From contig JAHBVF010000017.1 in the NCBI GenBank assembly GCA_019637685.1, positions 62,001 to 126,000 on the forward strand: a DNA stretch of 64,000 nucleotides, given 5' to 3'. Below are positions 1 through 64,000 of this stretch, one piece after another. Each line of letters starts with the position of its first letter. Position 1 is the first letter of the stretch. Source of the DNA: Caldilineaceae bacterium (GTDB lineage Bacteria; Chloroflexota; Anaerolineae; Caldilineales; Caldilineaceae). The position numbers and the translations under genes are program-made. The notes beneath the pieces are model-generated. The model saw only the letters and a list, made by a program, of their open reading frames with translations, ran no database searches and was not told the origin of the DNA.

Positions 1-503
1 GCGGCAACCTGAAAGTCTGCTTTGACCAGGCCAAAGCCGCGGTGGCGACGACCGGCGTAAACCAGACGCCCTTCTTGGACGACAACGGCGATGGCGTCTA
101 CAACGACGGGGATGGCAGCGAGGCCGCCAATCGCCACGTCACCCGCTTCTTCAGCTCCCAGCGTCCCACCATCCAGAGCGCCAGCGCCGAGCGCAGTGGC
201 ACAAACGGTCTGCTCAGCGTGACCGTGGCCGATGGGGCTGAGCAGACAGAACTGGTCTGGGCGGCGATCTATGCGCCCTCTTTCCAACCACCGACAGAAG
301 TTACGCTCAATCTGGATGTACCGGTGGTGCGGCTGGAACCGGTGGGTGGGCAGCCGGGCAAATTCAGCGTAAACTACGTCAACGGTTTTCGGGAGAGCGG
401 CGACTATCGCATTATATTTTACGCCCAGGACCGGCTGGGGTTGAATGCGCCGCCGGTTTCCCCCAGTGGCACGCAGGTCTTCCTGCCCCAGATCAAACGA
501 TAG
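1..503 (+). CDS. C-terminal part of secreted C13/caspase-like protein (partial)
   Basis: The reading frame is open from the window edge (codons in frame from base 3), so this is the 3' end of a longer gene; the internal GTG at 42 is not a convincing start. The first ~45 residues contain a Gly/Asp-rich stretch (DDNGDGVYNDGDGSEAANRH) of the type that follows the catalytic core in C13 (legumain-like) peptidase homologues. The rest is a beta-rich region that looks like an Ig-type domain. The protein ends in VFLPQIKR, a tail also seen at the ends of the next four genes. The C13 assignment rests on resemblance recalled from family members; the catalytic part lies outside the window. Confidence 0.6.
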   Translation, partial: GNLKVCFDQAKAAVATTGVNQTPFLDDNGDGVYNDGDGSEAANRHVTRFFSSQRPTIQSASAERSGTNGLLSVTVADGAEQTELVWAAIYAPSFQPPTEVTLNLDVPVVRLEPVGGQPGKFSVNYVNGFRESGDYRIIFYAQDRLGLNAPPVSPSGTQVFLPQIKR

Positions 504-560
504 CCCAAAGTTCAATTTCCGGCTCGATAGAACATTTCAGCAGAAAGTCCTGCCAATCCT

Positions 561-1430
561 ATGAACCCTATTCGTCCTCTCGTCTCTGCCCGACTTCGCC
601 CGCGTTTCGCCACACTTTTGGGCGCGATGCTCGTCCTCTGCTGCCTGTTGACCGCCTTCTTTTTGACGGTGGGCGAAGAGACAGCCCAGGCCGCGCCTGA
701 CGGCGTGCCCGATGGCGTGCCTGCTGTCGCGTCCGATGCCGGGCCAGACCTGACTGTGGAGATCAGCCTGGACCCGCCTGTGCCCGCGGATGGGCAAGAG
801 GTGAATATTACATTTGTTGTACGCAACAAAGGCACGAGTACCACCGGCGGTGGTTTTACTGCTTATTTATATGTAGACCCAGGAGATCGTCCCCCTACGC
901 CCAGCACGCTGGGCCGTCCCTTTGGCTTTGCTGCGCTGGCCGCGGGGGCCTCGGCCCAGGGCGAACGCACCCAGACGATCAGCGGCAAAGGCTGCAATCA
1001 CGTCATTTACGTCTGGGTGGATCGGGACAATCAGATTGCGGAAGACAACGAGACGAACAATCTGATCGCGCTGCCTTTCTGCGTGGGGGTGGAATGCGAG
1101 GTAGACAGCTACGAGAACGACAATCAGTGCAGCGCGGCCAAATGGCTGCTGGAATCCGGAGCCGAGGCCCGTTCTTTCTGCCATCCCACGGATCGCAACC
1201 TGGCCGACGAGGACTGGATTAAGTTTACCGCGCTGACCGAAGTGACCTACACCCTGGCTACATCCAATCTGGGCCAGCACGCTGCGCCCCGCATCGCCCT
1301 GCGCAGCGCGTGTGGCGGTGTGGAGGTTGCCAGCGGGCTGACCACATTGGCCTGGCAGCCGGTGGCGGGCGTCTACTACGCCCGCACGACAACAGCAGCA
1401 GCCAGCAGGGGCCGCTGTCCGCTTCCATAG
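561..1430 (+). CDS. N-terminal part of frameshifted secreted CARDB/PPC/C25-like peptidase
   Basis: Begins with a basic stretch and a hydrophobic signal segment (about residues 18-45). A CARDB-type adhesion domain follows (about 50-170, with DNETNN near its end), then the first PPC (bacterial pre-peptidase C-terminal) beta domain starting at DSYENDNQC. The frame runs into TAG at 1428-1430, but homology continues without a break in the +2 frame from about 1391: YYAR in this frame is followed by NSSSQQGP in the other, matching the YYARITNQ of a later PPC repeat. One base appears to be missing at about 1388-1393. With the next entry this would be one gene (561-4738) of about 1390 residues. Either a real disruption or a sequence error; no slippery heptamer is visible. 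Confidence 0.8.
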   Translation: MNPIRPLVSARLRPRFATLLGAMLVLCCLLTAFFLTVGEETAQAAPDGVPDGVPAVASDAGPDLTVEISLDPPVPADGQEVNITFVVRNKGTSTTGGGFTAYLYVDPGDRPPTPSTLGRPFGFAALAAGASAQGERTQTISGKGCNHVIYVWVDRDNQIAEDNETNNLIALPFCVGVECEVDSYENDNQCSAAKWLLESGAEARSFCHPTDRNLADEDWIKFTALTEVTYTLATSNLGQHAAPRIALRSACGGVEVASGLTTLAWQPVAGVYYARTTTAAASRGRCPLP

Positions 1431-4400
1431 CCGCCCGACTCCTGACCAGCGCCACGGGCCTGACCGACAATTACGAGCCGGATGACACCTGCGCCACCGC
1501 GCGGGAGATTCCAGTGGACGGCACAAAGCAGACCCATCTCTTCCAGGCGCCGGGGGACACGGATTGGCTGCGTTTTACCACCAAAGCCGGGGAGAGTTTT
1601 GCGGTTGTCAGCAGCGCCACGGGAACCGGCGTCAATCCGGTCATCGCGCTCTACAGTTCCTGCAACCAGAGCCGCAGCAGCGCCAGCATTGCCCAGAATG
1701 TGAGCCGGGTGGAAGCCAGCAGCCCCGGCGATCAGGTCTACTACGCCCGCATCACCAACCAGAACCCCAACCGGTTTGGCTCCAGCGCCACCTACGATAT
1801 TCAGGTGCTGGCTTCGTCCTGTGTCAGCGATGATCAGGAAGAGGACGACAGTTTTGCCCAGGCCCGACAGATTGCTGTGGGGGGAGCGGCCAAAACCCAC
1901 AATTTCTGCCCGGCGGGCGATCAGGACTGGGTGAAATTTACAATGACTTCGACCCAAGTCTATGTGCTGCGTACCAGCAATCTGGGCTTTGCCGCGGACA
2001 CTGTCCTCACGCTCTACGACGACAAGGGCAATCAGTTGGCAACCAACGACGACTACGACTACGTGCGGGCCTCCCGTATCGTTTTCGAGCCGTCCACCAG
2101 CGGTGAATATTATGCGATGGTGCGCCACCGTCTGCCCGAAGCGGCTGGCCCCAACACCAACTACGATCTCTCGCTGGAGACGGGCTTTTGCACGCTGGAC
2201 GGCAACGACAGCGGCAACGGGGACAACGGGCCGGGCGATGCCGCGCCCCTGGCACCCAACAGCGGACCGCAGGCGCACAACTTCTGCGCCAACCCCCTTT
2301 CCAGCGCCTTGGGCGATCAGGACTGGCTGCGTTTTCCCGCCATTGCCGGGGGGACTTATCGCATCTCGGCCAGCAATCTGGGGCTGAACAGCGACACTCT
2401 TCTGCGCCTTTATGACCGGGACGGTGTGAGTCTGCTGGGGACCAATGACGACAACGGCGGACGTTCGGCCACAATTGCCTTTACGCCAACTGTTTCCGGG
2501 GACTATTTCGTGCAGGTCACCCAATTCAACTCAGCCGTCTTTGGCCGGGAGACCGACTATAACGTCCAGATTCAGGAGAACATTCCACCCACACCCACGC
2601 CCACGGCGACACCCACGCCCAGCCCCACACCCACGCCCACGCCCCAGCCCACCGTCGACCCGTCCGGGGTGCGCACGCTGATTATTACCAACCGGCAGCA
2701 GATGGAGAATCTCTATGGGGCGGCACGCACGGGCGGGGTGATGGCGAAGCTCTTTGAACTGGCGGATCACCCCCGGGTGGAGGGCGCGGTGCTGCAGGTG
2801 GAAAACAATCCCGGCGTGGCCGCGGCCTATGCCGCTTGGACCGCCAGTCCGACAGCCCTGGCCGATGTCAGTCTGGCCAACGGGGTGGCCGCGGCCATCC
2901 GTGCCAATATTCTGGCCTTTGCTGCCAGCGCGCCCCAATTGGAATATCTGGTGCTGGTGGGGGACGACCGGGTGGTTCCCTTCCGTCGGGTGACCGAGGG
3001 CAATCTGAGCCAGCGTGAAGCAAGCTACGCTACAGATGTGACTACGAACACAACAGTTGCGCTGGCGCTGGCCCAAAATCAGATACTGACGGATGACTAC
3101 TACGCGGACAAAGAACCCAGCTCCTGGAGCGCGGGCAACGAACTCTATCTGCCCGATTATGCCATTGGGCGGCTGATTGAGGAGCCAGAGGAGATTATCG
3201 CCTTCATCGAGAGCTTCCAGGCCGATTCGGTGAACGAAGTCTCGAATGTGCTGGTGACGGGCTATGACTTTGTACAGGACAGCGCGGCGCTGATGAAATT
3301 GCTCTTTGAAAACGACGCCATGACCACCGACGGCACGCTGATAGGCCCCTTCTGGCCGGGCCAGGCGTTGGATCAGAAACAGCTTCAGGCTACCACCCGT
3401 TTTGATATTCAGGCTATCAACGGCCATTCCACCCACATCTCCACGGGCACGCCGGACAACAACGACGTGACTGCCGCGGCCGTCCTGACCGGGACATCGA
3501 ATTTGACGGGTGCGCTGGTCTATGCTGTCGGTTGCCACGCGGGGTTGAACGATCCGGGCCAGCTCGATCTGCCCCAGGCTTTTGTGCGCCGGGGCGCGAA
3601 CTATGTGGGCAACACAGGCTTTGGCTGGGGCGGCGGTGGTATTGTCTACACCGAAGCGCTGATGCGTAACTATACCCGGGAACTGCTGCGGGACAGCCAG
3701 ACGACTATCGGCAGCGCGCTGACCGCGGCCAAGCGGAAATATCGCCAGCAAAGTTTTTCCTTTGGAGCCTATGACGCCAAAAGTTTGATGCAGAGTACTC
3801 TCTATGGGCTGCCGATGGCTGTGGTGACCAGTGGGGGCACCCTCAGCGAGGACAACCCCTTCCCCAGTGCCGAGCAGACTTTCCAGCCGCCTACTTCCTT
3901 TGGGGAGGTGAATATGGGTGGCTTCAGCTATGGGTTGCCCGGTTCCTTTGGGGCTTTTGGCGAGAGCAGCGGCAGCGACGGGCAGGCCTTTGATCTGGAC
4001 AACAATGCCAGCTTCAGCGCGGGCGCGCCTGTGCAGCCCCGCTATTATGCAGATGTAAGCGCGCCCGCCGCGGGCCAGTTGCGGGGGGTTCTCTTCCTGG
4101 GCGGGGTCTATTCGGATGTGGTTAATTTCGATCCCCAGATTGCCCGTGCCCACAACGAGTATGTGAGCGACACCGCGGAGCCGGACTTTGCAGCCAATGG
4201 CTGGTTCCCGGCAGTGCCAGTGGCCCTGCAAAACAGCGCCTCTATCTCCAACACAGGCGATACAGTCGTGCTCTCTCTGGGCCAGTTTGATCCCAACGCC
4301 CAGACCCAACGGCTCTTCGACCAGATGGCGCTGAATACCCTCTACTCTTTCAGTGTAGACCAGACGCCGGCCGATATTGTCTTTGTGGATGGGGTGCTGG

Positions 4401-4738
4401 ACAAGGCCGCGGGCAAGGGCCGGGTGAAGGTGGACGCCAAAGACGCCGGCGGTGTCAGCCGGGTGGTGGTTGCCTTTACAGACAGTTCCCTGGCCGGACC
4501 ATTGACCTGGTACAGCCGTGATTTAACCTTTGATTCCGTCGCCGACATCTGGTCTGGCGAGATTACCGGCACAGTCAAAAGCCGTTTCTTTGTCCAAGTG
4601 GTAGATGTAGGGGGCAATGTGGCTGTGGCCGACAACAAAGGAGCCTATTATGTCCTGAGCGAACCACTCCCCCTGATTTCCGGGCGCAGCCTACCACCCT
4701 CTTCCATTTATCTGCCTTCTGTGGGGGGGAAACCCTAA
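1391..4738 (+). CDS. Main part of frameshifted secreted PPC-repeat C25 (gingipain)-like peptidase
   Basis: Continues the preceding gene after a one-base frame change. It carries three more PPC-type beta domains (each opening with an Asp/Glu-rich segment such as DNYEPDDTC, with DQDW or DTDW in the middle), a Thr-Pro linker at about 2587-2660, and then a caspase-fold domain of the C25 (gingipain-like) type. In that domain INGHSTH places a candidate catalytic His at 3425-3427, and AVGCHAG places a candidate Cys at 3533-3535. A Ser/Gly-rich stretch and beta domains follow, ending in SIYLPSVGG. Likely exported and cell-surface or extracellular. It lies just upstream of three GHG/C paralogues. The annotated start is not a true initiation site, since translation must come from 561. 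Proteolytic activity is inferred only. Confidence 0.82.
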   Translation, partial: NSSSQQGPLSASIAARLLTSATGLTDNYEPDDTCATAREIPVDGTKQTHLFQAPGDTDWLRFTTKAGESFAVVSSATGTGVNPVIALYSSCNQSRSSASIAQNVSRVEASSPGDQVYYARITNQNPNRFGSSATYDIQVLASSCVSDDQEEDDSFAQARQIAVGGAAKTHNFCPAGDQDWVKFTMTSTQVYVLRTSNLGFAADTVLTLYDDKGNQLATNDDYDYVRASRIVFEPSTSGEYYAMVRHRLPEAAGPNTNYDLSLETGFCTLDGNDSGNGDNGPGDAAPLAPNSGPQAHNFCANPLSSALGDQDWLRFPAIAGGTYRISASNLGLNSDTLLRLYDRDGVSLLGTNDDNGGRSATIAFTPTVSGDYFVQVTQFNSAVFGRETDYNVQIQENIPPTPTPTATPTPSPTPTPTPQPTVDPSGVRTLIITNRQQMENLYGAARTGGVMAKLFELADHPRVEGAVLQVENNPGVAAAYAAWTASPTALADVSLANGVAAAIRANILAFAASAPQLEYLVLVGDDRVVPFRRVTEGNLSQREASYATDVTTNTTVALALAQNQILTDDYYADKEPSSWSAGNELYLPDYAIGRLIEEPEEIIAFIESFQADSVNEVSNVLVTGYDFVQDSAALMKLLFENDAMTTDGTLIGPFWPGQALDQKQLQATTRFDIQAINGHSTHISTGTPDNNDVTAAAVLTGTSNLTGALVYAVGCHAGLNDPGQLDLPQAFVRRGANYVGNTGFGWGGGGIVYTEALMRNYTRELLRDSQTTIGSALTAAKRKYRQQSFSFGAYDAKSLMQSTLYGLPMAVVTSGGTLSEDNPFPSAEQTFQPPTSFGEVNMGGFSYGLPGSFGAFGESSGSDGQAFDLDNNASFSAGAPVQPRYYADVSAPAAGQLRGVLFLGGVYSDVVNFDPQIARAHNEYVSDTAEPDFAANGWFPAVPVALQNSASISNTGDTVVLSLGQFDPNAQTQRLFDQMALNTLYSFSVDQTPADIVFVDGVLDKAAGKGRVKVDAKDAGGVSRVVVAFTDSSLAGPLTWYSRDLTFDSVADIWSGEITGTVKSRFFVQVVDVGGNVAVADNKGAYYVLSEPLPLISGRSLPPSSIYLPSVGGKP

Positions 4739-4786
4739 AAAATGGGTGGACAGAATAAGCTTGCCCTATTTGTAAAGGAGACCACA

Positions 4787-7018
4787 ATGTTTAGAAGCAA
4801 ACCTTCTCGAATTCGCGAACTGTTCGGCTTTCTCCTCCTTGTGTCGCTACTGGTTCTGCTGGTTCCAGATATAGCGTTGGCTGATGAGCCAGCCATCGAT
4901 CCGGGCGGTGTCGATGTGCCGGAACAGGCCGCGGTCAGCTACAGCGCGGTCGATCTGGAAGTCGGCGTACATTGGATGGGCGATTATGGCGGCAACGGTG
5001 ATCTGCCCAATTCCCAGAGCAATGGCTACGGTTTCTACAATACCCTGCGCTATCACAACTGGACACTGTTTGGTTTTCCCCGCTGGTGTCAATTCAACGG
5101 CCACGATTGCTATATCTATGGCAACAGTAGCGCCTGGGAAGATGACTATGTGGACAACAATTCCAACTATGTGGACAATGTGGATGTGACCTATTACCAG
5201 GGCCACGGCTGGCCTGGTGGCATCACCCTCAACCCGCCGGATGACCACAATGTGCAATACGGCGAAGTGCAGGGGAAATGGGGTGATGGCGACTGGGAGT
5301 GGGGCTTCTTCAACACATGCAGTATGATGGCCGACTCCAGCCGCTCGTCCTGGTATGGGACAATGAACGGCATGCACGGCATTGCCAGCTTCCGCAACAC
5401 CTCCTACAACACGGCTGGTTTTGGCTCGAAACTGGCAACCTATCTGATCTTTGGCTACAGCTTCAAGGATGCCTGGTTCAAAACCTGTGATGCCAAGCAG
5501 CCCAGCGGCGTTCAGGCCCAGATTATTGTGGAGGACAGCGCTTTCTGGAACGAGAACGCCTATAACCAGATATCTGACAAAAATCACGACGGAACCTATT
5601 GGTGGTGGTGGAAGAGCTGCGGCGCGCCCACCCAGGCCACTGTGACGCCCAATCAGTTGCGGGGCAACTTCCCCTATTACCAGACACCACCCCTGGGCCT
5701 GGCCGAGCAGGAAACCAACTTCAACAACTTGTCCAATAACTTTGGCTTTGGCCGAGGAAAGTCAGGCGAAGTCTGGACCGCGGATATCGACGGCACACGC
5801 ATTATCACCGATACCCAGGGCCGGGAGTTGGAAGTGGACCTGGACACGGGGCTTTTCTACTACTACGATCCAGCCCGCACCTATGGCAATGTGCCCGAAA
5901 CAGCCGCGGCCTGGGGCAACGCGCTGCTCAGCCCAACGGATGCCAAGGATGTGGCGGACAAGTTCTTGCGGGACAACAACTTGCTGCCTGCCGATGCCAG
6001 CTTCAACAGCGTGGCGAATGTGATGTTGGGTACGACCAGCCAGGTGGGCGCGGCGGGAGCAGAATCCACCAGCGAGACGGTTGCTGCTTACGAAGTGATC
6101 TACAGCCGCTATATCACCACAACCGTGCCCACGGGCAGGACAGGTGAAGCCGAGGTTGTGCAGATTCCCATTGACGGCGCTGGGGCCAAAATGAAGGTTT
6201 ATGTGGACCCCAACGCGTCACCCACGGCACGGGTGGCCCGGGCTGGTGTGCCCGGCGCGGTGGTGGGTGCTCAGGGCGGCTGGCGTTCGGTCAACCAGAG
6301 CGCACGCAGCGCGGAGGCTGACATCGCCCTGCTGGACTACAATACCCAAATTCTGCCCCTGTTCAACAATGGCGAACTGGAGCCGCTGGTCACGTATGAG
6401 AATGTGCCATTCCCCAACGCAGACTCCAAAAAGGTGACGAGTTATACTGTGACCGGTTGGGAAGAGAGCACCGGCGAGAGCCAGGATGCTATCTATCCCG
6501 CCTATCGGCTGGATGCTGAATACTCCCAGGTGATGGACTTGGGCAGCGGTATCACAGAGACGGTCGTCCACACAGGCTTCACGTGGATTGCAGCCAACCC
6601 CGCCTATATGCGTCCGCTGGCCCGGATCGAAGCTACGTCGTCCACCAGCCAGAACTATGGACAGGGGAGCAAGGTGACCGCGACCGCGACCGATGCTTCC
6701 CGCACGCTGAGCGATTTGGGCTATACGATGGCTGGCTCCAACCTCAACTTTGCCTTGGGCAGCGGCGACAAGGATTCCTATGTCTATAACTGGTATCTGG
6801 GCAGCGTGGACCAGGGCAAGCCGATCGGCAGCGGCCGCAACCTGGACTACACGCTCACCGGGGATGATGTGGCAGAACTGAAGATTGTCCCTGGCCCGCT
6901 GTTGATTACGCTGCAAGTGGTCGATTCCATCAGCAGCCACACATCCATCAACAGCAACACTGCTTCCTTCTCTATTCAAGCCGTGCCACCCGTTTTCTTG
7001 CCCTATCTATACAACTAA
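4787..7018 (+). CDS. Secreted GHG/Cys caspase-like protein, paralogue 1 (DUF6345-like)
   Basis: Start chosen at ATG 4787 because AAAGGAG lies a few bases upstream and a signal peptide follows directly (FLLLVSLLVLLVPDIALA, about residues 14-31). The N-terminal domain has GNSSAWE, then NYVDNVDVTYYQGHG (His140) and GFFNTCSMM (Cys178). This spacing and pattern resemble the His-Gly...Cys dyad of clan CD (caspase-fold) peptidases. I recall the family as DUF6345, but that label is from memory. A middle alpha/beta region (about 320-510) with YEVIYSRYI and AGAKMKVYVD follows, then a PKD/Ig-like domain, and the chain ends in VFLPYLYN. Fifty bases separate it from the upstream peptidase gene, so co-transcription is likely. 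Substrate unknown. Confidence 0.85.
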   Translation: MFRSKPSRIRELFGFLLLVSLLVLLVPDIALADEPAIDPGGVDVPEQAAVSYSAVDLEVGVHWMGDYGGNGDLPNSQSNGYGFYNTLRYHNWTLFGFPRWCQFNGHDCYIYGNSSAWEDDYVDNNSNYVDNVDVTYYQGHGWPGGITLNPPDDHNVQYGEVQGKWGDGDWEWGFFNTCSMMADSSRSSWYGTMNGMHGIASFRNTSYNTAGFGSKLATYLIFGYSFKDAWFKTCDAKQPSGVQAQIIVEDSAFWNENAYNQISDKNHDGTYWWWWKSCGAPTQATVTPNQLRGNFPYYQTPPLGLAEQETNFNNLSNNFGFGRGKSGEVWTADIDGTRIITDTQGRELEVDLDTGLFYYYDPARTYGNVPETAAAWGNALLSPTDAKDVADKFLRDNNLLPADASFNSVANVMLGTTSQVGAAGAESTSETVAAYEVIYSRYITTTVPTGRTGEAEVVQIPIDGAGAKMKVYVDPNASPTARVARAGVPGAVVGAQGGWRSVNQSARSAEADIALLDYNTQILPLFNNGELEPLVTYENVPFPNADSKKVTSYTVTGWEESTGESQDAIYPAYRLDAEYSQVMDLGSGITETVVHTGFTWIAANPAYMRPLARIEATSSTSQNYGQGSKVTATATDASRTLSDLGYTMAGSNLNFALGSGDKDSYVYNWYLGSVDQGKPIGSGRNLDYTLTGDDVAELKIVPGPLLITLQVVDSISSHTSINSNTASFSIQAVPPVFLPYLYN

Positions 7019-7037
7019 TCCTATGAGCAGTTTGTAC

Positions 7038-7074
7038 CCATCAGCCAGCTCGATGTATCTGGGCTGGCTGATGG
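7038..7074 (+). terminator. Hairpin after paralogue 1
   Basis: A 12-bp perfect stem (ccatcagccagc and its complement) with a 13-nt loop lies 20 bases after the stop codon. It is followed by purines rather than a T-run, so it may be an attenuator or RNA-stabilising hairpin rather than a classic terminator. Confidence 0.45.
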
Positions 7075-7138
7075 AAAGAGTTGTGTTATCGTGTGTTTCC
7101 CTTTTCGTAAGGTTCCCCTCTGGGAGGATGGGCCTGTT

Positions 7139-9430
7139 ATGAGCAACAACAAAAGATGGCGATTCGTGTTTCTGAACTTTCTAGTGATCTGTTCTCTGCT
7201 GTTGACACCCGGATTGGTTCTGGCCGATGAGCCAGACCAGCAGCCAGACGCGCCCGGCACAGCAACTGGCGTCAAACCGACCGCGGATGATGGCAGCCTG
7301 GAATTCGGCGTCTGGTGGGCCGAAGATTATCCGCCTGCCGGTGCGGGCGGATCAGACCTGCCCGCTACCCGTCCCGACGCGCTGGGCTTGCGCAATCAAC
7401 TCACCTCGACCTGTCGCTTCCGGCTTTTTGGCATCTGCATCTGGAACTGGCCGACACCCTCTTGGACTGCCCGCTATGTCTTTGGCAATAGCAGCGCCTG
7501 GGAGCAGGACTGGAAGCGGGCCGCGGCAGGTGGCACAGAAAATTCGTATGTGGATCGTGTCGATCTGGCCTATTGGGCTGGCCACGGCTCATCCAGCGGC
7601 ATTCTCTTTGGTGTGGGGGGCAACACCCACGACGATGCCTGGCTGACCTATAACGACGCGGCCGGCGCGTGGGGTGATGGAGACTTGGACTGGGTGGCTC
7701 TGGCTGCCTGCAATGTCCTGGACGATGCCCACTTGGGGGATTGGGCCAACACAATGAACGGTCTGCGTCTGATTATGGGTTTCAAGACGACAATGGCCGA
7801 TGTGCCCCACGGCGAATGGTTCGGCCAATACATCCGGGAAGGTTATTCCATGGGCCAGGCTTGGTTCAAAGCTGCGGACAAACTCCAGCCCCAGAACAAG
7901 ATTGCCCGTGTGCTGGCCGAAGAGTCGTGGATGTATAACGACAAATGGTATAACCACGCCTCCACCGATTATCTGGACAACCAGTATTGGTATTGGACCC
8001 ACCGGGTGGGCAGCGAACCCGCCCGCTTTGTGGATGCCAGCGACATCACAGAAATGCCGGTCTATGCTGTGCAGCCCTTGGGATTGGCCGAAGCCAATAG
8101 CCGGTGGGATGCCCTTGGCTCGGCCACGGGTGTCACTACCACTGACTTCATTACGGTGACTACGATTGCCTCTCTCAGCCCGACCCGATCCGCGCTGGAG
8201 GTGGGGAATATCCGTACCAGCCAGAACGGTGAACTGGAGATGGATGAGAACGCCGGCCTCTTTGCCTATAACAATCTGGGCGAACTGTGGGTTGCGCCCG
8301 GTGCCGAATCGGCCAACACCGAAGCCGTTCAGTCGATTTCGGCCACCGATGCCATCACCATTGCCGAGAAGTTCCTGAAAGACAATGGCTTTCTGCCCGC
8401 TGATGCCCAATACTTTGAAGTGGCTGCGGACACATTGACCCAGGCCACCGACGCAGGCAATGCGCGCTCCGCGCAGGGGATGCAGATCGTCAGCGAACAG
8501 ACAATGGTCAATCAGGTCATCTATTCCCGTATTGTCACCGGCACAGTCACCAGCAAGAGCCGGGGCGTGGCCGAAACCGTGGAATTTTCTGTGATGGGTC
8601 CCGGCTCCAAGCTGAAGGTCTATGTGGATACAGCCGTGCCTGCGGGCCTAAGCGCGGCCGCGTTGAGCCAGGAAGCAGTCATCGGCGCGTTGGGCGGCTA
8701 TCGATCTGTACAACAGCCGGCTGTCCGCGGGACGAACAAACTTCTGACCATTCCCATTTTGCCCGCTGCGACAATGGCAAAGATTCTGGACCTGAACGCG
8801 CAAAAACAGCAGGAACTGGAGTCCATGTTCTCGCTCAGCTACGTGCCTCTGGGCAATATCGACAGCCGCACTATCACCAGCAGCACGCTGGCCTATTGGG
8901 AAGGCCCCATGGGTGCCAGCCAGGATCAGTTGATTCCTGTTCACGCCATCGATGTGCGCAATGTGCTGACAGACTCCACTGTCGTCAGCTACACTGCCTA
9001 CATCCCTGCCAACCCAACTTTCATGCCACCCTTGGCCAAGATCGAGTCTGCCACCACTGGCACAGGCAGCCAGATTCCGGCAGAAGTCAGCGTCGGTATG
9101 ACATTGACCCTGTCCGCTGTGGACGCCACCAAAACCCTGGCCGCGGCAGGCTATGATGCCGCCCTCGACTTTGTTGCCGGCAGCGGCGATTACCTGTACA
9201 ACTGGTATGTGGATGAGGTGTCGGCAGAAACGAAAGTGGGCGTTGGACGCACAGCGACCTTTGCTGTCGCCATTCCCAGCGAGGATGTCAAGGCTGACAA
9301 CCGGGCGGTCCAGCAGACGCTTATCCTGGAAGTTGTGGATTCTAACTCCAACCGGGAACCCAACAAGAGCTATAGCCGCATGACAATCAATGTGATTCCG
9401 CCACTTTTCCTGCCCAATGTGATCCGCTAG
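7139..9430 (+). CDS. Secreted GHG/Cys caspase-like protein, paralogue 2 (DUF6345-like)
   Basis: ATG 7139 is preferred over the upstream in-frame start at 7091 because GGGAGG precedes it and a signal peptide starts at once (FLVICSLLLTPGLVLA). It has the same layout as its neighbours: GNSSAWEQD, SYVDRVDLAYWAGHG (candidate His149), VALAACNVL (candidate Cys191), a middle domain with VIYSRIV and PGSKLKVYVD, a C-terminal PKD-like domain with YLYNWYVDE, and the tail LFLPNVIR. It probably arose by tandem duplication with the flanking paralogues. The fold and peptidase activity are inferred from the motif pattern, not shown. Confidence 0.85.
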   Translation: MSNNKRWRFVFLNFLVICSLLLTPGLVLADEPDQQPDAPGTATGVKPTADDGSLEFGVWWAEDYPPAGAGGSDLPATRPDALGLRNQLTSTCRFRLFGICIWNWPTPSWTARYVFGNSSAWEQDWKRAAAGGTENSYVDRVDLAYWAGHGSSSGILFGVGGNTHDDAWLTYNDAAGAWGDGDLDWVALAACNVLDDAHLGDWANTMNGLRLIMGFKTTMADVPHGEWFGQYIREGYSMGQAWFKAADKLQPQNKIARVLAEESWMYNDKWYNHASTDYLDNQYWYWTHRVGSEPARFVDASDITEMPVYAVQPLGLAEANSRWDALGSATGVTTTDFITVTTIASLSPTRSALEVGNIRTSQNGELEMDENAGLFAYNNLGELWVAPGAESANTEAVQSISATDAITIAEKFLKDNGFLPADAQYFEVAADTLTQATDAGNARSAQGMQIVSEQTMVNQVIYSRIVTGTVTSKSRGVAETVEFSVMGPGSKLKVYVDTAVPAGLSAAALSQEAVIGALGGYRSVQQPAVRGTNKLLTIPILPAATMAKILDLNAQKQQELESMFSLSYVPLGNIDSRTITSSTLAYWEGPMGASQDQLIPVHAIDVRNVLTDSTVVSYTAYIPANPTFMPPLAKIESATTGTGSQIPAEVSVGMTLTLSAVDATKTLAAAGYDAALDFVAGSGDYLYNWYVDEVSAETKVGVGRTATFAVAIPSEDVKADNRAVQQTLILEVVDSNSNREPNKSYSRMTINVIPPLFLPNVIR

Positions 9431-9471
9431 TCCGTGTCTTAGCTTTCTCTTGTCCGCGTATGTTTCTCTCT

Positions 9472-9503
9472 GCGTACGGGCACGATGCGTCGTGCCCGTA
9501 CGC
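9472..9503 (+). terminator. Strong hairpin between paralogues 2 and 3
   Basis: A perfect 14-bp stem (gcgtacgggcacga and its complement) with a 4-nt loop, followed by a pyrimidine-rich stretch. It sits 41 bases after the stop of the upstream gene, so the third paralogue may have its own promoter or reduced readthrough. Confidence 0.55.
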
Positions 9504-9580
9504 GCTCTCTCTCGCCCTTTCTTTCATCTCATTTCAACCAACCCTTTTGATCCACTCTTTTTCATCCACAGGAAACGTCT

Positions 9581-11758
9581 ATGCATCTCACTTCTTTTGT
9601 CCACAAAAAACCTGTATATCTGCTTTTGGCAATGTGTTTTGCGCTCCTTCTGTCTAGTATGCTCGCCATCCCTGCCTGGGCTGGTGAGGAAGACGAACAG
9701 CCCGACGGCATGGGCGAAACCCAGTCGGCCAGTGTCGACGCGCCCCAGGCCACCCAGGACGACGGCGGCGATTGGGAGCTGGGCATCCACGGCTCGGCGG
9801 GCAATCTGAAATCGGCCACGGCTGCCGAGCGTGCCGGAATGAACTTCTGGCTCTCTCCCGCCAGCAACTGGGTCACCCGCTACATCTTTGACGAATCATC
9901 CGCCTGGGAGCAGGACTTCAAACGCAACGACCTGGGCGGAACCAATGGCTCGTACATCGACGCGGTCGATCTGCAATTCTACGTGGGCCACGGTTCGCCC
10001 AGTGGTTTCACCTTTGACAACGCCAACCACGACGACGGCACACTCACCTCAGCCGATTGCTATCGGGCTTGGGGTGACAACGACAACGAATGGCTGGCCC
10101 TTACCTCCTGCCAGGTTTTGGGCAATTCCAATCTGTCGGGCTGGGCATCCTGTATGTATGGCCAGCATCTGATTATGGGTTTTGTGACCAATGCCAGCGC
10201 CTACAACAATATGTTCAGCACCCAGGCCTATCACTTTGGCCGCTATATCCGGCAGAACTACTCCATGCCCCAAGCCTGGTACAAAGCCTGTGACGTGGCC
10301 CAGCGGGGACGCACCACCCGCACGATCATCAATGAACTGGCCTGCCTGAATGACAAGCCCAATTCCGGCCAGGTCTGTGCTGATTCCTTTGACACGGATT
10401 GGTGGTATCAGACCCATTCCTGCGGCACGGAAACAGCCATCTCTGTGCCCAGCGAGGACATCCGCACACTGCCAGTGTACCGCATGGCTCCCTACGGCCT
10501 CGATGAGGCCAAAGCAGATTTCAGCAACCTGGGCAATGTGTTCGGCATTCCAGTCACCGCCACACTCACCGCTCGTGTGCAGGATCAGATTGCCAGCGAC
10601 TATTTCACGGGCACGGCGGGCGCTCTTTCGTTGGAACTGGACAAAGGCAGCGGTATCTTCAGCTTCTCCGATCTGGACCAGCTATGGACCGCGACCCAGG
10701 CAGAGCAGGCCATGGCCGTCAACGCCGCGTCGGCTGATTATATCGACAGCGATGATGCCCGCACGATCGCTGACAATTTTCTGCGCACAAACAATCTGAA
10801 CGGTACTGGTGCCACCTTCTACGAAGTGATCTCTGACACCATTTCCAGCCAGATTGACACTGCCGATCCCGTCAGGGCCGCGCAACTGGTGGCCGAGGGC
10901 GAACAGACGCCCCTGCTCTGGCAGGTCATCTACTCCCGCCGTTTGACAGCCACTGTTGTCAGCGCAGCCGGGCTATCGGAAGAAATTCAATTCTCGGTTG
11001 TTGGGCCAGGGGCCAAGCAGAAGGTCTATGTGCCGGTGACAGCCGGCGTGGGCGCGGCCAGCATCCTGGAGACCAAACCCGTGGGTGTGCTGGGCGGTTG
11101 GCGGGAAGTTGCCCCTGCCGTCAACGCGGCCACGGGGGATGCCTTGTCGGTTGCCATTCTGACCGCCGATCAGGTGAGGGAACTCTACATGGCCCTGCCC
11201 GAAGATGTGACCCTGAACGACGTGCCCCTGGATGTGTCGAAACGGGAGATCATCAGCCACACAATCGCTTATTGGGAAGAGGCCAGCGGCGTGAGCCAGG
11301 GCCAACTAATCCCGGTCTATGAGTTGAAAGTCAATATGACCGAGCGGGAAAGCCAGGCTGTGGTCGAGGAATTCGTCTATGTGCCGGCCAGCGAACTCTA
11401 TATGCGTCCTCTGGCGCGCATTGTCGGAACCCCCACCCAGCCGGTGATCGCGGGCACGGCCATAACACTGACCGCGGCCGATGCCACCCAAACCCTCCGC
11501 ACCCTCAAACTGGCCGATTTCGACATTGCGCTGGGAACCGGTGAATATTCCTACGAGTGGTTCCTGGACGGGACAAAGATCGGCAACGGCCAGGTGTTGA
11601 AAGATTATGTCGTTCCCCTGAGCACAGATCAGCGGGACATTGCGTTGACCTTCGAAGTGCGGGTGACCGATACTTCCAGCCCGAACCAATCTGCCTCCAC
11701 CGACCGCGTCACGCTGGCTGGCAGCCGGGGCATCTATCTGCCCACTGTCAACCGCTAA
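9581..11758 (+). CDS. Secreted GHG/Cys caspase-like protein, paralogue 3 (DUF6345-like)
   Basis: The ATG at 9581 is preceded by AGGAAA and followed by a signal peptide (YLLLAMCFALLLSSMLAIPAWA). The core keeps ESSAWEQDF, SYIDAVDLQFYVGHG (candidate His137) and WLALTSCQVL (candidate Cys177). The middle domain has VIYSRRL and PGAKQKVYVP, and the C-terminal domain has GEYSYEWFLDG. The chain ends in IYLPTVNR. It is slightly shorter than its two paralogues and has fewer aromatic residues near the N-terminus. Last gene of the secreted cluster; a strong terminator follows. Confidence 0.85.
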   Translation: MHLTSFVHKKPVYLLLAMCFALLLSSMLAIPAWAGEEDEQPDGMGETQSASVDAPQATQDDGGDWELGIHGSAGNLKSATAAERAGMNFWLSPASNWVTRYIFDESSAWEQDFKRNDLGGTNGSYIDAVDLQFYVGHGSPSGFTFDNANHDDGTLTSADCYRAWGDNDNEWLALTSCQVLGNSNLSGWASCMYGQHLIMGFVTNASAYNNMFSTQAYHFGRYIRQNYSMPQAWYKACDVAQRGRTTRTIINELACLNDKPNSGQVCADSFDTDWWYQTHSCGTETAISVPSEDIRTLPVYRMAPYGLDEAKADFSNLGNVFGIPVTATLTARVQDQIASDYFTGTAGALSLELDKGSGIFSFSDLDQLWTATQAEQAMAVNAASADYIDSDDARTIADNFLRTNNLNGTGATFYEVISDTISSQIDTADPVRAAQLVAEGEQTPLLWQVIYSRRLTATVVSAAGLSEEIQFSVVGPGAKQKVYVPVTAGVGAASILETKPVGVLGGWREVAPAVNAATGDALSVAILTADQVRELYMALPEDVTLNDVPLDVSKREIISHTIAYWEEASGVSQGQLIPVYELKVNMTERESQAVVEEFVYVPASELYMRPLARIVGTPTQPVIAGTAITLTAADATQTLRTLKLADFDIALGTGEYSYEWFLDGTKIGNGQVLKDYVVPLSTDQRDIALTFEVRVTDTSSPNQSASTDRVTLAGSRGIYLPTVNR

Positions 11759-11771
11759 CCTTTCTGTTCGC

Positions 11772-11814
11772 GGGGCGGCACTGATTGCAGTTCGCAATCA
11801 GTGCCGCCCCTTTT
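11772..11814 (+). terminator. Rho-independent terminator closing the secreted peptidase cluster
   Basis: A perfect 17-bp G+C-rich stem starting ggggcggcactgattgc with a 5-nt loop, followed directly by TTTT, 13 bases after the stop of the last paralogue. Confidence 0.9.
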
Positions 11815-12027
11815 CCTATCCCCCATTTGTACGCGGTTCTGAGATTCTTCTGTTTGTCCACGCTTCTTTCTTCACATTCCCTCCACATTCCCCTCATACG
11901 CTCCTAATCCGGCCCGACTACGATAGAGCCATCACAGCAGACAAGAGGCAGCACGAACAGCCCGCTGTGAAGTACCGGTACAGTACATTGTGAATGGTTC
12001 AAGTCCAACCGAAACAGGAGAAACAGA

Positions 12028-12891
12028 ATGAACACGCGAATGAAGAAGTACAGCGGTATCGTCGGTGTGGCTCTGGTGGGTGTACTCACTTTCAGCGCCA
12101 TCAGCTTCGCCCAGACCTCCGACACATCCACCAGCAGCGCGCCGGTTGTCGAGCGTATCCAGCAGGGCTTTCAGAATGGCTTCGAGCGCGGCGGCCCTGG
12201 CGGGCGGGGGGGTCCCGGTGGTCCTGGCGAAATGCGCGGCGAGCGCCACGCCGAGGTGGCCGAAGCCCTGGGAATGACTGTCGAAGAGTTGCAGGCGGCC
12301 ATCCAAAACGGTCAGACAATTGAGGAGATCGCGGCGGAGAAAGGCGTGGATCTGCAAGCCTTTGCGCTGGAACAGGCCACGGAGCATCTGGCCCAGGCCG
12401 TGACCGATGGCAAATTGACCCAGGAAGAGGCCGACGCTAAACTGGCCGAAATCCAGACCGCGATTGAGAACGGTGAATTTCCGGGCCGACACGGCTTTGG
12501 CCCCGGCAACCACGGACCCCGTGGCGAGCGTAACGGCGCTTTGGCCGAGGCTCTGGGGATGACCCAGGAAGAATTGCGGGCGGCTGTCCAGAACGGCCAG
12601 ACCATCGAAGAGATCGCAGCCGAAAAGGGCGTGGATTTGGAAGCCTTCCAGGCCGAGCAACAGGCTGAACATCTGGCCCAGGCCCAGGAGCGGCTGGCCC
12701 AGGCCGTGGCCGACGGCAAGCTGACCCAGGAAGAGGCCGACGCCAAACTGGCCGAAATCCAGGCAGCGATTGAGAACGGCGAACGCCCGGAATTTGGCGG
12801 ACGCCGTGGCCCCGGTGGTCAACGCGGCCCGCGGGGTGGAGAGAACAGCGTGCCCTTCAACGGCAACGGTACAACCAATCCTAATCTGTAA
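12028..12891 (+). CDS. Secreted protein with two-copy helical repeat (DUF2680-like)
   Basis: 287 residues with a clear signal peptide (GIVGVALVGVLTFSAISFAQ), then a Gly/Arg-rich stretch and two copies of a ~75-residue helical unit (about 75-150 and 165-255). Each copy contains ALGMT.EEL, QNGQTIEEIAAEKGVDL, EHLAQA, DGKLTQEEADAKLAEIQ and AIENGE. The second copy has an extra QERLAQA insertion. A second Gly/Arg/Pro-rich tail ends the protein. DGKLTQEEADA resembles the DUF2680/YckD family; function unknown. ACAGGAGAAACAG upstream supplies the ribosome site. Flanked by terminators on both sides, so probably monocistronic. Confidence 0.85.
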   Translation: MNTRMKKYSGIVGVALVGVLTFSAISFAQTSDTSTSSAPVVERIQQGFQNGFERGGPGGRGGPGGPGEMRGERHAEVAEALGMTVEELQAAIQNGQTIEEIAAEKGVDLQAFALEQATEHLAQAVTDGKLTQEEADAKLAEIQTAIENGEFPGRHGFGPGNHGPRGERNGALAEALGMTQEELRAAVQNGQTIEEIAAEKGVDLEAFQAEQQAEHLAQAQERLAQAVADGKLTQEEADAKLAEIQAAIENGERPEFGGRRGPGGQRGPRGGENSVPFNGNGTTNPNL

Positions 12892-12958
12892 CGGCTGCGG
12901 GGTATGTTACCTCAACATCGCAAGAAGGAACGTGACAGGAAGAAACCTGGCGAGATAG

Positions 12959-12997
12959 AAAGTGAGGGGTGGGCCACTGGGCCACCCCTCACTTTTG
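12959..12997 (+). terminator. Terminator between convergent genes
   Basis: A 12-bp stem (agtgaggggtgg and its complement) with a 9-nt loop, flanked by AA on the left and TTTT on the right, so it could act in both directions between the repeat protein and the converging mscS-like gene. Confidence 0.82.
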
Positions 12998-13094
12998 TTT
13001 GACACGGAGCCTCCCGCCAGCAGCCGTTTATCTGACTGCTGGCTTTGGCATTACACGGCTACGAGCCGTTGTTTTCACCAGCACCATTGGTCCA

Positions 13095-14588
13095 TTATGT
13101 CAGAATCGGAGACGCACTGTGCTTACTCTTCGCTTCTGGGCGAGTGCGTACCGGCTCTGCCAGGGCATCTGTTTCTCCATCGTGCTGTCCGTTGGCGTTC
13201 GCTGTTAGCAGTCCGTTGCGGATATGTAGATCGCGCTGTGGGAACGGAATCTCAATCCCGTGTTCCTGAAACGCGTCCCAAATCATCAGTCGCAGTTCAG
13301 ATGCCACCTTGCCCTTGAGCAGTGCATCCTCCACCCAGGCTAAAACCACAAAATCAATACTCGAATCGCCAAAATTTAACAAAGGCGCCAGCGGTGCAGG
13401 ATCGTGCGAAATATCTGGATGGCTAAGCGCCGTCTCAATCAGAATTTTCTGCACCTGTGATACATTTGAACTGTAACTGACCCCAATTTCCACCCGCGTG
13501 CGGCAGCGCCGGCTCGTACGTGTATACGTCGTTACCGTAGTATTGAGCCAATCCTGATTGGGCACAATCAACTCCACATTATCAAATGTCCTTACGACCG
13601 TTGACCGGATGCTGATCTTGTCCACCTCGCCCTCTTTGCCACCGATCTCGACCCAATCCCCTGGCCGCACCGTGCCCTCGAAGAGCAGGATGATTCCGCC
13701 CAGGAAGTTCTTCAACACATCCTGTAACGCAAACCCCACACCCACCGACAGCCCGCCCGTAATCGCCGCCACTGTCGTGACATTCAAACCAATAACGCGC
13801 ATGACAATCACCAGACCTACGGCGATCATGACATAGCCCCATAAGGCCAGCGACGCCTGAACCGCGCCCGGGTTGCCGTGATCTCCCCGTGATAAGAGCG
13901 GCTGCAGAAAATCCTTCAGCGCATCCAGCAGGACGACCCATAAGTAAAAACCGACCGTCGCTGCAAAGAGACCCCCAAGCGTAATAGGCGCATCAAAGAT
14001 TGGGAGCACCGGAATTGCGGCCAGCGTCTCAAGCTGCACCAATTTGTTGAGAATCAGCAGCACTACCACAATCACAGCAAGCGGAACCAGCAGCTTGCGC
14101 TGGTGTTTTTCTACGATCTCGTCATCAAAGAGCGAATATAGCGTCCCCACAACAACTTGATAGCCCAGATAGAGCCACAACATCGAGACGAAATCTTCCA
14201 ACAGGCCAAAGAAGAACCAGCCCTGAATCCGAAATAGCTGGAGCACTGCGTAGGTCGCAGCCAGGCTGAGGAGCGGATGTAACATCTGCACGCCCAGATG
14301 CCACAGCCAATGCAACAGCCGAACGGCGACAGGGCGCGGTTTCTGTTCTTCAATGTATGGCCCCCGAACGGCCAGTGCCTCTTCCTCCAAAGGCTCATCA
14401 CGCTCGTCTTCCTCATCTTCGACCTGTTGTCTTTTTAATAACGATCGCAGAAAGCGCGCCACAAGACCCGTACTGCCCAAAATAAGCAGGATCGCCAATA
14501 ATTGCTGCCGAACGACATCCCGCCCCAGAAATTTGATGACAATTTGAACAAGATCGGTCAGGATTCGGAAATCGTCGCCTGGTTGCAT
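13095..14588 (-). CDS. MscS-family mechanosensitive ion channel
   Basis: 497 residues with several hydrophobic segments in the first ~280 residues, interrupted by an acidic loop (QVEDEEDERDEPLEEE). The MscS core then follows: a Gly/Ala-rich pore helix (TGGLSVGVGFALQDVLKN), the beta domain (RPGDWVEIGGKEGEV, then VPNQDWLN) and the C-terminal alpha/beta domain. Known role of the family: release of solutes on membrane tension. Only 5 bases separate its start from the stop of the upstream double solute-binding lipoprotein on the same strand, so the two are probably translated together, an unusual pairing for a channel. The C-terminal ~40 residues are low in complexity. Confidence 0.93.
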   Translation of the reverse strand: MQPGDDFRILTDLVQIVIKFLGRDVVRQQLLAILLILGSTGLVARFLRSLLKRQQVEDEEDERDEPLEEEALAVRGPYIEEQKPRPVAVRLLHWLWHLGVQMLHPLLSLAATYAVLQLFRIQGWFFFGLLEDFVSMLWLYLGYQVVVGTLYSLFDDEIVEKHQRKLLVPLAVIVVVLLILNKLVQLETLAAIPVLPIFDAPITLGGLFAATVGFYLWVVLLDALKDFLQPLLSRGDHGNPGAVQASLALWGYVMIAVGLVIVMRVIGLNVTTVAAITGGLSVGVGFALQDVLKNFLGGIILLFEGTVRPGDWVEIGGKEGEVDKISIRSTVVRTFDNVELIVPNQDWLNTTVTTYTRTSRRCRTRVEIGVSYSSNVSQVQKILIETALSHPDISHDPAPLAPLLNFGDSSIDFVVLAWVEDALLKGKVASELRLMIWDAFQEHGIEIPFPQRDLHIRNGLLTANANGQHDGETDALAEPVRTRPEAKSKHSASPILT

Positions 14589-14593
14589 ATGCT

Positions 14594-17026
14594 CTACTCA
14601 TCCCCTTCGCTGACAAATCCATTTGCGACATCAACCCGTTCCACAAAGGCTGCCATCGCTTCATCTATCGCCATACCCTCCAACAACACATCGCGGTACA
14701 ATATATCAGCTTCACGCTCGATCGTCGCAAAACGCGCGTTTTCGGTCACAACAGTCGCTGCCTTTGCCTGCTCGCGGAAACCATTCAGCAAGGGATAATC
14801 GCCGAGCGCGATATTGACCAGCGCTGATACGTGTACGCCCGTATTCAGCAGAATTGTCTGGTTGGCTGTGCTCGTCAGGAAACGACCAAATGCCAAAGCA
14901 ACGGCAGCCTGTGCATCTGTTATCTTACTGTTCACCATCAGACCCCGCACCTGCAATATCGGGCTGCCCGGTCCCCGGCTGCCGGCTGGTAGTGGTGCCA
15001 CACGGATACGGTCATGGCCCATTTCCTCGCGCAGGCGTACTAACGACCAAGGCCCGCTGACCAAATAGGCCGCATTCCCATTCGCAAACCGATCCTCAGA
15101 TGTTTTCCACTCCAGATCCAACGCGATCCCGGGCTGGCCTTGTTGGGAACGCAACCAGACCAGCCACTTGCGTAAACCTTCGACTTTCAACAGCGCGCCG
15201 CTGACAGGATCAAATTCAAAATCGCCAAAGGGCGCTATGCCCCAATACCCATAGAAGAAGCTCGCCGGCATGGCAAAGGAACGGTCTCCCGCTGTACGCA
15301 GCGGTATTTCCTCCAGATCAAAAAGCGGCTCTGGCGCCAGCTCGAAATTGCGGTAGAGCGCCAGGACTTCCACCGATTCTGGCAGGGCGTACAGGCGTCC
15401 GCCAATCCGCATCGCTTCCGCTGAACCCGGTATGAATCTCTGCAGAAAATCCGACTCCACCATATCACTCAGGTCCCGGATCAGTTGGTCATCGGCCAAT
15501 TGCGCTGTGATCCGCGTCGATTCCAACAGCATATCGGGACCTTCACCCTCCTCAAGCGCGCGCCGGTAGATCGCAACAACCCTTTCCTGGTTGACTTGCT
15601 CGATCTGTATGCGCACGCCCAGACAAATCTGTTCATACGCGTTGCCGATCCGCTGCATCGCATCCGCTTCGGTGCCTTCCAACGTATGCCACAACAGCAG
15701 CTCTGTCGTACGCAACACATCTGTCTCGCTCGTGTCCGGACAGAATTGCTCATTGCTGCTGGTTCGTACGGTCAGGTGAAATTGGTCTGCCAACAACTGT
15801 GTGATCGTCGCTACCGCCGGCTGTGAAGAGATCGTACCGGCCAACGCCTGGGTGTAGATGGCGCGCACCTCCGAAGTCAAATCGGACAGCGTTTTCCACA
15901 TGTCCATCCGTTGCATGGGGATGGGGATTGCTGTACGGCTTTGGCGGCCAAGTTGGTTGACAAAGTCTGGCAAATTGCGGCGATAGCGAACCTGATTGAG
16001 CACAGGCAGACGACCTGTAGGCTCTGCCAACAAACGACTCTGTTGCTGCGTATTCGTCAGGAAGTTCACCACTGCCAACGCCAATTTGGTCTCTTCCGCG
16101 CTGGCGGCGCGGCTAAACCCAAAGGCATCCACATGCAGAATGGGTCCTGCCGCGCGTTCGTTTGGACCACTGGGCAACGCAGCAATACCCAATTCCTGCA
16201 CACCAATCACCCCTTGCAAACGCAGCATATCCAACGAAGTGCCTACCAGAAAATCAAGTTCGCCTGCCTCAAAACGCGCCCGCAGCGGCTCATATTTCTT
16301 GTCCAGTACAACGCCCGGCACGCTCTGCAAGGATTTCAGAAAGTCCACCCAGTTCAGGAAACCGCCCTCATTTAACGCCAGATTCCCTTCCGCATCGAAC
16401 AGGCTGCCGCTAAACGCGCCTACGCCCCAAAATGCATCCACCAACTCTGTGCTGATTCCAATCGTTTTGCCCCCGTCGACTGCATCCAACAACGCGTCCA
16501 ATGTCTGCGGTGCTTGCATCACCCGCGCCCGGTTATAAAAGAGCACCTGGGTATGGAGCGTAAAAGGCAGACCGTAGAGCAGGGATCCGCTCTGTACCGT
16601 GCTCAATGGGCCAGGGAGGAACCGTTCCGTATCCACATCCGAGCGTCCGGCCAAGTTACGCAACAGCCAGGCATCTGCCAGTTCATCGATGTTGCCTGCA
16701 TCGGTCAACACAATGTCTGGACCCAATCCACCTGAGGCAAAATCCTTGACCGAAGCCACCAATTCTTCTGTCGGCATGGCAATACTAATGATCGTGACGC
16801 CGGGATTTACTTCGCGGAATCGATCGATCAACCGTGACAGCGTCTGTACGCTGCCGCCCTGCCAGTCGTGCCAGAGCAAGAGACGTCCGCTAAGCTGACC
16901 GTCGATCGACGGCTGATCGCCCGAACGTTGTAAAGGATTGCAGGCAACAAGAATCACTATTATAACCAGCAACAATAGCCAGCGGACAAGTGTGCCACGC
17001 AATGACACACGGGAATAGTTTCGCAT
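14594..17026 (-). CDS. Lipoprotein with two fused extracellular solute-binding domains (SBP family 1-like)
   Basis: ATG 17026 is chosen because it gives a lipoprotein signal (MRNYS...LLLLVIIVILVAC) with the lipobox Cys at about residue 28; the frame itself is open further upstream. The 810-residue protein contains two family-1 (maltose-binding type) periplasmic binding domains in tandem. The first is at about 45-430 (LLLWHDWQGGSVQTL, FGFSRAAS), the second at about 470-805 (LLLWHTLEGTEADAM, YWGIAPFGDF, LVSGPWSLVRL). No ABC permease or ATPase genes are adjacent; instead mscS follows 5 bases downstream. Ligand unknown, possibly sugars. The internal duplication is old, since the copies share layout more than sequence. 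Confidence 0.88.
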   Translation of the reverse strand: MRNYSRVSLRGTLVRWLLLLVIIVILVACNPLQRSGDQPSIDGQLSGRLLLWHDWQGGSVQTLSRLIDRFREVNPGVTIISIAMPTEELVASVKDFASGGLGPDIVLTDAGNIDELADAWLLRNLAGRSDVDTERFLPGPLSTVQSGSLLYGLPFTLHTQVLFYNRARVMQAPQTLDALLDAVDGGKTIGISTELVDAFWGVGAFSGSLFDAEGNLALNEGGFLNWVDFLKSLQSVPGVVLDKKYEPLRARFEAGELDFLVGTSLDMLRLQGVIGVQELGIAALPSGPNERAAGPILHVDAFGFSRAASAEETKLALAVVNFLTNTQQQSRLLAEPTGRLPVLNQVRYRRNLPDFVNQLGRQSRTAIPIPMQRMDMWKTLSDLTSEVRAIYTQALAGTISSQPAVATITQLLADQFHLTVRTSSNEQFCPDTSETDVLRTTELLLWHTLEGTEADAMQRIGNAYEQICLGVRIQIEQVNQERVVAIYRRALEEGEGPDMLLESTRITAQLADDQLIRDLSDMVESDFLQRFIPGSAEAMRIGGRLYALPESVEVLALYRNFELAPEPLFDLEEIPLRTAGDRSFAMPASFFYGYWGIAPFGDFEFDPVSGALLKVEGLRKWLVWLRSQQGQPGIALDLEWKTSEDRFANGNAAYLVSGPWSLVRLREEMGHDRIRVAPLPAGSRGPGSPILQVRGLMVNSKITDAQAAVALAFGRFLTSTANQTILLNTGVHVSALVNIALGDYPLLNGFREQAKAATVVTENARFATIEREADILYRDVLLEGMAIDEAMAAFVERVDVANGFVSEGDE

Positions 17027-17769
17027 AATCCGTTTCTGTATAAGGTGTGAGTAGAGAGCGTAGCTTTTGTGCAACCGGAGGCCGATCTGCCGGAAAATCG
17101 TCAAAAATGAGCGGTTCTGCTGTCGTCTCGGCTTGCATTGCCTGCTCGTCAATATAGCACACGTTACTTCAGATCGAAGCTTTTTGCAATAGAATCCCCT
17201 GTGGCTGCAGGGCTTTTCAAAAGTCCGTTATGAACGCTGAAATCACCTACAATCGAGCGGCAGACCTGATCTTGTAAGTGCATCTCACAGGTGTGGGTAT
17301 CGCATCCGACGTCCTGGCCGCTGCGCTCAGATTGTACGGTTCTGCCCAATCACGCGACTTTTGAAAAGCCCTGCTGTGGCTGCAGGGCTTTTCAAAAGTC
17401 GAGAGAGCAAAAAACTCCAAATATTTGTAGACTGGAGGTGACGAACCATCGCCAAGCAAACAAGAGGAGTTTTAGCAAAGTCACGTAGAAACCAGGAGTT
17501 TCATGGAAAATCTATAACGCCAAGAGGAAAAGGAGCAATACCGCAAAGAACTCAGTCCCTCCTTGGCATCCCTGCATCTTTGTGCCTAAGCGTTATAAAT
17601 AGATCCTCTCACCTTTTATTGACTGATAAAAAACTCCTAGTTTCCATCAGGTTTTGCTATAGCTATGGATAGTATCACGGCTTTCATTACCGGACACATT
17701 GTAGAATAGGAAAAAAGTTGTCACTCAAGTAAGCTCGATAGGTTGATATCCATTAGAAAGGAGCAAGAA
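17027..17769. other. Intergenic region rich in short repeats
   Basis: No credible gene is seen in about 740 bases. It holds a MITE-like element (17208-17373) with a 9-bp direct duplication, a second copy of its terminal repeat (17383-17400), and the left end of the insertion sequence (17683). The stretch 17400-17680 is more A+T-rich than the surrounding genes and has small inverted matches (tataacgc at about 17513 against gcgttata at about 17589). Confidence 0.6.
17208..17373. repeat. MITE-like element with 18-bp terminal inverted repeats and 9-bp target duplication
   Basis: Begins with cagggcttttcaaaagtc (17208-17225) and ends with its exact complement (17356-17373). The flanks are identical 9-mers, ctgtggctg at 17199-17207 and 17374-17382, as expected of a transposition footprint. 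The 130 bases inside code for nothing recognisable. The same terminal repeat recurs at 17383-17400 and 18888-18905 around the transposase gene, suggesting mobilisation by a transposase that recognises this end. Confidence 0.72.
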
Positions 17770-18886
17770 ATGAGTGACAACCGTAAACGATATCGTGCCA
17801 TCCATATGAAACTGATGCAACTACACAACTACCCAGTAGGAAGAGTTGCCCAGCGAATTGCTGTATTGGCTGGCTACATCAGCGGAATTGTAGGCAGCCG
17901 CAAGATACACAATCGAGAAGTAGCCAAACAATCCGGTTTGCGTGCGACTGTAGAAAGTCGGATAAAGCGGATCGGACGCTGGTATCAGAATGAGGCAGTA
18001 GGCTACGAGGTAGAGTACCTGCCCTATGTGAGACCATTACTGGAAGAACTGGCCCAGTACCCGCTTGCCTTGGCTATGGATGCCACGGGAATCGGGCGTA
18101 ATTGTATGGCACTGATGATTCATGTGATATATGAACGGCGTGCCATTCCCATCTGCTGGACAGTGATCGGTCAACCCAAGGGCCATTCACCTGCCGAGGT
18201 CCACGTCCAACTGCTGGAACAGGTTCGCACTATCCTGCCCGAAAACTGCGAAGTTGTATTTTTGGGCGATGGCGAATTCGATAGTGTGGAGCTACAGACC
18301 TATTTGCGCGACCTGCCCACCTGGGATTATGTCAGCCGCACAGCTAAGAGTACCCAGTTGGAAGTGGAAGGCGAAATCACTTCTTATGCGGAGCAAGGCG
18401 CTTTCCTGCAACCTGGTGTTTGCCTCTCCATGCCCGATGCACTCTTCAGTCAACAGGCATTTGGCCCTGTACATGCGGTTCTTCACTGGGGCAAACAGTA
18501 TGAAGAACCGCTCTATTTGGTGACATCCTTCGAGTTGGCCGAGGAGGCTTGTCACTGGTACAGCTTGCGTATGCGTATTGAGACTTTCTTTTCTGACCAG
18601 AAAAGTCGCGGCTTTGGTCTGGACAAGACCCACATCAGCGATCCGGCCCGCCTTTCCCGCTTGCTCATCGCCGCCTGCCTTGCTTACATTTGGATGATCT
18701 ATCTCGGCGTTCAGGCCCACGTGCGAGATATGGTTCCCATCCTCCACCGGGCAGACCGCTGTGATTTGAGCCTTTTCCAACTTGGGCTTGACTACCTTCA
18801 CTATTTCCTTGAAGAGGAATCAGACATCGACATCTCCTTTTCCTTACCTGCCCAATTCCTCTATCAGAAATGTGTCCGGTAATGAA
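17683..18886 (+). mobile_element. IS4-type insertion sequence (nested in a larger inverted-repeat element)
   Basis: A perfect 18-bp inverted repeat, ttcattaccggacacatt at 17683-17700 with its complement at 18869-18886, bounds a 1204-bp unit with one transposase gene whose stop codon lies inside the right repeat. An outer pair of 18-bp repeats (17383-17400 and 18888-18905), identical to the ends of the neighbouring MITE-like element, encloses the unit. The inner pair fits normal IS size and is taken as the IS boundary. No target duplication is visible at either boundary. Confidence 0.8.
17770..18882 (+). CDS. IS4-family DDE transposase
   Basis: Start at ATG 17770, preceded by GAAAGGAGC. The 370-residue protein shows DDE features of the IS4 family: MDATGIG (first Asp, about residue 104), FLGDGEFD (second Asp, about 164), and a Y-(2)-R-(3)-E-(6)-K signature read as YSLRMRIETFFSDQK at about residue 267-281. 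The chain is full-length and intact, so it may still be active. It sits inside matching 18-bp terminal repeats and next to a GntR-type regulator broken by frameshifts. Confidence 0.93.
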   Translation: MSDNRKRYRAIHMKLMQLHNYPVGRVAQRIAVLAGYISGIVGSRKIHNREVAKQSGLRATVESRIKRIGRWYQNEAVGYEVEYLPYVRPLLEELAQYPLALAMDATGIGRNCMALMIHVIYERRAIPICWTVIGQPKGHSPAEVHVQLLEQVRTILPENCEVVFLGDGEFDSVELQTYLRDLPTWDYVSRTAKSTQLEVEGEITSYAEQGAFLQPGVCLSMPDALFSQQAFGPVHAVLHWGKQYEEPLYLVTSFELAEEACHWYSLRMRIETFFSDQKSRGFGLDKTHISDPARLSRLLIAACLAYIWMIYLGVQAHVRDMVPILHRADRCDLSLFQLGLDYLHYFLEEESDIDISFSLPAQFLYQKCVR

Positions 18887-18925
18887 TGACTTTTGAAAAG
18901 CCCTGAAGCAGCGCAATGGGCAGCA

Positions 18926-19590
18926 TCAGGCAGGGGGCAAGGGCGAAAAGTGGAGACGCAGGGCCTGGCGCGCGGCCTCCACATCCCTGGACTGCAAGGC
19001 CAGTAGAATTCTGCGGTGTTGCACTTCCAGCCTATACTAACCGTCGGCCAATGGCTACTTCGGGGGAGAAGGTGCGCATCTGATCGAAATACTGGTTGAT
19101 GAGGGTTGCGAACTGGATGATGGCTGGATTGTGGGTGGCCTGGATCAGGTGCAGGTGAAATGCCCGGTCCTCTTTCAATACGGCTTGGCTGTCTGCCGCG
19201 CGCCGGGCCATCCGATCCACCAGTTTGCTCAACGCCAGAAAATCGTCTTCGGTCAACCCCAGCACCACCCATTCCACGGCCCCGATCTCCAGCGCGATGC
19301 GCGCCTGATATATTTCGTGGCGTGTGACATTCAGTTATATGGATGGCTGTGGCAGAGGAGATTAGCTGGGGGCGATTGGTCAGGAGTATACCAATGCCCA
19401 CCCGGCGCTGGATTATACCTTCGGTCTCCAGTTGGGCCAGGGCGCTGCGCACGACTGTGCGGCTCACTTCCAACAGTTCGCTGAATTTGCGCTCAGAGGG
19501 CAGACGATCGCCCACGGCTACCTCGTTGCGCAAGATATTGTAGACCACTGCTGTCATAGCAAACATATCACGCTTTTTTATGGGTGTCAA
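18926..19590 (-). pseudogene. Broken GntR/FadR-type regulator (multiple frameshifts)
   Basis: The first ~75 codons from ATG 19590 encode a clear GntR winged helix (VGDRLPSERKFSELLEVSRTVVRSALAQLE). Around 19330 the homologous frame shifts: EIYQARIALEIGAVEWVVL and a FadR-type FCD ligand domain with RAFHLHLIQATHNP continue in another frame to about 19050. A third frame then gives EVQHRRILLALQSRDVEAARQAL and a stop at 18926. At least two frameshifts separate the pieces, so a working regulator is unlikely. Its 3' end lies about 20 bases from the outer repeat of the IS region. Confidence 0.8.
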
Positions 19591-19627
19591 TCAAAGGTTT
19601 GATGACAAAATCTGCCTCTTTCTTAAT

Positions 19628-19656
19628 TTGCTTCCCCTTTCTATCTGTGCTATTCT
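19628..19656 (+). promoter_or_regulatory. Possible promoter for rplS
   Basis: TTGCTT, a 17-base gap, then TATTCT, about 100 bases before the rplS start. The match to the -35/-10 consensus is partial. Confidence 0.3.
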
Positions 19657-19753
19657 CTTGATTTGTGACAATCATCGACTGGTCTGTTCGCGGGCAGCGC
19701 GCCTCTGGAGTCAGCCAGTTGTTTTTCGACCAATCAATAGAGGCGGTGAACCC

Positions 19754-20116
19754 ATGACCAATGCATTGATGGAATCCCTTAAACCGGAAGCCAACCCCAA
19801 CATACCGGAGATTGATGCGGGCGACACTGTGCGTGTCCACCAGCGCATCACCGAAGGCCGCAACGAGCGTATTCAGGTTTTTCAGGGTGTAGTGATTGCC
19901 AAGCACGGCGGTTCCAGCCCCAGCGCCACCTATACTGTGCGGCGCACAGGAACCCATGGCGTGGGTGTCGAGCGCTCATTCCCTCTCTACAGCAAAGCAG
20001 TGGAGAAGGTGGAAGTGTTGCGCAAGGCCAAAGTACGCCGGGCACAGCTCTACTATCTGCGCGATTTGCAGGGCAAGGCTGCCCGCCTGAAGGAAAAGCG
20101 CTTTATCAGCGTGTAG
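19754..20116 (+). CDS. rplS: 50S ribosomal protein L19
   Basis: 120 residues from ATG 19754, preceded by AGGCGGTGA. The frame is open 174 bases further upstream, but L19 homology starts here. Conserved features are [73 protein letters not shown]. The family lies at the 30S-50S interface. A possible promoter lies at 19628-19656. Unusually, no trmD or rimM lies upstream; the neighbour is the broken GntR gene. A terminator hairpin follows. Confidence 0.97.
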
Positions 20117-20146
20117 TGTCCCCAGGGCAGAAACGAATGAAACCAG

Positions 20147-20175
20147 AAGCACCGGCGTATCGTCGGTGCTTTTTG
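20147..20175 (+). terminator. Terminator after rplS
   Basis: Stem agcaccg paired with cggtgct around a 9-nt loop, followed by TTTTTG, 30 bases after the rplS stop. Confidence 0.75.
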
Positions 20176-20242
20176 TGTTCAGGGTCTGTGTTCAGGGGTG
20201 GGCGCACGTTCAGTTAATTTTCCATTTGGCTAAAAAGCGCGT

Positions 20243-21040
20243 ATGATACGAGCAATGCACATTCTTCGCCTCTTTGCCGTCTATCTCCGCCTGGGACTTC
20301 TGGGCGAAATGGAATATCGGGCCAACTTCTGGATCAATCTGCTCCAATCCTTTTTGGAATTGGGTGTGGCGCTGGCCGGGCTGGCTGTGGTCTTTGATCA
20401 CACAGACACCTTGGGCGACTGGAAACCGGACGAACTCCTGGCGCTGGTCGGCGTCTACTTTCTCATCGCGGGGATGATCCGTTCGCTGGTGCGCCCCTCC
20501 ATGCAACTCTTTATGGAGGATATCCGCAAAGGGACGCTGGATTTCAAGCTCACCAAACCGGAGGATGCCCAACTGTTGGTCAGCATCCAACGGGTGGAAA
20601 TCTGGCGGCTGGTGGATGCCGTGGTGGGAATAATTGTGCTGAGTATCGCACTCTCCCGCATCGGCGCACAGATCGGCCTGACCGACGCGCTGATCTTTGG
20701 CGTTACGCTCGTCGCGGGCGGGCTGATTGTCTACAGTTTCTTTATGATTTTGGCGACCTGTGCCTTCTGGTTTGTGCGCGTCGAGAATATTCTGGTCATT
20801 TTCGATTCCATGTACCAGGCGGGGCGCTGGCCGGTGACAATCTATCCGACCTGGCTGCAATGGATACTCACTTTTTTGGTTCCAGTCGCTTTTGCCACCA
20901 CAGTGCCCGCCTCCGCCCTGACATCCCGCATTGAAGCGGGTCTGCTGGCCAGTTCTGTCGGTCTGGCCATTGGCCTTTTCGTGGCAGCCCGCCTTTTCTG
21001 GCGCTATGGCCTGCGCTTCTATTCCGGCGCGTCGGCCTAA
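20243..21040 (+). CDS. ABC-2 type permease (DUF990/PF06182-like)
   Basis: 265 residues with about six membrane spans. The N-terminal cytoplasmic stretch and first helix (YRANFWINLLQSFLELGVALAG), the segment SLVRPSMQLFMEDIRKGTLDFKLTKPED and the last helix before RFYSGA fit the DUF990 family of ABC-2 permeases, which usually occur as a pair with an ATPase. No ATPase or second permease gene lies within several kilobases, so it is either orphan or works with distant partners. ATG 20255 is an alternative start; neither has a clear ribosome site. A weak upstream promoter is possible in 20176-20242. Confidence 0.82.
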   Translation: MIRAMHILRLFAVYLRLGLLGEMEYRANFWINLLQSFLELGVALAGLAVVFDHTDTLGDWKPDELLALVGVYFLIAGMIRSLVRPSMQLFMEDIRKGTLDFKLTKPEDAQLLVSIQRVEIWRLVDAVVGIIVLSIALSRIGAQIGLTDALIFGVTLVAGGLIVYSFFMILATCAFWFVRVENILVIFDSMYQAGRWPVTIYPTWLQWILTFLVPVAFATTVPASALTSRIEAGLLASSVGLAIGLFVAARLFWRYGLRFYSGASA

Positions 21041-21109
21041 AAGCTATTGCAAGCAAACGAATTCACAACTTCCAACCACCCACTATCTCCAACGACAATG
21101 CGAGTTCCT

Positions 21110-21670
21110 ATGCACATTCTCTTGACTTCTGCTGCGTCTTCCCTGGCGCAAAGGTTGGCCGAACAGTTGGCGACCGAACACACCCTCCGCCTGACCGAAC
21201 GACAGATGCTGGTTTCTGAACACGAATTTGTCCTCTCCTCTCTGGGCCACGACGCGTCGACGAATCTGTTGGTGCGGGGGATGGACGCGATTGTCCACGT
21301 GGATGCGATGCCAGCGGACACCGACACCGGCGCGCAGATCGACCAGTCCACCCGTTGCACCTACAATCTGCTCCTGGCCGCGGCTGCCGAAGGGGTCAGA
21401 CGGGTGGTCTATCTGAGCACACTGGAGTTGATGGCCGCCTACGACGGCTATCTCTACGACACCCGCTGGCAGCCCCGGCCCACCACCGCGCCGCCGACGC
21501 TGACAAAAAGTTTGGGCGAATCCACCTGCAAAGAATTCGCCAGGGAGAGCAAAGTGGCCGTGACTGTTTTGCGTCTGGCCAACGACGCTACACCCGCCTC
21601 CATCTCCGCGGCCATTGCCGATGCGCTGACCAGTGATGGCCCGGCCTGGCACATTGTTCACGTGGAATAG
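21110..21670 (+). CDS. NAD-dependent epimerase/SDR-like protein, short
   Basis: 186 residues from ATG 21110; ATG 21098 and an earlier in-frame start at 21047 are alternatives. Rossmann-type N-terminus (MHILLTSAASSLAQRLAEQLA), a central segment GVRRVVYLSTLELMAAYDGYLYD and TKSLGESTCKEFA near the usual YxxxK region, although a clear Tyr-Lys pair is not seen here. It resembles the next gene in layout and probably arose by duplication or serves as its partner. Substrate unknown; catalysis is doubtful given the missing tyrosine motif. Confidence 0.72.
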   Translation: MHILLTSAASSLAQRLAEQLATEHTLRLTERQMLVSEHEFVLSSLGHDASTNLLVRGMDAIVHVDAMPADTDTGAQIDQSTRCTYNLLLAAAAEGVRRVVYLSTLELMAAYDGYLYDTRWQPRPTTAPPTLTKSLGESTCKEFARESKVAVTVLRLANDATPASISAAIADALTSDGPAWHIVHVE

Positions 21671-21788
21671 CTTCTGACGAAGCCGCGGACATTTCTCGGA
21701 AAATTCACAACGTATCTGCCGCGGGGCACGCGGCTCCGCGCCGAACCCTTCTCTTTCCAACTGTTCATCCTTCTTTGGGAGTTCTCCT

Positions 21789-22517
21789 ATGAATGTTCTC
21801 ATTCTTGGCGGTGTGGGTATGCTCGGCCCGTATGTGGTCCGGCATTTGGCCCCCCATTACAATCTGCGCATCACCGACATAACCCCGCCTGCTGATCCCC
21901 TGCCCGGCGAGTTTGTGCAGGTGGACGCGGCCAACCGGTCGCAGGTGCTGGCCGCGGCCGAGGGTATGGATGCTATCATCAATCTCTCCGTCCTGCGCCA
22001 AGACCGCAAACTGGCCTTCGACGTAAATACATTGGGCTGCTATCACGTGATGGAGGCCGCGGTCACCCACGGCATCCGCCGGGTGATCAACACCGGTCCT
22101 CACTTCACCCTGGCCGGGCGCAGCTACGAAACCTTCGACTACGACATCGGCCCGGATATCCCCCCCCAGCCCGGCACGAATCTCTATGCGCTGAGCAAAT
22201 CTCTCGGCCATCAGATCAGCCGGGTCTATGCCGAGCAGCACGACATTTTTGTGCAGATGTATCTCTTCTACAACTTCCGCGATCCGGCAGATATTACGCC
22301 GGGCAGCCGTCACGCCCCCTTTTCCATTTCCTGGGAGAATGCCGCCGAAGTCTTTTCCCTGGGGTTAGAGATTCCTTTCGAGAAGCTGCCCTCCCGCTGC
22401 GAAGCGTTCAATATCTTTACGGACATGCCCCACGGCAAATTCAGCAACGAAAAGGCCAAGCGCATTCTCGGATTCCAGCCCAGAAACGACATTGCCGGAC
22501 TGTGGACGAAGGGATAG
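21789..22517 (+). CDS. NAD-dependent epimerase/dehydratase
   Basis: 242 residues; the glycine-rich nucleotide loop is ILGGVGMLGPYVV, the catalytic YxxxK appears as NLYALSKSLG (about residue 135), and the fold continues with RVYAEQHDIFVQMYLFYNFRDP. GGGAGTTCTCCT precedes the ATG. It lies 118 bases after the shorter homologue and is probably co-transcribed with it. Specific substrate not recognisable (likely a nucleotide sugar). The C-terminal GFQPRNDIAGLW is typical of the family. Confidence 0.85.
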   Translation: MNVLILGGVGMLGPYVVRHLAPHYNLRITDITPPADPLPGEFVQVDAANRSQVLAAAEGMDAIINLSVLRQDRKLAFDVNTLGCYHVMEAAVTHGIRRVINTGPHFTLAGRSYETFDYDIGPDIPPQPGTNLYALSKSLGHQISRVYAEQHDIFVQMYLFYNFRDPADITPGSRHAPFSISWENAAEVFSLGLEIPFEKLPSRCEAFNIFTDMPHGKFSNEKAKRILGFQPRNDIAGLWTKG

Positions 22518-22915
22518 GGAATGGCGGAATCGATGAGATAAGGGAGGACATATCCTCCCGAACTCCATTCACCCGGCCCGATTGTATGGGTCCATTGCAA
22601 AAAGGGTGATTTCTCCAGCGGAGACGCCGAGGCGCGGAGAATTTTCGGAGAGAATCCTTCTTGGAGTCTACTGCAAAAAGGTCAATTTCACCGCGGAATC
22701 GCAGAGGGTGCGGAGGCAACGCGGCGAGATTCAGGAGAAAAACGCCGCGAACCTCCGCGTTCTCCGCGGTGAGTGTAGAGGCTTTTTGCAGTGGAGTCAT
22801 TGTATCAAATCGCAAGAATCTGCCGCGCCCCTGTCGATTTCCGTCTCCCCCATTCGTCGTAATAGCAGAAGGGCGAAGGGTTCGCCCGCTGTTCCACCCA
22901 AAGGAGAGGAATCCC
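22518..22915. other. Intergenic region with palindromic repeat
   Basis: No gene seen in about 400 bases. Its middle is filled by the repeat at 22591-22795; the last 100 bases carry the leader of the YCII gene, with a good ribosome site (AAAGGAGAGGA) just before 22916. Confidence 0.6.
22591..22795. repeat. Palindromic intergenic repeat (one full and one partial copy)
   Basis: The full copy (22667-22795) has imperfect inverted ends: tctactgcaaaaag on the left and ctttttgcagtgga on the right, with caccgcgga and tccgcggtg inside. A related partial copy starts at tccattgcaaaaag (22591). Similar Chloroflexota-type intergenic repeats are common; no gene is inside. Confidence 0.6.
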
Positions 22916-23269
22916 ATGCACTACATCTGCCTGATCTACACCAACGAAGCCCAGGACGCCAATGCCAGCGAAGCTGAGCAGCAGGCCGTAATGGGGGCCT
23001 ATTATCAGTTCAGCGAAGCCGTCAACAAAGCGGGAATCAACAAAGGCGGCGACGCGCTGATGCCCACCAGTATGGCAACGACTGTGCGCGTGCGCGACGG
23101 CAAAACAATCACCACGGACGGCCCCTTTGCCGAAACCAAAGAACAACTGGGCGGCTACTATATTCTGGACTGCGCCAATCTGGACGAGGCCATCGAATGG
23201 GCGGCCAAGATTCCCGGCGCGGCGATCGGCTCGATCGAAGTGCGCCCGGTGATGGTGTTTGACCAGTAG
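22916..23269 (+). CDS. YCII-related DGPF-domain protein
   Basis: 117 residues from ATG 22916 with AAAGGAGAGG upstream; the frame is open further upstream but that stretch is repeat sequence. The YCII/DGPF signature is TTDGPFAETKEQLGGYYILDC, with EAIEWAAKIPGA and VRPVM typical of the family. These proteins are found next to ECF42-type sigma factors, and here a sigma factor of that type starts 105 bases downstream. Function is unknown; a role in the sigma-linked response is inferred from the pairing. Confidence 0.92.
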   Translation: MHYICLIYTNEAQDANASEAEQQAVMGAYYQFSEAVNKAGINKGGDALMPTSMATTVRVRDGKTITTDGPFAETKEQLGGYYILDCANLDEAIEWAAKIPGAAIGSIEVRPVMVFDQ

Positions 23270-23279
23270 AAAACCAGCG

Positions 23280-23353
23280 GCAATTGGGCAGTGGACAGGG
23301 AGTATTTACAGTGGGCATTGGACGCCTCGGCTCCCTGTCCACTGCCCAATTGC
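23280..23353. repeat. 23-bp perfect inverted repeat between YCII and ECF42 genes
   Basis: Arms at 23280-23302 and 23331-23353 are exact complements (start gcaattgggcagtggacag), with a 28-nt loop. It could be a terminator-like element, an operator, or a small transposable remnant. The right arm ends 22 bases before the sigma-factor start. Confidence 0.7.
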
Positions 23354-23374
23354 GATATACCCCTCGGGCCATAG

Positions 23375-24655
23375 ATGAATCAACCCGCCAGCCACCTCGC
23401 CATCGAACAGACCTTCCGCCAAGAGTCGGGCCGCGTGCTGGCCGGGCTGATTAGCTGGCTGGGCGGTGATTTTGAGATGGCCGAAGATGGCCTGCAAGAC
23501 GCGCTGATTGTGGCGCTGGAACGCTGGCCCGCCGAAGGCATTCCCCGCACCCCCGCGGCCTGGATCACCACCACTGCCCGACGCAAAATTATTGATCGCC
23601 TGCGCCGACGGCGCACACTGGCCGCCAAGACGGAAGTTTTGGCCCAGGAAGAAGCCCTGCGCCGTACAGGTGCAGAGGAGAATGAAGTGAACCACATCGC
23701 AGATGAGCGGCTGGCCCTCATCTTTACCTGCTGTCACCCGGCGCTGGCCGAAGAGGCACAGATCGCCCTGACTCTGCGTACATTGGGCGGGCTGACCACC
23801 GACGAAATTGCGTCGGCCTTTCTGGTCCCCGTGCCCACAATGGCCCAGCGGCTGGTGCGGGCCAAACGCAAAATCAGCAAAGCGGGCATCCCCTTCCGGG
23901 TTCCGCCCTCCCATCTGCTGGCCGAGCGGCTGGACGCGGTGATGAGCGTCATCTATCTCATTTTCAGCGAAGGCTACGCGGCCAGCTCTGGGGACGCGCT
24001 GATCCGGTTGGAACTCTGCGCCGAGGCCATCCATCTGGCCCAGGTGTTGGTCCAATTGCTGGCCGAAGACCCGGCCCTGGACGAGGAGCCGGAGGTGCTG
24101 GGGCTGCTGGCGCTGATGCTTCTCCACGATTCCCGGCGGGATGCCCGGCTTGGCCCGGACGGAGAAATGGTGCTGCTGGAAGAACAGAATCGCGGCCTGT
24201 GGAAGCGGGAGCAGATTGGCCTGGGCATGGGGCTGGTGGAGCGAGCGTTAGGGCTGGGACGGCCTGGCCCCTATCAGATTCAGGCCGCGATTGCCGCGCT
24301 GCACGGGGAAGCCCAGACCGCGGCAGAGACCGACTGGCCACAGATCGCGCTGCTCTACGACGCGCTCTATCGGATGCATCCGTCTTCGGTTGTGGAGTTG
24401 AACCGGGCTGTGGCCGTGGCAATGGCAAATGGCCCCCAGACCGGTCTCGGCTTGCTGGACGATCCGGAGTTGGCCCTGGCCCTGGACGGCTATCACTTCT
24501 ACCACGCGGCCCGGGCCGATCTGTTGCGCCGGCTGGGGCGCTGGGAAGTGGCGCGGGTGGCCTATCAGCGGGCGCTGGAACTGACCCAAAACGATGTGGA
24601 ACGGCGTTTTCTCCAGCGCAGGCTGGTGGAGGTGGGAGAAACTGAGCAGATGTAA
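23375..24655 (+). CDS. ECF sigma factor of the ECF42 type, with C-terminal extension
   Basis: 426 residues. Sigma region 2 is near residues 12-80 ([21 protein letters not shown], then [17 protein letters not shown]). Region 4 is near 120-175 ([28 protein letters not shown]). A long C-terminal domain follows (about 185-420, TPR-like, with [17 protein letters not shown]). This layout is known for ECF42 factors, which often lack an anti-sigma and are adjacent to DGPF proteins, as here. The C-terminal domain may control activity. Start ATG 23375 follows the inverted repeat; no clear ribosome site. Confidence 0.92.
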
Positions 24656-24670
24656 AAGGGCTATTGGCTC

Positions 24671-26299
<1,629 letters not shown>

Positions 26300-26742
26300 A
26301 GGTTTTGGGGTATGGGAAATTGATGATTCAATGTTGGGCGCGTGTAGGATACCTGATGGGGCGGCGGAGTGCAAGGGCAAGGCAAGTGCGACCGTGCGGG
26401 CGTGCCCGTTGGCTGTGGAAACAGGGGACTTCCGCACGCGGAGGGGTATATGCCAACTGTCCGGCTGCAAGTCGGACATGGACAAGAGTGTCAACCTCCG
26501 CAGCCATCAGGAACGTTTTTCTTCTGCACAATTTTGTGGTATAAACAGTCATAGCTGCGGCAGATTTGTTCCGTTTGGGTAGAGGCAGTAAACCGGTTTT
26601 CAAAAAGCGGCTGTTTCTTCTCAATCGGTTCAATGTTTAATTTGGCCCTGTTTTTTCCCAAGTCTTCAATCCTCTGTTGTACGAATACTTCGATTCTATC
26701 GAAACAATCCACTTGCGTCCTGATCCCTTAGGAGGTGTATCC
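26300..26742. other. Divergent intergenic region, D-aminoacylase / molybdenum-hydroxylase operon
   Basis: About 440 bases between divergent genes; promoters for both are expected here. A short palindrome, ttcga-N5-tcgaa at 26689-26703, lies 40 bases before the operon start. No gene seen. Confidence 0.45.
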
Positions 26743-27654
26743 TTGCAAGCATTCGATTTCGTATCAGCCCAAAGTGTAGATGAGGTGGTCGCGGTTTTGG
26801 CTGCCGGGGGCGAGCGAGCCAGGCCACTGAGCGGCGGCACTGATCTGCTCGCCCAGTTGAAGGAAGGCCGGCGTAGCTATGCGACGGTTGTCGATCTGAA
26901 GCGGGTTCCCGAATTGATGGAAATTCGCATTGGGGCCGACGGTCTCTGGCTGGGTGCATCCGTTCCTTGCCACATTATCAACAACAACGCCGATATTCAG
27001 AAGATGTACCCCGCGCTGCACGACTCCACCGGCCTGATCGGTGGCACGCAGATTCAGGGTCGGGCCAGTCTGGGCGGCAATCTGTGCAACGCTTCCCCCG
27101 CTGCCGACGGCATCTCGAATCTAATCGTCCACAGCGTCACCGCCCACATCGCCGGACCCAACGGACGGCGCACCCTGCCGGTGGAAGAGTTCTGTGTGGC
27201 CCCCGGTCGTAACGCCCTGAAGACCGGTGAAGTTCTGGTAGCATTGCAATTCCCGGCCCCGGCCAAGAATTTTGGCGCGGCCTATCTGCGCTTTATCCCC
27301 CGCAACGAAATGGACATTGCTGTGACGGGTGCGGGCGTGTCGGTTGTGCTGGACGACGACGGCAAGACGATCAAATCGGCCCGTGTCTCGCTGGGTGCGG
27401 TTGCGCCCACACCGCTCTTTGTCAAAGCCGCGGGCGACGCGCTGGCCGGACAACCCGTCTCGGAAGAGACATTCGAGAAGGCCGCCCAGATTGCCCAGGA
27501 CGCGGCCAAACCCATCAGCGACATGCGCGGCACCGTTGCCCAGCGCAAACATCTGTCGGGTGTATTGACCAAACGCGCATTGCGCATCGCCATCGACCGG
27601 GCGCGGGGAACCTCGACCGTCGATTCTTTGGGGAGGCTGAACGGAAATGGCTAA
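26743..27654 (+). CDS. FAD-binding subunit of molybdenum hydroxylase (CoxM-like)
   Basis: The start is the TTG at 26743 because TAGGAGGTG lies 5 bases before it, while the in-frame codon at 26677 has no ribosome site. The family N-terminus (AFDFVSAQSVDEVVAVLA) then begins directly. The FAD-binding domain has LSGGTDLLAQLK and TQIQGRASLGGNLCNASPAAD; the C-terminal domain ends near KRALRIAIDRA. The operon continues with the 2Fe-2S subunit, which overlaps by 8 bases, and the Mo subunit. Together they form an alpha/beta/gamma xanthine-dehydrogenase-family enzyme, with electrons passing Mo to 2Fe-2S to FAD. Substrate not identifiable. Confidence 0.9.
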   Translation: MQAFDFVSAQSVDEVVAVLAAGGERARPLSGGTDLLAQLKEGRRSYATVVDLKRVPELMEIRIGADGLWLGASVPCHIINNNADIQKMYPALHDSTGLIGGTQIQGRASLGGNLCNASPAADGISNLIVHSVTAHIAGPNGRRTLPVEEFCVAPGRNALKTGEVLVALQFPAPAKNFGAAYLRFIPRNEMDIAVTGAGVSVVLDDDGKTIKSARVSLGAVAPTPLFVKAAGDALAGQPVSEETFEKAAQIAQDAAKPISDMRGTVAQRKHLSGVLTKRALRIAIDRARGTSTVDSLGRLNGNG

Positions 27655-28135
27655 GAAAGTAATGGTCCAGACCGTCATCAATAACGACGAAACCACATTT
27701 GTGTGTGAGACCCGCCAAACGCTTCTGGAGGTGTTGCGGGACGAACTGGGCATGACAGGAACCAAAGAGGGCTGTGGAAACGGCAACTGTGGCGCCTGTA
27801 ATGTGATACTCGACGGCGTGCTGGTCAACTCCTGTTTGGTGCTGGCCGTAGAAGTCGAAGGACGTACAGTCACGACGATTGAAGGCGTGGCCGAAGCCGA
27901 CGGTCTGCACCCGATTCAGCAGGCCTTTTTGGAACACGCGGCCCTGCAATGCGGCATCTGCACACCCGGATTTATCATTTCGTCCAAAGCGCTGCTGGAA
28001 AAGAACCCGGACCCCAGCGAACACGACGTTCGCCTGTGGCTGGCGGGCAATCTCTGCCGCTGCACGGGCTACGACAAAATTGTGCGGGCCGTGTTGGACG
28101 TAGCCAGCGCGGGGCAAGAGAAAGTAGGCGCATAA
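27647..28135 (+). CDS. 2Fe-2S small subunit of molybdenum hydroxylase (CoxS-like)
   Basis: 162 residues. The N-terminal [2Fe-2S] plant-type cluster is in GCGNGNCGACNVILDG with a fourth Cys in NSCLVLA. The second cluster is in QCGICTPGF and CRCTGYDKI. Both sets of cysteines are intact. It starts 8 bases inside the upstream FAD gene and overlaps the Mo subunit by one base (TAATG), a strong sign of a translationally coupled operon. Confidence 0.96.
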   Translation: MAKKVMVQTVINNDETTFVCETRQTLLEVLRDELGMTGTKEGCGNGNCGACNVILDGVLVNSCLVLAVEVEGRTVTTIEGVAEADGLHPIQQAFLEHAALQCGICTPGFIISSKALLEKNPDPSEHDVRLWLAGNLCRCTGYDKIVRAVLDVASAGQEKVGA

Positions 28136-30465
28136 TGGCAGTGACCGAAAAAGCAGTGCGTACAACCAACGGCTCCAACGGCAAAACCGTTGGCAGCGGT
28201 CACAGCCCGGCCACAACGACCCCGGCAGAAGGCTACAATGTGATCGGCAGCCGTCCGGTGCGTCCCGACGGTGTGGACAAAGTGACCGGTCGGGCCGTCT
28301 ACGGCGCGGATGTGCGCTTGCAGGGACTGCTCTATGGCAAAGTGCTGCGCAGCCCCCACGCCCACGCCCGCATCCTCGCCATCGACACCAGCAAAGCCCA
28401 GGCCCTGCCCGGTGTCAAAGCAGTGGTAACAGGCGCGGACCTGCCAACGGCCGCGGACAAAGTGGAAGACCTGGGCGAGAGTGCCATCAATCTGAAGTAC
28501 CTGAGCGCTAACATTCTGGCCCACGACAAAGCCCTCTATCACGGCCACGCCATTGCCGCGGTGGCCGCGGTGGACAGCCACACCGCGGAAGAGGCCATCG
28601 GCCTGATCGAAGTGAAGTACGAAGTGTTGCCCCCAGTGATGACGGTGGATGACGCGCTGGCCGACGACGCGCCCATTCTGCTGGACAATCTGCGCACAGA
28701 CGAGATGGGCGAGATGGGCAAAAAGCCCACCAATCTGGCCAAGCATTTCCGCCACCAGCGGGGCGATCTGGAAGCCGGTTTTGCCGCGGCCAAAGTCATT
28801 GTCGAGCGCAGCTTTCGCACAGAGACAGTCCACCAGGGCTATATCGAACCCCACACAGGCACGGCCCAGTACAACAGCGACGGACAGGTGACGATCTGGG
28901 CTACGACCCAGGGCAGTTTCGCTGCACGCAACCAGACTTCCGAGATTCTGGATATTCCCGTCTCGCAAATTAAGGTAATCCCCACGGAGATCGGCGGCGG
29001 TTTTGGTGGCAAAATCAATGTCTACCTGGAACCCGTGGCCGTTATGCTTTCCAAGAAGGCGGGCGGCAAGCCGGTGAAACTGGTGATGAGCCGCACGGAA
29101 GTTCTCCAGGCCACCGGCCCTACTTCCGGCTCCAACATCCGCATGAAAATCGGCGCGGATGCCAACGGCAAAATCACCGCGGCCCACGCCGAACTCTACT
29201 ACGAAGCGGGCGCATTCCCCGGATCACCCGTGGGCGCGGCGGCCAACGTGGTGTTGGCTCCCTATGCCATCGACAACCTGCAGGTGGACGGCTACGATAT
29301 CGTCGTCAATCGCCCCCGCTCCGCGGCCTATCGCGCGCCGGGTGGAACGAATGCAGCCTTTGCCACCGAAAGTGTGCTCAATGAAATCGCCGAGAAGCTG
29401 GGCATGGACCAGGCCCACATCCGGCTGATCAATGGGGCCAAGCAGGGCGACCGGCGGCCCGATGGCGTGCAGTACACCGAGCCGGTGGGTCTGCTGGAGA
29501 CGGTCCAGGCCATTGCCGAGTCGGACCACTACAATACACCCCTGACCGGCAAGTATCAGGGCCGGGGCATTGCCTGTGGCTATTGGAACAACTGGGGCGG
29601 CAAGTCCAGCGCCACAGCCATCCTCAACGCCGACGGTACTGTCAGTCTGAACGAAGCCTCCACGGACATCGGCGGCAGTCGGGCCTCCATTGCCATGCAG
29701 TTTGCCGAAGCCATTGGTATTGGCTACGAGCAGGTCAAGCCCCGTGTCAGCGATACGGATTCCGTGGCCTACAACGACGTGACCGGCGGCAGCCGCACCA
29801 CCTTCAGCACAGGCATGGCTGCCCACAATATGGGCGTGGAGATGCTCTCTCAAATGAAGGAGCGTCTGGCCGACATCTGGGAAGTGGATGCCGTGGAGTT
29901 TGCCGATGGCAGTTTCAGCGGCGGCGACAACAGCGCCAGCTTCAAAGAGGCAGCCGCGCTGATCTACAAATCCGGTGAGCCGCTGATGGTCAGCTCGACG
30001 GTCTATCCTCGCAGCTTTGGCCCCGGCTTCTCCACCCAACTGGCCGATGTGGAAGTGGACCCGGAGACGGGCAAAGTCACAATTCTGCGCTACACCATTG
30101 CCCAGGACGTGGGCCGGGCCATCCACCCGTCCTATGTGGAAGGGCAGATGCAGGGCGGTGTTGTGCAGGGCATCGGCTGGGCGTTGAACGAGGAATATAT
30201 CTACAACGAGAAGGGGCAACTGCTCAACGGCAGCCTGCTCGACTACCGCATGCCCACCGCGCTGGACCTGCCGATGATCGAGACGATTCTGGTGGAAGTG
30301 CCCTATCCCGGCCATCCCTACGGCGTGCGCGGCGTGGGCGAGGTGAATATCGTACCGCCGGTGGGGGCCATTGCCAATGCCATCTACAACGCGACCGGTG
30401 TACGGATGGAGGCAGTGCCTATGTCCCCGGCGCGTGTGCTGGAAGCAATGGGCGAGAAGAAGTAA
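28135..30465 (+). CDS. Molybdopterin-binding large subunit of xanthine dehydrogenase family (CoxL-like)
   Basis: 776 residues from ATG 28135. It contains the family N-terminus (GSRPVRPDGVDKVTGRAVYGADV), GGGFGGKINVYLEP, the segment AYRAPGGTNAAFATES at the active-site loop, and GVRGVGEVNIVPP with the probable catalytic Glu. The loop lacks the Cys of form I CO dehydrogenase (AYxCSFR), so CO oxidation is unlikely; an aldehyde, purine or nicotinate-type substrate is more plausible. The gene ends the core of the operon, before the MoaD-like gene. Confidence 0.93.
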   Translation: MAVTEKAVRTTNGSNGKTVGSGHSPATTTPAEGYNVIGSRPVRPDGVDKVTGRAVYGADVRLQGLLYGKVLRSPHAHARILAIDTSKAQALPGVKAVVTGADLPTAADKVEDLGESAINLKYLSANILAHDKALYHGHAIAAVAAVDSHTAEEAIGLIEVKYEVLPPVMTVDDALADDAPILLDNLRTDEMGEMGKKPTNLAKHFRHQRGDLEAGFAAAKVIVERSFRTETVHQGYIEPHTGTAQYNSDGQVTIWATTQGSFAARNQTSEILDIPVSQIKVIPTEIGGGFGGKINVYLEPVAVMLSKKAGGKPVKLVMSRTEVLQATGPTSGSNIRMKIGADANGKITAAHAELYYEAGAFPGSPVGAAANVVLAPYAIDNLQVDGYDIVVNRPRSAAYRAPGGTNAAFATESVLNEIAEKLGMDQAHIRLINGAKQGDRRPDGVQYTEPVGLLETVQAIAESDHYNTPLTGKYQGRGIACGYWNNWGGKSSATAILNADGTVSLNEASTDIGGSRASIAMQFAEAIGIGYEQVKPRVSDTDSVAYNDVTGGSRTTFSTGMAAHNMGVEMLSQMKERLADIWEVDAVEFADGSFSGGDNSASFKEAAALIYKSGEPLMVSSTVYPRSFGPGFSTQLADVEVDPETGKVTILRYTIAQDVGRAIHPSYVEGQMQGGVVQGIGWALNEEYIYNEKGQLLNGSLLDYRMPTALDLPMIETILVEVPYPGHPYGVRGVGEVNIVPPVGAIANAIYNATGVRMEAVPMSPARVLEAMGEKK

Positions 30466-30550
30466 ACAGTTATCGATGGGCGGGAATCAGTAAGGTATGT
30501 ACAGCAATGCCACTGATTCCTGCTCGTTGTTCACCTGCTTGGGAGGACGT

Positions 30551-30817
30551 ATGGCCGTAGTCTGGATTCCTGCCCTCATCCGTCCCCTGACCGAAGGCAA
30601 AAGCCAGGTGGAGGTGGCGGGTGAGAATGTGCGGGAGATTGTCGAAGCACTGGAAGCTCTCTATCCGGGCGTGGCCGCGCGTATTGTAGAGGATGACCGC
30701 ATCCGTCCCGGCCTGAGCGTGGCCGTGGACGGCGCGGTGGGCAACAAAGGACTGCGCGAACCCGTGGGACCAGACAGCGAAGTCCATTTTGTCCCGGCCA
30801 TGACCGGCGGCGCGTAG
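30551..30817 (+). CDS. MoaD/ThiS-family small protein
   Basis: 88 residues from ATG 30551, preceded by TGGGAGGACG. The beta-grasp fold is suggested by VWIPALIRPLTEGKSQVEVAGENVREIVEAL, and the C-terminus is HFVPAMTGGA. MoaD/ThiS proteins carry sulfur on a C-terminal Gly-Gly; here one extra Ala follows the GG. It lies 85 bases after the molybdopterin subunit, consistent with a role in molybdopterin sulfur supply or protein conjugation, but whether it is active as such is inferred. Confidence 0.85.
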   Translation: MAVVWIPALIRPLTEGKSQVEVAGENVREIVEALEALYPGVAARIVEDDRIRPGLSVAVDGAVGNKGLREPVGPDSEVHFVPAMTGGA

Positions 30818-30858
30818 CTTGGATTGACCGCTCCGTTTCTCCGGATACTGCAACCAAA

Positions 30859-30896
30859 AGACCCGGCAGATCAGCGCAAGCTGATCTGCCGGGTCT
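30859..30896 (+). terminator. Hairpin ending the molybdenum-hydroxylase operon
   Basis: A perfect 17-bp stem (agacccggcagatcagc) with a 4-nt loop. No T-run follows, but its position 41 bases after the last gene fits termination or RNA protection. Confidence 0.65.
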
Positions 30897-30940
30897 CTGA
30901 TTGGGTCACCGATAGCAAAAGCAGGAAGCGATCTTCGTAA

Positions 30941-31021
30941 AAATCGTTCCGTACATTTGACTGTCCTAAGGATTAAGGGCAAATCGTTCCGCACATTTGG
31001 CTACTCTGAGAGATTAAAGGC
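30941..31021. repeat. Two-copy imperfect 40-bp tandem repeat
   Basis: Copy 1 (30941-30980) and copy 2 (30981-31021) both begin aaatcgttccg.acatttg and end in gattaa.gg. They lie between the operon hairpin and the methyltransferase gene; copy 2 encodes the end of the small minus-strand protein at 30973-31149. Confidence 0.7.
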
Positions 31022-31149
31022 AAATAGAGAGTCGACAGGCTTGCGCCCAGAGTTGTTTCTGTCAATACATAGGATATGGATAGCAGCAGAAACAGGGCAA
31101 AACCCATTACAAACCAGATTCGACGATTTGCTAAAAGCGAAAAATTCAT
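30973..31149 (-). CDS. Tiny exported protein: signal segment plus YLP tail
   Basis: 58 residues from ATG 31149, with GGAGGG 5 bases upstream. A basic stretch, a hydrophobic segment (WFVMGFALFLLLSISYVL), then only 11 residues, and LYLPLISQS, the same kind of tail that ends the five secreted proteins at 1-11.8 kb. The last residues are encoded by the 40-bp repeat, and the following copy reads out of frame. It is either a genuine miniprotein or what is left of a secreted gene whose body was deleted. No similar protein is recognised. Confidence 0.5.
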   Translation of the reverse strand: MNFSLLANRRIWFVMGFALFLLLSISYVLTETTLGASLSTLYLPLISQSSQMCGTICP

Positions 31150-31227
31150 GATTCCCTCCGAGAATAGAATTACATACACTTTGCAGGCGCAGGCGGATTA
31201 TAACAAGCCGGAGACTGAGCGTCAACA

Positions 31228-32775
31228 ATGATGGTAACACGAACGACCCTTGAAATTCATACCGAAACCCCACGGAAATCAGTCTTGCAGTGGCCGGGCA
31301 AGCGGCTGTCTGCCGATATCACAACGCCAGCCGCGCGGCTGGCAGAAGGCTTTCCCACTGCCGGTGATGGCGGCGGGCTGTTGCTGCACGGCGACAATCG
31401 GGACTCGCTGGCCTGGCTGCTGGCTGAGGGATACGGCGGCAAAGTTCAGCTCATTTACATCGACCCTCCCTATGATTCGGGTGTGGCGTGGACCAGCCGG
31501 GTGCGGCTGCGGGGCGAAGGCGCGATTGTCATCGGCGAGCGGGCCGAATATGCGGATAGCTGGCCGCCGGGGGGGTATCTTCAATTTATGGCCGAACGTC
31601 TGCTTTTGTTGCGGGCGCTGCTGGCCCCCAACGGCACAATTTGGCTGCACTGCGATCACCGCCGCCAGAGCCATCTGTACCTGCTGTTGGAAGAAATCTT
31701 TGGCCCGGAATGCTTTCTGAATACGATTGCCTGGCGTAGCCAGACCGCACGCGGGGCCAAAGTCCACGCCCGCTACTTTCCCCACAGCACCCATTATATC
31801 CACATCTTTGGCCGTTCCTCCGACCGCGCTCCGGTCTGGAATCCGCCCAAGCGGGAGATTGTCCTGAGCCGGGCCGAAGCCGCGGCCCAATTTATGGAGG
31901 ATGAGGGCGGCTTCTTTCGCACCTCCCATCCGGGCAGCTATCGTTTTGAAAAACTGGTGGAACTGCACGGCGCGGGGCGAGTCTATGCGCCCTATGGGGG
32001 CGAAGTGATTGTGGACGAAGCGGCGCGCCGGGTCTATGGCTCCAACGGGGGCAACATCGGCATCAAATACTATCTGGAAAAACGGGGGCGCAGTCATTTT
32101 GTCGTCACCCGGGCCGTGGACAACCTGTGGGAGGACCTGCCCGGCCTGGGCACAATCCCCAGCGAAGATGTGAATTACCCCACCCAGAAGACGACGGGGC
32201 TGTTGCGTCGCATTATCCAGACGGCAACAAATCCCGGCGATCTGGTGTTGGACGCGTTTGTTGGCTCTGGCACGACTGTGGCCGTGGCAGAGGAATTGGG
32301 CCGTCGCTGGATCGGGTGCGATGCCAATTGGCGGGCAATAAGAACCAGTCAGTTGCGGGTGATGGGTGGGGAGATTTGGCGGGTGGGGGATGAGCAGGTG
32401 GCCGGGGGACAGGGTGAAGGGGTGACAGGCAGCGCGGAAGCCCAAATTTGTGTGGCGTGGGAGGACGATCGTCTGCTGGTAGAGATTTGCTCTTTTCGTA
32501 GCCCCGCGGTTGAGGGACTAATTTCTCAGGCCGGGGTTGAGTTGCCCACAGATTGGCGGGCGACGGTGCAGGCAGTGCTGATCGATCCGGCCTACGACGG
32601 AGTGGTTTTCCGGGCTGGGCTGGTGGACGCGCCGAAGGGCAAGACAGTGCTGGTTGCGGGCGTCTATACGTTACCGCCAGGGAGGACGGCGCTGCCCGTG
32701 GCGGTGCGTCTGGTGGATGTAGCGGGTGGCGAACTGTTGGTGGTGGTCGGCACGGATGCTATAATTCGGGAATGA
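31228..32775 (+). CDS. DNA methyltransferase, N-4/N-6 adenine/cytosine, beta class (orphan)
   Basis: 515 residues. The catalytic motif IV is IYIDPPYDSG (about residue 87-96); the SAM motif (FVGSGTTVAVAEE) lies much later (about 335), so the motif order is that of the beta class. The last ~130 residues are a separate domain, preceded by a Gly-rich stretch. No endonuclease gene adjoins it, so it is an orphan enzyme or a fused regulatory methyltransferase. Its stop overlaps the mutL start (ATGA), so the two are probably co-translated. ATG 31231 is an equally good start. Confidence 0.88.
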   Translation: MMVTRTTLEIHTETPRKSVLQWPGKRLSADITTPAARLAEGFPTAGDGGGLLLHGDNRDSLAWLLAEGYGGKVQLIYIDPPYDSGVAWTSRVRLRGEGAIVIGERAEYADSWPPGGYLQFMAERLLLLRALLAPNGTIWLHCDHRRQSHLYLLLEEIFGPECFLNTIAWRSQTARGAKVHARYFPHSTHYIHIFGRSSDRAPVWNPPKREIVLSRAEAAAQFMEDEGGFFRTSHPGSYRFEKLVELHGAGRVYAPYGGEVIVDEAARRVYGSNGGNIGIKYYLEKRGRSHFVVTRAVDNLWEDLPGLGTIPSEDVNYPTQKTTGLLRRIIQTATNPGDLVLDAFVGSGTTVAVAEELGRRWIGCDANWRAIRTSQLRVMGGEIWRVGDEQVAGGQGEGVTGSAEAQICVAWEDDRLLVEICSFRSPAVEGLISQAGVELPTDWRATVQAVLIDPAYDGVVFRAGLVDAPKGKTVLVAGVYTLPPGRTALPVAVRLVDVAGGELLVVVGTDAIIRE

Positions 32776-34727
32776 ATATTCATCTTTTATCGGCGGATGT
32801 GGCGGGCAAAATTGCCGCGGGCGAGGTGGTGGAGCGCCCGGCCAACGTGGCCAAAGAATTGATCGAAAACAGCCTGGACGCGGGCGCGACGGAGATTCGC
32901 GTGGAAATCCGGGAAGGCGGCCAGCGATTGCTGCGGGTGATCGATGACGGACACGGCATCCCTGCCGACGAAATTTCCCTGGCTCTGCACCGCCACGCCA
33001 CCAGCAAACTGCACACTGCCGACGATCTGAACCGCATTGCCACCTTTGGCTTTCGGGGAGAAGCACTTTACAGCATTGCCGCGGTCAGCCATCTGACCCT
33101 GGCCAGCCGTCACAACGAAGCCCAGGCCGGTGTGCAGATTCGGGCTGAAGGCGGGCAGGTTGTGGCAGAAGGCGCGGCCGGGATGCCAGTGGGCACAATT
33201 GTCACCGTCGAACACATCTTCTTCAACACCCCGGCCCGCAAGAAGTTTCTGCGCAGGACAGCCACCGAAGCAGGCCATATTTCGTCGATTGTTCAGCGCT
33301 ATGCCCTGGCCTGGCCCGAACGCCGTTTCAGCCTTATCAACGAAGGACGGCTGCTCTTTCAGTCCACCGGCAGCGGCGATGTGACCGATGTGCTGGCGAA
33401 AATCTATACGCTGGACACAGCCCGGCAGATGGTGGGGATTGGAAAAAGCAGGCGATTGGAGGCTACAGACGGGGCAGTGGGGACCGGGGGATTGGGGACT
33501 GGGGAGGTGGATTTTCGGGGGGGGGAAGGGAAGAAGGAACGAAGGGTGGAAGGGGTCAGCGGAATTCAGGTGTCGGGTTTTGTGAGTCTGCCGGTGTTGA
33601 CACGTGGCAACCGGGGCGGCATCGATCTTTTTATCAACCGGCGCTATGTGGAGGACCGCAGCCTGACCCACGCGGTCATCCAGGCCTATCACACCCTTTT
33701 GCCTGTGGGCCGCTTTCCCATCGGCGTCATTTTTGTGGAACTGGACCCATCGGCTGTCGATGTGAATGTCCATCCGCGCAAGACAGAAGTACGCTTTCAG
33801 GAGGCACGCGAGGTCTTCTCTGCGGTGCAGCGGGCCGTGCGTCGGGTGGTGGTGGAAAACGCAAGCGTGCCGGGCTTTTCCGTGGGCACAGATGCCAATG
33901 AGGACAACGGCGATGGCTGGGCTGGGCCAGGCGAATCCGCTGGTGGGGGCTTGCCTTCCGGGTGGGCCGAACGCCGGGGGAGCATTCTCTCCGCGGGGCA
34001 GACCCAGCGGGCGATGGATTTGTATGTGCCGCGGGATGTCACACCCCGGCCGGACGTGCAACCAGCGGACACATTCCCTGGCGACTCAGCCGCCCAGCCC
34101 GCGCCAGTTCCGCCCCCCTTCCCCACACCCAGAGAACGCACAACCCTTCCCCCGCTGCGCGTCGTCGGCCAGGTGGGCGCGCTGTATATTGTGGCCGAAG
34201 GGCCGGAGGGGATGTTTCTGATCGACCAGCACGCGGCCCACGAGCGGGTGATGTACGAAAAATTTATGGCCCAGCGGCTGGCTCCCGGCGGCGGCATTCC
34301 CCGCCAGGGATTGCTGAACCCGCTGACGCTCCATTTGGGCGACGCATTGGCCGGGCAGGTGACGCTCTTTATGCGGGAGTTGGCCGCGGTGGGTTTTGAT
34401 GTGGAACCCTTTGGCGGGGACACGTGGCTGGTGCGTAGCGTGCCCAGTGTGCTGGCCGGGCAGGATGCAGGCCGAATGCTGGAGGAGATTGTCCAGGGGT
34501 TGGCGCTGGAACGGGATATGGTGGGTGAACAACTGGAAGCGGAACTGGTCAAAATGGTCTGCAAGCGGGCTTCGATCAAAGCCGGGCAGATTCTCAGCGA
34601 TCTGGAGATGAAGGAATTGATCCGCCAGTTGGAAGAGTGCCAGTCTCCCCGCACCTGTCCCCACGGCAGGCCCACAATGATTCAACTGTCGTCGGGGGAA
34701 TTGGAAAAGGCATTTAAGCGGACCTGA
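32772..34727 (+). CDS. mutL: DNA mismatch repair protein MutL
   Basis: 651 residues from ATG 32772, overlapping the methyltransferase stop. The GHKL ATPase motifs are in ELIENSLDAG, DDGHGIP and FGFRGEAL. The C-terminal endonuclease motif DQHAAHERVMYE fits the DQHA(X)2E(X)4E site of nicking MutL proteins, and CPHGRP is also intact. A roughly 45-residue insert of low complexity (33450-33570) sits in the transducer domain, encoded by G-rich DNA. Known role: mismatch repair nicking on the new strand. Mapping to a methyltransferase neighbour is unusual. Confidence 0.97.
   Translation: MNIHLLSADVAGKIAAGEVVERPANVAKELIENSLDAGATEIRVEIREGGQRLLRVIDDGHGIPADEISLALHRHATSKLHTADDLNRIATFGFRGEALYSIAAVSHLTLASRHNEAQAGVQIRAEGGQVVAEGAAGMPVGTIVTVEHIFFNTPARKKFLRRTATEAGHISSIVQRYALAWPERRFSLINEGRLLFQSTGSGDVTDVLAKIYTLDTARQMVGIGKSRRLEATDGAVGTGGLGTGEVDFRGGEGKKERRVEGVSGIQVSGFVSLPVLTRGNRGGIDLFINRRYVEDRSLTHAVIQAYHTLLPVGRFPIGVIFVELDPSAVDVNVHPRKTEVRFQEAREVFSAVQRAVRRVVVENASVPGFSVGTDANEDNGDGWAGPGESAGGGLPSGWAERRGSILSAGQTQRAMDLYVPRDVTPRPDVQPADTFPGDSAAQPAPVPPPFPTPRERTTLPPLRVVGQVGALYIVAEGPEGMFLIDQHAAHERVMYEKFMAQRLAPGGGIPRQGLLNPLTLHLGDALAGQVTLFMRELAAVGFDVEPFGGDTWLVRSVPSVLAGQDAGRMLEEIVQGLALERDMVGEQLEAELVKMVCKRASIKAGQILSDLEMKELIRQLEECQSPRTCPHGRPTMIQLSSGELEKAFKRT
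33471..33504 (+). repeat. G-quadruplex-type run inside mutL insert
   Basis: Five runs of four or more G separated by 3-4 bases (…cagt GGGG acc GGGGG att GGGG act GGGG) on the coding strand, inside the low-complexity insert of mutL. It could fold as a quadruplex in RNA or DNA. Confidence 0.5.
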
Positions 34728-34728
34728 G

Positions 34729-34790
34729 GAATGAAATGGGCGAGGGGAAAGGGTCGTTTGCACTGCCGTTCCCCCTTTCATTCTTTGTTT
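34729..34790 (+). terminator. Terminator after mutL
   Basis: Arms gaatgaaa...ggggaa and ttcccc...tttcattc pair across a central loop and are followed by TTTGTTT, shortly after the mutL stop at 34727. Confidence 0.6.
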
Positions 34791-34842
34791 GTGTTGTCTG
34801 TGTTTTCTGCGCGCCACCTAATCCGCCTACGGCCTTTTCGCT

Positions 34843-34903
34843 TTGGGGGTGGCTGAATGCCTATGCTATACTGAACGATAGTGCCTGAAGCATTTCAGGC
34901 ACT
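34843..34903 (+). promoter_or_regulatory. Promoter and leader hairpin before tig
   Basis: TTGGGG and TATACT are separated by 18 bases. About 8 bases after the -10 box starts a perfect 10-bp hairpin (agtgcctgaa paired with ttcaggcact, 4-nt loop). The leader to the start codon is ~175 bases and holds further small stems (ccgtc-N5-gacgg). Confidence 0.4.
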
Positions 34904-35054
34904 AAGCCTATTGGCGACGAAGAGACCCTCACGGGCATTGTCCGTCCTGCGGACGGGTCCATCTCCAGGATGGGGTAGAGTACGATTCGACGCCGCAACA
35001 AACATCAGGAAAACGGCGTCCGGCAGCCGGGCAATCATCGAACAGAGGGTAGAG

Positions 35055-36548
35055 ATGTCGATCAAAATTACCAGAGAAGAAAAAGAACACCGCCAGTTGG
35101 GCTTGGTTATTGAAGTGGACGAGGCGCGTTTCCAGCAGGAAATGCAAAAGGCAGCCCGCAAAGTTGCCAACCAATACAAAATCCCCGGCTTCCGCAAGGG
35201 CAAAGCTCCCTACAATATCATTCTGCGCCACTTCGGTGTAGGCGCGCTGGTCGAAGAGTTTGTGGATGATCTGGGCCAGGAGATGTACAAAACCGCGCTG
35301 GAGCAGGAAGAAATTGAACCCTATGGCATCGGTTCCATGGACAATATTGAAATGGATCCCCTGCGCTACCACGTGACTGTTCCGCTGGTTCCCGAAGTCA
35401 AAGTGGGTGATTACCGCTCCCTGCGGGTGGAAGAAAAATCTGTCGAGGTGGACGAAGCCGAAGTGCAGGCCCGTATCGATCAGATTCTGGAACGGGAATC
35501 GGGCTACCAGGACGTGACCCGGCCCAGCGAATACGGCGATCTGATGACCGTCGATGTGAAGGCTGTTGTGCTGGATGCCGACGGCAACGAAACCGATACG
35601 GTTGTATTGGACGAAACTGATTGGGATATCACCCCCGACGAAGAAAATCCAATGGAACCGGCTGGTTTTGATGCTGCCCTGCTGGGGTTGACCCCCGGCG
35701 ACGAAAAGACATTTGAGATCGATTGGCCCGAAGACAGCCCCAGTATGTATGCTGGCGAGCGGGTACGTTTCCAGGTGAAGCTGCACGGAACCCAGGCGTA
35801 TGCAACGCCGGAATTGACAGACGAATTGGCCCAGTCCGTCGGCCCTGATTTTGAGACAGCCGACGATCTGATTGCCCGCATCCGCGAGAACCTGCAAGAG
35901 GAACTCTCTGGCGAGGCGGAGGACGAATTCCTGGATTCGATTATGGAGCAGCTTGTCGAGATGAGTGAGATCGACTTCCCGCCGGCCGCGGTGGAAATGC
36001 AGCTTGACCAGATGATGCAGACAATGGACTACCGCTTCCGCCAGATGGGTATCCAGGGGTTGGACGCCTTCCTGGAAATGACCAATCAGACTGCCGAGGC
36101 CTATCGGGAAGAGCAGCGGGAAGAGGCGGAAAAGGTTCTGCAGCGCAATCTGGTCCTCGGCGAAATCGCCGTGGCCGAAAAGGTGAAAGCCACCGACGAA
36201 GAGATCGAAGAGCAGATCGGGGTGATGTTCGGCGAATTGGACGAAGATGCAACCGAAGAGCAGATCGAAGCCCGCAAGCGGCTGGTTGAGATAATGAAAG
36301 AGGGATCCACCCGTATGTCGGTTGTGGAGCAGATTGTGACCGAAAAAACATTCACTCTGCTCAAGGCGCTTGCCAGGGGAGAAGATATTCCCTTGCCCGC
36401 CGGCGATGACGAGAATGACGCTCCTGACGCGGACAGCCCGGCCAGCGAAGAGCCGGTGGCTGCCGAAAATGAAGATGCTTCGGAACCGACGGCACAGGCA
36501 GCAGACGATTCGCCTGCCGAAGATGTGGTTGCCGAAGTCGAGGGCTAG
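35055..36548 (+). CDS. tig: Trigger factor (ribosome-associated chaperone)
   Basis: 497 residues from ATG 35055 (AGAGGGTAGAG upstream); the frame is open back to 34881 but that is leader. Ribosome-binding N-terminal domain with the signature IPGFRKGKAPYNII, a FKBP-type PPIase insert at about 150-240 (YGDLMTVDVKAVV, GFDAALLGLTPGDEKTFEI, VRFQVKLHG), and a helical C-terminal domain. An acidic low-complexity tail of ~50 residues ends the protein. It lies just upstream of clpP-clpX, a conserved order in many bacteria. Binds nascent chains at the exit tunnel. Confidence 0.97.
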   Translation: MSIKITREEKEHRQLGLVIEVDEARFQQEMQKAARKVANQYKIPGFRKGKAPYNIILRHFGVGALVEEFVDDLGQEMYKTALEQEEIEPYGIGSMDNIEMDPLRYHVTVPLVPEVKVGDYRSLRVEEKSVEVDEAEVQARIDQILERESGYQDVTRPSEYGDLMTVDVKAVVLDADGNETDTVVLDETDWDITPDEENPMEPAGFDAALLGLTPGDEKTFEIDWPEDSPSMYAGERVRFQVKLHGTQAYATPELTDELAQSVGPDFETADDLIARIRENLQEELSGEAEDEFLDSIMEQLVEMSEIDFPPAAVEMQLDQMMQTMDYRFRQMGIQGLDAFLEMTNQTAEAYREEQREEAEKVLQRNLVLGEIAVAEKVKATDEEIEEQIGVMFGELDEDATEEQIEARKRLVEIMKEGSTRMSVVEQIVTEKTFTLLKALARGEDIPLPAGDDENDAPDADSPASEEPVAAENEDASEPTAQAADDSPAEDVVAEVEG

Positions 36549-36628
36549 ACCCTCTGGCGCTAACAGAACGCAAACATCCAGACTGAGAAGACTCCTACAG
36601 TATTCCATCTGTGTTGGGCCTAGGGTGT

Positions 36629-36670
36629 GTCAGAGCCGAAAATAATGCAGTGTAATTGTTCGGCTCTGAC
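36629..36670. promoter_or_regulatory. Inverted repeat upstream of clpP
   Basis: Perfect 12-bp arms gtcagagccgaa and ttcggctctgac around an 18-nt A+T-rich loop, 50 bases before the clpP start. It could be a leader hairpin or an operator. There is no T-run right after it, so termination is less likely. Confidence 0.5.
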
Positions 36671-36719
36671 AACAGTGGCAAGTTTGCCAATCTACACCCA
36701 TACGAACAGGGAGAAACCA

Positions 36720-37472
36720 ATGAACTTTTCATCTACCATTCCGATGCCTAGCGGCATGGTTCCGATGGTTATCGAGAGCAGCGGTCGGGGGGAACGTGCC
36801 TACGACATCTATAGCCTGTTGCTCAAGGAGCGCATCATTTTCCTGGGCACGCCCATCAATGATCAGGTGGCAAATCTGATTGTGGCCCAGTTGCTCTTCC
36901 TCAACTCGGAAGACCCCAACCAGACCATTCAGATGTTTATCAACAGTCCTGGCGGCAGTATTTACGCAGGTTTGGCGATTTACGACACGATGAAAATGAT
37001 TGATGCTCCTATTAGCACCTTTGCTGTTGGCGTCACGGCCAGTATGGGCACAGTGCTGCTGGCATCGGGCACAAAGGGCAAGCGCTATGCACTGCCCCAC
37101 GCCACTATCCACATGCACCCGGCCAGCAGCGGCGCACAGGGCTATACAGAGGATGTGCGTATCGCCTTCCGCGAGCAGGAACGCCTGCAAACCCAGCTCT
37201 TCCACATTGTCGGCCAGGCAACTGGGCGGGACTGGAAGGAAATCGAGCGGGTCTTCGAGCGGGATCGCTACATGAACTCTGTGGAAGCCAAAGATTTCGG
37301 TCTTGTGGACGAAGTGCTGGGCGATGCCAAAGATGTAATTGCAGTGCAGGATGGCCGGATCAAACTGCCTTCTTCCAACGGCAGCGGCGGTAACAGTGAA
37401 GAGAAGCAACTGCCCACGCCAGATACCAATGAATCCGACAAGAATGAATCCGACAAGAACGAAGACGCGTAA
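36720..37472 (+). CDS. clpP: ATP-dependent Clp protease proteolytic subunit
   Basis: 250 residues from ATG 36720, after CAGGGAGAAACC. Catalytic Ser108 is in TASMGT, His133 in ATIHMHPAS, and the Asp near residue 180-200. Substrate-gating features ([18 protein letters not shown]) are conserved. A Gly/Ser/Glu/Asp-rich extension of ~30 residues follows the usual end. clpX follows 23 bases later. The two are expected to form the ClpXP protease. Note the motif HMHP where most ClpP have HQP. Confidence 0.97.
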
Positions 37473-37495
37473 TATCCGTTCAACAGGCAGTAGCA

Positions 37496-38908
37496 ATGCA
37501 CACGTGCTCTTTTTGTGGTAAAGACGAATCGGAAGTTGAACGACTGATACCCGGCGCAGATGATATTTTTATCTGCGACGAGTGTATCCGACTGGGCGCG
37601 GAGATTTTGGCCGAGGAAGGGGTGGGCAGCGGTTCTGCCACCCCCAAGGCCTCGGCCGAGCCTGTCAAAGTACCCAACCCCAGGGAGATTGTCCGATTTC
37701 TCGATCAGTACGTAATCGGACAATCTCAGGCCAAAAAGACGCTTTCGGTGGCAGTTTATAACCACTACAAGCGTATTTTTGGCAGCGGGGCCCTTGCCAG
37801 GGAGCCGCTTGTCGATGAAAATGGCGATGTCAACGAAGTGCAGCTTGCCAAAAGCAATGTGCTGTTGATTGGCCCGACCGGCAGCGGCAAAACGCTGTTG
37901 GCCCAGATGCTGGCCCAGATGTTGGATGTGCCCTTTACGATTGCCGATGCAACCAGTCTGACCGAGGCTGGCTATGTGGGCGAGGATGTGGAGAGCGTGC
38001 TGGTCGGCCTGCTGCAGGCCGCGGATTGGGATGCCCAGCGCGCGGCCTATGGCATTGTCTACCTGGACGAAATCGACAAAATTGCCCGCAAAGGGGGCGA
38101 CAACCCCAGCATCACCCGGGATGTGAGCGGAGAAGGTGTACAGCAGGCGCTGCTCAAAATCATCGAAGGCACGACTGTCAATGTGCCGCCCAACGCGGGC
38201 CGCAAACATCCCCAGCAGGAGTTTGTGCCTCTGGACACCCGGAATATTCTCTTTATCTGCGGCGGGGCCTTCGGGGGCCTGTCCGAGGTGGTGCGCAAAC
38301 GGGCACAGCGCCGGGCCGGGCTGGGATTTGTCATGGACGAGGATCTGGTGCCCATCAGCCAGCCGGAGAGCGAAGAGAAGCCGCAGGAAGAGCATCCCCT
38401 GCCGGATGATCTGAGCGAACGCCAACGGGAGTTGAAGATCCGCCGTCTGGAAAAAGATGGCCGGGACGAAAGCCGCCTTTTACGCCAGGTGATGCCCGAC
38501 GATCTGCTCTCCTTTGGACTGATCCCCGAATTTGTGGGTCGGCTGCCTGTTTTCGTCAGTTTGCAGGCGCTGGACCGTAAGGCGATGATCGATATTCTGA
38601 CCAAACCCAAGAACAGCATTGTGCGCCAGTTTCAGCGTCTCTTTGCTATGGATGGGGTGGCATTGGAATTTGAGAGCGATGCGCTGGAGGCCGCGGCCAC
38701 CGAAGCCTTTCTGCGCCGCACGGGCGCGCGGGGTCTGCGGTCTATTGTGGAAGAGGCCCTGCTGGATGTGATGTACGAAATTCCAGGACGAGAGGACATT
38801 GCCCGCTGTGTGGTAGACAGGTCCGTCTTCACCCGCCGGCGGTCTCCCAAACTCTTTTCACCCCAGGGCCAGCCGGTCAGTGTAGAGCCTCTGGATCAGG
38901 CGGCGTAG
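37496..38908 (+). CDS. clpX: ATP-dependent Clp protease ATP-binding subunit ClpX
   Basis: 470 residues with the N-terminal zinc-binding domain (CSFC and CDEC, four Cys at 4, 7, 27, 30), Walker A GPTGSGKT, Walker [10 protein letters not shown] and [15 protein letters not shown] in the C-terminal region. It unfolds tagged proteins and delivers them to ClpP. It follows clpP closely. An acidic stretch (about 280-310) between the large and small AAA domains is longer than usual and includes [15 protein letters not shown] terminator follows. Confidence 0.97.
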
Positions 38909-38953
38909 TGGCGGAATAGTCAGCGGCGCCTGCTGGTTTGAATCTGTAGAAAC

Positions 38954-39004
38954 AAAATCGTAAATTGGGAGAGCGATGGACAACCTCCCAATTTACGATT
39001 TTTT
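38954..39004 (+). terminator. Terminator after clpX
   Basis: A perfect 18-bp stem (aaaatcgtaaattgggag) with a 13-nt loop, followed by a T-run. Confidence 0.88.
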
Positions 39005-39049
39005 GCAGTGAACAGGCTGAATGCAGCGTCGACAAAGTTTTTTGGGCGT

Positions 39050-39082
39050 AGAAGTTCGACTTTTCTGAAAAGTCGAACTTCT
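39050..39082. repeat. Short palindromic repeat, copy 1
   Basis: Arms agaagttcgactttt and aaaagtcgaacttct (15 bp each) with a 3-nt loop. The same arms recur at 54899-54940 with a different loop, so this is a dispersed intergenic repeat. Confidence 0.75.
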
Positions 39083-39223
39083 GTAGTCGAATAACTTTGT
39101 TGTAGGCGCTGCTTGTAGCTGCGCAAGGGACGAATACCCCTTCATCTGCCTGTACAGTTCAAAACTGCACCTACGGTAACGTCAAATCACTTTATTTACA
39201 GTGTGCTGACAGTGAAAGAAGTT

Positions 39224-39294
39224 GGACGCAGATAAACGCAGAGGAACGCAGATTTTTTCTCTGGATCAGTGCCTATCTGCGTGAATCAGCGTCC
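39224..39294. repeat. ACGCAGAT-type dispersed repeat
   Basis: Tandem ggacgcagataaacgcag and gaacgcagat units face a reverse-complement-like end atctgcgtgaatcagcgtcc. This type of repeat is widespread in bacterial intergenic DNA; no function known to me. Confidence 0.55.
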
Positions 39295-39365
39295 CATTTT
39301 TTGTTCTACCATCAGCCTGAACAGCACACACTTTGCGATTTTGTGTTGCGTATCGTATGCAACGA

Positions 39366-40556
39366 CTATCTTGCCGGCTCTTCAGTCAGCGCCACAACGA
39401 CTTCCCTCATCTCTCCGCCGCGCAGCAGAGCGACAGTCACTTCATTGCCAATCTCGTGCTGCTCCTGCCATAGCTGTAACTCCTCGACCGTCTGAATCGG
39501 TGTGCCATTCACAGAAACCAGAATATCTCCGCCAATATAGACCCGCCGGTTGCCCAGAATGGATTCCCGCTGGGCACCGCGCACATCCGCTTGCTCCAAT
39601 GGGCTGCCTCTGTCTAGCTGCACCAGCAGCAGACCCGTATCCACCGGCAGGTCCAGGGATTGGGCCAGGCCAGGGGTGATGGCATAGGCATAGCGAATGC
39701 CCAGATAGGGGTGACGATAGCGGCCCAGTTCCATCAGTTCCGGCAGCACGCGTTTGATTGTATCCACCGGCACAGCAAAACCCACGCCCGCGTTCGTGCC
39801 GCTGGGGCTGAAGATGGCTGTGTTGATGCCGATGACCCGTCCGCTGCTGTCCAGCAGTGGGCCGCCGGAATTGCCCCGGTTGATGGCCGCGTCAGTCTGG
39901 ATCACACCGCTGATGGGCCGTCCGTCCTGGCCTTCCAGCGTGCGGTCCAGCGCGCTGACCACACCGGTCGTCAATGTGCGGCTGAACTGGCCAAAAGGAT
40001 TGCCGATGACAATCGCCCGCTGTCCCACCCGCAGGCTGGATGACTCCCCCAGGGCCACGGGATGGAGAATCTCTGCGGGGGCATCCACTTTCAGAATCGC
40101 CAGATCGAAGCGGGGATCACTGCCCACCACCTGCGCGGGGAAAGTCTGTTCATTGCCCAGGGTCACTTCGATCTGCTGTGCCCCATCAATGACGTGAAAA
40201 TTTGTCAGCACGTGGCCGTCCAGGTCCAACACAAAGCCGGAGCCAGCCCCTTCTTCCGGAATGACATCAAAAAAGAAACCTCTGCGCAGCACCTGTGTGG
40301 TCACATTGACCACCGACGGCGCCACCCGGTCGTAGACGTCGATCACCCGTCGCTCGGCAATGTCCAAGCCAGCGGCGTCGATCTGGGCAGTCTCGTTTGT
40401 CCCAGCAACGGATGGAGGGGGAAAGGGCGTGGGCGTCCATGTGGGCGCGGGGGGTGGTGTGGCTGTGGCGGAAAATGTCAATAGCCCAGCCTGGGTGCAA
40501 CCACTCAGCGCCAGTGCTGCCCAGAGAACCCACAGAATCAATTTTTTTTTATCCAT
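39366..40556 (-). CDS. S1C serine protease with PDZ domain (HtrA/DegP-like lipoprotein)
   Basis: 396 residues from ATG 40556. A lipoprotein-type signal (LILWVLWAALALSGC, Cys20) is followed by a Pro/Thr-rich linker, then the trypsin-like domain with His121 (LTNFHVID), Asp151 (RFDLAIL) and Ser230 (RGNSGGPL). A PDZ domain follows at about 290-390 (GGDILVSVNGTPIQTVEEL). The HtrA fold is known for envelope protein quality control. It is anchored to the membrane here and may act outside the cell. The ribosome site is not clear. It converges with the clpX operon. Confidence 0.95.
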   Translation of the reverse strand: MDKKKLILWVLWAALALSGCTQAGLLTFSATATPPPAPTWTPTPFPPPSVAGTNETAQIDAAGLDIAERRVIDVYDRVAPSVVNVTTQVLRRGFFFDVIPEEGAGSGFVLDLDGHVLTNFHVIDGAQQIEVTLGNEQTFPAQVVGSDPRFDLAILKVDAPAEILHPVALGESSSLRVGQRAIVIGNPFGQFSRTLTTGVVSALDRTLEGQDGRPISGVIQTDAAINRGNSGGPLLDSSGRVIGINTAIFSPSGTNAGVGFAVPVDTIKRVLPELMELGRYRHPYLGIRYAYAITPGLAQSLDLPVDTGLLLVQLDRGSPLEQADVRGAQRESILGNRRVYIGGDILVSVNGTPIQTVEELQLWQEQHEIGNEVTVALLRGGEMREVVVALTEEPAR

Positions 40557-40600
40557 AAAAACCCGCCCAATCTGCTGCATCTGAATTCCACTTGCTCCCA

Positions 40601-41716
40601 TTATATCCCACTGCGCAGGACTGCGATGATTTTCTGGTCTGTGACAGGAAAGGGGTAGGCGTCCAGGGTATCGAGGGTTGTCCAACACCAGTCGTCACAG
40701 CCGATGGCCTGGGGTGTGCCGCTGACAATCCGGGCGTGGAAGGCGTGGAGCGTGATGCTGAAATGGGTGTAGGCGTGCTGTACGGTCGTCACCGGCGCGC
40801 CCACCGCAATCTCCACAGTCATCTCCTCCTGAATTTCCCGGCGCAGGGTGGCGGGCAGGTCCGCGTCCTCCGGCTCCTGCTTGCCCCCAGGAAACTCCCA
40901 CAAGCCGCCCAACATTCCATCCTGGGGGCGCTGGGCAATCAGCAGCCGTCCCTGAAAGGGCGCTTCCTCCCAGATGACCGCGGCTGCCACCTGATAGTGG
41001 GGTGTGGGTTTGCGGGGGGTACGCACAGGCCGCTGGGATTGGGTCCCATTCTGCGCGGCCTGGCAAAGATCGGCCAGGGGGCAGAGCAGGCAGCGGGGAT
41101 TCTGGGGCGTGCAGACCAGACCGCCCAGTTCCATTATTCCCTCGTTGACCGCGCCCGCCTTTCCCGCCGGCGCGGCCCGCACAATCTCCTCGGCCAGCCG
41201 CCAGAGTTCCCGGGTCGTTTCCGTCTCGTCAATCGAACGTTCCATATCCCACAGCCGGGCCAGCACCCGCTTCACATTGCCATCCAGAATTGGCTCGGCC
41301 TGACCATAGGCCAGACTGAGAATCGCCCCGGCAGTATACGCGCCGATGCCCGGCAATTTCAACAGTTCAGCCCGGCTGTCCGGCACAACGCCGCGGTATT
41401 CTTTCGCCACAACCTGCGCGGCGCGATGCAAATTGCGTGCCCGGCTGTAATAGCCCAGCCCTTCCCACAACTTCAATACTTCCTGCTGGTCGGCCGCGGC
41501 CAGCGATGCCAGCGTTGGAAAGCGTTCCATCCAGCGATTGAAATAGTCAATAACAGTAGAAATTCGAGTCTGCTGGGCCATAATTTCGCTGACCCAGACA
41601 GTATAGGCATCCCGCTGGCCCGCGGGCGCGGCCCGCCAGGGCAGGTCACGCTGCTGGGCCGCGTGCCAGGCAGTCAGGCGCTGGGCGAGGGATGGAGTAT
41701 TGGGATTTTGGGGCAT
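40601..41716 (-). CDS. mutY: A/G-specific adenine glycosylase MutY
   Basis: 371 residues from ATG 41716. The N-terminal helix-hairpin-helix domain has SEIMAQQTRISTV (with the catalytic Glu), LPGIGAYTAGAILSLAYGQ and the catalytic Asp in ILDGNVKRVL. The 4Fe-4S cluster is CTPQNPRCLLCPLADLC. The C-terminal NUDIX-like domain (VAAAVIWEEA, GLWEFPGGKQE) recognises 8-oxoG. Removes A opposite 8-oxoguanine. The gene is 45 bases upstream of the HtrA-like gene and may share a transcript. MutM is also encoded later in this window. Confidence 0.97.
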   Translation of the reverse strand: MPQNPNTPSLAQRLTAWHAAQQRDLPWRAAPAGQRDAYTVWVSEIMAQQTRISTVIDYFNRWMERFPTLASLAAADQQEVLKLWEGLGYYSRARNLHRAAQVVAKEYRGVVPDSRAELLKLPGIGAYTAGAILSLAYGQAEPILDGNVKRVLARLWDMERSIDETETTRELWRLAEEIVRAAPAGKAGAVNEGIMELGGLVCTPQNPRCLLCPLADLCQAAQNGTQSQRPVRTPRKPTPHYQVAAAVIWEEAPFQGRLLIAQRPQDGMLGGLWEFPGGKQEPEDADLPATLRREIQEEMTVEIAVGAPVTTVQHAYTHFSITLHAFHARIVSGTPQAIGCDDWCWTTLDTLDAYPFPVTDQKIIAVLRSGI

Positions 41717-41750
41717 GGGTGCATTGTGAGGGCGTATTTCAGTATGAATT

Positions 41751-43427
41751 TTATTGGGGCTTTCGATTGATTCGGCGATCGCGTAGTTCGATCCAGGCGT
41801 TGCGTACACCGCGGACGATACACTTATCAAAACCGAAGTACTCGATCAGCACAGTCTGATCCACGTAGTCCAGCGCATCTTCATACTTTCCAGCCCGTAA
41901 AAGACAATCAACTTTTTCGACATCCAATTGGATATCGCTTGCATACGGGATCGGCAATTGCTTCGCCTCATTCGGCTCCAACTCCAATACGCCGCCGCCG
42001 TAGCTTCGACCACATACTTCGGCCCAAGCCAGTGTCAGCGAATTGAAGGTCACAGCAGCGAGCAGATCGCCGTTCACGCCGTCGTTGAAACGCACGCGGT
42101 GGATTGTGTCGGTAGAAACCGCCTGTGCTTTGTTGACTACGAGCAGGGGATAGCGATGTATCTGGCGAAAAAGGAAGGCGTCGGGTATGTAAATGGATGG
42201 CACGTCAAACCAGCGTTTGCGTATACGGCATTTGTACCCCTGATGAACGCCGTTCTTCTCGCCGATTTTCAGATAGTCCTTAAGGATCGTTGGGAGTTTT
42301 TGAACTTCGTGACTGTTCAAGTCGAGCAAATAGGAGGGATTTGTTTCGCGATAGGAGGCGAAATCGGCTGGCGTAAAGGTGTTGGACTTCAGGGCCGCGG
42401 TGCGCCCTACCAGCGGAATTGTATAATCGCCAGCGCCCATCTCATCGCGCAGCGCTTTTGTCAAAACAAAGAATTGGTTGCGTCCGGTGACAATACCCAC
42501 AGCCACATTAGCTAACTCACCTAAGGGGACAATGCCGGGAAGGCTTTGTGCCTCGTCCAAGGCCCGGAACGAATCACCGCTCAAAAACAGCGATGTCCAT
42601 TTCATCCCTGTCCGTGAATGTTTGGTGGGGATATGCGCTGTCAGATTATCCAATTCTCCTGCTTCTATGAGTTCGTTGCCATCCAGAAACTCAATCGTAT
42701 GGATATCGGACTCATCAGCAATACCGGAGCGTTTGCCTTCTGCAAGCAACAATAATACTTCCTGCTGAATGTCTGGAAACACCAGCTTCTTAAAGCCGAT
42801 CAGAACAATATGCGCGAATTTTTTGGTGAGCCGCTCGCGCAGTTCCTCGGCATAGGTGACCTGAAGAATTTCCGCGGGTAGGACCATCGCCAATCGGCCA
42901 TTTTCAGCAACCAATTCGATGCTCAATTGGGCGAAAGCAGCCCAGGCATTGGCAAGTTTTGTCGGATGATAGCCCGCTTTTCGTAAATGTCCAAAGGCCC
43001 GTTTACGACTTTCTTCTTCAAAATACTGAAACCGAATAAATGGGGGATTCCCCAGCACAACATCAAACTTTTGGCTCTCTTTTAGCGTGCCATACGCCTC
43101 AAAAAAATCTGCCGAAATCCATTCGGATGTGATGTCAAGATCAGGATATGTAGCCAGAGAGTCGGCTGCCTTTGTCAGTTCGCTGTGTTGCAGTTCTACG
43201 CCGGTCAGGCTGCCCGTTGTGCTATTTCCGCTCTGGGTCAAGTGGTGGAAGCGTTGAGCTGCTGCGCGTACAAAACTCCCATCTCCACAGCTCGGCTCCA
43301 GTATTCGTTCATTGCCAGTGCGGATCGCCCAATTCGCCAGATATTCGGCAAGAATATCCGGCGTATAATACCCACCGCGCAACTTTTGAGATGTCGCTTG
43401 TTCTTTGGATGAAAATTGACCAGACAT
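41751..43427 (-). CDS. Type II DNA adenine-N6 methyltransferase of an R-M system
   Basis: 558 residues from ATG 43427. SAM motif I is LEPSCGDGSF (about residue 45); the catalytic motif IV is VVLGNPPFIRF (about 120), the NPPF of gamma-class N6-adenine methyltransferases. A C-terminal target-recognition part follows, similar to Eco57I/TaqI types. It lies 45 bases downstream of the endonuclease gene on the same strand. Protects host DNA against the paired endonuclease; recognition sequence unknown. Confidence 0.9.
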   Translation of the reverse strand: MSGQFSSKEQATSQKLRGGYYTPDILAEYLANWAIRTGNERILEPSCGDGSFVRAAAQRFHHLTQSGNSTTGSLTGVELQHSELTKAADSLATYPDLDITSEWISADFFEAYGTLKESQKFDVVLGNPPFIRFQYFEEESRKRAFGHLRKAGYHPTKLANAWAAFAQLSIELVAENGRLAMVLPAEILQVTYAEELRERLTKKFAHIVLIGFKKLVFPDIQQEVLLLLAEGKRSGIADESDIHTIEFLDGNELIEAGELDNLTAHIPTKHSRTGMKWTSLFLSGDSFRALDEAQSLPGIVPLGELANVAVGIVTGRNQFFVLTKALRDEMGAGDYTIPLVGRTAALKSNTFTPADFASYRETNPSYLLDLNSHEVQKLPTILKDYLKIGEKNGVHQGYKCRIRKRWFDVPSIYIPDAFLFRQIHRYPLLVVNKAQAVSTDTIHRVRFNDGVNGDLLAAVTFNSLTLAWAEVCGRSYGGGVLELEPNEAKQLPIPYASDIQLDVEKVDCLLRAGKYEDALDYVDQTVLIEYFGFDKCIVRGVRNAWIELRDRRINRKPQ

Positions 43428-43472
43428 AACACTCGCAATACATATAAGCCCCTTACAGGGCACAGGCACAGT

Positions 43473-44204
43473 TCAATCGTGGGGAGGCAGCCCTTTATAG
43501 CGGGCCACATAGTGAGGATACAGTGTAGATGCGAATTTTTCAATTCTCAAGGGCGACGCCGGATTGGGAACTTCCGACACAATCTCACCAGTGGACGGCT
43601 CCCAAACGAGGAGGGCAATTGCTTCAGCCAAGTGGTCTTGATCAAGCACACCGCTTCTTGCGCCCAAACGTTCAAGCGTCCGTACCAGGTCATTTTCCTG
43701 TTTTGTCGGCAGCGCTGGCCGGGGAATGATGACAACAAAAGTCACAATGGCATATGGGAATCGGGTATGTGCGGTCGCTGCCTCAGACGCCAGATCGTTC
43801 ACCATATTTTGCCAGTTTTTACCGACGCTCTTTCGGTCATTCAGCGATTTGCTATCGAAAAGAACACGGGGACCGTCCGGCCTGTAGGCAGCATCAAAAT
43901 TCTGGGGGCGTATCCCGCCAATGATGCGGACCGGACCTACTTCTACGCAATCTTCTTCTGGTGGAAGCAGCGCGTTGGAATTCGCAGAACATACTGGGAT
44001 ATTGCCCAACATTTCAGCCAAAGCATTTGCAAAAGCTCGGTCAATGAAAGACGCAAAATTGACCGATTGTTGACGATCAAAAGCATTTGACTTCTTACCT
44101 TTGCTTGTCTCCTCATTGACTGTGCCAAGCCATCTCTGTCCCCACAACGCCATTTCCGTCTGGTCAATCTGCACATTGGGCATTTTGTCGGCCAAATCTG
44201 CCAT
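43473..44204 (-). CDS. Probable type II restriction endonuclease (PD-(D/E)XK-like)
   Basis: 243 residues from ATG 44204, four bases after the controller gene; an upstream in-frame codon at 44246 would overlap it. A PD-(D/E)XK-like pattern reads FDAAYRPDGPRVLFDSKSLN: an Asp (about residue 105), then about 12 residues and DSK. Family not recognised by name; no other domain is apparent. The call rests on this motif and on its position between a controller HTH gene and a DNA methyltransferase. Confidence 0.8.
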   Translation of the reverse strand: MADLADKMPNVQIDQTEMALWGQRWLGTVNEETSKGKKSNAFDRQQSVNFASFIDRAFANALAEMLGNIPVCSANSNALLPPEEDCVEVGPVRIIGGIRPQNFDAAYRPDGPRVLFDSKSLNDRKSVGKNWQNMVNDLASEAATAHTRFPYAIVTFVVIIPRPALPTKQENDLVRTLERLGARSGVLDQDHLAEAIALLVWEPSTGEIVSEVPNPASPLRIEKFASTLYPHYVARYKGLPPHD

Positions 44205-44208
44205 GATC

Positions 44209-44421
44209 TTACCCCAAGTTTTCGAGTAGTTCGGAGATTGGTACATTCAACGCAATTGCCAATGCGTGGATATTTTTCAAACTGATATTTCGCTCGCCCC
44301 GCTCGACCGCACCCACATACGTGCGATGCAACCCAGACAACTCTGCCAGTTTTTCCTGGGTCAGGCTGCGTTCGGTGCGGATCGCTTTCAGTCTATGGCC
44401 GAAATCTGTTAGAATGCTCAT
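44209..44421 (-). CDS. Controller (C) protein of the R-M system, XRE-type HTH
   Basis: 70 residues. Helix-turn-helix: LTQEKLAELSGLHRTYVGAVERGERNISL, which closely resembles C proteins and XRE regulators. It begins a three-gene minus-strand operon: controller, endonuclease (4 bases later) and methyltransferase. An imperfect palindrome overlaps its start codon (44411-44434). C proteins act as delayed activators or autorepressors so that methylation precedes restriction; this role is inferred here. Confidence 0.9.
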   Translation of the reverse strand: MSILTDFGHRLKAIRTERSLTQEKLAELSGLHRTYVGAVERGERNISLKNIHALAIALNVPISELLENLG

Positions 44422-44434
44422 AAAGAGTCATTCT
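44411..44434. promoter_or_regulatory. Candidate operator (C box) for the controller gene
   Basis: An imperfect palindrome, agaatgctc-N6-gagtcattct, surrounds the start codon of the controller gene (44419-44421). It contains the GAGTC/GACTC type half-sites known from C-protein operators. Binding at the start codon would allow repression; the divergent gene is less than 80 bases away. Confidence 0.5.
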
Positions 44435-44507
44435 GCCATATGATGACAATACGTCTACAGACGATAAGTAGCAATCGGACATAAAAGAACTTTTGTTCCA
44501 CGAGCGG

Positions 44508-45956
44508 ATGCCTGATTTGTATACATCCTACTACTCCCCCACCACCCTAGTCGAAGCCCTGGCCCTGAAAGCCGACCTGCGCGGGCACGCCCGCATTGTT
44601 GCCGGGGGCACAGACCTGCTCCTGGAGATCGAGCGGGGCGTGCGTAAAGGGCCGGACGGCAACGGCCTGGCCCTCATCGATCTCACCCGCGTGCCCGGCC
44701 TGGCCGAAATCAGCGAAGGGGATGGCCGCATCCATCTCGGCCCGCTGGTGACACACAACCAGGCCGCGGCCAGTTCGCTGATCGTCCACAGCGCCTTTCC
44801 CCTGGCTCGGGCCTGCTGGGAAGTGGGCGCGCCCCAGATCCGCAACCGGGCCACTGTGGCGGGGAATGTCATCACCGCCAGCCCAGCCAACGATTCGATT
44901 GTGCCGCTGCTGGCCCTGGGCGCAGATGTGACGCTGACCAGCGCAGAGTCGGGCGAGCGCAGCCTGCCCCTGGCCGATTTTATGACTGGTTTCCGCCAGG
45001 TGGATATGGCCGATGACGAAATTCTCACGGGAATTTCTCTGCGCGCGCTGACAGAGCACCAGCGGGGTTCCTTTCTCAAATTGGGTCTGCGCCGGGCACA
45101 GGCCATCAGTGTTGTCAGTGTCGCGGGCGCACTCACATTCGCCGATAGATCGCAGACAGTCGTCACTTCCGCAAGGATCGCCCTGGGCGCGGTTACACCG
45201 GTTGTCACCCGCGCCGCCGAGTCCGAGACATTTTTGGCCGGAAAACCACTGACCGACGAGACTATCGCCGGGGCCGCCCGCCTGGCGGTGAAGGCGGCCA
45301 GCCCCATCGACGACATCCGCGCCACTGGCGAATACCGCCGGGCGATGGTGGAAGCGCTCACGGCCCGCCTGCTGCATCAACTGCGGGACGGCCGCGAGCG
45401 GGAAGGGTGGCCGCAGAGACCGGTGACGCTCTGGGGCGGGACGGGTGGGAAATGGCCGGTGGGGGCGAGGGGCGAGGGGCGAGGGGCGAGTGAGGCAAGC
45501 CGCAAACCGCAAGCCGCAATTGTCAACGGCGAATCCGTCGAACTGCCCGGCCAGATGACTCTTCTCGACTCTCTGCGTGCCGCGGGCTATGCGGGGGTGA
45601 AGGAGGGCTGCGCGGAGGGCGAGTGTGGCGCGTGTACGGTTTTTCTGGACGGGATGGCGGTGATGGCCTGTCTGATCCCTGCCGAGCGGGCCGCGGGCAG
45701 CGAAATCGTCACAGTGGAAGGCGTGAGCGACGGGGCACAGCTACACCCGATTCAATCTGCCCTGGCCCAGAGCGGCGGCGTGCAGTGTGGCTATTGCACC
45801 CCCGGCTTTGTGATGAGCGGGGTAAAGCTGTTGGAAGAGTCGCCCCACCCCAGCCGGGACGAGGCGACACAAGCACTGACCGGCAATTTGTGCCGTTGCA
45901 CGGGCTATCGCAAGATTTTGGACGCGCTGGTGGCCGCAGGGCAGGAAAACGCATGA
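44508..45956 (+). CDS. Fused FAD-binding / 2Fe-2S subunits of a molybdenum hydroxylase
   Basis: 482 residues from ATG 44508 (an in-frame TTG lies at 44493). Residues ~1-295 form a CoxM-like FAD subunit (VAGGTDLLLEIERG, RNRATVAGNVITASPAND). After a Gly/Arg-rich linker of ~45 residues, residues ~340-482 form a CoxS-like subunit with intact cluster motifs (GCAEGECGACTVFLDG, QCGYCTPGF, CRCTGYRK). These are separate genes in the operon at 26.7-30.5 kb. No molybdopterin subunit adjoins this fusion; the next genes are a GNAT acetyltransferase and an acyltransferase. The linker is coded by a heptamer repeat (45467-45490). Confidence 0.92.
   Translation: MPDLYTSYYSPTTLVEALALKADLRGHARIVAGGTDLLLEIERGVRKGPDGNGLALIDLTRVPGLAEISEGDGRIHLGPLVTHNQAAASSLIVHSAFPLARACWEVGAPQIRNRATVAGNVITASPANDSIVPLLALGADVTLTSAESGERSLPLADFMTGFRQVDMADDEILTGISLRALTEHQRGSFLKLGLRRAQAISVVSVAGALTFADRSQTVVTSARIALGAVTPVVTRAAESETFLAGKPLTDETIAGAARLAVKAASPIDDIRATGEYRRAMVEALTARLLHQLRDGREREGWPQRPVTLWGGTGGKWPVGARGEGRGASEASRKPQAAIVNGESVELPGQMTLLDSLRAAGYAGVKEGCAEGECGACTVFLDGMAVMACLIPAERAAGSEIVTVEGVSDGAQLHPIQSALAQSGGVQCGYCTPGFVMSGVKLLEESPHPSRDEATQALTGNLCRCTGYRKILDALVAAGQENA
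45467..45490 (+). repeat. Heptamer tandem repeat at a fusion junction
   Basis: Four successive copies of a gaggggc-type unit inside the coding region, exactly between the FAD and 2Fe-2S parts of the fused gene. Confidence 0.7.
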
Positions 45957-46447
45957 GAACATTCCGCTGCCTAACACCGACCGACTGGCCTGCTGTGCGC
46001 CAGATTTATGCGGAGGGCATTGCCACAGGCGACGCCACCTTTGAACAGCAAGCGCCGGAGTGGGACGAATGGGACGCGGGCAAGCTGGCCCATCCCCGGC
46101 TGGTGGCGGATGTGGACGGCGCTGTCGTCGGCTGGGCCGCGCTCAGCCCCACATCCAAACGGCACGTATACCGGGGTGTGGCCGAGGTGAGCGTCTATGT
46201 GGCCGCGTCTGCCAGAGGCCGGGGCGTAGGCCGGGCACTGCTGGCCGCGCTGGTGGAAACATCCGAGGCCGCGGGTATTTGGACATTGCAGGCAGGCATT
46301 TTTCCAGAGAACGTCGCCAGTGTCCATCTTCACCAACAGGCAGGCTTCCACGTTGTGGGCCGCCGGGAACGGATCGGCCAGATGCACGGCGTCTGGCGAG
46401 ATGTGTTGCTGATGGAACGGCGGAGCAAAAGTGTGGGTATTGGGTGA
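45953..46447 (+). CDS. GNAT acetyltransferase (phosphinothricin acetyltransferase-like)
   Basis: 164 residues from ATG 45953; its start overlaps the stop of the fused gene (ATGA). The fold shows ATFEQQAPEW near the N-terminus, acetyl-CoA loop ARGRGVGRALLAALVE (about 80-95) and the C-terminal NVASVHLHQQAGFHVVGRRE and GVWRDVLLMERR. The Bar/Pat type acetylates the amino group of small amino-acid-like molecules. Substrate here unknown. Confidence 0.92.
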   Translation: MRTFRCLTPTDWPAVRQIYAEGIATGDATFEQQAPEWDEWDAGKLAHPRLVADVDGAVVGWAALSPTSKRHVYRGVAEVSVYVAASARGRGVGRALLAALVETSEAAGIWTLQAGIFPENVASVHLHQQAGFHVVGRRERIGQMHGVWRDVLLMERRSKSVGIG

Positions 46448-46482
46448 TTGTCCCCAATAACCTCCAGCTTCAAGGAGCAGCA

Positions 46483-47082
46483 GTGAACAGAACCCAACAG
46501 AATTTTGTTTTTCCCGATACTCTTCCCCGCCGCGGCAACGCCTTTACCCGCTGGCTGGGACAGACATTTCTGCGCTTGTGCGGCTGGGGCTATCAGGTTG
46601 AGTTTCCCCACACCGGGAAATTTGTGATTGCCGGCGCCCCCCATACGTCCAACTGGGACGCGGTGTGGGCGATTGCTTTCATTGTCGCCACCGGCCTGGA
46701 AATTCACTTTATGGCCAAGGCAGAGGCATTCCCGGCCTGGGCCAGTTGGCTTTTGCGCAGCGTGGGCGGTATCCCCGTCAACCGGCAAAGCCCGGAAAAT
46801 CTGGTGGAGCAAATGGTGTCTGAATTTCGCAGCCGGGACAAATTTGTGCTGGTGGTGGCCCCAGAAGGAACCCGCAAAAAGGTCGAGCGCTGGAAGAGCG
46901 GCTTTTATCGGATTGCCACTGCCGCCAATGTGCCAATTGTGTTGGCCTATCTCGACTATCCCAAGCGGATTGTGGGGATAGGCCCCACATTTGAGATAAC
47001 CGGCGCAATGGAGGACGACATCGCGGCCATGCGCGCCTATCTGGAAACCCATATCACACCCCGCCACCCGGACAGGGTTTAG
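46483..47082 (+). CDS. 1-acyl-sn-glycerol-3-phosphate acyltransferase-like (PlsC)
   Basis: 199 residues from GTG 46483, preceded by CAAGGAG 6 bases before. Although the frame is open further upstream, homology begins here. HX4D motif in APHTSNWD (about residue 53) and PEGTR (about 127), both needed for acyl transfer, are present. The membrane-associated enzyme family makes phosphatidic acid. It lies 35 bases after the acetyltransferase gene, so the two are likely co-transcribed. A short member of the family. Confidence 0.88.
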   Translation: MNRTQQNFVFPDTLPRRGNAFTRWLGQTFLRLCGWGYQVEFPHTGKFVIAGAPHTSNWDAVWAIAFIVATGLEIHFMAKAEAFPAWASWLLRSVGGIPVNRQSPENLVEQMVSEFRSRDKFVLVVAPEGTRKKVERWKSGFYRIATAANVPIVLAYLDYPKRIVGIGPTFEITGAMEDDIAAMRAYLETHITPRHPDRV

Positions 47083-47105
47083 TATCACAGGGAAATAGGA
47101 GAAGG

Positions 47106-48131
47106 ATGACAAAAACAACTGCCCCTTCCGCAGCAGATTGGAACCGACTCTATGAATTGATGGCGCAGGTCAAAGCGCTGGCTCCGTGGCAATGGATGTA
47201 CGAATCGGATGTCTTTGTCGTGCGTGATCCCCAATCCCATGAATACTATTTCGTCAGTGTGATGGGCAATCTGGGCGAGCATCTCTGTGTTGCCGTCTAT
47301 CTGGGCATGCGCGCCTATACACGGCTGCTGGAATTTGCCGCGGCCGGCGGTGCGCGGGGCACGGGCGAGGAACTGTTGGAAATCCGCCATTTGCAGGCGT
47401 CTTTCGAGGATCGGGAGCAACTCACGGCCCAGGACCGGGACACCATCAAGGAATTGGGATTGAAGTTCCGGGGGAAGATGGCCTGGCCCCTCTTTCGCAG
47501 CTATTTGGCAGGCTATGCTCCCTGGCATCTCAATGCAGAAGAGGCCCGCATTTTACGCCTGGCCCTGGAACAGTTGCTGGATGTTGCCACCCGCTTTGAA
47601 GCAGACGAAGTCGACATCCCCGATGACAATAAACGCTTTCTGGTGCGGGTGCAGGACGAGAAGGGCGAGTGGACGGACCAGGTGATGCCCGTGCCGCCGC
47701 CCGCGCCCGAATCCATCTCTGTCGATATACTCGCGGCAAAGGCGGAATCTGTGCGCAGACTGCGACGCAGCCGCAATATCTTTGAAGCGGACCTGTTGAT
47801 GATGCCGGGGACAGTGGGGGAGCGGGGAGAGCGTCCCCAATTCGCCTATATTTTTTTGGTGGTGGACAGCCAAAGTGGAATGATTCTGGCCGGGGAAACG
47901 CTGCACGTAACGTCCACCTTTGGGGAAATGCTTGCCAGAATTCCAGAACTGATGGTGGATATTTGCTTGAAAATGCAGGGTGTGCCGGGGGAAATCCACG
48001 TGAACAACGAACGGCTGGAATGGCTGCTCTCGTCCCTCAGTTCGCTGATGGACTGCAAAATCAAACAGACGGGTCGACTACGCGCATTGGAAACGGCCCG
48101 CCACGCAATGCTGCAATTCTTTATGCACTAG
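47106..48131 (+). CDS. Uncharacterised protein (DUF7309/DUF6930-like)
   Basis: 341 residues from ATG 47106, with TAGGAGAAGG upstream. An N-terminal domain (WMYESDVFVVRDPQSHEYYFVSVMGNLGEHLCVAVYLG) and a C-terminal domain (VDSQSGMILAGETL, VPGEIHVNNERLEWLL) are seen; I recall these as DUF7309 and DUF6930 but the labels are from memory. No catalytic motif or membrane segment. Predicted cytosolic. It lies 23 bases after the acyltransferase. Function unknown. Confidence 0.82.
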   Translation: MTKTTAPSAADWNRLYELMAQVKALAPWQWMYESDVFVVRDPQSHEYYFVSVMGNLGEHLCVAVYLGMRAYTRLLEFAAAGGARGTGEELLEIRHLQASFEDREQLTAQDRDTIKELGLKFRGKMAWPLFRSYLAGYAPWHLNAEEARILRLALEQLLDVATRFEADEVDIPDDNKRFLVRVQDEKGEWTDQVMPVPPPAPESISVDILAAKAESVRRLRRSRNIFEADLLMMPGTVGERGERPQFAYIFLVVDSQSGMILAGETLHVTSTFGEMLARIPELMVDICLKMQGVPGEIHVNNERLEWLLSSLSSLMDCKIKQTGRLRALETARHAMLQFFMH

Positions 48132-48150
48132 CCAGACCGGCGAACAGCCC

Positions 48151-48366
48151 TTATGCGTTTCCTCGTTTGGCCCGGACAAATTCCTGGCGCAGTTCCGCGG
48201 CCTTGGCCTCTTCGGCCCGACGCCCTTCGTCCAGCGCCTTGTCCAGCCGGGATTGATAGGTGACATCCAGACGGCTGCCCTGGGCTGGGCCAAGCAGATA
48301 GCCAATCACCGCGCCCAATGCCGCCCCGACCAACGCACCGAAAATAAAATTCTCTGATTTTCCCAT
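48151..48366 (-). CDS. Small YtxH-like membrane protein
   Basis: 71 residues: a Gly/Ala-rich membrane helix (FIFGALVGAALGAVIGYLLG), then a charged helical tail (LDKALDEGRRAEEAKAAELRQEFVRAKR). Layout fits the YtxH family. No known reaction. It lies between the DUF gene and the ECF operon, on the opposite strand to the former. Confidence 0.82.
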   Translation of the reverse strand: MGKSENFIFGALVGAALGAVIGYLLGPAQGSRLDVTYQSRLDKALDEGRRAEEAKAAELRQEFVRAKRGNA

Positions 48367-48424
48367 TTGTCTTCCCTCTGTCTGCTATTTCGTTTTGGCT
48401 GACAATCTATTCCATCGCGCTCGG

Positions 48425-48958
48425 CTACGCGGCGATTTCCGTGGGATCCACCGGGCGGTGGGTGTAACGCCAAATGATAGCGGCGATTGCTATCAAAACC
48501 GGCACACCAGCCGCAATCTGCCAGAACCAGGGCGAGTTGATCTCCATACGTTCCAGAAGGGTGCGGTCCACCACCCCGCGCTCGAAGATGGGGTGGGCAA
48601 AGATACGTCGTTGCGCGGCCTGCTGACGATGGGTGGAGAGCAGCGCTTGCCGCAATTCTTTGCGGAACTTCGGCGCGGGCTGGTGGGGACAGATCGCCAG
48701 CACCACTTCTTCTGCCAACTGGGCCAATTCGGCCACATCTTCGCCCCCGGCAACTGTTCTGGATGTCGGGGCGTCCAACTCTGTTTGCCCAGCCAATAGC
48801 CCCTGGGCATGGATATCCAGCCAGTCAGCGGGATCCGCTACATCGTCTGCGTTGGCGGTTGATGTGTTCCAGACAAACCAGACCGGTGAAATCCGTTCTG
48901 CCAGTGCAGCGGTCCACTGCCACTGGCTGTCGGTTTCGTTGCTATTCCTCCACCCCAT
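48425..48958 (-). CDS. Membrane protein, probable partner of ECF sigma factor
   Basis: 177 residues from ATG 48958, with GAAAGGAAGG upstream, overlapping the sigma gene by 17 bases. Soluble N-terminal half of no clear family, then FRKELRQALLSTH and a C-terminal transmembrane helix (WFWQIAAGVPVLIAIAAIIWRY). The overlap with the sigma gene and the single helix are what one expects of an anti-sigma, but no zinc-binding HxxxCxxC motif is seen. An anti-sigma role is inferred. Confidence 0.7.
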   Translation of the reverse strand: MGWRNSNETDSQWQWTAALAERISPVWFVWNTSTANADDVADPADWLDIHAQGLLAGQTELDAPTSRTVAGGEDVAELAQLAEEVVLAICPHQPAPKFRKELRQALLSTHRQQAAQRRIFAHPIFERGVVDRTLLERMEINSPWFWQIAAGVPVLIAIAAIIWRYTHRPVDPTEIAA

Positions 48959-49619
48959 CGCGGCCTTCCTTTCCCCAGGCATAGCCCTTTAATTCTTTGC
49001 GCAGCGCGGCCAATGTGCGAAAATAGAGAGATTTGATCGCGCCCTCGCTTTTGTCCATCAGATCACCGATCTCCACATTGGAGAGCCGGTTGCCAAATTT
49101 GTAGATCAGCAGGTCCCGGCGTTCAGCAGGCAGCCGTTCAATGGCTTCCCACAGCGTTTCGTGGTCCTCTGTCCGTTCGATCACAGCCTCTGGCTGGTCC
49201 CGCTGTTGCCCCCGCAGTTCCACCACATCTAAAGGCACAAACTGACGACGGCTGTGATCCCGGTGATAATTGGCGACCAGATTGTGGGCGATCCGATAGA
49301 GCCAGGCAGAGAAGGGCAACCCCCGATCCTCGTAGCTGTCCAATTTGGCCAAGGCTCTGTAAAAAGTGCGGGCGGTCAGGTCCTCGGCTTCCTGGCCGTT
49401 GTGAACCCGGTTGTAAATATAGCTGTAGATGCGGTCCACATAGCGTTCATAGAGGATGCCGAAAGCGTTGGCGTCTTGCTTGGCCTGATCAACCAGCAGA
49501 GCCTCTGCCACCCGCGGGGACGCAACCGGCTCGCCGCTTTCCGGCGTGCTGTCTTTCTGCCATTCGGTGGCCACTGGCCTCTCGTTGTCCTCATCCATCA
49601 GACGCTGGTTGTATGTCAC
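48942..49619 (-). CDS. ECF RNA polymerase sigma factor
   Basis: 225 residues. GTG 49619 is preferred (AAAGGTG upstream); ATG 49598 is an alternative. The first ~40 residues are poorly conserved. Region 2: ILYERYVDRIYSYIYNRVHNGQEAEDLTARTFYRALAKL and FSAWLYRIAHNLVANYHRDHS; region 4: ERRDLLIYKFGNRLSNVEIGDLMDKSEGAIKSLYFRTLAALRKEL. Upstream of, and overlapping, the candidate membrane partner. Confidence 0.95.
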   Translation of the reverse strand: MTYNQRLMDEDNERPVATEWQKDSTPESGEPVASPRVAEALLVDQAKQDANAFGILYERYVDRIYSYIYNRVHNGQEAEDLTARTFYRALAKLDSYEDRGLPFSAWLYRIAHNLVANYHRDHSRRQFVPLDVVELRGQQRDQPEAVIERTEDHETLWEAIERLPAERRDLLIYKFGNRLSNVEIGDLMDKSEGAIKSLYFRTLAALRKELKGYAWGKEGRDGVEE

Positions 49620-49815
49620 AGATCAGAACACCTTTGGGGCCAAATGGTTACGGATTGGCTCTCAGTCAAAACACCCAATTACACATCCCATTATAGGCAC
49701 AGGCGCTCGTTCTGGGCAAGCGCACACCCACACTCTTTGTGAGGGGTGTAAGTATATCGTACAATAGAACCGAACAATAGAGGCGTATTTCCAACCCTAT
49801 GCTCAGGAAAATCAA

Positions 49816-50607
49816 ATGAACGCAACGATTATTGGATTGCTCGCCGTACAACTGATTGTTGTCATCATCGGCCCTCTGCTCCTGGCCCTGTGGATTCGTC
49901 GTCGCTACGGCGCGGCGTGGAGCAGTCTGGGCTGGGGCGCGCTCACCTTTCCCCTCTCCCAGCTTCTGCGCATTCCGCTGCTGCTGGGCACTGCCGCGCT
50001 GGTGAACCCATTGGCCAAGCAATGGGACGCAGAACTGCTCTTTTTGGTCAACTTTGTCGTGTTGACAATTACCTCTGGTCTCTTTGAGGAAGGCGCGCGC
50101 TATCTTATCCTGCGTTGGGCGGCAAAAGGGGTGCGCGATTGGAAAGAGGGGCTGATGTACGGCGCGGGTCACGGCGGCATCGAGGCGATTTTGATTGTGG
50201 GTGGCTCTGCTATCTCCAATATTGTATTGCTGGCAACCGCGGACACAGTGCTGGCCCAGTTGGGGCAGATGGCTCCGGAACAGGCCGCGGCAGCCACAGC
50301 CCAGATCGACGCGGTGCGCGCCCTGACCTGGCTGCCCATTGCCCTCAGCGTCTGGGAACGGGCAACAGCCATCACCCTGCACATTGGCCTCTCGCTGTTG
50401 GTGTTGCTGGGTGTGGTGCGCCGCAACTTCCGTCTGGTGCTGGCCGCGATGCTCATCCACGCCCTTTTCAATGGGGTGGCGCTGATTGTCCTGCGCTATA
50501 CAAATACGCTGACCGTAGAGATTGCGCTGACAGTTGTCGCCCTGCTTCCTCTCTACTTTATCTGGCGTTTACGACCCCTGCTGGACGGCCCCGTGCCAAA
50601 TGTTTGA
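49816..50607 (+). CDS. YhfC-family intramembrane metalloprotease-like protein
   Basis: 263 residues with about seven membrane spans. Conserved polar motifs in membrane segments are LFEEGARY (about residue 94), GHGGIEA (about 118) and LIHALFNG (about 215), which fit the YhfC/CPBP-related membrane proteases with a Glu/His metal site. Substrate unknown. It lies divergent from the ECF sigma gene and upstream of dnaN. Confidence 0.85.
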   Translation: MNATIIGLLAVQLIVVIIGPLLLALWIRRRYGAAWSSLGWGALTFPLSQLLRIPLLLGTAALVNPLAKQWDAELLFLVNFVVLTITSGLFEEGARYLILRWAAKGVRDWKEGLMYGAGHGGIEAILIVGGSAISNIVLLATADTVLAQLGQMAPEQAAAATAQIDAVRALTWLPIALSVWERATAITLHIGLSLLVLLGVVRRNFRLVLAAMLIHALFNGVALIVLRYTNTLTVEIALTVVALLPLYFIWRLRPLLDGPVPNV

Positions 50608-50767
50608 TAGGTGGCAAAAGGTTTGTGGCTGTCGGTCCGCTGTGGTATAGTTTTGGGAATCTTACCCCGCCTGATAGGGTGAATTTGTCCGCGCCATCCA
50701 GACCAAAATTCGTATCCATCTGACCAGTCCGCCTTATCCGCGTTCTACACCCCAGAGGAGGCCCGCA

Positions 50768-51982
50768 GTGAAGGTTAGCTGCTTTCAAGAAAATCTCGCC
50801 AAAGGACTTTCCATTGTGGGCCGGGCGGTTTCGTCCCGCAGCACACTGCCCGTGTTGGGCAATATTTTGTTGGAAGCCAAAGACAACCAACTGCGGTTGG
50901 CCGCCACCAATCTGGAGATCGGGATCAACTGTTGGATCGGTGCGCGGGTGGACGACGAAGGCGCGGTCACCGTGCCCGCCCGCCTGCTGGCCGAGTTTGT
51001 CAACAGCCTGCCCGCCGAGCGCATTGATATGGAGCTTTCCGTGCGCACCCAGACCCTCCATCTGCAATGCGCCCGTTACGAGGCCAACATCAAAGGCATC
51101 GACGCCGCCGAATTTCCCATCATCCCCACCGTGGACAACGGCGAAGGGCCAGAAGAGACGGCGGTTGTGTTGGAAGGCAGCACCATTGCCCTGGAGACCG
51201 GCGGTCTGCGCAAGATGATCGATCAGGTGGTCTTTGCCGCGGCCACCGATGAGAGTCGCCCCACCCTGACCGGTGTAGAGGTTTCCTTCAAAGGCGGGCG
51301 ATTGGCTATGGCCGCCACCGACGGCTACCGGCTCAGCGTGCGCAGTGTGGAGTTGGAGCAGCCCTTTGCCGAGGATATGACTGTGATTGTGCCTGCCCGC
51401 AGTCTGGGCGAACTGGGCCGGGTGATCGCGGACGCCGACGACGAAAAACCGGTACAGGTGACTGTGACCCAGGCGCGCAACCAGATTCTTTTCCGGGTCT
51501 GGGGCAAAGGCACAGAAAGTCGGGGCGCGTTCCACCAGGTGGATGTGGTGAGCCAGCTCATCGATGCCCGCTATCCCGACTACCGGGCTATCATCCCCAA
51601 GACCCACACCACCCGCACCGTCGTGCCCACCGATTCACTCCTGCAGGCCGTGAAAGTGGCCCATCTCTTTGCCCGGGACAACGCCAATATCGTACGGTTG
51701 GGCATTCAGCCCGGCAACGGCGACGGGCCAGGCACTCTGCAACTGGCCGCGGTCAGCACGGAAATAGGCGACAACGTGAATCAACTGGACGCGATGGTAG
51801 AGGGCGATGATCTGGAGATCACCTTCAACGCCCGCTATCTCATCGACGTGCTCAGCCAGATCAGCGAACCCCAGGTGGTGATCGAGACCACCCAATCCAA
51901 CCGGCCCGGCACAATTCGCCCGGTGGGGATGGGCACAGAAGAATTTTTGCATGTGGTCATGCCCATGCATCCGCCGAAATAG
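50768..51982 (+). CDS. dnaN: DNA polymerase III beta subunit (sliding clamp)
   Basis: 404 residues from GTG 50768, with GAGGAGG upstream. Three-domain clamp with features such as RSTLPVLGNILLEA, ATDGYRLSVR, DYRAIIPKTH and the C-terminal VVMPMHPPK; the closing residues resemble the usual MPMR end. It encircles DNA and tethers polymerase III. No dnaA, recF or gyrB adjoins, so this locus is apart from the usual replication-origin block. A terminator follows. Confidence 0.97.
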   Translation: MKVSCFQENLAKGLSIVGRAVSSRSTLPVLGNILLEAKDNQLRLAATNLEIGINCWIGARVDDEGAVTVPARLLAEFVNSLPAERIDMELSVRTQTLHLQCARYEANIKGIDAAEFPIIPTVDNGEGPEETAVVLEGSTIALETGGLRKMIDQVVFAAATDESRPTLTGVEVSFKGGRLAMAATDGYRLSVRSVELEQPFAEDMTVIVPARSLGELGRVIADADDEKPVQVTVTQARNQILFRVWGKGTESRGAFHQVDVVSQLIDARYPDYRAIIPKTHTTRTVVPTDSLLQAVKVAHLFARDNANIVRLGIQPGNGDGPGTLQLAAVSTEIGDNVNQLDAMVEGDDLEITFNARYLIDVLSQISEPQVVIETTQSNRPGTIRPVGMGTEEFLHVVMPMHPPK

Positions 51983-52032
51983 ACAGGGCGTGCCCTCGTG
52001 AATGATCCGAGGCCGCCCTTGCATAGCGAGAT

Positions 52033-52090
52033 GTGAAACGTGAAACGTGAGCAGTCCTGATGGCTCCTGCGTTTCACGTTTCACGTTTTT
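52033..52090 (+). terminator. Terminator after dnaN
   Basis: A perfect 15-bp stem (gtgaaacgtgaaacg and its complement), then GTTTTT. Confidence 0.8.
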
Positions 52091-52130
52091 GACCAGTCAA
52101 CCAATCATCCAATCAACCATTTGAGACAGA

Positions 52131-52640
52131 ATGAGCGCACAGGAACACAAAGAACAGGCCGCGGCCAGCCAGCAGAGCGTTGCCATTGCCATTGTCACCG
52201 TCAGCGACACCCGCACGGAAGAAACCGACCGCAGCGGGCAGACCATCCGCGCCCTGGCCGAGGAAGCGGGCCATCGCATCGTTGATTATCGCATTGTCAA
52301 AGACGAGCCGGTGCAGGTGCAGGCCGCGCTGGAAGAGTTCAGCGCGGGGGAGGCCCAAATGATAATCTTCAACGGGGGCACAGGCGTCAGCCGCCGGGAC
52401 CAGACCTACGATGTGCTGGCCCGCGCTCTGGAAAAAGAACTGCCCGGCTTTGGCGAGCTTTTCCGTATGTTGAGCTACGCTGAGATTAAATCAGCCGCAA
52501 TGATGAGCCGGGCTACTGCCGGCATCTATCGGGGCTGTGCGGTGGTCAGCATCCCCGGCTCCACCAATGCCGTCAAACTGGCAATGGACCAACTCATCCT
52601 GCCAGAAATTCGTCACCTGGCCTGGGAGATGACCCGATGA
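52131..52640 (+). CDS. moaB: Molybdopterin biosynthesis protein MoaB/MogA
   Basis: 169 residues. MoaB/MogA fold with [28 protein letters not shown] (about residue 81) and [13 protein letters not shown]. The family adenylates molybdopterin or binds it. Overlaps the cofE gene by 4 bases (ATGA), so it is translated together with it. Fits with the two molybdenum hydroxylase loci in this window. Confidence 0.95.
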
Positions 52641-53407
52641 ATGAGCAGATGACTCTCTTTTCTGTGCCCGGCCTGCCGCTGATTCACCCCGGCGACGACC
52701 TGGCCCAACTGATTGTGGCAAAGATGGACGCGGCCGGTCAACAATTGCAATCCGGCGATATTTTGGTGATAGCCCAGAAAGTGGTGAGCAAAGCCGAAAA
52801 CAGACTGGTGCGCCTTTCTGGGGTGACGCCGGACGAGCAGGCGCTGGAACTGGCCGAGATCACCGGCAAAGACCCCCGCATTGTCCAGGTGATTTTGGAT
52901 GACAGCAACGAAGTGGTGCGGGCGCGGCGGGGGCTGCTGATTGTAGAGCAGAAGAGCGGCTGGGTCTGCGCCCACGCCGGTATGGACCGCTCGAATGTAC
53001 AGGCGGTGGACGGAGAAGAGATCGTAGCCCTGCTGCCCGAAGATTCGGACGCCAGCGCGGCCCGGCTGCGCGGCCGTCTGGCTGAACTGACCGGCGCCGA
53101 AGTAGCCGTTCTCATCAGCGACAGCCACGGACGCCCCTGGAAATTCGGCACAATGGGGGTCTGCATCGGCTGCGCGGGCATCCCGCCCCTGTGGAACCAG
53201 CGGGGCCTGCCCGATCTGTTCGGCTACGAGCTGGTCGCCAGCGAGGAGTGCATTGTGGACGAACTGGCCGGCGCGGCAGCCCTGCTGATGGGCCAGAGCG
53301 CGGAAGGCCGACCGGTTGTCGTCATCCGCGGCTACACGCCGCCGGACCTGCCCGCCGCGCCCGCGACAGTCCTTCAACGCCCCAAAGAGTTCGATGTTTT
53401 CCGCTGA
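52637..53407 (+). CDS. cofE: Coenzyme F420-0:L-glutamate ligase-like protein
   Basis: 256 residues. The CofE fold shows [22 protein letters not shown] (about residue 39-60), [10 protein letters not shown], and [24 protein letters not shown] (about 158). Adds glutamate to F420-0. Other F420 genes are not in this window, and CofE-like proteins with other roles exist, so the pathway is inferred. The pairing with moaB is unusual, but the two are co-translated. Confidence 0.92.
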
Positions 53408-53497
53408 GTATCGCCCGCGGTTCCGGGAATCGGCCACGCGCACTCCCGAATCGGCGTCTATTTCTGGTCGATCCCCGGAATCAAATCTGCGCTGTGC

Positions 53498-53525
53498 TTG
53501 CGTTTCCCCCCGGCGCGGGTACAAT
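53498..53525 (+). promoter_or_regulatory. Possible promoter for the SsnA-like gene
   Basis: TTGCGT and TACAAT separated by 16 bases, 44 bases before the start codon at 53570. Confidence 0.4.
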
Positions 53526-53569
53526 AGGAGCAATCGCCTGACCGATTGATTCGCCCCCGGAGACCGTCG

Positions 53570-54898
53570 ATGCTCATTCACAACGCCACGCTGCTCACTT
53601 TTGACGACGCCAACCGGGTGGTGGCCGACGGCGCGGTCTGCTACGAAGGCGACACAATTGTGGCTGTGGGCAGCAGCACCGACCTGTTGGCCGCCTATCC
53701 CGCCGCGCCCCGCTGGGACGCGCACGGGCTGGTGCTGATGCCGGGCCAAATCTGCGCCCACACCCATTTCTACGGCGCTTTTGCCCGGGGAATGTACATC
53801 CCTGGCCCAGCGGCCAAAGACTTCCCGGAAATTCTGCAGAAGCTCTGGTGGCCCCTGGACCGGGCGCTGGACCTGGGCGGGGTGGAAAGCTCCGCCGAAG
53901 TCTGTCTGGTGGACGCCATCCGCAACGGCACGACGACGCTCATCGACCACCACGCCAGCCAGACCGCCATCGACGGCAGCCTGGACGCCATCGCCGCAGC
54001 ACTGGACCGCAGCGGTCTGCGCGGCGCACTCTGCTACGAAGTCACGGATCGGGACGGCCCCGACGCCGCGGCCGCGGGCATCCGGGAAAACATCCGTTTC
54101 CAGACTTCACTGCGCAACTCGCCCCTCGCCCCTCGCATCTCCTCCACCTTTGGCCTGCACGCCAGTATGACCCTTTCCGACGAAACCCTGGAGGCCTGCC
54201 GGGCCGAGAGCGATCGTTTCCACGTCCACGTGGCCGAGCACCCCAGCGATGCCTGGGACAGCCTGGCCCGCAGCGGCAAGCGTACCGTCGAGCGGCTGCA
54301 CAGCTTCGATATCACCGGCCCCCAGAGCATCTTTGCCCACTGCATCCACATCGACGCCTGGGAGACCGGCCTGCTGCGGGAGACGGGCACAAATGTCTCC
54401 CACCAGCCCCGTTCTAATATGAACAACGCGGTGGGGGCCGCGGCTGTCCCGGCGATGCTGCGGGGTGGGATGGCGGTCTGTCTGGGCAACGACGGCTTCA
54501 GCAACGATATGTTCGCAGAGATGAAAGTGGCCGATCTACTGCACAAAGTCAGCAGTGGGGACCCCCGCACACTGGGCGCGGACAAAGTGGTGCAGATGGC
54601 TGTCCACAACAACCGGACGCTGGCCGGTCACTTCTTCGACAAACCCCTGGGGTTGCTGGCTCCCGGCGCGTATGCGGACCTGATTTTGCTCGATTACTAC
54701 CCGACCACCCCCCTGCACGCCGAGAATCTGCCCTGGCACATTCTCTTTGGCATCAGCGGCGGCCACGTCCACAGCACAATCTGCCACGGCCAGGTGCTGA
54801 TGAAAAACCGGGAACTGTTGACGCTGGACGAGGAAGCCATCACCGCGCGCAGCCGGGAGCGGGCCGCGGCCACCTGGGAACGGTTCTGGGGCCATTAA
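53570..54898 (+). CDS. Amidohydrolase of the SsnA/chlorohydrolase type
   Basis: 442 residues from ATG 53570; the frame is open from 53546 but the domain starts at MLIHNATLLTFDD. HxH metal motif CAHTHFYGAFARGM (about residue 63-76), HVHVAEHP (about 220), HCIHIDA (about 260) and LGNDGFSNDMF (about 308) are all intact. Best resembles SsnA, an amidohydrolase often found with molybdenum hydroxylase genes; here moaB is nearby. Probable deaminase of a purine- or guanine-like substrate; the exact reaction is unknown. Confidence 0.88.
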   Translation: MLIHNATLLTFDDANRVVADGAVCYEGDTIVAVGSSTDLLAAYPAAPRWDAHGLVLMPGQICAHTHFYGAFARGMYIPGPAAKDFPEILQKLWWPLDRALDLGGVESSAEVCLVDAIRNGTTTLIDHHASQTAIDGSLDAIAAALDRSGLRGALCYEVTDRDGPDAAAAGIRENIRFQTSLRNSPLAPRISSTFGLHASMTLSDETLEACRAESDRFHVHVAEHPSDAWDSLARSGKRTVERLHSFDITGPQSIFAHCIHIDAWETGLLRETGTNVSHQPRSNMNNAVGAAAVPAMLRGGMAVCLGNDGFSNDMFAEMKVADLLHKVSSGDPRTLGADKVVQMAVHNNRTLAGHFFDKPLGLLAPGAYADLILLDYYPTTPLHAENLPWHILFGISGGHVHSTICHGQVLMKNRELLTLDEEAITARSRERAAATWERFWGH

Positions 54899-54940
54899 AG
54901 AAGTTCGACTTTTCGGAAAAAGTCGAAAAGTCGAACTTCT
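54899..54940. repeat. Short palindromic repeat, copy 2
   Basis: Same 15-base arms (agaagttcgactttt and its complement) as at 39050-39082, with a longer loop that contains another gtcgaaaa. Lies directly between the amidohydrolase stop and the next start; may act as a terminator. Confidence 0.75.
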
Positions 54941-54960
54941 TCTGCTGTGAGGAGAAAAGT

Positions 54961-55680
54961 ATGTTCGCTACCGCCGAACGAAACTCTACCCGCCAGACAT
55001 TTGCCGCACCCAAAGGCCGGGCGCTGCTGGTCATTCTGGAAAATGTCGGCCACATCAGCGGTTTGACACTGCCCGGCTGGGCGATGAACGTTATCGACTA
55101 CGTGACCGAAGAGTACGCCAAAGTGCTCCTGCGGCTGCTGGGCGCACACCGTCGTTATGACCGGGTGGTGATTCTGGAAGATGCGGATGTGACCAATGAA
55201 AAGATGGCCGCCGCCCTCTTCGATCTGAGCCGGGGCCATCGGGTGGATCAACTGCTGCTGGTCCACGGGCAGAAGGAATGTCTGGTGGGCTTTCGGGGCG
55301 AGGCTTATATCGACGGCGATCTCTTTAATGTCCTGCGGGAAGCCTACAACCAGGACCCATCGGTGCTGGACCTGGGCGTTGTCTACGGCGTCAATTGCTA
55401 CGGCGCGACACTCGCCCCCACCTGGCTGGCCTTGGGCGCGGACGCGGTCAACGGCGCGGTGGGCGTCAATTGGCTGCCCGAGCCGAGCCTGTCGCTTTTC
55501 CTGGTCCGCTGGTTGAACGGCGCCACTTACAGCGAATCCGTTGCCACCAGTTTCCGCTGGGCGCGGCGGGTGGGCAAACTGGTCTGGCCGGACAGAGCAG
55601 GCAGCGAGGACGCCCATTTGCAAGGCAGCCGGCAGATCGTCTACGGACGGCGGGATGTGCGGCTCTTTGCCCCACACTAA
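54961..55680 (+). CDS. Caspase-like (clan CD-like) cytosolic protein of unknown family
   Basis: 239 residues from ATG 54961, after GTGAGGAGAAAAGT. No signal peptide. A His-Gly motif in LLLVHGQKE (about residue 102) is followed by YGVNCYGATLAPTWLALGADAVNG (about 141, Cys at ~145), as expected of the His-Gly/Cys dyad of caspase-fold peptidases, here with an SVLRWLNG-type helix after. No named family recognised. Its role and activity are inferred only. Located between an SsnA-like amidohydrolase and a D-threonine-aldolase-like gene. Confidence 0.72.
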   Translation: MFATAERNSTRQTFAAPKGRALLVILENVGHISGLTLPGWAMNVIDYVTEEYAKVLLRLLGAHRRYDRVVILEDADVTNEKMAAALFDLSRGHRVDQLLLVHGQKECLVGFRGEAYIDGDLFNVLREAYNQDPSVLDLGVVYGVNCYGATLAPTWLALGADAVNGAVGVNWLPEPSLSLFLVRWLNGATYSESVATSFRWARRVGKLVWPDRAGSEDAHLQGSRQIVYGRRDVRLFAPH

Positions 55681-55685
55681 TACAC

Positions 55686-55721
55686 GCCCAAATTCGTGCC
55701 CAAATACGTGCCCAAATACGT
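55686..55721. repeat. Three-copy 12-bp tandem repeat
   Basis: Unit gcccaaatacgt, three head-to-tail copies with one base change in the first, in the gap between the caspase-like gene and the aldolase gene. Confidence 0.75.
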
Positions 55722-55782
55722 GCAGGGGTACTGTCAGTAGCACCCCACTATCCTTTACGACCCCCACACAGGAGAAAAATCC

Positions 55783-56835
55783 ATGCACATCGATCAGTTG
55801 GAAAGCCCGGCCGCAGTGGTTGATCTGGACAAACTGTCCGCCAATATCACCCGGCTTCAGAGCTATCTGGACAAGCACAGCATTGCCAATCGCCCCCACA
55901 TAAAAACCCACAAAATTCCCGAAATTGCCCATATGCAAGTGGACGCAGGCGCTGTGGGCATCACCTGCCAGAAGCTGGGCGAGGCCGAAGTGATGGCCCG
56001 CGCCGGCATCAAAGACATTTTCCTGCCCTACAATCTGCTGGGCGCGTCCAAATTGGAGCGGCTGATGCACCTGGCCCGTCGGGTGCGCATTAGTGTGACC
56101 GGCGATTCGGAAGTGACAGTGCGGGGCTACGCCGAAGCGGCCAAGGCTGCCGGACAAACCCTGCCTGTGCTGGTAGAGTTTGACACCGGACTGGGGCGCT
56201 GCGGGGTGCAGACTCCTGACGAGGCCGCGGCCCTGGCCCGGATTATCGCCCGCTCCTCCCATCTTCATTTTGGCGGGCTGATGACTTATCCCTCCAATGA
56301 GCAGACCGACGGTTTTGTGGCCGAAACCCGGCGTCTGTTGGCCGCGGATGGCATCCCGATGGAGACGGTCAGCGCGGGCGGTTCGCCGGGCATGTGGCAA
56401 GCGCACAACAACAAAGAAGTGACCGAACATCGGGCGGGCACGTATGTCTACGGCGACCGGTCGATGGTCAATATTGGGGTGATGAGCCAGGAGGAAGTAG
56501 CTTTTCATGTCATTGCCACAGTCGTCAGCCGCCCCACGGACGAGCGGGCTGTGTTGGACGCGGGCAGCAAGGCTCTGTCATCTGACGGAGCCAGAATGGG
56601 AACCGGCTACGGGCTGATTCTTGAATATCCCGACGCTCAGATCGAAAAGCTCAACGAAGAACACGGCTGGGTCGATCTCTCAGCCTGCACGGCCAAGCCC
56701 CAGATCGGGGAACGGGTGACCCTTCTGGTCAATCACTGCTGCGTCGCCAATAACCTTTTCAACGAAGTTGTCGGCTATCGCAACGGCGTTGTCGAAGTCA
56801 CCTGGCCGGTGGCCGCGCGGGGATTGCTGCAATAA
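55783..56835 (+). CDS. D-threonine aldolase-like PLP enzyme (D-TA family)
   Basis: 350 residues. Fold-type III PLP enzyme: PLP-lysine in RPHIKTHKIPEI (about residue 42), CQKLGEAEVMARAGI, FDTGLGRCGV, AGTYVYGDRSM, and a C-terminal metal-binding segment LVNHCCVANN (about 319). Family members cleave D-threonine or dehydrate D-serine-type hydroxy amino acids and use a divalent metal. ACAGGAGAAAAAT precedes the ATG. Possibly in one metabolic set with the D-aminoacylase at 24.7 kb. Confidence 0.9.
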   Translation: MHIDQLESPAAVVDLDKLSANITRLQSYLDKHSIANRPHIKTHKIPEIAHMQVDAGAVGITCQKLGEAEVMARAGIKDIFLPYNLLGASKLERLMHLARRVRISVTGDSEVTVRGYAEAAKAAGQTLPVLVEFDTGLGRCGVQTPDEAAALARIIARSSHLHFGGLMTYPSNEQTDGFVAETRRLLAADGIPMETVSAGGSPGMWQAHNNKEVTEHRAGTYVYGDRSMVNIGVMSQEEVAFHVIATVVSRPTDERAVLDAGSKALSSDGARMGTGYGLILEYPDAQIEKLNEEHGWVDLSACTAKPQIGERVTLLVNHCCVANNLFNEVVGYRNGVVEVTWPVAARGLLQ

Positions 56836-56905
56836 TCTGATGGAGTAAGCGCTGGTTGCATAGGCCGGGGCGAACCCTGGACAGTTCACAGAGGGAGATC
56901 ACAAA

Positions 56906-56945
56906 AAGAGAGTGCCCGGACCAGAAATGGTCCGGGCACTCTCTT
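56906..56945. terminator. Bidirectional terminator hairpin
   Basis: A perfect 18-bp stem (aagagagtgcccggacca) with loop GAAA between converging genes. On the minus strand it is followed by a TTTTT run, on the plus strand by CTGTT; it best serves the minus-strand gene. Confidence 0.85.
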
Positions 56946-56975
56946 CTGTTCCATACTTCTTTGCTCGACAGAAGC

Positions 56976-59609
56976 CTACGGCGCTATCGTGCGCTGGAAG
57001 ATCAGCTTCACATTTGTGTGGATGGTGTGGAAGGGCAAATCAGGTGTACCCAGCCCCATTCCCTGCATCACATCGCTGGGCAGGCCTTCCACTTTGGCCC
57101 CATACGAATTGCCCGCCATATACATCGGGTAGTTGTACGCATAATCCGGCGGATTCTTGTCCTCGGTCGCGCCGGACTCGCTGCCCCCGCTCCAGAAGAT
57201 TGTAACCGGCGCACCCACAATGCGGTTGCCACCTTCATCCAACACTTCGATGTAAATGTGGTGCTTGCCGCCCGCCTCCTGCTCGTTCTCCCATTTGGCT
57301 TCGATCAGCCGCCAATAGGGCTGGCCGGGGGCCACGCTGGCATCAGCCACATTCATTCCCAACTGGCTCAGGCGGCCATCCCAGGCCCGCGCCGGCAGAG
57401 CAGGCACAGACGCAGCCTGTACTTGCGGTTCGGGTTCTGCCGCGGCCTGCTGCACAAAGACAGGGGCAGGCGGCGGCGGGACCGGCGTGTTGGTGGCCGT
57501 GGGCAGGGGCGTGTTGGTCGGGGTAGGTGTAATCGTCGGCGTAGCCGTTGGAATCGGTGTATTGGTGGGGAAGGGTGTATAGGTGGCGGTGGGAACTACA
57601 CCCTCGGCGGCCAGCAGCACCACTTGGCTATTGCCCTCGGTGCTTTGTAGCGAGACCAGCGCGCCTTCGTTGCTGCGCAGAGCCACCGCGCCGGTCACAC
57701 TGGCCGAAACCGCGGAGGCTTCCCCTTCTGAGATTTCTGCTCCGCTGAGCAAACGGCCTAAAGCAGCAGGCGCAGCGACCCCAAAAAGATAGATCAAAAT
57801 TAACGTCAGCAGGGCCAGACGCAATTTGGCCCCCAGGCTCAGATTGGCAAACCAGGCCCCCACGCCTGCCAGCCGCTTCCCACTCTCGCCCTCATTGGGA
57901 CGATAGGCCGCGGTCCGTCGCCGCTGGGCCGAAAGGGTGGGCGCCTGGCTGTAGGGGTTTTCGGCCTGGGCCTGTTCGGGGGAAAAGGGTGTGGCTCCTG
58001 GCTCTACTGCCCGTTGGCTGAGCAGACGGCTCAGGCTCATGGAAAGCGTGGGCATACGCATCATCAGCGCTTCCAACTCTTCCCGGCCAATCGTCAACAG
58101 ATCAACTTCTGTCTCAGCATAGGCACTCTGTCCCTGCAACTGATTGGTCAGCACTGCCTTTTCGCCCAGAATTTCGCCTTCGCCCAGCACCCAACTGTTG
58201 CTGCCGGACAAGGGCTGCATACGCACATGGCCCTGCTCGACCAGATAGAGCATATCCCCCGGCGTGCCGGCCCGGAAGATCTGTTCGCCGACCCGGAAAC
58301 GGGTGGGACGCAGGCTCTGTATCACCGTTTTCAGATCGTGGCTGCTCAGATTGGCAAGCAGAGGGAAGCGGCGGAAATGGCTTTCGTCCACTGCTTCTTC
58401 CTGCGCGGAAAGCCGGGAAGCCACCACCTGATTCAATGTAGTACCAATGGCGGGATACAGCCCCACCAGTTCGTCCAGGTCCGCTTTGTAGAGTGCCCAC
58501 AGATTCGTGTTTCGGGTGGCCGAAGCGTCGTCTGTACGATTCTTTCCAGTGAGCAGACTCACCTCGCCAAAGAAACCGCCTGTGGCAATCCGGGCCAATT
58601 CTTCCACAATGCCGTGGGGGTTCTGGGCGGTGATCTCCGCTTCGCCTGCATCCACCAGATAGAGGGCATCGCCCGGCTCACCCGCCCGGTAGATGGGTTC
58701 GCCGGCGGGCACGTGATGGAGCACCAGCCGCTGGGCAATGGCCTGCAAGTTTTCCGGGGCCATCTGCCCAAAGATGGGGGTCTGGGCCAGACGAATCACA
58801 GCCTGCGTCTGATCGCTCTGGCTCAGACGGCTGCGCACCCGGCGGCCCAATGCCCGACGCAGCACAGGAAAGTGGCTGCTGATCTGGTGGAACTCGGCAG
58901 CAGGCAACACCCAGACCAGACTCTGCTGGGCAGCCACCGCGCTTTCGGTATAGGTTTTGTTGGTCAGCAGGGGAAGAACGCCGAATATCTCGCCCGCCTG
59001 CACCGGATAGGCCTCGCCGCCGGACTGATCCGGGCGGATTTCCAACCGGCCCTCTTCCAGCAACAGCAGGCCCACAGGCGGTTCGCCCGCGCGGAAAAAT
59101 GGGGCAGACGCGGCCACGGGATGGGGATGCAGAGAACGAGCCAGGGCACGCAGCACATTGCGGGGCATATCGCCCAGAATCTTTGTGTCGGCCAGGCGGG
59201 CCACCAGATAATCCTCCATCTGGACCAGATGCTCGCCAAAGTTTCGGCTCAGGGCAATGCCGATCTGTGGGTTCTGTTTGATCAGATTGCGCAATCCATC
59301 GTCACGCAGAACCAAAAGTTCCAAATCGCCAGCGGCCACCGCGCTCATTGTGTGGTCCAGCCCGCGCAGAAACTCTGCTTCGCCCAGCAGACTGCCTGGT
59401 CCCAGCGTAGCCAGGGCCATGCCATTTTCGCCTATCAAACGTACAAAGCCGCTCTCTACCAGCAGCAGGGCATCGCTTGGTTCGCCCGCGCTGTAGACAC
59501 TCGTACCCTTGGCTCTGCTCTCCTTGCGCATGGCTCCGGCCAATAAAGCCAGATGTCCTTCCGGCAGGTCAACAAACAGGGGTACATTCTGAATGAAATC
59601 GTTCTTCAC
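56976..59609 (-). CDS. Membrane protein with four cNMP-type domains and an extracellular C-terminal domain
   Basis: 877 residues from GTG 59609 (AAAGGAGATCAG upstream). Four tandem cyclic-nucleotide-binding-like domains fill about 1-520. The Glu/Arg pair of the phosphate-binding cassette is seen only in the third (FGEVSLLTGKNRTDD); the other three have lost the Arg and one also the Glu. A membrane helix (LRLALLTLILIYLFGVAAPAAL, about 580-605) follows, then a Thr/Pro linker, and a C-terminal Ig-like domain (HHIYIEVLDEGGNRI) ending in FQRTIAP. The topology puts the sensor domains inside and the last domain outside. Similar C-terminus in the next gene. Confidence 0.88.
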   Translation of the reverse strand: MKNDFIQNVPLFVDLPEGHLALLAGAMRKESRAKGTSVYSAGEPSDALLLVESGFVRLIGENGMALATLGPGSLLGEAEFLRGLDHTMSAVAAGDLELLVLRDDGLRNLIKQNPQIGIALSRNFGEHLVQMEDYLVARLADTKILGDMPRNVLRALARSLHPHPVAASAPFFRAGEPPVGLLLLEEGRLEIRPDQSGGEAYPVQAGEIFGVLPLLTNKTYTESAVAAQQSLVWVLPAAEFHQISSHFPVLRRALGRRVRSRLSQSDQTQAVIRLAQTPIFGQMAPENLQAIAQRLVLHHVPAGEPIYRAGEPGDALYLVDAGEAEITAQNPHGIVEELARIATGGFFGEVSLLTGKNRTDDASATRNTNLWALYKADLDELVGLYPAIGTTLNQVVASRLSAQEEAVDESHFRRFPLLANLSSHDLKTVIQSLRPTRFRVGEQIFRAGTPGDMLYLVEQGHVRMQPLSGSNSWVLGEGEILGEKAVLTNQLQGQSAYAETEVDLLTIGREELEALMMRMPTLSMSLSRLLSQRAVEPGATPFSPEQAQAENPYSQAPTLSAQRRRTAAYRPNEGESGKRLAGVGAWFANLSLGAKLRLALLTLILIYLFGVAAPAALGRLLSGAEISEGEASAVSASVTGAVALRSNEGALVSLQSTEGNSQVVLLAAEGVVPTATYTPFPTNTPIPTATPTITPTPTNTPLPTATNTPVPPPPAPVFVQQAAAEPEPQVQAASVPALPARAWDGRLSQLGMNVADASVAPGQPYWRLIEAKWENEQEAGGKHHIYIEVLDEGGNRIVGAPVTIFWSGGSESGATEDKNPPDYAYNYPMYMAGNSYGAKVEGLPSDVMQGMGLGTPDLPFHTIHTNVKLIFQRTIAP

Positions 59610-59773
59610 CTGATCTCCTTTTGGTCGAGCGGTTTCGAGTATGGCAGGCAAATGGGGGATACCAGCCGCATAACCCAACTATTATACCCCAATTTCCCCA
59701 TCCCCTTTCTGCCGATTCCCCGACAGAAGACTGACGTTTCCCCACCCACAGGCGGAAAAACCGTCAATCCGCG

Positions 59774-61108
59774 TCAATATGTGCGTTGAAATGTAACGGT
59801 CCAGCTAAAATGGCCGTAGCAGCCATTGGTCTTGATAAAGGCATCACAACCGGCTGCATCCCGGCAAAAGCCGCCCTGCATCAGATCCCCGTGGGATATA
59901 TTGTAGGTCTTGGCGGTAAGCCCTTTGGCCAGATCGCTGGAAACATCCCGGCCATCCACATCTCTGGCGACCACAATATCATCCCCGTCCACATTCACAT
60001 CGTATTGGGCTAGTCCCGGCCCCTTCTCGCCTGTGACGTGAAATTCGTTGCGATAGACACCGCGCACAGTGACTCCGTTGAGCCGACTGCCCGCTGCATC
60101 CAGCACAATCACATGCAGCTCCTGCTTGTCCCCACAGTTGACCGAATCGCCACTGTAGTGACCGCCATTTTCCTCGACACCCCAAATGCGCCGCTCTATG
60201 AGACGAAAATCAACGCCAGCCGGTGCGGGTACAGGTGTGTCAGTGGGTTGGGCCACAACAACCGGTACTGGTGTAGCTGTCGGTGGCGCGGGGGGTGCTT
60301 CGGCCACAGCCACGCTGCCTGTATTGCCGCCGGTGGTAACGAGCGGTGCATAGACCCACCCGGTCGCGCCCCCGGCCAGGCTGACTTGCCACCAATCGCC
60401 CGCGCTATTTTTGCCAGTGATACGGGCTGAGTCGCCCGCGTTCAATGCACCCACCACCGGGTAATTGGTGCCTGGCCCCCCCCGTACATTCATCGCGGAT
60501 GTGGTGCGCACTTCCGGATCAGTCACAGGGGTGGCCGTCGGTGGCTCCGGCGTGGGCGTGTCGGCCGCGGGCGTGGCCGTGGCCGATTCCGGTGTGGCTG
60601 TCGGGTCAGCCGGGGTAGCTGTCGGCTGGGCCGCGGCCTGCTCGCCCCCTGTGGATTGGGCAACAGCCGGTTGAGAGACTGTCTGAACAATTGGCTCGCC
60701 TGCCTGGGCAATCAACCCCCGGCTCTGGGCATAGCGCTCAATGTTGCTGGATGTGAGACCCAAAGCCAGGACAAGACGAGTCAGGGCATCCCCATTGGCA
60801 AAATCACCCGCGCTGATGGCATTTTCTGTCTCCAGCAGCAATAGCTGATTGGCGTTGGGCACATCCAAAGCTGTCAACGCAGCCCGCGCGCGGGCCAGAT
60901 CGCTATCGGCCTGAAAATTCCGGGCGATCTCCTGGGTTGTGGTGGCCAGATCGCCAGTGCCAGCGCTGGGACCTGAGGGTCCGCACCCGGCCAACAGCCA
61001 CAGCATCAAAAACAGAATGAGAATGGGGGAGAGGCGGACAAAGAGGGGATGACTGCCCGCCAATACATCCAGGGACTCGGCGTCTACCGCCTGGGTTCTA
61101 TCTATCAT
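59774..61108 (-). CDS. SH3b-domain lipoprotein, paired with the cNMP membrane protein
   Basis: 444 residues from ATG 61108. A lipoprotein signal (ILILFLMLWLLAGC), helical segment, a Thr/Pro/Ala linker, a bacterial SH3 domain (about 245-310: MNVRGGPGTNYPVVGAL, GDWWQVSLAGGATGWVYAPLV), another Pro/Thr linker, and a C-terminal domain with LHVIVLDAAGSRLNGVTVRG, ending in FQRTY. The last domain is similar to that of the downstream four-cNMP protein. Predicted to be anchored outside the membrane; SH3b suggests cell-wall or ligand binding. Same strand, 164 bases upstream of that gene. Confidence 0.85.
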   Translation of the reverse strand: MIDRTQAVDAESLDVLAGSHPLFVRLSPILILFLMLWLLAGCGPSGPSAGTGDLATTTQEIARNFQADSDLARARAALTALDVPNANQLLLLETENAISAGDFANGDALTRLVLALGLTSSNIERYAQSRGLIAQAGEPIVQTVSQPAVAQSTGGEQAAAQPTATPADPTATPESATATPAADTPTPEPPTATPVTDPEVRTTSAMNVRGGPGTNYPVVGALNAGDSARITGKNSAGDWWQVSLAGGATGWVYAPLVTTGGNTGSVAVAEAPPAPPTATPVPVVVAQPTDTPVPAPAGVDFRLIERRIWGVEENGGHYSGDSVNCGDKQELHVIVLDAAGSRLNGVTVRGVYRNEFHVTGEKGPGLAQYDVNVDGDDIVVARDVDGRDVSSDLAKGLTAKTYNISHGDLMQGGFCRDAAGCDAFIKTNGCYGHFSWTVTFQRTY

Positions 61109-61287
61109 AGGTCTTTCTGTCACAAGTCTGCCCACAACTGGCCGGAGCAGAAGAAACACTACTATCGGTTGATGTCTGTGTCGGTTGATGCTTGACGACC
61201 CGCGCCAAGTTCCCCCGTGGCCGATTCTTTGCTATAATCATTTCCAGAGAAATCGTTCACACGGAATACAGTCTCGGCCAGACACAA

Positions 61288-61318
61288 CAACGGTCTGCCA
61301 CAGAATAGCAGACCGTTG
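61288..61318 (-). terminator. Hairpin after tRNA-Leu
   Basis: An 11-bp stem (caacggtctgc) with a 9-nt loop begins 12 bases after the tRNA 3' end on the minus strand; a short GTTGTTGTG follows. Confidence 0.55.
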
Positions 61319-61330
61319 CCGAGGACTGAG

Positions 61331-61412
61331 TGCCGAAGGTGGGACTTGAACCCACACGGGTCTCCCCACACGAGTTTGAGTCGTGCGCGTCTGCCAATTC
61401 CGCCACTTCGGC
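61331..61412 (-). tRNA. tRNA-Leu (anticodon CAA)
   Basis: On the minus strand: acceptor arm GCCGAAG pairs with CTTCGGC, then discriminator A at 61331. The anticodon arm CACGA-CTCAAAC-TCGTG gives anticodon CAA (reads UUG). A long variable arm (TGGGGAGACCC region) is typical of leucine tRNA. T arm GTGGG-TTCAAGT-CCCAC. CCA is not encoded after the discriminator. Confidence 0.95.
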
Positions 61413-61478
61413 TTCTCCGTCCAGTATACGTTTGATAATCAAAATCGTCAAATCTGACCAGGAAATCATTTTACGCAG

Positions 61479-62069
61479 ATGGATCAGGACCTGCTGATTG
61501 AACAATCGCTCAACGGCGATCTGAATGCATTCAATCATCTCATTCTCGAATATCAGAATCTGGCCTACAGTGTCGCCTATCGACTGCTGAGCAATACAGA
61601 GTCGGCTGCCGATGCAGTGCAGGACAGCTTCATCAAAGCATATCGGGCGTTGGACAGTTTCCGCGGGGGCAGCTTTAAAAGCTGGCTCATGCGCATTGTC
61701 ACCAACACCTGCTATGACGTATTGCGCGCCCAGAAACGGCGACGCACAGACAGTCTGGATGCTCTGCCTGTTGAGGAAGAATACGCCACCCAACTGATTG
61801 ATCGCAAGGAATCCCCGGACCAATATGTAGAGCGGGGTGAACTGACCGAACTGATCGAGGCGGCCATCAGTTCCCTGCCCGAAGACCAGCGCACGGCTAT
61901 GGTTTTGTGTGATATCCAGGGCTATGCCTACGAGGAGATTGCCGAGATGACAGGGGTGGCTATGGGTACTGTCAAATCGCGCATCAGCCGGGCACGGGGA
62001 CGGGTGCGGCTATACCTCTCGGAGTATTCGGAACTTTTGCCTGCTGGCTTTCGTCCTGAGACTGAGTAG
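61479..62069 (+). CDS. ECF RNA polymerase sigma factor (RpoE-like)
   Basis: 196 residues. Region 2: LAYSVAYRLLSNTESAADAVQDSFIKAYRALDSF and SFKSWLMRIVTNTCYDVLRAQKRRR; region 4: LPEDQRTAMVLCDIQGYAYEEIAEMTGVAMGTVKSRISRARGRVR. Directly upstream of a membrane anti-sigma-like gene, and divergent from the tRNA. Confidence 0.95.
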   Translation: MDQDLLIEQSLNGDLNAFNHLILEYQNLAYSVAYRLLSNTESAADAVQDSFIKAYRALDSFRGGSFKSWLMRIVTNTCYDVLRAQKRRRTDSLDALPVEEEYATQLIDRKESPDQYVERGELTELIEAAISSLPEDQRTAMVLCDIQGYAYEEIAEMTGVAMGTVKSRISRARGRVRLYLSEYSELLPAGFRPETE

Positions 62070-62134
62070 ATACTATATTTCCCGGACCTTCAGCGCTTTG
62101 CCCATCTGGCGCGTTGGAGAATAGCAGAAAAATC

Positions 62135-63328
62135 ATGAATCGTTCTTCGCAAACACCAATCAGTGACGAATTGCTGTCAGCCTATATTGATGGCGTCGTT
62201 ACCAATGAAGAGAAAGCCACTGTCGAGGCGGCGCTCGCGGCCGACCCAGGCTTGGCCTGGGAGCTGGAAAGCCTGCGCCAGACAGTGCAATTGGTGCAGA
62301 ATTTGCCACCAGTGCCCTTGCCCCGCTCATTTGTTCTGGTGGAGGCGCAGGTGGCGGATGTGCTGGCCGAACGGCGGGCACGGGCCACACCCTCTGCGCG
62401 CGGCGCTGTGTCCCGACAATCGAGCACACCCGCCCGGTCCTGGTGGCGCGAATTTCTGGCCTTTTTCAGCGCGGGCAATCTGGTCCTGCGCAATGCGGCG
62501 GCTTTGGCCGCGCTGTTCCTTGTGGTGGTTCTGGTCACATCGCCAGGCTCTTCCCTGCCCGCCGTAGCACCCCAAAACACCAACAGTAGCCAAGAGGATG
62601 TGACGCCAACACAGGAAGTTTCGCCGGCTTTGGCCCAGGCCGAATCGGTTCCGGTGGAGCCATCCGCAACAGCATCCCAAAAAGCAGCCCAGGAATTGCC
62701 AGCGGAAAAGGCAGCCCCGGCAGCGTCGGCAGCACTGATGTCCGAGCCAGCACCGGCAGCCGTGGCCGCGGCCCCCGCGCCAGCCGCTATGGCCGCACCC
62801 GCGGAAGCGGCTATGCAGAAGGCCCCATCGGCTGAAATGGAAAGCAGCGCGCCTGCTGCTATGATGCGTGCCGGGCCAGAAAGCATGGCCGAGCCGGCTG
62901 GTTTGGCTCCCGCTGGGGTTGGCGGAGGCACAGAGTCTGGCCCGGCCGCGTTCCGGGCTGTGCCAGCGGATACGGGCCAGGGTGGCGAATTTCCGTATTC
63001 CCCAAGCGCGGCGGACGCAACCCCAAAGATGTACGCGGCCGAGGGCGAGAATGACACGGCTATGGCCAGTGAAGACATCACAGAAACGACAGTAGCCGCA
63101 GAAGCAGTGGTCGAAAAAGCAGTAGTCGCAGAAGCGGCAGCGGTAGCAGCGGAAGAGGTGTCAGCGGAGAGCGAGACCACAGAAAAGCCAGTGGCCCAAG
63201 TTGACAGCCCCCCATCATCCGCTGATTCTGCTCCGCCCGCGTGGACCCCTTGGGGTTTGCTCCAGATCGCTTTGGCTGGATTGGTCGTCCTGTTGGCCGC
63301 GCTCTGGCTGAACACCACAAGGGCCTAG
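62135..63328 (+). CDS. Anti-sigma-factor-like membrane protein, Ala-rich
   Basis: 397 residues from ATG 62135. N-terminal ISDELLSAYIDGVVTNEEKATVEAALAADPGLAWELESLR fits the anti-sigma domain, but the His/Cys of the zinc-finger form is absent. A membrane helix (AAALAALFLVVVLVTS, about 135-150) and an Ala/Pro/Glu-rich region of ~220 residues follow, with a second helix (LLQIALAGLVVLLAALWL) near the C-terminus. It is 65 bases after the sigma gene and probably controls it. The Ala/Pro/Glu-rich part has no recognisable domain. Confidence 0.85.
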   Translation: MNRSSQTPISDELLSAYIDGVVTNEEKATVEAALAADPGLAWELESLRQTVQLVQNLPPVPLPRSFVLVEAQVADVLAERRARATPSARGAVSRQSSTPARSWWREFLAFFSAGNLVLRNAAALAALFLVVVLVTSPGSSLPAVAPQNTNSSQEDVTPTQEVSPALAQAESVPVEPSATASQKAAQELPAEKAAPAASAALMSEPAPAAVAAAPAPAAMAAPAEAAMQKAPSAEMESSAPAAMMRAGPESMAEPAGLAPAGVGGGTESGPAAFRAVPADTGQGGEFPYSPSAADATPKMYAAEGENDTAMASEDITETTVAAEAVVEKAVVAEAAAVAAEEVSAESETTEKPVAQVDSPPSSADSAPPAWTPWGLLQIALAGLVVLLAALWLNTTRA

Positions 63329-63334
63329 AATTCT

Positions 63335-64000
63335 GTGCCGGAACTGCCCGAAGTAGAAACGTATATACGGGAACTGCGGCCCCAGCTCGCGGGCAAACGA
63401 GTGGTGGCGGGAGAGGTAAAGTGGCCGCGGATTATTGCTACGCCAGAACCGGCTCTCTTTACAGAACTGATCCGCGACCGGCGTTTTGATACCTTTGGTC
63501 GCCGGGGCAAATATATGTTGCTGGGGCTGGACAGTGGCGAAACACTGATCGTTCATCTGCGCATGACCGGCGAAGTGCGAATCCATCCCGCGTCTGTCTT
63601 GCCCGATAAGCACACCCACCTGCTTCTGACACTGGACAGCAACGAACGGCTGCACTATCGGGACCCCCGCAAGTTTGGACGGCTCTGGTTGGTGGATGAT
63701 CCGGAAAGTGTGGTGGGCAAGTTGGGGCCAGAGCCGTTGGACGAAGGGTTTACCCCGGAGGGCTTTGCCTCGCGGCTGGCCGGGCGCACGGCCTCTATCA
63801 AAGCGCTGTTGCTGAATCAGTCGATTGTGGCGGGTGTGGGCAACATTTATGCAGACGAGGCGCTCTTTCTGGCGCGGATCGATCCCCGTCGCTCCGGCGG
63901 TGAGCTGTCCATGCCCCAGGTATCTGTTCTGCACGCGGCGGTGCGGGCTGTGTTGCAGGCCGGTATCGAAGGGCGAGGCAGCAGTCTGCAAAGTTACGCG
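63335..64000 (+). CDS. mutM: Formamidopyrimidine-DNA glycosylase (partial, runs off the end)
   Basis: 222 codons from GTG 63335 to the window edge. PELPEVETYIRELRPQLAG supplies the catalytic Pro2 and Glu3, and RRGKYMLLGL the Lys near residue 58. LRMTGEVRI, RDPRKFGRLWLV and NQSIVAGVGNIYADEALF are typical. The zinc-finger end lies beyond the window. It removes 8-oxoguanine and formamidopyrimidines. The start is 6 bases after the anti-sigma gene. Confidence 0.95.
   Translation, partial: MPELPEVETYIRELRPQLAGKRVVAGEVKWPRIIATPEPALFTELIRDRRFDTFGRRGKYMLLGLDSGETLIVHLRMTGEVRIHPASVLPDKHTHLLLTLDSNERLHYRDPRKFGRLWLVDDPESVVGKLGPEPLDEGFTPEGFASRLAGRTASIKALLLNQSIVAGVGNIYADEALFLARIDPRRSGGELSMPQVSVLHAAVRAVLQAGIEGRGSSLQSYA

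Follow-up and report, generated by a model that had tools for sequence, protein, structure and literature searches.

A conserved Caldilineaceae gene module encoding a fibre-like protein and putative secreted caspase-clan peptidases of families C13, C25 and DUF6345

The window, a 64,000-nucleotide stretch (G000:C9:62001-126000) of a 6.3 Mb Chloroflexota genome whose closest named relatives are Caldilineaceae MAGs, opens with a row of genes for proteins of the caspase clan (clan CD) type. ORF listing and Pfam analysis recovered, all on the + strand, every part of the cluster described in the original prediction: a C13-like C-terminus, a gingipain-like (C25) gene and three paralogues with a GHG...C pattern. 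The features, in window coordinates, are:

3..503, + strand, C-terminal part of the second C13 gene (ORF; Pfam C13 on the full gene)
477..503, + strand, C13 tail VFLPQIKR plus stop
561..1430, + strand, N-terminal part of the C25 gene: signal peptide, CARDB, start of the PPC-rich part
1397..1412, + strand, frameshift region at which C25 is split, from frame +3 into frame +2 (five syntenic relatives are intact here)
about 1355..4738 (ORF 1310-4738), + strand, remainder of C25: PPC, Pro/Thr-rich linker, gingipain-family catalytic domain, beta domains, tail IYLPSVGGKP
3425-3427 and 3533-3535, + strand, C25 catalytic His codon and Cys codon
4742..7018, + strand, DUF6345 paralogue 1: domain about 4952-5644, His 5204-5206, Cys 5318-5320, tail VFLPYLYN
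7136..9430, + strand, DUF6345 paralogue 2: modelled domain 7295-8032, His 7583-7585, Cys 7709-7711, tail LFLPNVIR
9581..11758, + strand, DUF6345 paralogue 3: domain about 9761-10447, His 9989-9991, Cys 10109-10111, tail IYLPTVNR
11772..11810, + strand, terminator-like hairpin just 3' of paralogue 3 (17 pairs, 12 G-C)

The earlier count of five genes was too low, since the cluster encodes six clan-CD-type proteins; its first two genes, for a fibre-like protein and then for a first C13 protein (896 aa frame), place its start approximately 6-7 kb upstream of the window. The second C13 gene (G000:C9:58448-62503), an open frame of 1351 aa, also begins upstream of the window. Its full-length product scored 26.9 bits against Pfam C13 (PF01650; cut-off 22.8) and contains the His/Cys motifs DHG and EACVSGS, so that both profile and motifs place it in family C13, members of which cut after Asn or Asp (PMC12445089). 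The catalytic motifs, DHG and EACxSGS, resemble those of GPI transamidase Gpi8 and plant asparaginyl ligases, whereas the C13 proteins of this cluster are bacterial, predicted to be extracellular and, according to Pfam, bear FN3, PPC and Ig-like domains. Paralogue 1 of DUF6345 may start at the ATG at 4787, which has a better ribosome site (AAAGGAG). The hairpin at 11772-11810 had by far the longest stem; terminator-like matches as a class were not above shuffled expectation. Judged from its sequence, this hairpin is the probable end of a transcription unit, and the module is probably transcribed as one unit.

The C25 gene of the window genome is split in the assembly by a frameshift near position 1,400. 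Compared with an intact relative, frame +3 is homologous as far as about 1412 and frame +2 from about 1355 onwards; in all five syntenic relatives the gene is a single open frame of 1,386-1,488 aa. A Pfam scan of the full-length ORF gave no C25 match, but the trimmed catalytic region scored 48.6 bits against PF01364 (cut-off 23), in agreement with the gingipain-like character first proposed. Its His and Cys were invariant in 19/19 aligned sequences, so that family C25 was identified by profile and residues alike; a PDB sequence search with the C25 alignment yielded no match. Gingipains of family C25 cut after Arg or Lys. As in those of Porphyromonas gingivalis, the C25 domain is part of a secreted-type protein. 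Unlike them, the protein encoded here carries CARDB and PPC domains, belongs to a module of three families and ends in an 8-residue tail motif rather than in a T9SS beta-sandwich domain.

The three GHG...C paralogues all belong to a single Pfam family, PF19872 (DUF6345), with E-values of 1e-31 to 1e-39 (110-136 bits; cut-off 26.9); paralogues 2 and 3 were 37% and 31% identical to paralogue 1. Up to E = 1, the Pfam scan of the three proteins returned PF19872 and no named peptidase family, and a PDB sequence search with paralogue 2 gave no match. Sequence profiles did not assign DUF6345 to C11, C13, C14 or C25, and on this basis it would stand as a family separate from these four. A full-length model of paralogue 2 was moderate (mean pLDDT 60; mostly 60-85 within the DUF6345 domain). 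In structural comparison it aligned best with clan-CD proteins, namely SAVED-CHAT (Z 13.9), gingipain K (11.2), separase (10.4) and caspases and C11 (about 10). When modelled alone, the domain reached a pLDDT of 79.5 and a pTM of 0.83. Foldseek matched this domain model best to a CHAT caspase-fold protease (E 7.6e-6), and all top 50 PDB entries aligned by VIA were clan-CD folds (Z 10.9-13.1; 166-186 residues; rmsd 2.9-4.0), above the best Z of 7-8 that, according to the tool, models lacking a clear match usually reach. The caspase fold anticipated for the paralogues was thereby recovered in the predicted domain.

Codon verification confirmed the previously given His and Cys positions of the three paralogues (His140/Cys178, His149/Cys191 and His137/Cys177), counted from internal ATGs where needed. 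In the predicted model, His97 and Cys139 (domain numbering) are located directly after strands 91-95 and 133-137, corresponding to beta3 and beta4. Since the catalytic His of clan CD ends strand beta3 and the Cys ends beta4, in that order (PMC4357240), this placement by strand represents the clan-CD arrangement. Fold and residue placement in the model both came out in favour of the structural proposal first made, against which an unrelated fold or separated His and Cys would have counted. The Gly that precedes the catalytic His in clan CD (PMC12445089) was found, as part of GHG, in all window and cluster DUF6345 paralogues, while one Planctomycetota member (L035) has SHC instead. Both His and Cys were invariant in 12/12 homologues from Chloroflexota, Phycisphaerae and one unplaced bacterium, as were Glu3, Glu70, Asp87, Asp90, Asp114, Trp126, Gly127, Asp130, Trp133, Trp150, Gly156, Trp190 and Gln198. 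In its predicted core fold, its His-before-Cys strand order and its Gly before His, DUF6345 thus resembles CHAT, caspases (C14), legumains (C13), gingipains (C25), separases (C50) and clostripains (C11), although identity to clan-CD members is only about 8-16%. DUF6345 is absent from the clan-CD listing of March 2025, which comprises eight families (PMC12445089), and, relative to those eight, the model points to a new branch of the caspase clan. A literature search found no paper on DUF6345. A Pfam family whose name carries no function thereby gains a predicted caspase fold with a His/Cys dyad and a likely function; the conserved pair and the fold are compatible with proteolysis rather than proof of it.

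The search of other Chloroflexota genomes for the gene order, suggested in the original prediction, was successful. The order fibre-like gene, C13 (one or two genes), C25 and DUF6345 (one to three genes), on one strand, recurred in five other Caldilineaceae genomes (loci L112, L113, L114, L115 and L116, with the leading fibre-like gene of L116 lying outside the stretch read). Two of these (G441 and G442) contain a fibre-like gene, two C13 genes, C25, DUF6345, one other ORF and a further DUF6345 gene; two (G425 and G430) have one gene of each type, and the stretch read in G421 holds C13, C25 and DUF6345. The window genome itself has a fibre-like gene, two C13 genes, C25 and three DUF6345 genes. 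Fragments at contig ends fit the same order, with C25 followed by DUF6345 in G422 and C13 followed by C25 in G424, G426 and G429. DUF6345 was present in 11/46 genomes of the family. C13 occurred in 8/11 of these versus 3/35 of the others (Fisher p 8e-5) and a C25 gene in 9/11 versus 3/35 (Fisher p 9e-6), in tests that ignore relatedness. Recurrence of the order in other genomes and co-occurrence of the families across the 46 genomes argue that the cluster is not due to chance. The tandem expansion of different clan-CD proteins proposed earlier was seen as tandem duplication within C13 and within DUF6345, but the locus as a whole is better described as a module that unites three distinct families and is conserved; a literature search found no description of them as one conserved secreted module. 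DUF6345 genes also occur in other settings: named Caldilineaceae MAGs carry them in tandem arrays (loci L031 and L032), G444 has DUF6345 without C13 or C25 matches, and in other Chloroflexota they are located away from C13 and C25. A fourth DUF6345 gene of the window genome, on contig C3, adjoins a fibre-like gene and a C13 gene. A fibre-like gene beside every C13 gene was rejected as a rule, as the stand-alone C13 gene on contig C16 has none.

All 27 enzymes checked, from six clusters plus the contig C3 pair, retained the His/Cys pair and ended in a tail consisting of Leu, Ile, Val or a similar residue, [FY]LP and a few further residues, mostly with a terminal Arg or Lys. This tail type can be written as [LIV][FY]LPx[VIL]xR. 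A search of the genome with a strict DNA pattern ([FY]LPx[VIL]xR-stop) gave 47 matches versus 9 for the reversed control, and 43/47 terminate open frames of >= 90 codons. Position -8, which is free in the pattern, was L, I or V in 40/43 tails. A looser pattern was uninformative (712 matches versus 755 for the control). Nearly 40 tail-bearing proteins are encoded outside the cluster and include proteins with RCC1 repeats or FG-GAP, a subtilase and a metallophosphatase with a carbohydrate module, among others. In a crude test, 15/20 complete tail bearers showed a signal-peptide-like stretch. These results indicated that secreted proteins of these bacteria bear the tail as a general feature, the module being one set of bearers. 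The tail was enriched in some Chloroflexota only. Among these, the complete genome G427 had 57 matches versus 12 for the control and no C13, C25 or DUF6345 match, and the module enzymes were therefore rejected as general processors of the tail. Its existence in relatives without the cluster makes the cluster a client of the tail, not its maker. The tail was likewise rejected as a property of DUF6345, as DUF6345 proteins of family f26 lack it.

Like LPXTG, PEP-CTERM and GlyGly-CTERM, the tail is a short motif with which many unrelated secreted proteins end. It differs from these in lacking a hydrophobic membrane segment after the motif: an LPXTG or PEP-CTERM motif is succeeded by such a segment and basic residues, whereas the motif found here forms the very C-terminus. 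Gingipains have a C-terminal signal in common with other exported proteins. Of the T9SS type, this signal is a shared beta-sandwich C-terminal domain of ~80 residues, whereas the tail found here follows many unrelated domains and linkers and its bearers have only about 8 residues in common. NCBIfam sorting-signal models did not match any of eight tails scanned, and a literature search yielded nothing relevant on a Chloroflexota C-terminal sorting signal. Tentatively, and at somewhat less than even odds, these sequence features may reflect a system for export or surface anchoring, so far undescribed and confined to part of the Chloroflexota, for which the tail would be the signal and the module enzymes would be clients; DUF6345 would then be a new peptidase family of clan CD. 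A short C-terminal tail common to dozens of secreted-looking Chloroflexota proteins is, together with the caspase-clan assignment of DUF6345 and its conserved module with C13 and C25, what is new here.

The reading that we prefer, with a probability of roughly 0.6, is that of a conserved module in which a fibre-like protein is encoded with secreted C13, C25 and DUF6345 cysteine peptidases that act as a complementary set. The module, probably one transcription unit, would yield the fibre-like protein and several secreted caspase-clan enzymes, each with a signal-peptide-like start, putatively adhesive beta domains and the common tail. With these features in common, all enzymes should reach one extracellular place. 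There they would most likely cleave proteins at different residues, by family precedent after Asn/Asp for C13 and after Arg/Lys for C25. That each family is steadily represented by one or two members suggests complementary roles rather than mere duplication, and we infer from gene order and co-occurrence only that the enzymes would work together at the cell surface. Their substrate could be food protein from outside or proteins on the surface of the cell itself.

Two alternative readings concern DUF6345 itself. Chance occurrence of GHG...C in secreted proteins of some unrelated fold, to which the absence of any named peptidase family among the Pfam matches would correspond, is extremely improbable in view of the confident model, its clan-CD best matches and the invariant, strand-anchored dyad. 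DUF6345 proteins might instead be non-catalytic caspase-fold scaffolds or receptors that aid C13 and C25 in the manner of pseudo-caspases. Their long beta-rich C-terminal regions do suggest binding, and the replacement of GHG in the Planctomycetota member is consistent with such a role. Pseudo-enzymes usually lose both catalytic residues, however, while His and Cys are retained in all 12 aligned sequences of several phyla and throughout the DUF6345 proteins that the clusters encode, which makes a purely scaffolding role improbable.

A further alternative accepts the enzymes as active and assigns them to surface maturation, in which surface proteins made by the cell itself, such as the fibre-like protein, would be their targets for processing or joining, and they would not act as food proteases. 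Precedents in other organisms are the C13 GPI transamidase and the C25 protein PorU; clan CD includes transpeptidases, and GPI transamidase (8imy) was among the structural matches (Z 11.3). The fibre-like gene was first in the module at all five module loci where that side was readable. Its product looks secreted and is conserved in the first part but variable at the end; 3/4 members gave weak matches to phage tail-fibre families, and some have tail-fibre-like repeats. Retention of one or two genes per family across genera fits this role as well. On the other hand, the fibre-like proteins lack the common tail, no cleavage site emerged from the analysis, and the abundance of the tail in G427 indicated that tailed proteins in general do not depend on the enzymes. 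We consider maturation rather unlikely, at about one chance in four. Between the two uses of a complementary peptidase set, more weight is given to feeding on external protein, with the leading fibre-like gene keeping maturation alive. Caldilineaceae are often reported from wastewater flocs, where extracellular proteolysis matters.

In the window paralogues, the DUF6345 domain is followed by a poorly modelled region (residues 300-630 of paralogue 2) and then by a PKD/Ig-like domain. Weak structural matches of this middle region included YycI, with a Z of 7.8 that is within the range of unrelated folds. In other Chloroflexota, a region homologous to this partner region comes before the DUF6345 domain, opposite to the Caldilineaceae order (in a very small search set, E-values for full sequences began at 1.4e-8, with 0.2 for the best control), which indicates that the order of the two parts was swapped in evolution. 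That the partner region is kept in either order might, as a guess, reflect an inhibitor or folding role. DUF6345 is also present in Methanosarcina acetivorans.

In the module that recurs in Caldilineaceae, the first gene encodes a secreted-looking, fibre-like protein with a conserved first part (YQGRLxDPxTGxP ... GLFSTLLGDTTAL), an LDGxDSxxFAxxxHxH stretch and a variable end. It is encoded at the following loci:

L005:4677-5957, window genome, upstream part of the module
L006:12207-13568, same genome, locus of the fourth DUF6345 gene
L113:3-1226, other Caldilineaceae genome
L114:3586-5103, other Caldilineaceae genome
L115:1173-2558, other Caldilineaceae genome

The fourth DUF6345 gene is immediately preceded by one for a very large (>3,000 aa), secreted-looking, beta-helix-type protein (L006:3-9101) with several LP-type tail motifs close to its end.

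Across the whole window genome, approximately 43 proteins, mostly secreted-looking and otherwise unrelated, ended in a short tail, [LIV][FY]LPx[VIL]xR, in which some Chloroflexota lineages were enriched and which others lacked. In the window, it was encoded at:

477-503, end of the C13 gene
6992-7018, end of DUF6345 paralogue 1
9404-9430, end of DUF6345 paralogue 2
11732-11758, end of DUF6345 paralogue 3

In the window genome, the partner region was C-terminal to the DUF6345 domain, whereas it was N-terminal in other Chloroflexota (L008, L010-L024).

The C25 gene, intact in all five syntenic relatives, was broken in the window genome by a frameshift (1397-1412), which may reflect either an assembly error or a real mutation. 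In a congener, eight C13-like domain matches occurred within approximately 45 kb (G425:C410:10696-55292); the open frames that carry them reach 4,000 aa. Downstream of the hairpin, window positions 12028-12891 encode a 287-aa protein that contains repeated AEALGM.VEELQAAIQNGQTIEEIAAEKGVDL units.
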